Shown here: positions 1-34,295 of the stretch, in pieces
Numbering within the stretch: the stretch's first letter is position 1
How the letters are laid out: each line of letters begins with the position of its first letter
From: Proteiniphilum sp.
GTDB lineage: Bacteria > Bacteroidota > Bacteroidia > Bacteroidales > Dysgonomonadaceae
DNA length: 34,295 nt
NCBI GenBank assembly: GCA_031255275.1
Contig: JAIRSV010000056.1
Coordinates: 1 to 34,295, forward strand
Reading direction: 5' to 3'
Program-made: the position numbers and the translations under genes
Notes under the pieces: generated by a model
What the model was told of the DNA's origin: nothing
The model's input: the letters and a program-made list of their open reading frames with translations, nothing else
Databases searched by the model: none

Positions 1-113
1 TTATCACTCCACAAAGATAATTAAAATTAAGCTGGCGGATACATATGGGAAACAGTATTCTCCTGTATCATTAAACACAGAAATCGCGGTCGGAATTTCT
101 TCCGACCACTCGT

Positions 114-198
114 GGGTGCTCCCGCCCCTTGCCACTCGGGCGCTCCCCGAGCTGGTTTTCTCCACGCCACATCATCACATTGCCACATTGCCACATTC
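114..198 (-). repeat. Dispersed palindromic element, copy 1, with aatgtggcaatgtggcaatgtg tail
   Basis: Minus strand: gaatgtggcaatgtggcaatgtgatgatgtggcgtggagaaaaccagctcggggagcgcccgagtggcaaggggcgggagcaccc. Confidence 0.85.
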
Positions 199-250
199 AT
201 TGCGTTGCAGCGCAACGCGCCTGTCAGGGGAAAGTGGAATGACGCACAGC

Positions 251-281
251 AAACAGGGCGCCCCTGAGGAGCGCCCTGTTT
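251..281. terminator. Hairpin terminator-like structure downstream of the Lrp-type gene
   Basis: AAACAGGGCGC / GCGCCCTGTTT perfect 11-bp stem with 9-nt loop, 44 nt beyond the stop codon; short T run only. Confidence 0.55.
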
Positions 282-324
282 CTAATATCAGAGTTCTGAG
301 ACTTCTTTCTTCCGACAGCAAGCT

Positions 325-798
325 CTATTCTTTGCTTGCCCCCTTCGTGATAGGGATCCCCCGCTTCACGCTCTGGCTGAGCGAAATCATAGTCTCCGTG
401 GCCATCACGCCCGGTATTTCCTGGATCCGGTTATTCAACAGATTCATCAGGTGCGTGTTGTCTCGGGCAAAGATCTTCACCAAAAGAGTATAGGGGCCGG
501 TGGTGTAATGACATTCGGTCACCTCGGGAATCTTTTCGAAATAAGGGATCACATTCTTGTACATCGACCCCTTTTCCAGTTTTACGCCGATATAAGCGCT
601 GGTAGAGTAACCCAGCACATTGGGGCTGACGTGGTATCCCGAACCGGTAATCACACCATGTTCGATCATCCGCTGCACACGCTGGTGAATGGCGGCGCGC
701 GACACTCCGCACTGCTCGGCAACATCTCTGAAGGGAGTACGTGCATTCTGCGAAATAATTTCCAGAATCAGCCTGTCCAGTCTATCAATTTTTTCCAT
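325..798 (-). CDS. Lrp/AsnC family transcriptional regulator
   Basis: Protein MEKIDRLDRLILEIISQNARTPFRDVAEQCGVSRAAIHQRVQRM... has an AsnC-type HTH followed by a RAM-like domain. The ORF track start (831) lies inside a TACTTTTG promoter box, so the ATG at 798 is preferred. Confidence 0.93.
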   Translation of the reverse strand: MEKIDRLDRLILEIISQNARTPFRDVAEQCGVSRAAIHQRVQRMIEHGVITGSGYHVSPNVLGYSTSAYIGVKLEKGSMYKNVIPYFEKIPEVTECHYTTGPYTLLVKIFARDNTHLMNLLNNRIQEIPGVMATETMISLSQSVKRGIPITKGASKE

Positions 799-828
799 AA
801 GAATTTTCTTTTGATTGAATTGAGTTCT

Positions 829-836
829 CAAAAGTA
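829..836 (-). promoter_or_regulatory. Bacteroidetes -7 promoter box (TACTTTTG on minus strand) of the Lrp-type gene
   Basis: CAAAAGTA on plus strand = TACTTTTG, matches TAnnTTTG; 30 nt upstream of the ATG at 798. Confidence 0.5.
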
Positions 837-928
837 ATAAAAATCCATGATATTATAACAAAATGAAATAGTCTTTTTTGAATTTGGGCGCCTTTTCACA
901 GTATTCTCCGGAGAAAAAACAGAATTCC

Positions 929-1621
929 CTATCTATTTGCTACCGGTCGGACGCAGTATTCGGCCAGCGCCAGGTCAAACGAAGAAGTAATTTTCATGTT
1001 AGACTCCTCGCCCCGCACCAGTTGAATTTTCATCCCCCATTTCTCCGCAACCGAGGCGTCATCGGTAAAAGAGGGATCGAAAGCAGTTTCATACGCCCTT
1101 TTCAATTCCCCGGCAGGAAAGACCTGAGGCGTCTGCACCAGCCTCAACAGTTTCCGGTCCAGCGCCCGGCTGCCCGATCCGGTGATCCGGCGCACACTGT
1201 TCACCTCGTCCACCACGGGAATCACACCGCAACGGTTCTCGCACGAAGCGTCAAAACAGCGTCCTATCAATTCCGGTGTCACAAAGGGACGCGCGCCGTC
1301 ATGCACACCCACCGTCCCCTCCGGCGGAATCAGTTCCAGGCCGTTTTTCACGGAATGGAATCTCGTCTCGCCGCCCGCCGCTACCGCGTGCCGGACGGTG
1401 AAGCGATACTCCTCACACAGCCGCGCCCACAACGGCCGCATCCCTTCGGGGAGTACCACCGTGATGTGCATCTCGCGGTCATAACCGTGAAATGCCCGGA
1501 TAGCGCGCATCAGCACCGGTTCGCCCCCGACGGGCCGGAATTGCTTGGGCAACCCGCCCCCCGCCCGGAGACCCTTTCCGCCGGCCACGATTATCACACT
1601 CCGTCTCTCACCGGCAATCAT
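929..1621 (-). CDS. ispD: 2-C-methyl-D-erythritol 4-phosphate cytidylyltransferase
   Basis: N-terminal SVIIVAGGKGLRAGGGLPKQF nucleotidyltransferase signature, GVHDGARPFV and VQTPQVF motifs; start overlaps the xseB stop. Confidence 0.93.
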   Translation of the reverse strand: MIAGERRSVIIVAGGKGLRAGGGLPKQFRPVGGEPVLMRAIRAFHGYDREMHITVVLPEGMRPLWARLCEEYRFTVRHAVAAGGETRFHSVKNGLELIPPEGTVGVHDGARPFVTPELIGRCFDASCENRCGVIPVVDEVNSVRRITGSGSRALDRKLLRLVQTPQVFPAGELKRAYETAFDPSFTDDASVAEKWGMKIQLVRGEESNMKITSSFDLALAEYCVRPVANR

Positions 1622-1809
1622 GCAATGTCGTCTAAGATTTTCCGCAGATCCTTATCGGTTTCGGTCAGCTTCCTCCTGCAAAAAGCGATCAGTTCCGACG
1701 CCCTTTTCACCTTCCCGGTGAGAGTATCCACATCCGGTTCGCCCGATTCAATGGCCGAGACAATCATCTCAAGCTCCTTTCTCGCTTCGGTATAAGTCAT
1801 ATTTTGCAT
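1618..1809 (-). CDS. xseB: Exodeoxyribonuclease VII small subunit
   Basis: 63 aa, YTEARKELEMIVSAIESGEPDVDTLTGKVKRASELIAFCRRKL; directly downstream of xseA. Confidence 0.9.
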   Translation of the reverse strand: MQNMTYTEARKELEMIVSAIESGEPDVDTLTGKVKRASELIAFCRRKLTETDKDLRKILDDIA

Positions 1810-1845
1810 ATCAGTGTCTTTTGTCGATTTATAAACACAGGTAAA

Positions 1846-3111
1846 TCATTCGGCAGAGAGTGCCTTGCAATCCGTCCCGGTGACAACAGAGGCTGCAAGA
1901 CCGTCCCTGAAACGGGTTTCGATCACATCGCCCACCGAGAGACCGTGCAGCGAAGTCACAATTTTTCCATTCTTCATCGTAAGAGAATAACCCCGCTTAA
2001 GGATATTTGCAGGAGAAACCATCCGGATGAACTGTTCCCTGTTTTCCAGCACATGCGCATGATGCTGCAACAGGCCCCCCACGGCATACTTCATTCCGTC
2101 CGAAAGCTGCTGCACCACAGCCCCCTCCCTCTGTATCATAAGGGAAGATCGATGCACCAGATCTCCGGATAATGAAACAAGTTCCGACCGTTCTTTCATC
2201 AGCCGCGATTCACATTCCGAGACCGCCCTCTTTTCCAGATCGGCAAGTAGCGTCGCCGTTTCTGTAAGACGGGCGATAAAAAAATCAGCCACCGCCGTAG
2301 GCGTTTTCGCACGCGTATGAGCCACAATATCCAGCACGGAGACATCCCTTTCGTGTCCGACGCCGCTTATCACCGGAAGCGGAAACTGCGCCACGTTTGC
2401 GGCAAGAAGGTAGGAATCGAAGCAATTCAGGTCGGACGAAGCCCCGCCACCCCGGATGATTGCCACAGCGTCAAACAGTTCCCTGTACCGGAATATCTTT
2501 TCCAGCGCCGCGATAATGGAAGCTTCGCTTCTGTCGCCCTGCATAATTGCCGGAAACAGCTTCGCATAAAAGACGAAACCGCCGTGGTTATTCTCCAGCT
2601 GATCGCAAAAATCCTCATACCCCGCGGCGGTGGGCGACGAGATCACCGCAATCCGGCTGGCAAGTTCCGGCAGCACCAGCTCCCGGTTAAGCGCCAAAAC
2701 CCCCTCCTCTTCCAGTTGTCTCAACACCTGCTGCCGGTTACGCGCCATCTCACCCACGGTGAACGAGGGGTCGATGTCCACTACCGTGAGCGAATAGCCG
2801 TAGAGTTCGTGAAACTCGACCGAGACGCGCACCAGTACGCCGATTCCCGACGAGAACTGCTGTCCGGTTTCATTTTCGAAATAGGCGGACAGCATTTGAA
2901 AAATGTTAGCCCAGATCACCCCCCGTGCTTTGGCGATGACAGCGTGTGTGACGGCGTCTTTTTCCACAAACTCAAGGTAACAGTGTCCGCTGCGGTTGCA
3001 GCGCACATCACTGGTCTCCGCCCGCATCCAGCAGGTTTCCGGCAGACAGTCGCGGATAGCGTCCTTCACCCGGCAGTTAAGTTCCGATAATGTGAGAGAG
3101 GAGGCGTCCAT
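1846..3111 (-). CDS. xseA: Exodeoxyribonuclease VII large subunit
   Basis: RIAVISSPTAAGYEDF, AIIRGGGASSDL, PVISGVGHERDVSVLD and ILKRGYSLT motifs. Confidence 0.95.
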   Translation of the reverse strand: MDASSLTLSELNCRVKDAIRDCLPETCWMRAETSDVRCNRSGHCYLEFVEKDAVTHAVIAKARGVIWANIFQMLSAYFENETGQQFSSGIGVLVRVSVEFHELYGYSLTVVDIDPSFTVGEMARNRQQVLRQLEEEGVLALNRELVLPELASRIAVISSPTAAGYEDFCDQLENNHGGFVFYAKLFPAIMQGDRSEASIIAALEKIFRYRELFDAVAIIRGGGASSDLNCFDSYLLAANVAQFPLPVISGVGHERDVSVLDIVAHTRAKTPTAVADFFIARLTETATLLADLEKRAVSECESRLMKERSELVSLSGDLVHRSSLMIQREGAVVQQLSDGMKYAVGGLLQHHAHVLENREQFIRMVSPANILKRGYSLTMKNGKIVTSLHGLSVGDVIETRFRDGLAASVVTGTDCKALSAE

Positions 3112-3114
3112 AAA

Positions 3115-4746
3115 TCAGATTTCCACCTTGTATATATGTTGCCTGAAGGGTTCTTCCGTCACGAAATAGAGATAACGGTTACTTTTGCGGATCCTGTCCG
3201 GTAACGGAACAAACAGATCACCATCCCCCGCGAATCTGTATCCGGAGAGCAGGCGTCCCGACTCGTCGAGCAGCCGGAACGAATAGGAAGCGGGAGTAAA
3301 CGAAGGGTCGGACAGGCTGACCGTATAACCGCCGGAAGCCTCGGGACGGATAACCCATCCACTGTCCTCAACCCTTTGAGGATAAGAATTCAATTTGCCC
3401 AACACCTCTTTCAGCGCCAGGTGAAAATCGGGAATACCGTACCCGTATATGGAATCGGGATTTGCATACCTGTCGGACGACCGCCTGACTATATCGAGCA
3501 CTTCCGAACGGTGCAGGGTCGGATTGGCCGACCACAGAGAAGCTATCAGTCCCGCCAGGAAGGGGGAAGAGAGCGAAGTTCCATACGCCCGTCCGATCGA
3601 TCCGTCCTGTCCGATGATAACGGTTCCCCTCCCCACGGAGACCAGATCAGGTTTGATACGGCCGTCAGCCGTCAGTCCCTGCGAACTGAAAGAGGCGATA
3701 ATGCTGTCCGTCCCCGCGGCGCCCACGGCCAGCACATTTTTCGCATCGGCCGGCGGGGTAATCTTCCGCCAGGGCTTACCCCCCTCATTGCCGGCGCTCA
3801 CCACAATCAGCAGACCTTTTTCAAAAGCTTTGTCCGCAGCCCGCGACATGAGTGAAACGCTGCCGTCAAGCAGCGCGTGCGTATAGTTAAGCGACGTATC
3901 GTCGAACCGGCTGTATCCCAGTGACGTGTTGACGACGTCCACACCCAGACTGTCGGCAAACTCAACAGCCCGCACCCAGTAATCTTCCTCCACGGGAAAC
4001 TCGCTCGTGGCATCTTCCGACCGCAGGAGGAAGTAGATGGCCTCCGGCGCGGAACCCATCATCAGTCCGGGCAGATTTGTCGCCATCGTCGACAGGACTT
4101 TGGTACCGTGGTCACTCGAAGCGAAAATGCTTCCGCCGGGGACAAAGTCCATATACCCCTCCAGTCTGACCGATCCGAAATGAGGTATCACATCGAAATT
4201 GGTGAACCCGGCGTCGATCACTCCTATCAGCATCCCCCTGCCTCTGAATCCGGCATCTGCCATGAATGTGGCATTGTGCATCCTGAACTGGTCGCCGGTA
4301 AAACCGTATTCGGTATCGGGATTCACCTTTTCGTCAGACACCAGACGGGGACGGACTACTCCGCCTCCCGGCAAGGGTTTGTTTCCCCGCCAGACATACT
4401 TCACGGAATCGACAAACGACAGGGATTCGATATTGCCGATCATCAGACTGTCGCTGACTTCCACCACCATAGTGGCAAACCACTTGCTGTGTGTGATGAC
4501 CTTTCCGCCGGCTTTCTCCACCAGCGTGAAACAGTCGGGCGAGAGGGGAAGATCCGATTCATCAATTACCACCTTTTCCTTCTTCTTTCTTTCGATTGCC
4601 CGGACGGAAAGAAAGGCGCCGGGATTGTCCGTCGAAAAGGCGCCGGTATTGCCTTTATCCTTCAGGTAAACGCGAAACTTGTATGAAGTCTGTCCGGAAG
4701 AGAGAAGGGGGGAAAGGGATAAAAGAAAAAGGAGTAAATATCTCAT
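3115..4746 (-). CDS. Secreted S8 (subtilisin-like) serine peptidase
   Basis: Signal peptide; catalytic Asp (IGVIDAGF), His (SSDHGTKVLSTMA) and Ser (GTSLSSPFLAGLIA) motifs. Confidence 0.92.
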   Translation of the reverse strand: MRYLLLFLLSLSPLLSSGQTSYKFRVYLKDKGNTGAFSTDNPGAFLSVRAIERKKKEKVVIDESDLPLSPDCFTLVEKAGGKVITHSKWFATMVVEVSDSLMIGNIESLSFVDSVKYVWRGNKPLPGGGVVRPRLVSDEKVNPDTEYGFTGDQFRMHNATFMADAGFRGRGMLIGVIDAGFTNFDVIPHFGSVRLEGYMDFVPGGSIFASSDHGTKVLSTMATNLPGLMMGSAPEAIYFLLRSEDATSEFPVEEDYWVRAVEFADSLGVDVVNTSLGYSRFDDTSLNYTHALLDGSVSLMSRAADKAFEKGLLIVVSAGNEGGKPWRKITPPADAKNVLAVGAAGTDSIIASFSSQGLTADGRIKPDLVSVGRGTVIIGQDGSIGRAYGTSLSSPFLAGLIASLWSANPTLHRSEVLDIVRRSSDRYANPDSIYGYGIPDFHLALKEVLGKLNSYPQRVEDSGWVIRPEASGGYTVSLSDPSFTPASYSFRLLDESGRLLSGYRFAGDGDLFVPLPDRIRKSNRYLYFVTEEPFRQHIYKVEI

Positions 4747-4967
4747 TGATTCAAATCTTTCTTGGAAAAGCGGTCTCTTATCTTTTGCCTTTTTTTCAGG
4801 ACGAAGAAGAGTATCAGCGCGAGCAGCAGAGAGATTCCCATAACCCCGAAGTATTCGCCCCAGTTGCCGGACGCTCTGTATCGCGGATAAGTCATCACGG
4901 CCATCACGGCAAAATAAACGAGCAGTACCGCGGGAAAAAGTATGTGTCTTTTAATTTTACGACTCAT
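4743..4967 (-). CDS. Small membrane protein with two predicted TM segments
   Basis: 74 aa, hydrophobic stretches HILFPAVLLVYFAVMAVMTY and YFGVMGISLLLALILFFVL; stop overlaps the start of the S8 peptidase gene. Confidence 0.65.
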   Translation of the reverse strand: MSRKIKRHILFPAVLLVYFAVMAVMTYPRYRASGNWGEYFGVMGISLLLALILFFVLKKRQKIRDRFSKKDLNQ

Positions 4968-4991
4968 TGCTGATGGGATTATAATCGGGCG

Positions 4992-6455
4992 TTACTTCAA
5001 ATTCTCCAGTACTTCGACGAGATAACCGTAGCATTTCCCCACCGTATCTGTCCGTACCGCTTCGTCGGGCGAATGTGCCCCGGTGATGGTCGGCCCGAAA
5101 GAGACAATATCGAGGCTCTGCTCTACATTCGACTGGATGATGCCACACTCCAGACCGGCATGGATCACCACTACCCGAGGTCTCTTGCCGTATCTTCCCA
5201 GATAAATTTTCTCCATGACGAGCAGCAGTTCCGAGCCGGCATTGGGTTTCCATCCCGGATAATCTCCTTCGAACTCCACCTTTGCCCAGACCAGGTCGAA
5301 GAGGCTTTCCAACGAGGAGCAAATCCAGTCCTTACGGCTTTCGGAAGAGCTTCGCACCAGCAGTTTTATTTCGATACTGTCGTCCGAAGAGTCTATGAGA
5401 GCAAGATTCAGCGAACTCTCCACGATTCCCGGAAAATCGGCCAGATAGCTGACCACGCCGTTGGGACAAGCCTCTACGACGTTGATGAGGTCGTCCTGCA
5501 CCTCCTCCGGCAGAAGTGCGCCGGGCATATCCGTCCTTTCCGCCTTGAACGAGATATTCTCTTCGATGCCGGCAAAATCTTCGCGAAACAGCGCCTCATA
5601 TTCGCTCACCAGGTCGACCAGGTCGTCCGAGAGCTGTTCGGGAACAGTCAGCACGACGAATGATTCGCGTGGAATGGCGTTTCGCAGCGATCCGCCCCGT
5701 ATGACGGCTATGCGGGCTTCGTAGTTGGTCACCACATCTTTCAGGAAGCGGTTCATCAGCTTGTTTGCATTGGCGCGTCCCAAATGGATCTGCACGCCGG
5801 AATGTCCGCCTTTCAGTCCCTGCAGGCTTACCTTGTAGGCCACATCACCCTTGTCTATCTCCCGGTCGGGCTGAAACCGGAACGAGATATTCACATCCCG
5901 GCCGCCGGCGCAGCCGATACAGAGTTCGCCATCCTCTTCCGTATCGAGGTTGAGCATCGTGGATCCTTTCAGGAAGCCCTTCTCCAGACCGTTGGCGCCG
6001 TCCATGCCCACTTCCTCGTCGACGGTGAAAAGCGCTTCGAGCGGAGGATGTTGCAGTGAACTGTCTTCCAGCACGGCCATCATCATGGCGCAGCCTATGC
6101 CGTTGTCGGCGCCCAGCGTGGTGGAGCGGGCCTTCACCCATTCTCCGTCGATGTATGTTTCTATGGGGTCTGTGGCAAAGTCATGCTTCACTCCCGTATT
6201 TTTTTGGGGCACCATGTCGAGGTGCGACTGCAAAATAACTCCCTTTCGGCTTTCATATCCTTTGGAAGCCGGTTTCCTGATTACCACGTTGCCAACTCCG
6301 TCCTGTTTCGTTTCCAGGTTGAGCGCCTGTCCGAAATCCACTATGAAGCGGGTTACCTCTTTCATCTGTCCCGTCGGGCGGGGTATCCGGGTAAGTGAAT
6401 GGAAATGGTTCCAGACTCTCTGCGGATCTAAATTTAAAATTTCTGCTACAGCCAT
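4992..6455 (-). CDS. pepD: Aminoacyl-histidine dipeptidase / M20 cytosol non-specific dipeptidase
   Basis: LQSHLDMVPQ, STTLGADNGIGCAMMMAVLED, LFTVDEEVGMDGA, LKGGHSGVQIHLGRANANKL motifs. Confidence 0.95.
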   Translation of the reverse strand: MAVAEILNLDPQRVWNHFHSLTRIPRPTGQMKEVTRFIVDFGQALNLETKQDGVGNVVIRKPASKGYESRKGVILQSHLDMVPQKNTGVKHDFATDPIETYIDGEWVKARSTTLGADNGIGCAMMMAVLEDSSLQHPPLEALFTVDEEVGMDGANGLEKGFLKGSTMLNLDTEEDGELCIGCAGGRDVNISFRFQPDREIDKGDVAYKVSLQGLKGGHSGVQIHLGRANANKLMNRFLKDVVTNYEARIAVIRGGSLRNAIPRESFVVLTVPEQLSDDLVDLVSEYEALFREDFAGIEENISFKAERTDMPGALLPEEVQDDLINVVEACPNGVVSYLADFPGIVESSLNLALIDSSDDSIEIKLLVRSSSESRKDWICSSLESLFDLVWAKVEFEGDYPGWKPNAGSELLLVMEKIYLGRYGKRPRVVVIHAGLECGIIQSNVEQSLDIVSFGPTITGAHSPDEAVRTDTVGKCYGYLVEVLENLK

Positions 6456-6528
6456 GTTGTTATATTTTAGTTTGATATTTGATGTTTACGAACGTCAGAG
6501 TTTTCTTTTCCGAAAAAGTGCAGTAAAT

Positions 6529-7521
6529 TCAGTTGCCGGCTCTTTTCACATACGGCATGGCGAGTACGCCGCAAAGGCCGTATAGGATCTGCCATACCGA
6601 CTGTATTACGAATACCGCTCCGGCGAAGGCGAGCGCTTCCTTTTCAGTGACTCCCAGTATAAGGAGCGAGGAGATTACCACGAAATGCCACGGACCTATT
6701 CCTCCCTGTACGGGGACGGAAATGCCGATATTGGTCATCGCAAACACGATCAAACCGGCCAGGGCACCAAGGTCTTTTGTGAAATCAAATGCAAAAAAGC
6801 AGATGTAAAAGTACAAATAAAAACACAACCAGACCAGGATCGTGTATATTATTATACGTTTCTTCTCCCTCATTTCCGAAATGAGTTTCAGATCGTATTT
6901 CAGTGTGGTAAAGAATTTCCGGATCTTCATCATCAGGGCGGTACTTCTGAAAACCGTGCACATTAGCCATACGGTCAGGAGTATTGCGCCCAAACCTGCG
7001 TATATCCAGACGGAGGAGAACAGGTGCGTAAAACCTTCCGTAAACCGGGGGTTGTCGCGAAGGTAGGAGACGAAAAAGTCGATGTAAAGCAGTACGCTTA
7101 TAAAGATGATGGACAGTCCCGTGGCAATGTCCACCATTTTGTCCACCAGAAAGGTTTCGAAGGTTTTCGAGAACGGGATTCTGTCATACTTGCTCACCAC
7201 CGCGCAACGCCAGAGGTCTCCCGCACGCGGAAGCACGAAGTTCACGGCATAGTTGCCGAGGGTGGAGTAGAGCAGGCTCGCCCTCGGCGGGCGGTATCCG
7301 AGTGAGTTGACGAACAGTTCCCACCTCAGTCCCCTGAAGATATTCCCTATCAGGCCAAAAATAAGGGAGGCGGCAATCACTCCCAGGTTGGCCGTTTTGA
7401 TGATGTGCCACAACTCCCCCATGTCGGTATTCCTGTACATCGCCCAAATAATAAGCAGTCCGAGCGACAGGGAGAGCAGGGTCTTGCACAGACTCTTTAT
7501 CGAATCTACAGTTATTTTCAC
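6529..7521 (-). CDS. Lysylphosphatidylglycerol synthase TM-region / UPF0104 flippase-like membrane protein
   Basis: 330 aa polytopic; LRGLRWELFVNSLGYRPPRASLLYSTLGNYAVNFVLPRAGDLWRCAVV and PVQGGIGPWHFVV signatures. Confidence 0.85.
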   Translation of the reverse strand: MKITVDSIKSLCKTLLSLSLGLLIIWAMYRNTDMGELWHIIKTANLGVIAASLIFGLIGNIFRGLRWELFVNSLGYRPPRASLLYSTLGNYAVNFVLPRAGDLWRCAVVSKYDRIPFSKTFETFLVDKMVDIATGLSIIFISVLLYIDFFVSYLRDNPRFTEGFTHLFSSVWIYAGLGAILLTVWLMCTVFRSTALMMKIRKFFTTLKYDLKLISEMREKKRIIIYTILVWLCFYLYFYICFFAFDFTKDLGALAGLIVFAMTNIGISVPVQGGIGPWHFVVISSLLILGVTEKEALAFAGAVFVIQSVWQILYGLCGVLAMPYVKRAGN

Positions 7522-7653
7522 CTGTTATCTGTTATTATCTTATTTTTGAACCGGACGGCGATTATCCCGGCGACGGCGGCGGAACACAGAGCGGTCTGAA
7601 ATCGTATCTCTTTTTTTATGAGTACATTTGTCCGGTTTTATGTAATAAAATGT

Positions 7654-7661
7654 TACCTTTG
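7654..7661 (+). promoter_or_regulatory. Possible promoter -7 box (TACCTTTG) of rsmA
   Basis: TACCTTTG 36 nt upstream of the ATG; the nearest upstream TTTG (7627-7630) is spaced 23 nt, slightly long. Confidence 0.45.
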
Positions 7662-7696
7662 CGGCGGTAAAGATAAGGAATAATCATCATATTGCA

Positions 7697-8506
7697 ATGT
7701 TTCCGGTAAAAGCAAAAAAAAACCTGGGGCAGCATTTCCTTAAGGACAGGGAAATAGCATGCCGCATCGCGGCAACCCTCGACGGGTTTCCTTCACTTCC
7801 CGTGCTGGAGGTGGGGGCGGGGACGGGTGCACTCACCGAATTTCTGCTGAGGAACGGACGGGAGCTTACCGTCGTGGAGATCGACAGCGAATCGGTTGCA
7901 TGTCTTTCGGAGCGCTATCCCGCACTGAGGGGAAGGATCCTGGAACAGGATTTCCTGCGGATGGACTTCGCGCAATATTTCAGTACCCCTTTTTGCGTCA
8001 CGGGCAATTATCCCTACCATATTTCATCACAGATTTTTTTCAAGGTACTCGACAACCGCGACTCCGTTCCCTGCTGTTCGGGTATGATCCAAAAGGAGGT
8101 TGCGGAACGCATGGCTGCTTCACCCGGCAGCAGGGCTTATGGCATCCTGACTGTTTTGCTGCAGGCTTGGTATGATGTGGAGTATCTCTTCACGGTGAAT
8201 GAGCAGGCGTTCGTCCCTCCGCCCAAAGTCAAATCGGCAGTTGTGCGGCTCACCCGCAACGGACGAAAGTGCCTCAACTGTAATGAGAGGCTGTTCAAAA
8301 TGGTAGTGAAGACGGGCTTTAACCAGCGGAGGAAGATGCTCCGTAACTCCGTCAGGTCACTGCTGTCCGGCGAGGGTTCCCTGCCTGACGATCCTCTGCT
8401 TGCGAAACGTCCCGAACAGCTGTCGATCGGACAGTTCGAAGAGCTGACCGGGTTACTGGAACCGCTGATCGGACAGGCCGGGACGGCTGGGACGGCGAGG
8501 GGATAA
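7697..8506 (+). CDS. rsmA: 16S rRNA dimethyladenosine transferase
   Basis: KKNLGQHFLKD, VLEVGAGTGALTEFLL, VTGNYPYHISSQIFFKVL motifs. Confidence 0.96.
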   Translation: MFPVKAKKNLGQHFLKDREIACRIAATLDGFPSLPVLEVGAGTGALTEFLLRNGRELTVVEIDSESVACLSERYPALRGRILEQDFLRMDFAQYFSTPFCVTGNYPYHISSQIFFKVLDNRDSVPCCSGMIQKEVAERMAASPGSRAYGILTVLLQAWYDVEYLFTVNEQAFVPPPKVKSAVVRLTRNGRKCLNCNERLFKMVVKTGFNQRRKMLRNSVRSLLSGEGSLPDDPLLAKRPEQLSIGQFEELTGLLEPLIGQAGTAGTARG

Positions 8507-8551
8507 ACCCATTTTCGAACTGATTTTAATCACGGTTAAAAAAGAGACGCT

Positions 8552-9496
8552 ATGGCGGAAGTAAAGCTTTTTTATCACAGGGACGGCATCGTGAGATTGA
8601 GCCGCAGCCTTGATTTCCTGAAGTCAAACCCTATCGGGAATTTCCTGTGGATCGACCTCAACGATGTGGACGAGGAGGTGGAGAACGAACTCGAAGATTT
8701 CCTCAAGATATACATCCAGGAGGAGGAGGAGATGATCGAGATCGAGATGTCGTCGCGCTACATCGAAACCAACGATACGCTGGTAGTCAATTCCAACTTC
8801 CTGCTGTCCAATTTTGAGACTGATCCCGTATCGTTTATTCTCAAGAACAACATTCTGGTGACCGTCCGCGGCGAAGAGCTGATCTCGGTTCACGAGACGG
8901 TGAAAAAGATCTCGGCCAATCCGAGGAACTATCCCACCGGGGCGCATGTGCTGGTGGCCCTCCTGGAGACCCGCGTGGAGTTTGACGCGGACATGATTGA
9001 GAACATGACTCAGAAGATCACTCAGCTCAGTAACTCCCTCACGCTGCAGGAGGCCGACGAGGAACTGCTGTCGGAAATCAAGAATCTGCAGGAAAAGACG
9101 ATGTTGCTCCGCGAAAACATAATCGACAAGCAGCGTGTGGTATCGAGCATGTTGAGGAGCGAATTTATTCCCGTCGAACTGCAGCCCAAGCTCACCATCA
9201 TCATCAAGGACATCAACTCGCTGGTGGAACATATCAAGTTCAGCTTCGACCGCCTTGACTATTTGCAGGATACGTTTCTGGGGTATGTGAACATCGAACA
9301 GAACAAGATTATCAAGATATTTACCATTGTTTCCGTTATCTTCATGCCTCCCACGCTTATCGCGAGCATCTATGGAATGAACTTTGCCGCCATGCCCGAA
9401 CTGGACAAAAAATGGGGTTATCCGGCGGCTCTTCTGCTGATGGTTTTCTCATCGCTTTTCATCCTTTATTATTTCAAGAAGAAGAAGTGGCTGTGA
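8552..9496 (+). CDS. corA: CorA family Mg2+/divalent cation transporter
   Basis: C-terminal IYGMNFAAMPELDKKWGYPAALLLMVFSSLFILYYFKKKKWL with GMN motif. Confidence 0.94.
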   Translation: MAEVKLFYHRDGIVRLSRSLDFLKSNPIGNFLWIDLNDVDEEVENELEDFLKIYIQEEEEMIEIEMSSRYIETNDTLVVNSNFLLSNFETDPVSFILKNNILVTVRGEELISVHETVKKISANPRNYPTGAHVLVALLETRVEFDADMIENMTQKITQLSNSLTLQEADEELLSEIKNLQEKTMLLRENIIDKQRVVSSMLRSEFIPVELQPKLTIIIKDINSLVEHIKFSFDRLDYLQDTFLGYVNIEQNKIIKIFTIVSVIFMPPTLIASIYGMNFAAMPELDKKWGYPAALLLMVFSSLFILYYFKKKKWL

Positions 9497-9568
9497 TCCG
9501 GCGACGGGTGCAGTATATATGATGTGTGATGCGCGCGTAGCGTGAAGCCGGGTCATACGAAAGAAAAA

Positions 9569-9593
9569 CGGGCCGTCTCTTATCGACGACCCG
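9569..9593 (+). terminator. Terminator after corA
   Basis: CGGGCCGTC / GACGACCCG stem with one internal mismatch, T run shortly downstream (cagtttttgg). Confidence 0.6.
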
Positions 9594-10034
9594 CCTCAGT
9601 TTTTGGTTAAATGTGCGTATAATAAATACTCTACGAAAAAAACAAGATCTTTAAGCCTGATTGACTGGTGCGTCTTATCCACTTATTTCTTATCCCCGGA
9701 AAAGTATATTATCGTGACTGTTGCATTACTGATACAAATATAGAGAACTTTTTTTGTATAACACTCTTTTCGGTGAACTTTTTTTGTTTTTTTCTTTTTT
9801 TTGTTTTGCGTTATGCGTGCTTCGCCCGTTATTGACTCGCTTCGTTCGTGTTATATTCGATCGGAGGCTGTTTCCTCCTTAGCCGCAACCCTTCCACCTC
9901 AGGGGGATCTGCCGCGCGTGGTGGCTGTGGCGGGGGGGGAAGGCTCTCCGGAACGGCGTTTGCCGATATTCTCGAAGGCTTTGTCCGGGCCGGGGCATAG
10001 CGTTCATTCAGTTCCTTTTACGTCATCCGCCATC

Positions 10035-12833
10035 TCATTCGGTGTCATCCGTTTCGTATTCGTAACCCCATGTTCTGCCCTTGTCTGCGGCGGGAACGCC
10101 TTTTGTCATCCAGACGGGGGCCGGCGCTCCTTTCAGGTAGTGGTCGAAGAACTGCTGAAGGCGGATGGAGAGGTCTTTGGCGTTGCGGCGTTCCCGAAGG
10201 TTGTGTGCTTCGTTGTTGTACTGCAGCATCCAGACGGGTTTCCCGAGCCGGCGCAGTGCCATGAAGTATTCTATGCCCTGATACCAGGGTACGGCGCCGT
10301 CGTTGTCGTTGTGCATGATGAGCAGCGGGGTGCTGACGTCTCGGGCGTAGAAGAGGGGGGAGTTTTGAAGGTAGAGGTGCAGCGAGTCGCTCATGGGCGA
10401 TCCGATGCGCGACTGTGTCTGCTCGTACTGGAACTGGCGGCTGCGTCCCGATTCCCAGCGTATTCCGCCGTAGGCGCTGGTCATGTTTGATACCGGCGCG
10501 CCGGCGCCGGCGGCTTTAAACAGGTTGGTCTTCGTCACCAGGTATGCCACCTGATAGCCTCCCCAGCTTTGTCCCTGTATGGCCATGTTGCTTTTGTCTG
10601 CCCAGCTGTTTTCGGCCAGGGCTTCCGCGCCGGCTACGATCGAATTGTAGGCGTCCTGACCCGGTTGACCGGTCGTGTAATGTATGTCGGGGGTGAAGAC
10701 TATGTAGCCGCGGCTCACGTAGAAGGGTATGTTGATGGTGGAACGGCTGGGGGTCGGGGCAAAGTGGCTGTGCAGGTTGTCGGAATGTTGTTCGTAGAAG
10801 TAGATCATTACCGGGTATTTCTTTGCGGGATCAAACTCCTCGGGTTTGTATACGATGCCCTGATGAGGCACTCCGGCAAGGGAGGTCCAGGAGAAGAGTT
10901 CGGCCCTTCCCCAGCTGTATTCGCGCATTTGCGGATTGATGTCGGTCAGCTTTTCGGCCGACTGCCAGAGGTTGTGGGTGACGTGGAGGTCGGGCGAGGT
11001 GTGGAAGTTGCTTTTCAGGAAGGTGTATACTTCGCGCTCTTTCGCTTTCCTGACGGACGGGAAGGTATATGTGTCCATTATCCGTTTCTTCAGCGGATTG
11101 CGTCCCTTTGGGGCGAGGGTGTAGTAGCCGGATCGTTTGGTTGTTCTCTCGAAGGCGGAGAGGAGTAGCCGGTCGCCGGCTTCGATGAATCGCTTTTCGG
11201 GGTCGGTGTTCACATACCGGAACGTAATGGAGTCGTTTCTCCCGGCTTGACCGGTGATGTTCTCAGGTTTCATCTCTCCTTTGGGGTCGATTTTCCAGAT
11301 GTCGAATGCGTCGTAGACGAGTACCGACGCGTCGTTTTCTGTCCAGGCGGCAATTCCGTAGGCGCCGGGGGGTGAGGGGATGTCGTTTTTCTCGTCCCAG
11401 AAGTTGACGGGGATATTCCCGGTGATGTTTTCGGTGGATCCGTCGCGGTTGTCACGGGCGAACCACTGACGCTCGGTGGCGTCCCACCAGTATACGAAGT
11501 TGCCCTGCGGCGAGAGGGAGGGTCTTCCTCTGAGGGGGGTGGCGACGGTTTGCAGTGTACCCGTTTGGGCGTCCCATACCCGGACGTCGTTCATGGGGGA
11601 GATGTCCCACTGACTTTCGAGCTGATAGGGTTCGTCAGACCAGAGCAGGGCGAAACGGCCGTCTCCTTCGTCCGAGATCTGACAGAAGGGGGTCTCTTCG
11701 CCGGCGATGGGGATGAACCGGTCAGGCTGTTCGGGGAGGATGATTCCCGTATACGTCCGGCGCTGTCTGTTTTTCAGTTCCACCAGCTGCTGGGGCTGAA
11801 TCAGTGGCTCGCGCCAGTGCCAGACGTCGAGTGTTGCCGTTTCAAAATCGACAATGGTTGTGTCTTTGGGCGCCTGTTGCGGGGCGGCTCCGAGGATTAC
11901 CCGCCTGCCGTTCCGGCTGAATCGCGGGGAGGAATGTTCGTTGAAGATCCGGTTTTCGGGAAGTCCCTCTGTGTTTTTGCCGGCGAGGATGACGGCCGAA
12001 TCGGTTCCGTTGCGGAAATACCGTACGTCGAAGACCTTCTGTGCGATTTTTGACGTATCTCTCGTGGCCAGGTACAGGAGCTGGTCGCCGTTTTCGTCGA
12101 AGGCCAGCGATTTGTATTCCGCCTTTTCGCCGGAGATGCGCCGGGAGGTATTCTTTCTCAGGTCGCAGAACAGGACGCCGGGGGTGTCGACAGAATCTTT
12201 CTTGTCAGGTTCGATGATGGCGGCCAGCGCGTTTCCGTATTTGCTGAAGATGTATTCTTTCGCGTTGGGGACGGTATCCTCGTGTTGCGTGAGGGTGTTG
12301 CGGATCACGAGCAGGTTTTTTGACCCGGACGATGTGTCCTTTTCCCCGGTCGAGTCGCTCTTCGGGGTGAGGGTGTAGGCTACGTGGGTGAGCGCCTTTT
12401 CCGGGACTTTGAATGTTTTGACACCGGCTATTTTCTCGATGTCGAACGTGCTGTGGCGGATCACGATCAGTGAATCTTCCGGCATTTCGTCCGCCTTTTT
12501 CTTTTTTATCCGCGCCTCCCGCCGTTCGGCAAAGGGGGCTTTGATCAGGCCGACCGTATATTGTCCGTCGGGTGAGAGCGTGAAGCTTTTCACGCCCTTC
12601 AGCATCAGCGTCTGACTGTTTTTGAGGTCGCGAAGGAAGAGGGTGCTGTCGCCCTCCTGCGGACTGATGATGGCGCCGACGTAGCGGCCATCGTCGCTTA
12701 CGGAGATGTTTTGAAGGCTGTTCCAGCCGTCGAAGGCCGAATGGTCGAGCGGTTTCTTCCGGGCGAGCGCCGCCGTACTGAAGGTGATGTGAAAGAGGAT
12801 GAGGATAATGCTGAAATGGGGTATGAGTCGCAT
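10035..12833 (-). CDS. Secreted S9 prolyl-oligopeptidase-family peptidase
   Basis: 932 aa; N-terminal signal, beta-propeller-like region, nucleophile motif AIQGQSWGGYQVAYL, Asp region HNDNDGAVPWYQG, His region NNEAHNLRERRN. Confidence 0.92.
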   Translation of the reverse strand: MRLIPHFSIILILFHITFSTAALARKKPLDHSAFDGWNSLQNISVSDDGRYVGAIISPQEGDSTLFLRDLKNSQTLMLKGVKSFTLSPDGQYTVGLIKAPFAERREARIKKKKADEMPEDSLIVIRHSTFDIEKIAGVKTFKVPEKALTHVAYTLTPKSDSTGEKDTSSGSKNLLVIRNTLTQHEDTVPNAKEYIFSKYGNALAAIIEPDKKDSVDTPGVLFCDLRKNTSRRISGEKAEYKSLAFDENGDQLLYLATRDTSKIAQKVFDVRYFRNGTDSAVILAGKNTEGLPENRIFNEHSSPRFSRNGRRVILGAAPQQAPKDTTIVDFETATLDVWHWREPLIQPQQLVELKNRQRRTYTGIILPEQPDRFIPIAGEETPFCQISDEGDGRFALLWSDEPYQLESQWDISPMNDVRVWDAQTGTLQTVATPLRGRPSLSPQGNFVYWWDATERQWFARDNRDGSTENITGNIPVNFWDEKNDIPSPPGAYGIAAWTENDASVLVYDAFDIWKIDPKGEMKPENITGQAGRNDSITFRYVNTDPEKRFIEAGDRLLLSAFERTTKRSGYYTLAPKGRNPLKKRIMDTYTFPSVRKAKEREVYTFLKSNFHTSPDLHVTHNLWQSAEKLTDINPQMREYSWGRAELFSWTSLAGVPHQGIVYKPEEFDPAKKYPVMIYFYEQHSDNLHSHFAPTPSRSTINIPFYVSRGYIVFTPDIHYTTGQPGQDAYNSIVAGAEALAENSWADKSNMAIQGQSWGGYQVAYLVTKTNLFKAAGAGAPVSNMTSAYGGIRWESGRSRQFQYEQTQSRIGSPMSDSLHLYLQNSPLFYARDVSTPLLIMHNDNDGAVPWYQGIEYFMALRRLGKPVWMLQYNNEAHNLRERRNAKDLSIRLQQFFDHYLKGAPAPVWMTKGVPAADKGRTWGYEYETDDTE

Positions 12834-13072
12834 AATATTTATTTTTTAATTGATGGAACTGTTCCGGTAAGAGAACGGGCTGAATTTTATCAAAATTAAA
12901 ATTTAATGTTCAAAAACGGAGGACGAATATACGGGAAAACTTTGTGTTTTACAATATATATGGGATACATTCGTCTCACACAGGCATTTTTCGCTGAATG
13001 ATCACACTCTCACCCCTGACACATACTCACCGTTTCTGCGCGTCAGTACGGACTGAAAATGACCGCGGGAGA

Positions 13073-13530
13073 TAAATCATGCTTTCAGAGGAACAGGAAC
13101 GTCCCGCCGAGGGTAAAATCATGCTTTCAGAGGAACGGGAACGCTCCGCCGAGGGTAAAATCATGCTTTCAGAGGAACAGGAACGTCCCGCCGAGGGTAA
13201 AATCATACTTTCAGAGGAACGGGAACGCTCCGCCGAGGGTAAAAGCATACTTTCAGAGGAACGGGAACGTCCCGCCGAGGATAAAAAATCATGCTTTCAA
13301 CGCGACGAGAATGTCCCGCCGAAGGTAAAATCATGCTTTCAACAGGGCGAGAATGTTCCGCCGAAGATAAAATCATGCTTTCAACGCGGCGAGAATGTTC
13401 CGCCGAGGGTAAAATCATGCTTTCAACGCGACGAGAATGTCCCGCCGAGGGTAAAATCATGCTTTCAACGCGACGAAGAATGTTCCGCCGAAGATAAAAT
13501 CATACTTTCAACGCGACGGGAATCTTCTGC
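13073..13530. repeat. Array of ~11 tandem 42-bp imperfect direct repeats (consensus about aaaatcatgctttca[gaggaac/acgcgac]gggaacgtcccgccgagggt)
   Basis: Read directly: two subfamilies (units 1-5 with ...TTTCAGAGGAAC..., units 6-11 with ...TTTCAACGCGAC...), an alternating dimeric pattern in units 1-4, and indels of +2 and +1 bp at units 6 and 10. Confidence 0.97.
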
Positions 13531-13547
13531 CGGCATCATCCCGCACA

Positions 13548-13578
13548 TTGTCCGCAGAGAATAAAATCAGTATCTTTG
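13548..13578 (+). promoter_or_regulatory. Promoter TTG-N20-TATCTTTG of the phosphoesterase gene
   Basis: TTG at 13548-13550 and TATCTTTG at 13571-13578, exact TAnnTTTG box, 40 nt upstream of the ATG at 13618. Confidence 0.7.
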
Positions 13579-13617
13579 TGCGAAACTCTGCAAAGCATTA
13601 TACAATTCATTAAAAGC

Positions 13618-15555
13618 ATGATGACAAACAGCAATAAACCCGTACTCCGCATACGAAGAGCAGTGATATTCCTGCTATTTACACTCATCGTCCAGGCCGG
13701 CCACCCTCAGCCGTCACCGATACGCGTCAACCGGGCCGGACACCCGGAGGATGAGAACAGGGTTGCCTTTCCGCAGCGCGAAAACACCCTCCGCCTCTTG
13801 ACCTACAATATCCATCACGGCGAGGGGATGGACGGAAAAATCAATATCGAACGGATCGGCAAACTGATCATCGACATCAGTCCCGACGCTGCGGGACTCC
13901 AGGAAGTGGACAGCGTGACGGCTCGCAGCGGCGGCATCGACATCATGCAGCAACTCTCGGCCCGGACCGGGATGTATGCCACCTTCGGCAGTTCCATCCC
14001 GCACGACGGCGGACGGTATGGCAACGGCGTCCTGACGCGCGAAAAACCCCTCTCCACGAGGAAGATCACCCTTCCCGGCTCTGAGGAGGCCCGCTCTGCG
14101 CTGATCGTGGAACTCGACAAATATATAATCGTCAACACCCACCTCTCCCTCCACGGCGCCGAACGGCTCGAATCACTCCGGATCATCACCGGCGCCGTCG
14201 ACGCGTATGACAAACCCGTATTCCTGCTGGGAGACCTCAACGATACACCCGATTCGGCACCCCTCACCCTCCTGCGCGACGCGTGGCAAATCCTCACCGA
14301 CCCCTCCCTGCCCACCAGTCCCTCGGTCGACCCCCTGTCCACGATCGACTACATCCTGGGATACACGGCCAGGGGACAGACTTATGCAAAATACGCCACC
14401 CGCGTCGTCGACGACAGCGAAGCCTCTGACCACAGACCCGTTTTTGCGGACATCCGCCTGAAAACCCCCTCCGCCGGCGTGATGCGCACCATCCCCTATC
14501 TGCAAAGCCCCGGCAGCGACGAGATGACCGTGATGTGGCTGACCGGCGTGCCCGCCCGAAGCTGGGTGGAATATGGCACCGATCCCGGCGAAATGAAACG
14601 GGTACGCACCTTTGTCGAAGGCAAGATGGTGGCAAACAACACCATCAACCGCATACGGCTTACCGGCCTTCAGCCCGGCACGCAATACTGCTACCGGGTC
14701 GTTTCGCAGGAGATAACCCGTTACTCCGCCTATTACAAAGAATTCGGCGACACCGTCAGGTCCGGCATCAAAACCTTCACCACCCTGAACGACAGGCCGG
14801 ACGACTTCCGCGTCATCATCTACAACGACATTCACCGCAACACACAACTGTTCGAGAAACTGCACGCACACGTGGATGACAAACCCTGTGACCTGGTCAT
14901 CTTCAACGGCGACTGCTTCGACGACACTGAGTCCGAAAGCGACATCCTCGACCGCCTCACCATCTACACCTCCCGGATAAGAAGCGACGAAACGCCCTCC
15001 ATATTCATCCGTGGAAACCACGAAACCCGTGGTGAATACTCCCTCCGCCTGTGGGACTATCTGGGGAAGATAAACGGACGTTCATACGGTGCCTTTTCGC
15101 TGGGCGGCGTCCGCTTCGTGCTGCTCGACTGCGGCGAAGACAAGCCCGACGATCACCGGGTATACTATGACATGAACGACTTCACCCGGCACCGGATCGA
15201 CCAGGCCGAATTTCTGAAACAGGAACTTGAATCCGAAGAATTTATCAAAGCCGGCAAAAGAGTCCTCATCCACCACATCCCCCTCTTCGGCATGGCCTCC
15301 GACGAGTACGTCCCCTGCGCCGACCTGTGGCAACCGGTTCTGAAAGACGCACCGTTCAACGTCACCCTCAACGCCCACACGCACCGTTTCCGCGTAATCG
15401 AAAAAGGCGAAGCCGGGAATAATTTCCCCGTCGTCATCGGCGGCGGCAACAAAGAGTCAGACGGAACAGTAATGATGTTAGAGAAAAAAGGAGAAACACT
15501 AACCCTCACGGCATTTGATGCAGCAGGCGAAAAGCTACTGGAAAAAACCCTTTGA
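13618..15555 (+). CDS. Secreted two-domain phosphoesterase: N-terminal endonuclease/exonuclease/phosphatase domain plus C-terminal FN3-like and calcineurin-like metallophosphatase
   Basis: EEP: LRLLTYNIHHGEG, LQEVD, VNTHLSLH, LLGDLNDTPDS, SDHRPVFADI. Metallophosphatase: IIYNDIH, VIFNGDCFDD, FIRGNHETRG, LIHHIPLFG, LNAHTHRF. The track start (TTG 13576) overlaps the promoter box, so the in-frame ATG 13618 is preferred. Confidence 0.9.
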   Translation: MMTNSNKPVLRIRRAVIFLLFTLIVQAGHPQPSPIRVNRAGHPEDENRVAFPQRENTLRLLTYNIHHGEGMDGKINIERIGKLIIDISPDAAGLQEVDSVTARSGGIDIMQQLSARTGMYATFGSSIPHDGGRYGNGVLTREKPLSTRKITLPGSEEARSALIVELDKYIIVNTHLSLHGAERLESLRIITGAVDAYDKPVFLLGDLNDTPDSAPLTLLRDAWQILTDPSLPTSPSVDPLSTIDYILGYTARGQTYAKYATRVVDDSEASDHRPVFADIRLKTPSAGVMRTIPYLQSPGSDEMTVMWLTGVPARSWVEYGTDPGEMKRVRTFVEGKMVANNTINRIRLTGLQPGTQYCYRVVSQEITRYSAYYKEFGDTVRSGIKTFTTLNDRPDDFRVIIYNDIHRNTQLFEKLHAHVDDKPCDLVIFNGDCFDDTESESDILDRLTIYTSRIRSDETPSIFIRGNHETRGEYSLRLWDYLGKINGRSYGAFSLGGVRFVLLDCGEDKPDDHRVYYDMNDFTRHRIDQAEFLKQELESEEFIKAGKRVLIHHIPLFGMASDEYVPCADLWQPVLKDAPFNVTLNAHTHRFRVIEKGEAGNNFPVVIGGGNKESDGTVMMLEKKGETLTLTAFDAAGEKLLEKTL

Positions 15556-15623
15556 TTAGTGGAAAGTTGACAGATGAGAGTTGAAAATGTTTCTAAGAAG
15601 TAAAGAAGTAGAGAAGAGGAGAA

Positions 15624-15689
15624 AACCAGCTCGGGCGCTCCCCGAGCTGGTTGTTTCCGCTTCTTCACATTGCCACATTGCCACATTCC
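15624..15689 (-). repeat. Dispersed palindromic element, copy 2 (symmetrical hairpin plus same tail)
   Basis: AACCAGCTCGGG-CGCTC-CCCGAGCTGGTT perfect 12-bp stem; tail cacattgccacattgccacattcc shared with copy 1. Confidence 0.85.
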
Positions 15690-16306
15690 AGGAACCTCCG
15701 CCTCAGAAAATCCTCGATGAAGCTGACCGTAGGCACGATACCCAGTACCGACGAATTGATACATAAATGATACGATTCCGCAACACCCCATTCCCGGTTA
15801 CTGTAATAATTATAATACCCTGCCCGTTTCCTGTCGGTTTTCCCGATCAGCTCAAGCGCCTTCCGTTCACCCACCTCATAATAATCCGTCACCCGCCTGA
15901 TCCGGTCAGCCTGATCCGCGCAGATGAAAACATTCAGCGTACGCGGATGATCACGCAAAATATAATCGGCGCAGCGTCCGACGAATATACAAGATTTTTC
16001 GCGCGCCAAATCCCGTATCACATCGCTCTGTATCTTAAACAGCATCTCGCTCCACAGGTAATTGTTTGAAAAACCCTCGTTCAGAATCGACGTCTTGACT
16101 CCCAGAAATCCCCCGGTCAGGGTGAAACGCTTCTTTTCGTCAACCTCCTCAAACACCTCCCTGGCCAAACCACTCTGCTTCGACGCGAGCGAAATCAGTT
16201 CCCTGTCATAAAACGCAATACCCATCCGCTCCGACAGGAGCTGACCTATCTGACGGCCGCCGCTACCTAACTGGCGCCCTATGTTGATGATAAAATGATC
16301 GTACAT
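15665..16306 (-). CDS. Cytidylate kinase-like family protein
   Basis: MYDHFIINIGRQLGSGGRQIGQLLSERMGIAFYDRELISLASKQSGL and CIFVGRCADYIL; the C-terminus ECGNVAM* is encoded by a dispersed repeat. Confidence 0.88.
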   Translation of the reverse strand: MYDHFIINIGRQLGSGGRQIGQLLSERMGIAFYDRELISLASKQSGLAREVFEEVDEKKRFTLTGGFLGVKTSILNEGFSNNYLWSEMLFKIQSDVIRDLAREKSCIFVGRCADYILRDHPRTLNVFICADQADRIRRVTDYYEVGERKALELIGKTDRKRAGYYNYYSNREWGVAESYHLCINSSVLGIVPTVSFIEDFLRRRFLECGNVAM

Positions 16307-16369
16307 CTTTCAACTCTTATAAATAAATTAAACTGTATATGTGAGACACCACCTGCCCGTCAGCACGCT

Positions 16370-17755
16370 TCACCGGCCGCGCCGTTTGACCGGATCAGGC
16401 TCCTCCATGCCCTTCATTTTAAACTGCCGGAACTGATAAATCAGCATAAAAGCAGCAACGATACTCGAAATAAGGTCAGCGACAGGCATACTGTACCAGA
16501 CACCGTTAATCCCCCAGTAACGCGGCAAAATCAGCAGGCAAGGCAGCAGGAAGAGCAACTGTCGGCTGAGAGACATAAAGATCGCTTTGCCGACCATGCC
16601 GATACTCTGGAAAAAGTTAGACGTAACCATCTGAAAACCGATGATCGGATACGTCAAAAAGACAATACGTATGCCGTTCTTCGAAAGCGCTATCAGCTCC
16701 CTGTCTCCGGTGAACAGGGAAGCGATCGCCTCCGGAAACAGATATACAAGCAGGAAGCCGAGAGTCGTCACACCGGTAGCCGGGATTATCGACCTGATCA
16801 GCACCTCGTTCACCCTCCGGTATAGCTTTGCGCCGAAGTTGTAACCCGCTATAGGCTGCATCCCCTGGTTGAGCCCCATGACGATCATGATGAACAGAAA
16901 GGCGATACGGTTGACAATACCGTAAGCACCAATGGCCAGATCTCCGCCCGTGCGCAGCAGCCCCTGATTGATGACGATGACGATGAGACAGGCCACAGCA
17001 TTCATCAGGAAAGGCGACAGGCCGATGGAAAGCGAATCGACAACAATTTTCCGGTGAAGCCTGAAAGCTTTTTTCCGGAGATGGATGAAGCTATTGGCAT
17101 TGCTGAAGAACTTTAACTGCCAGATCAGCATAACGGTTTGCGAAATGACAGTAGCCCAGGCACTCCCCTTTATCCCCCAGTGGAATACGAAAATGAACAG
17201 AGGATTGAGCAAAAGGTTGATAACGACCGTAGAAATGGTAGCAATCATAGCCTTGTCCGGTCTGCCGGCCGAGCGCAGCATACCGTTCAGACCCAGGTAA
17301 AGGTGCGTGATGACGTTGCCCAGCAGGATGACATGCATAAAATCGCGCGCATAAGGGATTGTCGCGTCGCTGGCGCCAAAGAAGCAGAGGATCGGATCCA
17401 GAAAGGCAAACGTCACGGCAGAAAACCCCGTCCCGAAGATAATATTCAGCGTCAGTTCATTCCCCAGGATCGTATTCGCCGTTTCGTAATCCCTCTGCCC
17501 CATGCGTATGGAAAGCAGCGTTGCCGCACCCGCGCCGACCAGTGAACCGAAAGCAGCAGCAAGATTCATCAGCGGGAAGGTGATCGCCAGCCCCGAAATG
17601 GCCAAAGCACCTACGCCGTGGCCGATAAAAATACTGTCGGTAATATGGTAGAGCGATGACGCCGTCATGGCGATAATGGCCGGTATGGCGTATTGAAATA
17701 ATAATTTACCTGTTTTTTCCGTACCCAGTTCAGTCGGATTTTTCACTGCACTCAT
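16370..17755 (-). CDS. MATE family efflux transporter
   Basis: 461 aa polytopic; LFQYAIPAIIAMTASSLYHITDSIFIGHGVG and GLNQGMQPIAGYNFGAK signatures. Confidence 0.94.
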   Translation of the reverse strand: MSAVKNPTELGTEKTGKLLFQYAIPAIIAMTASSLYHITDSIFIGHGVGALAISGLAITFPLMNLAAAFGSLVGAGAATLLSIRMGQRDYETANTILGNELTLNIIFGTGFSAVTFAFLDPILCFFGASDATIPYARDFMHVILLGNVITHLYLGLNGMLRSAGRPDKAMIATISTVVINLLLNPLFIFVFHWGIKGSAWATVISQTVMLIWQLKFFSNANSFIHLRKKAFRLHRKIVVDSLSIGLSPFLMNAVACLIVIVINQGLLRTGGDLAIGAYGIVNRIAFLFIMIVMGLNQGMQPIAGYNFGAKLYRRVNEVLIRSIIPATGVTTLGFLLVYLFPEAIASLFTGDRELIALSKNGIRIVFLTYPIIGFQMVTSNFFQSIGMVGKAIFMSLSRQLLFLLPCLLILPRYWGINGVWYSMPVADLISSIVAAFMLIYQFRQFKMKGMEEPDPVKRRGR

Positions 17756-17990
17756 TCTATTGTTACTCTTTTTGATTTTCCCGGCGTCAAAGCTACTAAA
17801 AAGAGGGCGACAATTCCGTTAAATAAATCAAATAATAATGAATCCACGCTCCGGACAGTCAATATTCAATCCTCCAAACATGAAGAAGGACGCCCGCAGG
17901 AGAGACATTCAGCGCTTCGACCGTACAGCCGGTCACAGAGCGTGAATGTTTTCAGTACCCACACCCTCAAAAAAGTTCCTCGAAAATATG

Positions 17991-18021
17991 TTGTATAACA
18001 TGTTTTTTTGTCGTACCTTTG
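17991..18021 (+). promoter_or_regulatory. Promoter TTG-N20-TACCTTTG upstream of an unannotated small ORF
   Basis: TTG 17991-17993, TACCTTTG 18014-18021; near-palindrome ATGTTGTATAACAT (17988-18001) covers the -33 element. Confidence 0.65.
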
Positions 18022-18137
18022 TGCCGGTTTAAATGGCAAGCGAGTTATTGGAAATCACTTTCAGGTTATCGATAAATTACTGAAAAGACCTCTTCAACAC
18101 GGTTGCCGGTAAATCATAACTTAGTAAGAAGAAAATT

Positions 18138-18287
18138 ATGACGACTATCAGAAACCTAACAAAAGAAGAAATTCTGTCGCAGATAAAATATCTGGAACAG
18201 AACATCTCGAACGGATCTGCCTCATACCTGGCTAACCGGGTGAACAGACTCAGAAGTTTGAGAGCCAGTTTGCGCATGGCAAGCTGA
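18138..18287 (+). CDS. Putative small basic protein, 49 aa (MTTIRNLTKEEILSQIKYLEQNISNGSASYLANRVNRLRSLRASLRMAS)
   Basis: Below the ORF-track cutoff; ATG preceded by A-rich aagaagaaaatt, lies between a promoter and a terminator, helix-like composition. Confidence 0.55.
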   Translation: MTTIRNLTKEEILSQIKYLEQNISNGSASYLANRVNRLRSLRASLRMAS

Positions 18288-18385
18288 TCGAAAAGGCACT
18301 AGTCTTAAGCTGAGTAATCCGGAAATGGATTACGAAAGCTTTATTTTAAGAAATTTGATCACTCTATATATATGTATGAACGAAG

Positions 18386-18414
18386 GGCTTCCTCACAATG
18401 GGGAAGCCTTTTTT
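18386..18414 (+). terminator. Rho-independent terminator of the small transcription unit
   Basis: GGCTTCC-tcacaatgg-GGAAGCC followed by TTTTTT. Confidence 0.85.
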
Positions 18415-18470
18415 AATGAGTCCTCCGCAGGAGAGATCCCTCAAAAGAGAAACCTCCCCGACTGATTAAC

Positions 18471-19091
18471 CTAATTAACGACCCAGTTTTTATTTTCCGC
18501 CACACTGCGGACACAGTCATCGCTACCCGGATTACTGCCGATATAAATCCTCCCCTCATCCGTCCCCGACAAGTCGGGCAAGAGCGCAAAGATCCCATCA
18601 AGAGCAGCCGCGCTCAGCAGATTGTCGAAACAGGCCAACCCCGTCAACGCCCTGTTTCCCGACACGTTCAGCGAACTTAACCGGTTCCATCCGCAACTCA
18701 GCTTGGTCAGCGCCCTGTTCCCCGACACATCCAGCGAACTTAACAGATTCAGCGAACAGTCCAGCATCGTGAGCGTCGGACAGCCACTCACGTCCAGCGC
18801 CGTCAGCCGCTGACCGGTACAGTGGAAGAAGGAAAGCCCTTCCGCCCTCAGAATCCGCACGGTACGCTTCTCTTCCCCCGTGCATGCGTGCGAAACCGTA
18901 GAGACGTCAAGATTATCATACACCTCCGTCGCCCCGTCGCCCCAGTCAACGATAAGGCTTTTGGCCGTGACCCGAAATTCTATGACATTATTCACAGGCA
19001 TACACGTAAATACGATTGTTTCTCCGCCGCACGAAGCAGCCGTCATGAGCAGCGCAAAGGCCGCCACAAGAATTTGAAAGTTTTTCAACAT
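18471..19091 (-). CDS. Leucine-rich-repeat lipoprotein
   Basis: Lipobox-like ALLMTAASC; 21-residue repeats LTALDVSGCPTLTMLDCSLNLLSSLDVSGNRALTKLSCGWNRLSSLNVSGNRALTGLACFDNLLS; underlying 63-bp DNA period. Confidence 0.85.
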   Translation of the reverse strand: MLKNFQILVAAFALLMTAASCGGETIVFTCMPVNNVIEFRVTAKSLIVDWGDGATEVYDNLDVSTVSHACTGEEKRTVRILRAEGLSFFHCTGQRLTALDVSGCPTLTMLDCSLNLLSSLDVSGNRALTKLSCGWNRLSSLNVSGNRALTGLACFDNLLSAAALDGIFALLPDLSGTDEGRIYIGSNPGSDDCVRSVAENKNWVVN

Positions 19092-19574
19092 GATTTTTGA
19101 ATTTAAAAATTTGAATAACTGATACTGTGACCGGTAACCGGCAGAAAGCGGACATTCACCGCCACACCCCTGCCACGCGGCCTCCGGTTTCGCCCGTTAC
19201 GGGGCAATTACATTCAGGATCTCGCTCCAGTGACCCTTTTCGCCGCGTATATTCTCCCACCGCGCGGCAAACCACAGGATTTTTCCGCATCATTTCCCTT
19301 ATCCATAAACATCTCTTTTTAATATATGATTTGATAACTGTCAGGTGTATATTATGAAAGATAAGCGGAGTTCCCTCGAATTTTCGCCGCAGTCAAAAAA
19401 AGCTCCGGAAGGAAACGGCACACCGCATGTATAAATACGGAAAGGCTGTGCAGAGAAGGCGGAAAAAGAGTTTCCCGCGCCGGCGGAACCGGTTTCCGCA
19501 GAAATGGTATGAGGACTTTGTACTGTCATTTTTTTAACCCGCGCAGCACCGGATTTTCCGGCTGCTGCAAAGTA

Positions 19575-19657
19575 ATTGCAAATGTAGCCAAGTTTTTTGC
19601 AAAAACAATTCTTTCGGAAGAAAAAATATAACCGGAGAGACAGTGCGCGCCGGCGCA
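19575..19657. repeat. Left copy of ~80-bp imperfect direct repeat flanking the C39-like gene
   Basis: ATTGCAAATGTAGCCAAGTTTTTTGCA...GAAAAAATATAACCGG...GTGCGCGCCGGCG aligns with 21121-21200. Confidence 0.8.
19579..19608 (-). promoter_or_regulatory. Promoter TTG-N19-TACATTTG (minus strand), left copy of a duplicated cassette
   Basis: Minus strand reads aTTGtttttgcaaaaaacttggcTACATTTG. Confidence 0.6.
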
Positions 19658-19698
19658 GGATTCCCCCTCAGGAAAGGAGTTTGTGCGCCGGCGCGTAC
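19643..19698. terminator. Large GC-rich inverted repeat just downstream of the C39-like gene
   Basis: GTGCGCGCCGGCGCA (19643-19657) versus TGCGCCGGCGCGTAC (19684-19698), 14 of 15 complementary. Confidence 0.5.
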
Positions 19699-19706
19699 CC
19701 GGAAGC

Positions 19707-21056
19707 CTATCTGCCCCGCTGATGCACGATGGAAGAAGGATCTGCTCCCCGGGAGGAACGGACGGATGGTATCCGGGGATTCCTGATGACAATCATATAC
19801 CGCCACCAGACATCCACAGCCTTCATAATATCCTCACTCCTGTAATAACGGTCGATCCCTTTCAGAGAGCCGTCACCATATTTCACATCCAGAGACCACG
19901 GATCATACACCTCAAACCAGACCTTCCCGTCCACCTCTTTATAGCCTTTGATCACAATGAAATGACCCCAGTCCCTGCTGTTCGCAGCATAAAACCGGTC
20001 AGTATGCCATTCCGGCCTTCCCGAATGACCTCGCACATAATACATATCCAGACACAAAATGGCAATATCCCCGCCGTCAAGCACATCCGTCAGACGTTTG
20101 GCCTGCGTGAGGGACTCAATGAAATGAGTCGCTTGATTGTCCGCTAAATAATCGGTAATATTGTTCGTATACCACCATCCCCCCATCGGATGATACGTAT
20201 TTCTCGCATCCTCAGTCGTTTTGGAAAAAGACCGGTCAATCCATTTGAGCGCCATCACAGTACAGGCCGGGCCGCAGTTTACGCGCGAATACGGGCCCGT
20301 ATTACCCTGATCGATATACCATACGTAATCGACGTTATGACTGATCTCCCTTCCGGTAACCCTTCCAAGTCCGTATTGCCGGCTGGAGGTCAGCGGAGGC
20401 AGCACAATGCTTTGCGATGAGGTGGAAGCACCTCCGCTGTTCCTCACCGTCAGGCTGACAGTTACGGTAGCCTCCGCCGCAGGCAGTTCAAGCACAGTCT
20501 CCGCCGCCGCGGGAGTCAAAAGCGCCACATCGCCGCGCCCCGATACCTGCCACAGGTAACCGGAAATTTCGCCCGAAGATGTACTTTTCAAAACAAAAAA
20601 ATCCAGATTGTCCGCACAGCTAAAGCCGGCAACCGGAGGAGGAATACATGCCGAAACAGCAACCCTTTTAGGTCTGCTGAACGTTCCCGTACCCGCCTCA
20701 TTAACACCGGCCGCGGAATATACGCCGCTCTCGGACACAACAAGCACAGACGCAGTCTGCGCTTCGATTACGGCATCATCCCTCTTCCACAGAAACGAAT
20801 CGGCCCCGGCAGCCTCCGCCGTCAAAGTCACCGTCGTTTCGGGACACACACTGGAATCAGCCCCGGCAACAGACGCTCTGGAAGGGATGGCCTTCGGAGG
20901 GACATCCCTCTCGTCCGCGCACCCCGAAAGCACAGCAGTTACCGCAAGGCAGACAGCAATCACCGTCACACCCCCACACACGAAATTTTTTCGCACAGCA
21001 GCGAAAAGTCTTGCCGGTGAAACCGGGTCTGTCGAAAGAAATGAATATGTCACCAT
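19707..21056 (-). CDS. Lipoprotein with Ig/PKD-like region and C-terminal C39-like cysteine peptidase domain
   Basis: Lipobox-like AVLSGCADERD; catalytic Cys region SRVNCGPACTVMALKWID, His region SRDWGHFIVIKGY, then VYDPWS. Start moved from 21137 to in-frame ATG 21056 because 21125-21132 is a TACATTTG box. Confidence 0.75.
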   Translation of the reverse strand: MVTYSFLSTDPVSPARLFAAVRKNFVCGGVTVIAVCLAVTAVLSGCADERDVPPKAIPSRASVAGADSSVCPETTVTLTAEAAGADSFLWKRDDAVIEAQTASVLVVSESGVYSAAGVNEAGTGTFSRPKRVAVSACIPPPVAGFSCADNLDFFVLKSTSSGEISGYLWQVSGRGDVALLTPAAAETVLELPAAEATVTVSLTVRNSGGASTSSQSIVLPPLTSSRQYGLGRVTGREISHNVDYVWYIDQGNTGPYSRVNCGPACTVMALKWIDRSFSKTTEDARNTYHPMGGWWYTNNITDYLADNQATHFIESLTQAKRLTDVLDGGDIAILCLDMYYVRGHSGRPEWHTDRFYAANSRDWGHFIVIKGYKEVDGKVWFEVYDPWSLDVKYGDGSLKGIDRYYRSEDIMKAVDVWWRYMIVIRNPRIPSVRSSRGADPSSIVHQRGR

Positions 21057-21120
21057 ATAATCCTCAAAGTTAAAAAGTTTATGCAAGTATGAATATGCGC
21101 TTCGGAATAACTGTGAAGCG

Positions 21121-21200
21121 ATTGCAAATGTAAGCAAGTTTTTCGCAGGAGCACGCCTTGTCGCGGGAAAAAATATGACCGGCGCCCCAATGCGCCGCCG
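21121..21200. repeat. Right copy of ~80-bp imperfect direct repeat flanking the C39-like gene
   Basis: ATTGCAAATGTAAGCAAGTTTTTCGCA...GAAAAAATATGACCGG...TGCGCCGCCG. Confidence 0.8.
21125..21132 (-). promoter_or_regulatory. Promoter -7 box TACATTTG (minus strand), right copy of the duplicated cassette
   Basis: CAAATGTA on plus strand; no clear -33 TTG at the usual spacing. Confidence 0.5.
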
Positions 21201-21276
21201 TCACACCGGCATACTGTGTGGACGGAAACTCATCCGCGCCGGTTTTCCCAAAAAACATGAAAAGGTATTAAGGGAA

Positions 21277-21307
21277 TTGTCCCTTTGACGCAATTACCCT
21301 ATATTTG
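21277..21307 (+). promoter_or_regulatory. Promoter TTG-N20-TATATTTG with an inverted repeat centred on the -33
   Basis: TTG 21277-21279, TATATTTG 21300-21307; AAGGGA-ATTG-TCCCTT at 21270-21285. Confidence 0.6.
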
Positions 21308-21411
21308 TCCGCATCGAACTGAGATCCGACTCCCCGCCATCCGGTTCACCGGCCCTTTTCCGGCGGGTCACCCGGCAAAGCCTGTTAAAATAGAGCGTAA
21401 TTCAAACGAAT

Positions 21412-22743
21412 ATGGAAAGTAAACAGTATAAAAGTTTCACCTTGCACAACTACGGCGACATACCCCAGTTAAGCGCCCTCACCCGCGAAGAAAGGGAAGC
21501 CGTCGGAATAGCAGGTCGGATACTCCCCTTCAAGACAAACAACTATGTGGCAGAAGAGCTGATCGACTGGAGTAACGTTCCGAACGATCCGATCTTCACA
21601 CTCACCTTCCCCCGGGAAGAAATGCTCTCGAAAAGCCACTACGCACAGGTGAAAAAGCTGGTCGAAGCAAACGACGAAGCAGGACTGAAACAAAAAGTCC
21701 GTGAAATAAGAATGAAACTGAATCCCAATCCCGCCGGACAGGAACACAACGTGCCGACGGTCGACGGCGTGAAGCTGCACGGCATGCAGCACAAATACCG
21801 CGAAACGCTCCTCTTCTTCCCCAGCCAGGGACAGACATGCCACGCCTACTGCACCTTCTGCTTCCGGTGGCCCCAGTTCTCCGGCATGAACGAACTGAAA
21901 TTCGCGATGAAAGAAGCCGACCACCTCCACCGCTATCTGCTGAAGCATCCCAAAGTCTCAGACGTCCTTTTCACGGGAGGAGACCCCCTCACGGCAAACG
22001 CCGGCACCATGTCCGCCTACATCGAACCTCTCCTGACAAAAGAATTCTCACACATCCGCAATATCCGCATGGGATCAAAAACGCTGGCTTACTGGCCCTA
22101 CCGCTTCCTGACAGACAGGGACGCAGACGATATGCTGCGCCTGTTCGAAAAAGTAAAAAAAGCCGGAAAGCACCTCGCCTTCCAGGCACACTTCAACCAC
22201 CCCGTAGAACTCACCACCGGCGCGGTAAAGCGCGCCATCGAAAGAATACTGAACACCGGCGCACAGATCAGGACACAGTCACCCCTGCTGCGCCACATAA
22301 ACGATGACCCCAAACTCTGGGCCGGCATGTGGACAGAACAGGTACGTCAGGGACTGATACCCTACTACATGTTCGTGGCACGCGACACCGGCTCCAAAGC
22401 CTTCTTCGAAGTCCCGCTGGAAAAAGCCTGGAATATATTCAGACGCGCCTATCGCAGCGTGAGCGGCATCTGCCGGACCGTCCGCGGCCCCAGCATGAGC
22501 GCCGCCCCGGGAAAAATACAGATACTGGGCGTAACAGAAGTAAACGGCGAAAAGGTATTCGTCCTCCGGTTTCTGCAGTGCCGCAACTCCACTCTGACAG
22601 ACATACCCTTCTTTGCCCGCTACGACAGAAAGGCAACCTGGTTCGACGACCTCATCCCCGCTTTCGGAGAAAAAGAATTTTTCTTTCAGAAAGACAACCT
22701 GCTGGGCAAGCACGGAACAGACGGCGATTTTATATGGGAATAG
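21412..22743 (+). CDS. KamA-family radical SAM protein (lysine 2,3-aminomutase-like)
   Basis: GQTCHAYCTFCFRWPQFSG carries the CxxxCxxC cluster motif; VLFTGGDPLTANAGTMSAYIEPLL; FQAHFNHPVELT. Confidence 0.9.
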   Translation: MESKQYKSFTLHNYGDIPQLSALTREEREAVGIAGRILPFKTNNYVAEELIDWSNVPNDPIFTLTFPREEMLSKSHYAQVKKLVEANDEAGLKQKVREIRMKLNPNPAGQEHNVPTVDGVKLHGMQHKYRETLLFFPSQGQTCHAYCTFCFRWPQFSGMNELKFAMKEADHLHRYLLKHPKVSDVLFTGGDPLTANAGTMSAYIEPLLTKEFSHIRNIRMGSKTLAYWPYRFLTDRDADDMLRLFEKVKKAGKHLAFQAHFNHPVELTTGAVKRAIERILNTGAQIRTQSPLLRHINDDPKLWAGMWTEQVRQGLIPYYMFVARDTGSKAFFEVPLEKAWNIFRRAYRSVSGICRTVRGPSMSAAPGKIQILGVTEVNGEKVFVLRFLQCRNSTLTDIPFFARYDRKATWFDDLIPAFGEKEFFFQKDNLLGKHGTDGDFIWE

Positions 22744-22944
22744 AAAACAGAACACAACCGGGAAACATCCCCGTTTCGCCCGTTTTATCAACAAAAACGC
22801 CAATGTTTTAAATAATTAACATGGAATTAGCCGATTTATTGTTTATTTTGCCGCCCAAAGCGGCCCGCCTTCAAGGAATGGAATTTTCATCAGTATACAG
22901 TTTAAGGATAATCGAAGGCAACACTGCCTGCAAAAAAAAATATT

Positions 22945-23709
22945 ATGGGTAGAATAATAGCACTGGCAAATCAAAAAGGAGGGGTAGGCAAAACTACCAC
23001 CACAATCAATCTCGCAGCATCGCTCGCTGCACTGGAAAAAAAAGTGTTGGTAGTAGACGCCGATCCGCAGGCAAACGCCTCCTCCGGTCTGGGTCTCGAT
23101 ATAAAGAAAGCGGCAAATACCATTTATGAAGGACTGATAGGCAAAAGCGCCCCCGGGGAAACGGTACAGCACACCCCCTTTGACAGTATCGACATCATCT
23201 CCTCCCATATCAACCTGGTAGGCGCCGAGCTGGAAATGGTACAGATGGAAAACAGAGAAAAACGGCTCCGTGACCTCCTGACTCCGATAAAAGAACAGTA
23301 TGATTTCATCCTCATCGACTGCTCACCCTCGCTGGGAATCATCACCGTCAACGCGCTTACCGCCGCCGATTCGGTACTGATACCCGTACAGTGCGAATAC
23401 TTCGCCCTCGAAGGTCTGAGCAAACTGCTGAACACGATAAAAATCATCAAGTCGAAACTGAACACCAGCCTGGAGATACAAGGCTTCGTCCTCACCATGT
23501 ACGACTCCCGGCTCCGCCTCCACAATCAGATCTACGAAGAAGTGAAACACCACTTCAAAGAACTGGTATTCACCACAGTCATTCAGCGCAACATCACGCT
23601 CAGCGAATCACAGAGCCACGCCAAGCCGGCACTTATGTACGATGCCGGTTCCCGCGGAGCAGCCAATCACATCCAGCTTGCACGAGAGCTGATTGAGAAA
23701 AATTCCTGA
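22945..23709 (+). CDS. parA: ParA/Soj chromosome partitioning ATPase
   Basis: MGRIIALANQKGGVGKTTTTINLAASLA deviant Walker A; VDADPQANASSGLG; LIDCSPSLG. Confidence 0.96.
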   Translation: MGRIIALANQKGGVGKTTTTINLAASLAALEKKVLVVDADPQANASSGLGLDIKKAANTIYEGLIGKSAPGETVQHTPFDSIDIISSHINLVGAELEMVQMENREKRLRDLLTPIKEQYDFILIDCSPSLGIITVNALTAADSVLIPVQCEYFALEGLSKLLNTIKIIKSKLNTSLEIQGFVLTMYDSRLRLHNQIYEEVKHHFKELVFTTVIQRNITLSESQSHAKPALMYDAGSRGAANHIQLARELIEKNS

Positions 23710-23751
23710 CCGCATAACCCCCCGCGAAAGAACAGATTTCACAACACACAC

Positions 23752-23782
23752 TTGGGCAGACAAAGTTTTTCATGTACTTTTG
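23752..23782 (+). promoter_or_regulatory. Promoter TTG-N20-TACTTTTG upstream of parB
   Basis: TTG 23752-23754, TACTTTTG 23775-23782, 22 nt before the parB ATG. Confidence 0.65.
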
Positions 23783-23804
23783 TACCCTACTTACGGGATA
23801 AATT

Positions 23805-24719
23805 ATGGCGAAAAAGAATGCATTAGGACGAGGACTCGACGCGTTGATCACCCTGGACGACGCTGAAACACAAGGCACATCCTCCATCGGCGAGATAGAA
23901 CTCGCCCGGATCGTACCCAACCCCGATCAGCCGCGCAGAGCGTTCGACGAAGAAGCATTGCGCGAACTGTCCGCTTCCATCAAAACGATAGGCGTCATCC
24001 AGCCCGTCACCCTGAGAATGCTGGAAGACGGCTCCTACCAGATCATAGCCGGCGAACGCCGCTATCGCGCCTCTCAAATGGCAGGCCTCACTTCCATCCC
24101 GGCTTACATCAAGACAGCCGACAACAACGAAATGATGGAAATGGCGCTGATAGAAAACATTCAGCGCGAAGATCTCAATTCGATCGAAATCGCCCTGGCA
24201 TACCAGAACCTGATCGACACCTTCTCACTCACACAGGAACAGTTAAGCGAAAGAGTAGGCAAGAAGAGAGCCACCGTCACCAACTACCTGCGCCTGCTGA
24301 AACTTCCGGCAGAAGTACAGATGGGCGTAAAGAACAAAAAGATAGATATGGGACATGCACGCGCCCTCATCTCCATGAACGATCCGGTAGAACAGCTCTC
24401 GCTCTACAACCTGATCCTCGAAGAAGGATTATCCGTACGGAAGGTAGAATCTGTCGTAAAAGACTTCAGCGAAGGCATCCCCGTCCGTTCACAGAAAAGC
24501 CCGTCCGCCGGGAAATCCGGAACCGGCAAATCCAAATCCACGGCAAAACAGCCGCTGCCCGACGATTTCGACGCACTGAAACAGCACCTTTCCGCCTGCT
24601 TCCATACCGACGTACAGTTCAGCTATAACAGGCAGGGGAAAGGAAAAATCACCATACCCTTCGATTCTCCGGAAGACCTGGAACGTATTATCGTCATGTT
24701 CGATAAAATACAAAAATAA
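23805..24719 (+). CDS. parB: ParB/Spo0J chromosome partitioning protein
   Basis: LGRGLDALI, PNPDQPRRAFDEEALRELSASIKTIGVIQPVTLR, IIAGERRYRASQMAG, ALIENIQREDLN. Confidence 0.96.
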   Translation: MAKKNALGRGLDALITLDDAETQGTSSIGEIELARIVPNPDQPRRAFDEEALRELSASIKTIGVIQPVTLRMLEDGSYQIIAGERRYRASQMAGLTSIPAYIKTADNNEMMEMALIENIQREDLNSIEIALAYQNLIDTFSLTQEQLSERVGKKRATVTNYLRLLKLPAEVQMGVKNKKIDMGHARALISMNDPVEQLSLYNLILEEGLSVRKVESVVKDFSEGIPVRSQKSPSAGKSGTGKSKSTAKQPLPDDFDALKQHLSACFHTDVQFSYNRQGKGKITIPFDSPEDLERIIVMFDKIQK

Positions 24720-24725
24720 TCGCCG

Positions 24726-25499
24726 ATGATGAATATGCCCGGATTCCTTTTTTGTTTGTCGATGCTCTTTTGTGTAGCGGATCTCCGGGCACAGAACCAT
24801 TCGCCAGAACAGCTGCGGGATACTGTTCCCGCAACGGTAAGGGATTCGGTTCCCCCGCAGGCGCCCGACACCGTCCCGATGAATCCGGACAGCAGCAAAG
24901 ATGAAGCGAAAATACAGGATTCCGTCCGTCCGGAGACAGCCCCGTCCCTTGCACTCGCCGGAATAACTTCCGACAAGTTTCTGGCACCCGCCTGCGTGTT
25001 CAGCCCCTCCCCGCGGAAAGCAATCCTCTATGCAGCCATCTTTCCCGGCCTGGGCCAGGCTTATAACCGCAAATACTGGAAATTGCCCATCATCTATGGC
25101 GGTATTGCCGGTCTGACGTATGCCATCTCCTGGAACAACGGTTACTATCAGGACTATTTGGGCGCCTATAAGGACATCAGAGACGACAATCCCGATACGA
25201 ACCGCTGGCACAAAGTGCTGCCCTACGGACAGAATCCGGAGCTGATAGACATACCGTGGTTTACGAATGTATTGCAGCAGCGGAAAGACCGTTACCGCTA
25301 CTACAAAGATTTGAGTATTATCATAACGGTCGGCGTCTATTTTCTATCCATCATAGACGCCTATGTGGATGCGCAACTGTTCAATTTCGACATGAGTCCC
25401 GACCTGTCGATGCGCATAACCCCCGCCGTCATCAGAGAAGAGGGGAAATATAATCAGGGAGGCTCCTCTTACGGAGTTCAATGGAGTTTTAATTTTTAA
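24726..25499 (+). CDS. DUF5683-type membrane/envelope protein
   Basis: SPRKAILYAAIFPGLGQAYNRKYWKLPIIYGGIAGLTYAISWNN and position between parB and an mltD-like gene. Confidence 0.8.
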   Translation: MMNMPGFLFCLSMLFCVADLRAQNHSPEQLRDTVPATVRDSVPPQAPDTVPMNPDSSKDEAKIQDSVRPETAPSLALAGITSDKFLAPACVFSPSPRKAILYAAIFPGLGQAYNRKYWKLPIIYGGIAGLTYAISWNNGYYQDYLGAYKDIRDDNPDTNRWHKVLPYGQNPELIDIPWFTNVLQQRKDRYRYYKDLSIIITVGVYFLSIIDAYVDAQLFNFDMSPDLSMRITPAVIREEGKYNQGGSSYGVQWSFNF

Positions 25500-25551
25500 T
25501 TTGAAGAAGAACGGCTCATCCACCCTTCGGGGGAGAGAGCGATTTATTGTT

Positions 25552-27078
25552 ATGAAGAAGAAGACTTTTTTTATTGCATTCATATCCGTATGCGCCGCGC
25601 TGAAGCTTGTGGCGCAGGAGACGTCGGCCCGTACGGCGGAAAACATTCAGGATAGCGCGATTGTCTATCCCGAAAGTATGACGGAAAAACTGAGCGACCT
25701 GCTGCATAACTGGCAGCTTGACCTCTCGAACGTCGAGATCGACTGCGAAAGAGGACAGAATATCATCTTTCACGACACGGTATATTTCAAAAGACTTTAT
25801 AATTTGCCTTCGGCGATGGAACTCTCGTTCAACAGCGTGGTGAAGAAGTACATCGAGATGTATGCCGTCAGGAAGAGGGAGCAGGTGAGCTATATGCTGG
25901 CGCTGGGCGACTATTACTTCCCGATGTTCGAGCAGGCGCTGGACAGACACGGACTTCCACTGGAACTGAAGTTCCTGCCCGTAGTAGAATCGGCGCTGAA
26001 TCCCGTCGCCGTCTCCCGTGCGGGAGCAGTAGGGCTGTGGCAGTTCATGCTGCGTACCGGGAAGGGTTATGGTCTGGAGGTGAACAGCCTGGTGGACGAG
26101 AGGCGCGATCCTCATAAGTCAACGGACGCTGCAGCACGTTACCTGAAAGACCTGTATGCCATCTATGGCGACTGGAGCCTGGTGATAGCCGCCTATAACT
26201 GCGGCCCGGGAAACGTGAACAAGGCGATTGCCAGGAGCGGCGGTAAGCGGGATTTCTGGGAGATCTATTACCGTTTGCCGCGGGAAACGAGAGGGCATGT
26301 GCCGGCCTTTATCGCAGCCAACTATATTATGAATTTCTATGCAGACCACAATATTTGTCCCGTACATTCCTCTTCCTTCAGTAGCGTTGCGCTCGACACG
26401 GTACACGTGAACGAAAAGATACACCTCGAACAGATTGCATGCGTGCTGGACATACCCGTGAACGAACTGCGGCGGCTGAATCCCCAATACAGGCGGGATG
26501 TGATTCCGGGCGGACACAGGGAACATGCGCTGGTGCTGCCCACGGAAAAGATGTATGCCTTTATCGACCGGAATGACGATATAGTCAATTACGAAAGGGG
26601 ACGGTATTTTGCGCACAGCCGGGCAGCCGATAACTTTTCCGGCGGATCCGGTTCATCGCTGTCGGGAAATGCGGGCAATGTCTATTACCGGGTGAAGGCG
26701 GGTGATAATCTCTCCTCCATTGCCAAGAAAAACGGTACGACCGTGGCCAGAATCAAATCATGGAACGGACTTAGCTCCAACAAACTCAGCATCGGGAAAC
26801 AGCTCGTCGTGGGGAAAACGGAAGCGGCAGATCCGCAGGTAAGCCGGAAGCAGCAGCCGGTGCAGGTGGCTGCAAACAGTCCGGAGGAAGAGACCCGGAC
26901 GATCAATCAGTATTACAGGGTAAGAAAGGGCGATACCCTCGGTGATATTGCGCGGAAGAACGGTATCCGGGTTGCGCAGCTTCAGTCCTGGAACGGGTTG
27001 AAATCTTCCAGAATCGACATCGGAGACCAGCTGATTGTCGGACAGAGGACCATCTCCGTTTCGCAGGAAGAGCTGTAA
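25552..27078 (+). CDS. Membrane-bound lytic murein transglycosylase (MltD-like) with two LysM domains
   Basis: ESALNPVAVSRAGAVGLWQFMLRTGKGYGLEVNSLVDERRDPHKSTDAAARYL; LysM YYRVKAGDNLSSIAKKNG and YYRVRKGDTLGDIARKNG. Start set to ATG 25552 instead of TTG 25501. Confidence 0.93.
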   Translation: MKKKTFFIAFISVCAALKLVAQETSARTAENIQDSAIVYPESMTEKLSDLLHNWQLDLSNVEIDCERGQNIIFHDTVYFKRLYNLPSAMELSFNSVVKKYIEMYAVRKREQVSYMLALGDYYFPMFEQALDRHGLPLELKFLPVVESALNPVAVSRAGAVGLWQFMLRTGKGYGLEVNSLVDERRDPHKSTDAAARYLKDLYAIYGDWSLVIAAYNCGPGNVNKAIARSGGKRDFWEIYYRLPRETRGHVPAFIAANYIMNFYADHNICPVHSSSFSSVALDTVHVNEKIHLEQIACVLDIPVNELRRLNPQYRRDVIPGGHREHALVLPTEKMYAFIDRNDDIVNYERGRYFAHSRAADNFSGGSGSSLSGNAGNVYYRVKAGDNLSSIAKKNGTTVARIKSWNGLSSNKLSIGKQLVVGKTEAADPQVSRKQQPVQVAANSPEEETRTINQYYRVRKGDTLGDIARKNGIRVAQLQSWNGLKSSRIDIGDQLIVGQRTISVSQEEL

Positions 27079-27166
27079 GCCGAAAGGTTCGGATAATAAA
27101 AAATCCGGCGGCCACGCCCGGAAGACGGGGGCGCTGGAGAGAGAAGAGACGAAAAAAAGAAGAAAG

Positions 27167-27200
27167 AGGTGGCGGGATGTTATATCACCGCCACCTTTTT
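27167..27200. terminator. Shared terminator of the convergent mltD-like and T9SS protease genes
   Basis: AGGTGGCGG-loop-CCGCCACCT followed by TTTTT; minus strand is followed by a pyrimidine-rich tract. Confidence 0.75.
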
Positions 27201-29483
27201 AGTAACGACGGAACCGTCGGCAGTTCTGACCCTCACGATATAGACACCCCTGGGCAGGTGTGCCGACGAATAGGAAGCCCGGTTAATACTTATATCCGTG
27301 GTTTCGTGATGAATCTTTATCCCCGATGAATAGAAAATTTCCCATTCGATCAGTTCATAATTCGACTCGATGAATATCCGCTTCACTTCGCCGGAGTGGT
27401 AAACCGTCAGTTTCGGCAGTTCCTTTTCCGGCTCCACCGACACGGAGGAATTCCCGACTGCATAGGACGCAATCAGCAGCGTGGTGTTGACGGGATTTTC
27501 GATATTCTCCGACGATTTGACCCATCCCAGTCCGTTTTTCATCCATGCCGTGGAGATAAGTCCCGACCCGATTTTCCTGGGTTCGGCGCTGAAAGCGGAA
27601 AATCCAGAAGGTATTCCGTTCGCGTCGTAATAGGCGATGTAGAATGATCCCGATACGCTTACGGGGTTGTCAAACCGGATGTAGTTTTCCACGCTGTGCG
27701 CCATGTCGCGGGGGGCGACCGGGAATCCGGAATGATCGAAGTATCTGTAACTGTAATTGTAGGGCTGCTCGTGGAGAAGCAGCTCCGGTCCGTTTTCGCC
27801 CGAATAAACCCTTATCCTGATGTTCATCCCCGAAATGTTGCTCACGGACGGCGAGGAGAGGAAGGCGCCCCGCAGCTTCGTGCCGGGACGGGCGTGAAAC
27901 TGTTCGGCAAATTCCGTGTACCCGAAGGGGTTGCCGGTCGCAAACAGGGGTACGGACTGAAAGAGGTATTTTACCGCCGCATCGCCCTGTTTGAAGTTGT
28001 GACTTTTCGTGTAAATATCCTGCGGATAGGGGTTGAAGGCCCTCATTTGCGTGGCCTGCGATCCTGTCGGATCGAGGTAATGGCTGATCGGGCGGGGATT
28101 GGTAAGCGATCCCTGTACGTTCCAGAATCCGGAGAGGGAGGCGTAATAGTCAGGCCCCTTCTGCGACGAGCACATCGACGCTCCGCCGGTGAGCGTACCC
28201 AGTACCCTTTTTCCCCGGTCGACGAGCGGCGAACCCGAAGAGCCTCCTTCGGTGGCGCCGGTATCCCATCCCTTCACTTCCAGAAAGGTGAGGGGTTCGC
28301 TCGGATAGTTGTGCGGGAGGTTGAATGAACCCAAGCTTAGCCGGTCATCCTCTATCGCCACCTTCTTGACGCCGCCGTAGGGGTGGTGAAGGCCGTGATA
28401 CGGCGCCGGAGGGGAGGCGCTGACGTTCCATCCCAGGTAAGAGGGCTGGTATTCCGCCGGCGGAATCTCCTTCAACTTCAGCAGGGAAATGTCGTGCCTC
28501 TCGCTGATCAGTACCGAGTCGGCCGAAGCCATCGTCATTTGCAGCGGGCCGCGGATGTCGGTGTTACACAGCGGAGAGTTGTAGTTGAAGAAGATGACGA
28601 TGCTGCCGGCTACCTTGTCGTAGAGCCAGTTTTCACTTTGTCCGAACTCCTGCCACTGACTGCCTGCGTCGAAGGCGTAATCGTTGTTCAGACAGTGGGT
28701 GGCCGTCAGCAGATAAGGTGTTCCATCCTCGGCCGTATTGTTCACGAGCACTCCGGTGCAGTAGATCATCCCGTTGATGATCAGCCCTACCACGCCGCTT
28801 CCGGGACGGATGTCTTCCGGATGGCAGACTATGTTGGGGTGACAGTGCTGACGCGGGTCTCCCGGCTCGGCTATACCTGCGAAGATCCCTGTGAAGTCGT
28901 GATTCACTTCGCCGATCTCGATCTCACCGCCGAACGTTGCTCCGAGCGGTTCCCGGTATTCCACGATCAGTTCGTCGCCTCCGACGGGCTGTACGGGGAG
29001 CTTGTTCAGCGGCGTATTGTTCTTTTCGGTGTACGCGCCGAGGATCTCCGTCTGGTCGGGATTGTAGACGAATGTCTGCGCTCCCGGCGGAAGCCTGAAT
29101 TTCGTGAAGAGGATGTTGAGCGAATAGGCGCCTTTGGAGCGGATGCCTACGCGCCACACCATCATGTTGCCGGAAACGAATGTGATGCCTGAATTGTCGG
29201 GACGGAGTGCCGGGAGGAATTTGCGGGCAAATTCCAGACTCTTGAGGTTTGCCGCATCCGGATCCTGTTGCGCGCTTCGCAGAGCGGCCTCTCTGTCAAA
29301 CGCGGGCATGTCTACGAACAGGCTTGCGCCCGGATCTGCAGACCGCGCTTCCATCCCGGCGTGAAGCGGAAGGGGCCTTCCTCCGTGACTGATTTGCCCG
29401 GAGACGGGGTGGAGGAGGAGACCGAAAACGAGCAGGAGACCGCTTTTCGGGAGAGTCCGAATGGGGACGGGGAGTGTACGCAT
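27180..29483 (-). CDS. Secreted trypsin-like serine peptidase with T9SS type A C-terminal sorting domain
   Basis: Signal peptide MRTLPVPIRTLPKSGLLLVFGLLLHPVSG; YLLTATHCLNN (His), HDISLLKLK (Asp), TEGGSSGSPLVD (Ser); C-terminus LTVYHSGEVKRIFIESN...GVYIVRVRTADGSVVTKKVAVI. The first 242 aa of the 1009-aa ORF are out-of-frame prfB. Confidence 0.9.
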   Translation of the reverse strand: MRTLPVPIRTLPKSGLLLVFGLLLHPVSGQISHGGRPLPLHAGMEARSADPGASLFVDMPAFDREAALRSAQQDPDAANLKSLEFARKFLPALRPDNSGITFVSGNMMVWRVGIRSKGAYSLNILFTKFRLPPGAQTFVYNPDQTEILGAYTEKNNTPLNKLPVQPVGGDELIVEYREPLGATFGGEIEIGEVNHDFTGIFAGIAEPGDPRQHCHPNIVCHPEDIRPGSGVVGLIINGMIYCTGVLVNNTAEDGTPYLLTATHCLNNDYAFDAGSQWQEFGQSENWLYDKVAGSIVIFFNYNSPLCNTDIRGPLQMTMASADSVLISERHDISLLKLKEIPPAEYQPSYLGWNVSASPPAPYHGLHHPYGGVKKVAIEDDRLSLGSFNLPHNYPSEPLTFLEVKGWDTGATEGGSSGSPLVDRGKRVLGTLTGGASMCSSQKGPDYYASLSGFWNVQGSLTNPRPISHYLDPTGSQATQMRAFNPYPQDIYTKSHNFKQGDAAVKYLFQSVPLFATGNPFGYTEFAEQFHARPGTKLRGAFLSSPSVSNISGMNIRIRVYSGENGPELLLHEQPYNYSYRYFDHSGFPVAPRDMAHSVENYIRFDNPVSVSGSFYIAYYDANGIPSGFSAFSAEPRKIGSGLISTAWMKNGLGWVKSSENIENPVNTTLLIASYAVGNSSVSVEPEKELPKLTVYHSGEVKRIFIESNYELIEWEIFYSSGIKIHHETTDISINRASYSSAHLPRGVYIVRVRTADGSVVTKKVAVI

Positions 29484-29542
29484 GTGTGTATGCCTGTAAA
29501 TAATAATAATTTCAGTAATAATAATCCGTTTGGACGGGGGCG

Positions 29543-30656
29543 TTACGCATCGCCCCCGAATTCCATCAGGTAAGCTTTGATGAAGCCGTCCAGACTGCCG
29601 TCCATTACCCCCGTCACGTCCGACGTCTGGTGGTTGGTGCGGTGATCTTTTACGCGACGGTCGTCGAATACGTAGCTGCGGATCTGCGAACCCCATTCGA
29701 TCTTTTTCTTGCCTGCTTCGACGGCGGCCTGCGCCGTGCGACGTCTGTCGAGTTCCAGCTCGTAGAGCTGCGATCTGAGCAGACGCAGTGCATTCTCGCG
29801 GTTGCCCGACTGTGAACGGCTTTCGGTATTCTCGATCACAATCTCCCGTTCCTCGCCCGAGTCCGGGTCCCGGTAGCGGTAGTGCAGGCGTACGCCTGTT
29901 TCCACCTTGTTCACGTTCTGTCCCCCGGCGCCTGATGAACGGAAGGTATCCCAGCTCAGGCCGGCCGGATTTACCTCGATCTTGATGGAGTCGTCCACCA
30001 GCGGTACTACGAAGACGGAGGCGAACGAAGTCATGCGTTTTCCCTGCGCGTTGAAGGGCGATACGCGTACCAGCCGGTGTACTCCGTTTTCGCTTTTCAG
30101 GAAGCCGTAAGCCAGGTCGCCCTCCACCTGCAGCGTGGCTGTTTTGATGCCGGCTTCGTCGCCGTCCAGCCAGTTGGTGACGGTGGTTTTGTAGTTTTTG
30201 CTCTCGCACCAGCGCTGATACATGCGGAAGAGCATGGAGGCCCAGTCTTGACTCTCCGTGCCGCCGGCGCCGGCGTTGATCTTCAATACTGCGCCCAGCC
30301 GGTCTTCTTCGCGACGGAGCATATTCTTCAGTTCCAGCTCTTCCAGCAGCCGGAGGGCGCGCGTACAGGCGGCGTCGACCTCTTCTTCCGAGACGACGCC
30401 CTCTTTCGCGAAGTCGAATGCCAGTTGCAGCTCTTCGACGGACGACCGGACTTCCCGGCAGGCGTTGATCCAGAATTTCAGTTCGCGTACCACCTTCATT
30501 TGCCGTTCGGCAGCTTCGGCGTCGCTCCAGAAGTCGGGCGACTGGGTGCGCAGTTCTTCTTCTTCTAACTGTATGCGTTTGGTATCGACGTCAAAGATAC
30601 CCCCTCAGCGCGGACTCGCGCTCCAACACATTTTTCAGTTGGTCTGTCGTTATCAT
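29543..30656 (-). CDS. prfB: Peptide chain release factor 2, expressed through a programmed +1 frameshift
   Basis: GGQ motif SSGAGGQNVNKVETGVRL; upstream zero-frame ORF MITTDQLKNVLERESALRGYL-TGA joins the main frame at AGGGGGTATCTTTGAC. The ORF track captures only 29543-30499. Confidence 0.94.
30590..30605 (-). promoter_or_regulatory. RF2 programmed +1 frameshift site AGGGGGTATCTTTGAC
   Basis: SD-like AGGGGG, slippery CTT, in-frame TGA and following C; downstream frame stays open into MKVVREL. Confidence 0.95.
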
Positions 30657-30875
30657 GTTTATCGTTTTTTTTGTTTTAGGATTCAGCGTGCAAATTTACG
30701 AAAAGATTGCGATATACGGATGGTGTTGTTAATAACCGGCAAAACAGCCTTCACGCTGCGCGCACTGCTTGTTCCGTCCGTCGCGGGAGGGCCGCTTCCC
30801 GCAGAGGATTTCTTCCCCCGGTGCGCGGGGAGCAGTCACGGAGATCTGATGGATCGGACGCGCCGGGCGGTCCGT

Positions 30876-32021
30876 TTACGGGATATAGAGGAGGAGCTTT
30901 TCGCCCGCTTTCAACCCCGCGTTCGTTTGCGGATTCCATTCCCTCAGCTGTTCGAGCGAGCAGCCGTATTGTCTTGAAATGGAATAGAGCGTTTCGCCTG
31001 CCCGTACCGTGTGGCTTCTGGGGGGTGGGGGGACGGTTGTATTTTCGTCATCCCTGAGGATCATCCCGCTTTTGGCCTGCCGGAGCGTTTCGTCTGCCCG
31101 TTCCCTGCCGTTTGCGGTCGACCCGGTGGGGTCGAGGGGCGGATTTTTCAGCGGATCGGTCTGTACGATTATCACCGGATCGTGTCCGTTTTCCGGACGG
31201 CTGTCCGGCTGTCCGGCGATGGTGACATGCTTCGTCGCTTTGTCGGGAATCATTTCCGGAATGTCAGGCTGTGCGGACTTTCTGCCTGTTTCGGGACGGC
31301 TGCCCGGCTGTCCGGCGATGGTGATGAATTTTGTCGCTTTGCCGGGAATCTTTTTCGGAATGTCAGGCCGTGCGGCGTCCCTGCCTGCCGCGAGGGCGCG
31401 GGGTGCGGGATGCTTCTTCCCGGCCGACGGGGGATTTTCAGGGTCGGCGTATGACGCCTTTCCGTTCAGCACCCTGCCTCCGCGCAGGTAGCGCGGTGCG
31501 AAATACGGTTCGGAGGAGGAGGAGATGATGACGCCGCGGGAGGTGGAGGAGTGGATGAATTTGAAGTGTCCGCCGGGAAATGCTTCCGTCACGATCCCCA
31601 CGTGTCCTATTTTCCCGTTCCTCCTGCGTCCCTCAAAAAAGACGAGATCGCCTTTGCGAAGCCCTCCCTTGCGGGTGATGGCGACGGTTTGTCTGCTCTG
31701 TCCCGCGGTGCTGGGTTCTAACCGGTAGCCGAACTTCCGGAATACGAAGGAGGTGTATCCCGAACAGTCGAAGGCCTCCGGTCCCCTGGCCGCATAGCGG
31801 TAGGGTTTGCCGAGGTATTTCCGGCCGTAGCGGACGATTTCGTCCGGCAGTGCTGTGGTGATTTGGGAGGTTTTGGAACTCCCGGCAGTTTTGGAGCCTT
31901 TGGTGGCCTGTCTGCCGGGGACAGCCGTCTTCCCCGCGCCGCACGAGGCGAGGACGAGTGACAGGACTGCCAGTGAAGCGGCCTTTCTCCAGCCGCCGTT
32001 TCCGTATGTCTTGATGATCAT
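30876..32021 (-). CDS. NlpC/P60 family lipoprotein with C-terminal LysM domain
   Basis: Lipobox-like SLVLASCG; AFDCSGYTSFVFRKFG (Cys), GHVGIVTEAF (His), LysM HTVRAGETLYSISRQYGCSLEQLREWNP. Confidence 0.92.
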   Translation of the reverse strand: MIIKTYGNGGWRKAASLAVLSLVLASCGAGKTAVPGRQATKGSKTAGSSKTSQITTALPDEIVRYGRKYLGKPYRYAARGPEAFDCSGYTSFVFRKFGYRLEPSTAGQSRQTVAITRKGGLRKGDLVFFEGRRRNGKIGHVGIVTEAFPGGHFKFIHSSTSRGVIISSSSEPYFAPRYLRGGRVLNGKASYADPENPPSAGKKHPAPRALAAGRDAARPDIPKKIPGKATKFITIAGQPGSRPETGRKSAQPDIPEMIPDKATKHVTIAGQPDSRPENGHDPVIIVQTDPLKNPPLDPTGSTANGRERADETLRQAKSGMILRDDENTTVPPPPRSHTVRAGETLYSISRQYGCSLEQLREWNPQTNAGLKAGEKLLLYIP

Positions 32022-32231
32022 GCTGTGCAGTAACTTGTATAAGCCACATTCCCGGTGGGCGGACGCAGAGAGGGCTGTGATTAATTTTGCCTCCTGTCGG
32101 GCGCGGGAAATGGATGATTCTTGCGGACAAAAATATATAAAATCACTGTTTTAACGGATAAATTTCCCGTTTTTTAACAGCGCGTTTCGGAAAGGGGGTG
32201 GTGCGTTAACTCATTATTACATTATTGCAGA

Positions 32232-32849
32232 TTATTCGATGATTATTTGGTAGCTGTTCCTCAGTTCCTCCCTCAGGTTCATCCCGGCGGTCAGGTGGAC
32301 GGTCTTGAATCCCAGTTGCAGCGCCGTTTCGATATTCGCGCGGCTGTCGTCGATGAACAGCGACTCTTCTGCCCTGATCCCGTAGCGGTTCAGCAGGATA
32401 CGGTAGAGCAGCGGGTCGGGTTTGACGGTCTTTTCCTCTCCCGAAACGACCATCCCGTCCAGATCCCTGAAGAAATCGTAACGCTTCATCGCGGCGGGGA
32501 TGGTTTCGGCTGACCAGTTGGTGAGCCCGTATACGCCGTATTTCTTCCTGAGCGGTCTGATCAGCGCCACGTTCTCCCCGATGATGCCGCCCAGCATCTC
32601 GTCCCACCGGCCGTAATACATGCCAATCTCCTCGCTGTATTCGGGATACTGTTCCTGCAGGCTCAGGGTAGCTTCGGCCAGAGGGCGTCCCGCATCCTGC
32701 AGGACGTTCCAGTCATAGCGGCATACGTGTTCCAGGAAATAGTTCATCTCCTCTTCCCGGTCGAATACTTTCCGGTAGAGGTAGACAGGATTCCAGTCAA
32801 TCAGCACCCCTCCGAAATCGAAGATAATGTTTCTTAATACATTCATCAC
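32232..32849 (-). CDS. HAD family phosphatase
   Basis: NIIFDFGGVLIDWNP motif I, VYGLTNWS motif II, K in EKTVKPDPLLY, SLFIDDSRANI motif IV. Confidence 0.94.
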   Translation of the reverse strand: MMNVLRNIIFDFGGVLIDWNPVYLYRKVFDREEEMNYFLEHVCRYDWNVLQDAGRPLAEATLSLQEQYPEYSEEIGMYYGRWDEMLGGIIGENVALIRPLRKKYGVYGLTNWSAETIPAAMKRYDFFRDLDGMVVSGEEKTVKPDPLLYRILLNRYGIRAEESLFIDDSRANIETALQLGFKTVHLTAGMNLREELRNSYQIIIE

Positions 32850-32936
32850 TCACTCAATGTCTAAAATGTTATGTTCACCCGGAATCTGTGTGGAGGTGGG
32901 ATTCATATATACATATATATATGGTATGGTATCCGG

Positions 32937-33983
32937 TCAAAGGGGATTTCCGAGCAGGGCTTCGGTCAGCCCGGTGCGGAAGGAATCCGTTTTGGGGTCG
33001 AAGATGCCGAAAGTTGAATTCCATTCCCAGTAAGCCCAGCTGAATCCCTGTTCTTCGAACCAGCGGGCGAGGAAGCGCGTCCACCGGATCCGCGACTCCA
33101 TATCCGCCCGCGAGAAGGCTCCGAACTCTCCTATATGGACGGGGATATTCCCTGTCCGGGCAATCCGTTTCGCCGGCCGGAAATCTTCGCGTACCGCCTC
33201 GTGTTCCACCTCCGAGTCGTTCCACACCGTGCCCAGCCATGCGTCGGAACCTTCCACCCACTCCGCCGCCTGGTGCGTGAAGTGGAAGGGGTTGTAGTAG
33301 TGGATGGTGAGGATGAGGTGCGGATCGTCGGGGATCTCGAGCGACTGCAGTGCGTCGACTCCGCCCCATTCGGCCACGCCGAGCAGCACGCAGCGTCCGG
33401 GATTGCTCTTCCTGATCGTGGAGAGTGCCTCCTTCGCGTAACCGTTCCACAAGTCCGCCGTCAGGTTGTCGTGCGGTTCGTTCATTATCTCGAAGAGAAG
33501 GCTGTCGGGATAGTCTCTGAAGCAGTCGGAAATCTGTTCCCACTGCGACAGGAAACGTTCCCTCTGTCCCGCCGGATCGGCATAGAGTCCGTCGTGATGA
33601 TGCATGTTGATGATTATATGCAGTCCGCTTTTCAGCGCCTCGTCCACAACCCGCCGGATGGTGTCCATAAACTCCGGGTAAATGGTATAGGGAGCGGAAG
33701 CCATGCTGCGGTCATCCCTTTCCCAGCGGATGGGGATTCGTACATGGCTGAAGCCGAGGCCGGCAATGCGTTTCATATCCTGCGGATCGAAGGGTGACTG
33801 CCACGAAGGCATTGCTTCGAAGGTATTGCCGATGTTCATACCCTTTCCCAGTCGCCCGTTCATTTCGGCAGCGGGCGTTTGCGGCGGATCTTCTTCCCGT
33901 CCGGCCTCTCGCGGAAGGGCGCAGTGACAGTTCAGCAGCGCGAGTAAAAGCGCCGGAAGTAAATACGGATTTATTCTGTTCAT
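32937..33983 (-). CDS. Glycoside hydrolase family 5 (cellulase-like), predicted lipoprotein/secreted
   Basis: GKGMNIGNTFEAMPSW, GFSHVRIPIRWE, LLFEIMNEPHD (acid/base Glu), IPVHIGEFGAF (nucleophile Glu). Confidence 0.93.
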   Translation of the reverse strand: MNRINPYLLPALLLALLNCHCALPREAGREEDPPQTPAAEMNGRLGKGMNIGNTFEAMPSWQSPFDPQDMKRIAGLGFSHVRIPIRWERDDRSMASAPYTIYPEFMDTIRRVVDEALKSGLHIIINMHHHDGLYADPAGQRERFLSQWEQISDCFRDYPDSLLFEIMNEPHDNLTADLWNGYAKEALSTIRKSNPGRCVLLGVAEWGGVDALQSLEIPDDPHLILTIHYYNPFHFTHQAAEWVEGSDAWLGTVWNDSEVEHEAVREDFRPAKRIARTGNIPVHIGEFGAFSRADMESRIRWTRFLARWFEEQGFSWAYWEWNSTFGIFDPKTDSFRTGLTEALLGNPL

Positions 33984-34112
33984 ATCTTAAGTAAGTATAA
34001 AAAAGAGTTTCAGCGCAAAAGTACGATTTTTTTTTGTGCAGGCCAATACGCCGGCAAAGATCGTGCGAGACGCCGACAACACACTGCTTTTTCTTCTCGC
34101 ACCGTGCGAGAC

Positions 34113-34167
34113 GCCAAAAACAACCAGCTCGGGGAGCGCCCGAGTGGCAAGGGGCGGGAGCACCCGC
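34113..34167 (+). repeat. Dispersed palindromic element, copy 3
   Basis: gccaaaaacaaccagctcggggagcgcccgagtggcaaggggcgggagcacccgc. Confidence 0.9.
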
Positions 34168-34240
34168 CCCGACGAACGATTTCGGAGCTAATTGTCTGCA
34201 CTGTGATTCTTCTGATTTACGTGATTTACATAACCAATGC

Positions 34241-34295
34241 GCCAAAAACAACTAGCTTGGGGAGCGCCGGAGCGGCAAGGGGCGGGAGCACCCGC
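34241..34295 (+). repeat. Dispersed palindromic element, copy 4 (runs into the window end)
   Basis: gccaaaaacaactagcttggggagcgccggagcggcaaggggcgggagcacccgc, nearly identical to copy 3. Confidence 0.9.

Follow-up and report, generated by a model that had tools for sequence, protein, structure and literature searches.

A 42-bp intergenic array of Proteiniphilum sp. within a population of non-coding tandem repeats of helix-length unit

The stretch of Proteiniphilum sp. DNA analysed here (the window, 34,295 bp) carries an array of 42-bp tandem units, which was assigned to a satellite class and to a family of arrays dispersed as leader-plus-array elements in the same genome. These arrays occupy non-coding intergenic places, contain homogenised blocks, belong to a population with periods clustered near two and four turns of the helix and, compared with one another, show covariation between the arms of their dyads. 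The favoured interpretation, held with a confidence slightly short of even, is that the array is a non-coding intergenic satellite from a lineage-specific population, in which the unit remains near two or four helix turns, the sequence drifts, and phased symmetric sites would be bound by protein or extruded as cruciforms. The points in its favour are the six arrays of one family, the shared leader and tail, the clustering of periods, the intergenic place, the covariation and the same skeleton in other genomes.

The window array and its flanking genes

The features of the locus, in window coordinates, are as follows.

10035–12833, minus strand: S9 prolyl oligopeptidase-family gene, left neighbour (PF00326, E = 2.5e-28)
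13041–13082, plus strand: leader unit GTCAGTACGGACTGAAAATGACCGCGGGAGATAAATCATGC (blastn, 82–85% over 42–46 bp to the leaders of C133 and C163, E = 8e-7 and 2e-8)
13079–13564, plus strand: 161-aa open frame spanning the array, judged not to be a gene (no Pfam match, frame changes at indels, stops in sister arrays)
13083–13294, plus strand: A block, five units TTTCAGAGGAAC(A/G)GGAACG..., the fifth of 44 bp (manual phasing, TRF)
13295–13505, plus strand: B block, five units TTTCAACGCGACGAGAATG..., the fifth of 43 bp (manual phasing, TRF)
13506–13528, plus strand: partial, decaying 11th unit TTTCAACGCGACGGGAATCTTCT... (phasing; ~32-bp blastn alignments with other units, terminating near 13532)
13548–13578, plus strand: probable phosphoesterase promoter, TTG-N20-TATCTTTG (motif scan; weak, out-of-register similarity to the repeat unit)
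13618–15555, plus strand: two-domain phosphoesterase gene (Exo_endo_phos and Metallophos), right neighbour (PF03372, E = 3.5e-17; PF00149, E = 1.2e-12), with an inferred start codon near 13618

The array extends over approximately 13041–13528 and consists of a leader unit, ten full units of 42–44 bp and a partial unit. Tandem Repeats Finder (TRF) delimited it at 13074–13510 (period 42, 10.3 copies, 87% matches), and the ten full units phased manually at 13083–13505 measured 42, 42, 42, 42, 44, 42, 42, 42, 42 and 43 bp. Units of the A type (13083–13294) begin with TTTCAGAGGAACGGGAACG... A two-unit skeleton pattern gave six matches in the window vs none in 100 shuffles. The 42-bp minisatellite that an earlier note on this DNA had placed in the divergent intergenic region between the peptidase and phosphoesterase genes is borne out by TRF, by manual phasing and by this comparison. 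The units are contiguous and have no spacers; a CRISPR array, for which identical repeats with unique spacers are expected, was rejected. Elsewhere in the window, at 31190–31375, a 99-bp tandem duplication (1.9 copies) is located within a minus-strand gene.

Since 42 is divisible by three and the 161-aa open frame covers the array, the units might be read as 14-aa repeats of a protein. This reading is hardly credible. The frame avoids stops only because +2 and +1 indels inside the array shift it from one repeat frame to another, and a Pfam search of the 161-aa translation gave no match. Substitutions among the window units are spread evenly across codon positions, and two sister arrays of the family, C133 and C163, contain stop codons in all six frames. 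In addition, 14 of the 42 arrays of 20–23 or 40–44 bp found in the same genome have periods not divisible by three (20, 23, 41 and 44 bp).

The promoter at 13548–13578 is the only TTG-N17–23-TAnnTTTG site in the intergenic region, in agreement with the earlier observation that a good TTG-N20 promoter is present only at the downstream end of the array. It had also been suggested that this promoter is itself a diverged unit, and here the results are divided. The best local score between the promoter neighbourhood and the units is 25, which was reached by 1 of 500 dinucleotide shuffles (p ~0.004), so that a similarity above 499 of 500 shuffles stands. However, the same score was reached by 3 to 4 of ~455 other upstream regions (L104, L153, L151, L125; p ~0.01), none of which lies beside a recognised array of the 42-bp family. 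From the AATC of the last full unit to that of the promoter the distance is 67 bp, compared with the 42 or 84 bp expected in register, and the similarity therefore falls outside the 42-bp register. The promoter may be a decayed unit, the likeness being weak and noticed post hoc.

Sister arrays and the genome-wide population

The genome (2.02 Mb in 177 contigs, 76% complete) contains five further arrays of the 42-bp family, in contigs C103, C133, C163, C164 and C77, and the proposed check for the unit elsewhere in the genome thereby brought the family to six arrays. The family skeleton TTC-N10-GAA-N5-CNCCGARG-N4-AATC-N3-C matched 38 times with two or fewer mismatches; when reversed, it matched 0 times. 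One plan is common to the C133 and C163 arrays, in which a leader is followed by an A block, a transition unit, a B block and a tail. The tail (~74 bp, 89% identical) is common to these two only and is missing from the window array, and the leader is shared by all three (best blastn E = 2e-8 for the window leader). No terminal inverted repeats were found in the C163 element, the best inverted match between its ends being 5 bp. The C103 array (L052, around 4970–5260) has near-identical hairpins AAAAGAGACTGTCCG...CGGGCAGTCTCT on both sides, which are terminator-like direct repeats. Mobilisation of the RAYT/REP type was rejected, as the Y1 transposase domain PF01797 was not found in this genome (G000, an incomplete draft) or in the Odoribacteraceae genome G479, and so was a phage or plasmid origin, with no match in phage records, plasmid records or viral contigs.

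A census of arrays was taken with TRF on 966 kb (48%) of this one draft, MAG-like genome, with a score of 100 or more as the threshold. The contigs were chosen by number, except for four short stretches holding family arrays and for C16, C93 and C155, which had other array hits. The census yielded 61 arrays, 29 with periods of 20–23 bp and 13 with periods of 40–44 bp; only one fell within 24–39 bp. The commonest period is 21 bp, and that of the window array is twice this value. The earlier remark that 42 bp is close to four helical turns is thus extended to the whole genome, where the periods of arrays gather around two and four turns. Several families of equal unit length and unrelated sequence coexist. 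Genes were called with a simple hexamer caller made for this analysis, by which 81% of the genome is coding, and all 42 arrays of 20–23 or 40–44 bp lie outside the called genes. Those flanked left and right by called genes are located between co-directional (14), divergent (4) and convergent (4) pairs, and this mixture of orientations indicates that the arrays are not a promoter feature. Nine of the 42 are situated at contig ends, where ~1% of bases lie; this excess implies that the arrays break the assembly and that true copy numbers may be larger.

Other repeats of the same genome were recorded alongside. Arrays of 21 bp with unrelated sequences are found at L054 12930–13078, L097 11005–11111, L098 7635–8008 and L137 13536–14215; examples of such units are TTTCTTACAAGAAAC (dyad p = 0.004) and TTTCCTCTGCAGAGTGAAACT. 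A dispersed 41/42-bp family with the palindrome TCTCGCACGGTGCGAGA (dyad p ~0.002–0.004) is present at L113 8409–8545, L127 1652–1931, L141 54–244 and L098 1–185, and some of its arrays are at contig ends. The hairpin-rich, GC-rich repeat GGCTCGGGGAGCGCCCGAGCGGCAAGGGGCGGGAGCACCCGCCCCGACGAACG is dispersed in many copies (L053 9209–9421, L127 1962–2266, L121 12918–13196, L097 696–968), often close to CGATTTCTTTATTAAG repeats. Arrays of 63 bp (L093, L106, L151, L158) lie mostly within genes and resemble coding 21-aa leucine-rich repeats, BspA-like by appearance.

These results bear on the proposal that the array is an expanded promoter, namely a regulatory minisatellite that arose from the promoter and tunes the phosphoesterase gene through its number of copies. 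It has in its favour a real promoter motif adjoining the array and the promoter–unit similarity described above, which is out of register and equalled upstream of other genes. The leader common to the window, C133 and C163 means that the window array is conserved at its left end, away from the promoter. The five further family arrays stand elsewhere in the genome, beside unrelated genes, and arrays of 20–23 or 40–44 bp also occur between convergent genes, with no excess of divergent pairs. The S9 peptidase and phosphoesterase genes are not neighbours in relatives where this could be checked. The promoter-expansion reading is mostly rejected, and tuning of the gene by a promoter-derived array is considered very unlikely.

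The proposed check for the unit in relatives proved negative, blast and unit-model searches of 100 and 150 relatives having returned only one isolated chance match, in G094, which was rejected as a family member as it forms no tandem array. Arrays of 21/42 bp were absent from 652 kb sampled in three same-genus genomes, vs 28 expected at the rate of the Proteiniphilum genome itself. The same-genus genomes G016 and G020 have 7-bp tandem arrays in place of those of 21/42 bp (L228 12721–12827, L216 16427–16581, L223 4409–4516).

A pattern scan of GTDB genomes revealed arrays in an Odoribacteraceae MAG (L059/G479), a Tannerella MAG (L055/G478) and a Bacteroidetes MAG (L061/G480); single matches at L056, L057, L058 and L060 are probably due to chance, and L057, which was checked, has no array. 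An order-wide scan added one more related place, in G387, under the TRF threshold. The distant genome G479 is array-rich, and its sequences differ from the window family while the skeleton is the same: relaxed matching found several arrays with one skeleton and different arms (TTCCGGAACTCCGGAA, TTCGGGAACTCCCGAA, TTCGTACTAGTACGAA, TTCCTGCGTGCGGGAA), and a 105-kb sample of its other contigs contained 12 arrays, all of 21, 23, 42 or 43 bp. Bacteroidales or Bacteroidetes is the recorded affiliation of the genomes that share the plan and have clear arrays.

Dyad symmetry of the unit and its possible origins

Symmetry was studied in 23 representative units at the four core pairs left unfixed by the search pattern, where 56.5% of cells are complementary vs 35.3% after shuffling. 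The arm covariation is 0.443 vs 0.168 ± 0.046, a value reached by none of 500 shuffles, in a test for which the search pattern had predetermined the TTC, GAA and CCGA positions and the rows were hand-picked and partly related. It is highest at zero slide and decreases when the partner is shifted by 1–3 columns. When all 42 symmetry centres were averaged over 17 units, the best two were 9.5 and 30.5, exactly 21 bp apart, as though a 42-bp unit were composed of two dyad units of 21 bp. The consensus of the window array itself has no significant dyad (p = 0.82), most of its symmetry being lost. Among the 21/42-bp arrays, only a third have a dyad p < 0.05, vs 0 of 60 random genomic segments.

According to the favoured interpretation, unit length would be held near two or four helix turns (20–23 or 40–44 bp) while the letters drift. 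The family unit may be written as TTC-N10-GAA-N7-CCGA-N7-ATC, and the unit plausibly once carried one inverted repeat per 21 bp, TTTCnnnnn/nnnnnGAAA centred at position 9.5 and CCGAGG/CCTCGG 21 bp further on (the slash marks the centre). What survives of these proposed dyads in the window array would be chiefly the CCGAGG half and the TTC/GAA ends. Arrays would have spread by copying of leader-plus-array elements, followed by local gain, loss and homogenisation of units. Phased two-fold symmetric sites on one face of the helix might receive a symmetric DNA-binding protein side by side or form small cruciforms, and the arrays might influence chromosome structure locally or serve as roadblocks, not as the promoter of one gene. 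The likeliest function, we infer, is a symmetric protein lined up along one face of the DNA, whose binding, with any effect on transcription, is presumed.

The main rival is a neutral origin in which amplification itself fixes the period. The arrays would then be functionless, the period would come from slippage or unequal recombination occurring preferentially at short palindromes in helical phase, and amplification would be seeded by the dyads; such a process could give the same period, and we consider it quite possible. The absence of arrays from the sampled same-genus genomes, the many unrelated sequences and the loss of symmetry in the window array are in line with it, and the avoidance of called genes is what selection against disruption alone would produce. 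Arm covariation and the same skeleton in distant genomes suggest, on the contrary, that symmetry is held, although the birth of arrays at fresh palindromes would likewise result in covarying arms.

Covarying arms would also be given by RNA hairpins, and the transcribed array might be a hairpin chain or a source of small RNA. The minus strand shows slightly stronger folding than its shuffles (z = −2.1). For the plus strand, however, folding is at the level of shuffles (z = −0.2), a search of Rfam matched no family, and the perfect, loop-less palindromes of G479 fit double-stranded DNA at least equally well. An element acting at the RNA level is accordingly regarded as improbable.

Relation to known repeat classes and significance

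The best match for the window array is the known class of bacterial satellites with constant repeat size and variable sequence, of which it is filed as a 21/42-bp variant. The satellites described by Subirana and Messeguer are species-specific non-coding arrays with one or two fixed unit lengths per genome (20–21 or 52 nt, in Bacillus and others) and several unrelated families; 20–21 nt were equated with two helix turns, nucleoid proteins or RNAs were suggested to be involved, and short motifs and their reverse were seen within one repeat (PMC8161180). The arrays described here are likewise non-coding, fall into several unrelated families of equal length and have species-specific sequences. 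They differ in combining 21 with 42 bp (two dyads per unit) and in occurring in Bacteroidales-like genomes, and the arm covariation measured here is not reported in that paper. The abstract of a 2020 paper by the same authors in J Bacteriol is said to give units of 22/44 and 52 nt; if units of 22/44 nt were described there, a period of 42 bp would resemble the known class even more closely.

MIRU/VNTR-type and STAR-type intergenic minisatellites consist of dispersed tandem units in variable copy number, and the present arrays are similar to them in being tandem, intergenic and dispersed in the genome. To our knowledge, neither helix-length clustering nor covarying dyads have been described for these types. 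BrickBuilt, the architectural counterpart within the Bacteroidales, is a minisatellite-bearing MITE of Porphyromonas gingivalis. It is intergenic, has many dispersed copies with tandem 23-nt units between a leader and a tail, belongs to one sequence family with small terminal inverted repeats, and is mentioned as having dyad symmetry (PMC4596501). The family studied here resembles BrickBuilt in its dispersed intergenic copies and tandem units, with a leader in the window, C133 and C163 and a tail in C133 and C163 only. Unlike BrickBuilt, it has a 42-bp unit, and the C163 element is without terminal inverted repeats.

A broader proposal, which we regard as unlikely, is that the arrays form a system for organising the chromosome, with two-fold symmetry at 21-bp spacing recognised by a symmetric protein or by cruciforms largely regardless of sequence. 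If this were true, selection would maintain dyads and helical period against a background of changing letters, and the whole class of satellites of constant size and variable sequence would be explained. To a fixed unit length that is a multiple of the helix turn, the arrays add another conserved trait, inverted repeats at 21-bp intervals whose arms covary. This makes a described but unexplained satellite class easier to test and provides a concrete target for pull-down and structural assays. It also sets a genome-wide phenomenon apart from accounts of promoter repeats and partly explains the assembly breaks in such genomes.

Follow-up and report, generated by a model that had tools for sequence, protein, structure and literature searches.

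A predicted small-protein gene with structured untranslated regions and a Cur-type operator in Proteiniphilum and related Dysgonomonadaceae

The gap between the MATE and LRR genes of the window (the whole stretch of 34,295 nt of Proteiniphilum sp. contig JAIRSV010000056.1 that was analysed) appeared to harbour a genuine small-protein gene with structured untranslated regions (UTRs) and a Cur-type operator, of a sort that annotation tools would overlook. The reading favoured here, with reasonable confidence, is that the unit is an mRNA under Cur control and that its product, a new small protein, has RNA or the ribosome as a probable binding partner. Judged from sequence comparison, the unit runs from a promoter of its own through a folded leader, the ORF and a folded 3'UTR to a terminator; the -33 region bears a fixed Cur/Crp-type palindrome. 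The predicted features, with the evidence for each, were as follows:

17987 to 18002, plus strand: Cur/Crp-type palindrome TATGTTGTATAACATG, overlapping the -33 region (published consensus)
18014 to 18021, plus strand: Bacteroidetes -7 box TACCTTTG (TAnnTTTG) (sequence, 33/33 loci)
18025 to 18137, plus strand: 5' leader, with a predicted start at about 18025 (conservation and fold)
18138 to 18287, plus strand: ORF of 49 amino acids (homologues and selection)
18307 to 18341, plus strand: 3'UTR hairpin AAGCU-GA-GUAAUCC...GGAUUAC-GAA-AGCUU with a conserved internal loop (covariation)
18382 to 18414, plus strand: intrinsic terminator, a 14-pair stem and T run (fold and equivalents in relatives)

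The predicted transcript of about 390 nt (18025–18414), as read from sequence and fold, had a more stable fold than all 100 of its dinucleotide shuffles (z −5.0), and the 3' part of the unit likewise outdid all 200 of its shuffles (z −5.0). ORF, leader, 3' hairpin and terminator were kept together in 32 of the 36 same-genus genomes, and the same four-part unit was also found in named Proteiniphilum, Fermentimonas, Petrimonas and Seramator records. A nucleotide search for the unit returned the same genomes as those positive for the ORF. Taken together, the folding scores, the homologues with the same layout, the purifying selection and the compensatory changes in the 3' hairpin showed that the unit is more than a chance arrangement. 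An earlier note had proposed that a transcription unit missing from the annotation, with a gene for a small protein, lies here; this is well supported by comparative genomics (homologues, selection and promoter conservation). One locus (L057, about 3840–4150; G012:C8:38040-38655) had two tandem copies of the unit, the first running into an N stretch, which may be a true duplication or an assembly artefact.

The 49-codon ORF with an ATG start was present at 18138–18287 and its peptide was identical to the one quoted earlier. Among 61 genomes searched for the ORF, the one that holds the window and 32/36 of the same genus were positive, and the ORF was identified in 27 named loci, Proteiniphilum, Fermentimonas, Petrimonas and Seramator among them. 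When 393 genomes from the order were searched with a profile, a real match was obtained only in the window and in one more genome of the same family, and no ORF match in four other genomes of that family. Comparison of 37 homologues showed pN lower than pS in 666/666 pairs with a dN/dS of about 0.19 in unsaturated pairs, and ORF length changed among homologues by whole codons only. The start region was ATT ATG ACT in most relatives, ATG ATG ACT in L051 and ATG ACG ACT in the window, L051 (ATG ATG) being intermediate between the usual ATT ATG and the ATG ACG of the window; the start of the window's ORF has thus shifted upstream by a single codon relative to most homologues, with the frame retained. 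Selection, whole-codon indels and a start shift that kept the frame are strong signs that the ORF encodes a translated and selected protein.

The promoter had been described as TTG-N20-TACCTTTG, and the TTG (17991–17993), the 20 nt and the box (18014–18021) were indeed present, but the conserved feature was a 16-bp palindrome, which was kept in five relatives (L062, L064, L071, L074 and L075) that had lost the TTG. The "-33 TTG" sits within TATGTTGTATAACAT, which matches the published Crp/Cur (BT4338) palindrome. A comparative study in Bacteroides gave the motif of this Crp-family regulator as wwwTATGTTnTAnAACATAwww and showed a Cur-like site just upstream of the BT4338 gene itself (PMC3878776). 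BT4338, later named Cur, is both an activator and a repressor (PMC6989115) and drives the sRNA MasB (PMC10994844). The window palindrome (17987–18002) had one mismatch to the published motif and was scored as a Cur regulon motif, the chance expectation at ≤2 mismatches being 0.08 matches in the window. It was kept in 33/33 loci with a readable promoter, and the -7 box read TAYCTTTG in 33/33 loci, the Bacteroidetes consensus being TAnnTTTG (PMC7366714). At ≤1 mismatch the Cur motif occurred at 5 to 21 places per genome, whereas reversing the motif as a control gave 0 to 5.

The centre of the palindrome was 24–27 bp before the end of the -7 box in these loci and 36 bp in L076, where the palindrome was displaced by 10 bp, about one helical turn. 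Other Cur-type sites in the genus had a -7 box at a distance of 36–37 or 48–49 bp, which matches the helical phase of the 24–27 bp found here. The window site was one helical turn nearer than the class II position and overlapped the -33 element. Its position over the -33 region favours repression by occlusion, whereas helical phasing with the other Cur-type sites favours activation; we infer that Cur controls transcription from the palindrome as either activator or repressor. Each of nine relatives' genomes had one member of a Crp-family clade, its gene being closely preceded by a Cur-like site, and the family, the site and the site position suggest that this clade is orthologous to BT4338. 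No Crp-family gene was found in the window's own assembly, which is 76% complete, so that the presence of Cur was deduced from the relatives. A weaker Cur-like palindrome with two mismatches was found at 12943–12958 of the window, flanked by an S9 peptidase gene (10035–12833, minus strand) and an ORF at 13079. A Cur-type palindrome was also found upstream of a phytoene-synthase-like gene in G013 (L093 / L136), with TTAAATGGCAGGCG, a near copy of the conserved block of the leader, about 150 nt past it in a leader that was otherwise unrelated.

The structured RNA suggested earlier was borne out in both UTRs. The closing helices of the leader pair 18026–18031 and 18034–18039 with 18103–18115, and the closing pairs GATTT(A)/(T)AAATC and TGGCAA/TTGCC(G) were predicted in 33/33 homologues with a probability ≥0.96. 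The mean folding z of the leaders was −2.25. A conserved AGGTTATC segment was identified at 18063–18070, and pairwise identity was about 91% in the leader core and 94% in AGGTTATCA, whereas synonymous sites of the ORF differed by about 54% (mean pS 0.54). Changes in the leader helices were few and mostly compatible, with one double change (L073); double changes are few because the leader sequence hardly varies. Convincing matches of a leader covariance model were confined to the lineage of the unit, and the same search found no convincing leader without the ORF in other Bacteroidales. Pattern matches to the leader outside the lineage fell within coding genes and were rejected as further copies elsewhere in the family. 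Two more candidates were discarded: a local helix AAATGGC/GTTATTT showed good pair counts but a mean predicted probability of about 0.003 over the 33 homologues, so no switch is claimed, and a pseudoknot AGGTTAT/ATAACTT was dropped because of uncompensated C changes in several relatives.

The hairpin GTAATCC-GGAAAT-GGATTAC was confirmed at 18314–18333 as the inner part of a longer stem, AAGCT-GA-...-GAA-AGCTT (18307–18341). Changes on both sides were found at 5/7 inner pairs and the covariation score was reached by 0/500 shuffles, which makes this hairpin, on comparative grounds, stronger structural evidence than the leader helices. The ORF and the hairpins, on whose conservation in relatives the earlier note had staked its proposal, were both conserved. 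Its strong terminator was likewise recovered, as a stem at about 18382–18412 in the fold with a T run to 18414 and an equivalent element in relatives, GGCTNCC...GGNAGCC-T(n); although seen in the fold, the terminator at 18382–18414 was not reported by a consensus terminator scan. A second, almost invariant 3'UTR hairpin, GCAGAAAGCAGG..CCTGCAAGTATGC, was placed between the ORF and the 3' hairpin in about half of the relatives (L054, L055, L058, L060 and others) and was absent from the window; a search for the exact pattern found it in five genomes, once in each. Its GAAA/AAGTA internal loop may be sarcin-ricin-like. A search against Rfam showed no match in the window, only weak chance matches around the unit and only tRNA in relatives.

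These structures also bear on a tentative alternative, a dual-function RNA of the VcdRP kind. The conserved leader, for instance its AGGUUAUCA segment, or the 3' hairpins would pair with other mRNAs, and the ORF would give a second product. This alternative would fit the conservation of the leader beyond that of synonymous sites, the covarying 3' hairpin, the GCAGAAAGCAGG..CCTGCAAGTATGC hairpin, highly conserved in the half or so of relatives that carry it, and a Cur-type site as for MasB, and dual-function RNAs under CRP control are known, namely VcdRP and, cited in the same paper, Spot 42 and AzuCR (PMC8672173). However, cis control of translation or mRNA stability explains the leader conservation equally well, and the alternative is rather doubtful. 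Both comparisons have limits. MasB of Bacteroides thetaiotaomicron is, like the unit, a small Bacteroidales transcript with a Cur site at its promoter, but it is a trans-acting sRNA (PMC10994844) whereas the unit encodes a selected protein. As in the VcdRP type, a carbon-linked Crp-family regulator appears to control a short transcript with an ORF and conserved RNA structure; the unit differs in its phylum, in its longer protein with a predicted fold and in a site that overlaps the -33 element. The protein family is new, but the proposed arrangement, in which a short ORF-bearing RNA is under Crp-type control, is of a kind known from other bacteria. A more extended proposal is a Cur-controlled dual-function RNA of the Dysgonomonadaceae whose folded leader and 3' hairpins act on other mRNAs or on the ribosome and whose product, a basic hairpin protein of 48–49 residues, binds the ribosome or RNA polymerase; it was judged unlikely.

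On the favoured reading, that of a Cur-controlled mRNA, the protein quite likely represents a new family of 46–50 residues, a basic helical hairpin limited to one branch of the Dysgonomonadaceae. It has a pI of about 10.9 and conserved arginines in the second helix, and AlphaFold2 predicted helices at residues 9–21 and 28–48 with a mean pLDDT of 86. No family in Pfam, NCBIfam or PHROG fitted it, and a literature search for the peptide found nothing. None of the plasmid, phage and viral contigs searched encoded it, and a phage or plasmid origin was rejected on that basis. The ribosomal protein uL29 (PF00831), likewise a basic two-helix hairpin, was the joint most frequent weak Pfam match (4/28 members, best E 0.0073, sub-threshold); it was not listed among the Pfam matches of the window protein and did not reach the curated cut-off. 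An hhalign comparison with the uL29 of relatives aligned 11 residues only. In Foldseek, uL29 was the nearest small-protein shape in the PDB (TM 0.85 by query and 0.72 by target), all Foldseek matches having E values above 1. A uL29 paralogue was rejected on its sub-threshold sequence and profile scores, the sequence scores being below all cut-offs, and relatives carry a normal uL29 gene besides. With its Arg-rich second helix, the protein most likely binds RNA or the ribosome, a role suggested by charge and shape alone.

Mimicry of a segment of the RNA polymerase beta subunit, by which the protein would act on transcription, was considered improbable. The N-terminal 25 residues (ORF 2–26) resemble the RpoB helix VKxLTKEDIISIIKYLIQLINSK, with an hhalign E of 6e-7 in one comparison and a score of 36.8 against ≤17.5 in 60 column shuffles; across the order this helix was the non-self match that kept recurring, at genome-wide E values of 2e-4 to 0.01. 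In statistical terms the resemblance was better than that to uL29. However, it covers a single helix and is marginal once search size is allowed for, that part of beta was absent among the Foldseek matches listed, and (S/T)xEE helix caps are common. The RpoB helix resembled (e.g. L104, Bacteroidales) precedes DDIDHLSNRR.

The genomic context suggested a further role, that of a leader peptide and terminator attenuating a downstream gene. A class I aminotransferase gene was found downstream on the same strand in 23/27 named loci, in most of them no more than about 450 bp from where the ORF begins, and a tRNA-Ser(GCT) was located upstream of the unit in 15/23 loci scanned. Attenuation would depend on read-through, but a TAnnTTTG box preceded the aminotransferase, between it and the ORF, in 23/24 loci examined. 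The unit of the window adjoins neither the aminotransferase nor tRNA-Ser(GCT), its neighbours being the MATE and LRR genes, and L071, L074 and L075 also keep it without an adjacent aminotransferase. In the window's genome the aminotransferase gene was found on a different contig, where it has a -7 box of its own but no unit beside it; this retention of the unit apart from the gene indicates that it is autonomous. Since the whole peptide is, moreover, under selection and predicted to fold, attenuation was regarded as very improbable. The earlier interpretation held for the gene and the RNA structure, while it had overlooked the Cur-type operator and the usual site before the aminotransferase gene. 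Three same-genus genomes (G019, G030 and G035) had no small ORF and no close aminotransferase match at E 1e-60, a joint absence that loss of the whole region would explain. One ORF of the window (13576–15555) fuses an Exo_endo_phos domain with a calcineurin-like phosphoesterase; relatives have similar ORFs downstream of the unit, as two separate frames. Finally, the idea that the unit is a structured non-coding RNA whose ORF is decayed or spurious, as a short ORF with structured flanks might suggest, is scarcely credible and was refuted at the comparative level by selection, codon-phase indels and start-codon turnover.

According to the mechanism proposed for the mRNA, Cur, the carbon-limitation regulator in Bacteroides, would act on the promoter palindrome and the leader hairpin would set translation or stability of the mRNA. 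In the weakest step, the basic protein would bind RNA or the ribosome and adjust translation or mRNA fate when the sugar supply changes. Given the Cur-type site in its promoter, the unit probably helps these anaerobic bacteria to adapt to sugar supply.

Overall, the protein family and the RNA structure, both strongly conserved, had no counterpart in the protein and RNA libraries searched; their host lineage is known here mainly from metagenome assemblies and a few cultured strains. The unit is an example of a small gene that is recognisable from its operator, the folds of its UTRs and start-codon turnover. If the dual-product reading were true, one 390-nt transcript would give two products coupling carbon supply to gene expression. 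The findings suggest that the Cur carbon-limitation network extends beyond Bacteroides to control a small protein, a link that is amenable to testing in culturable Proteiniphilum or its relatives.
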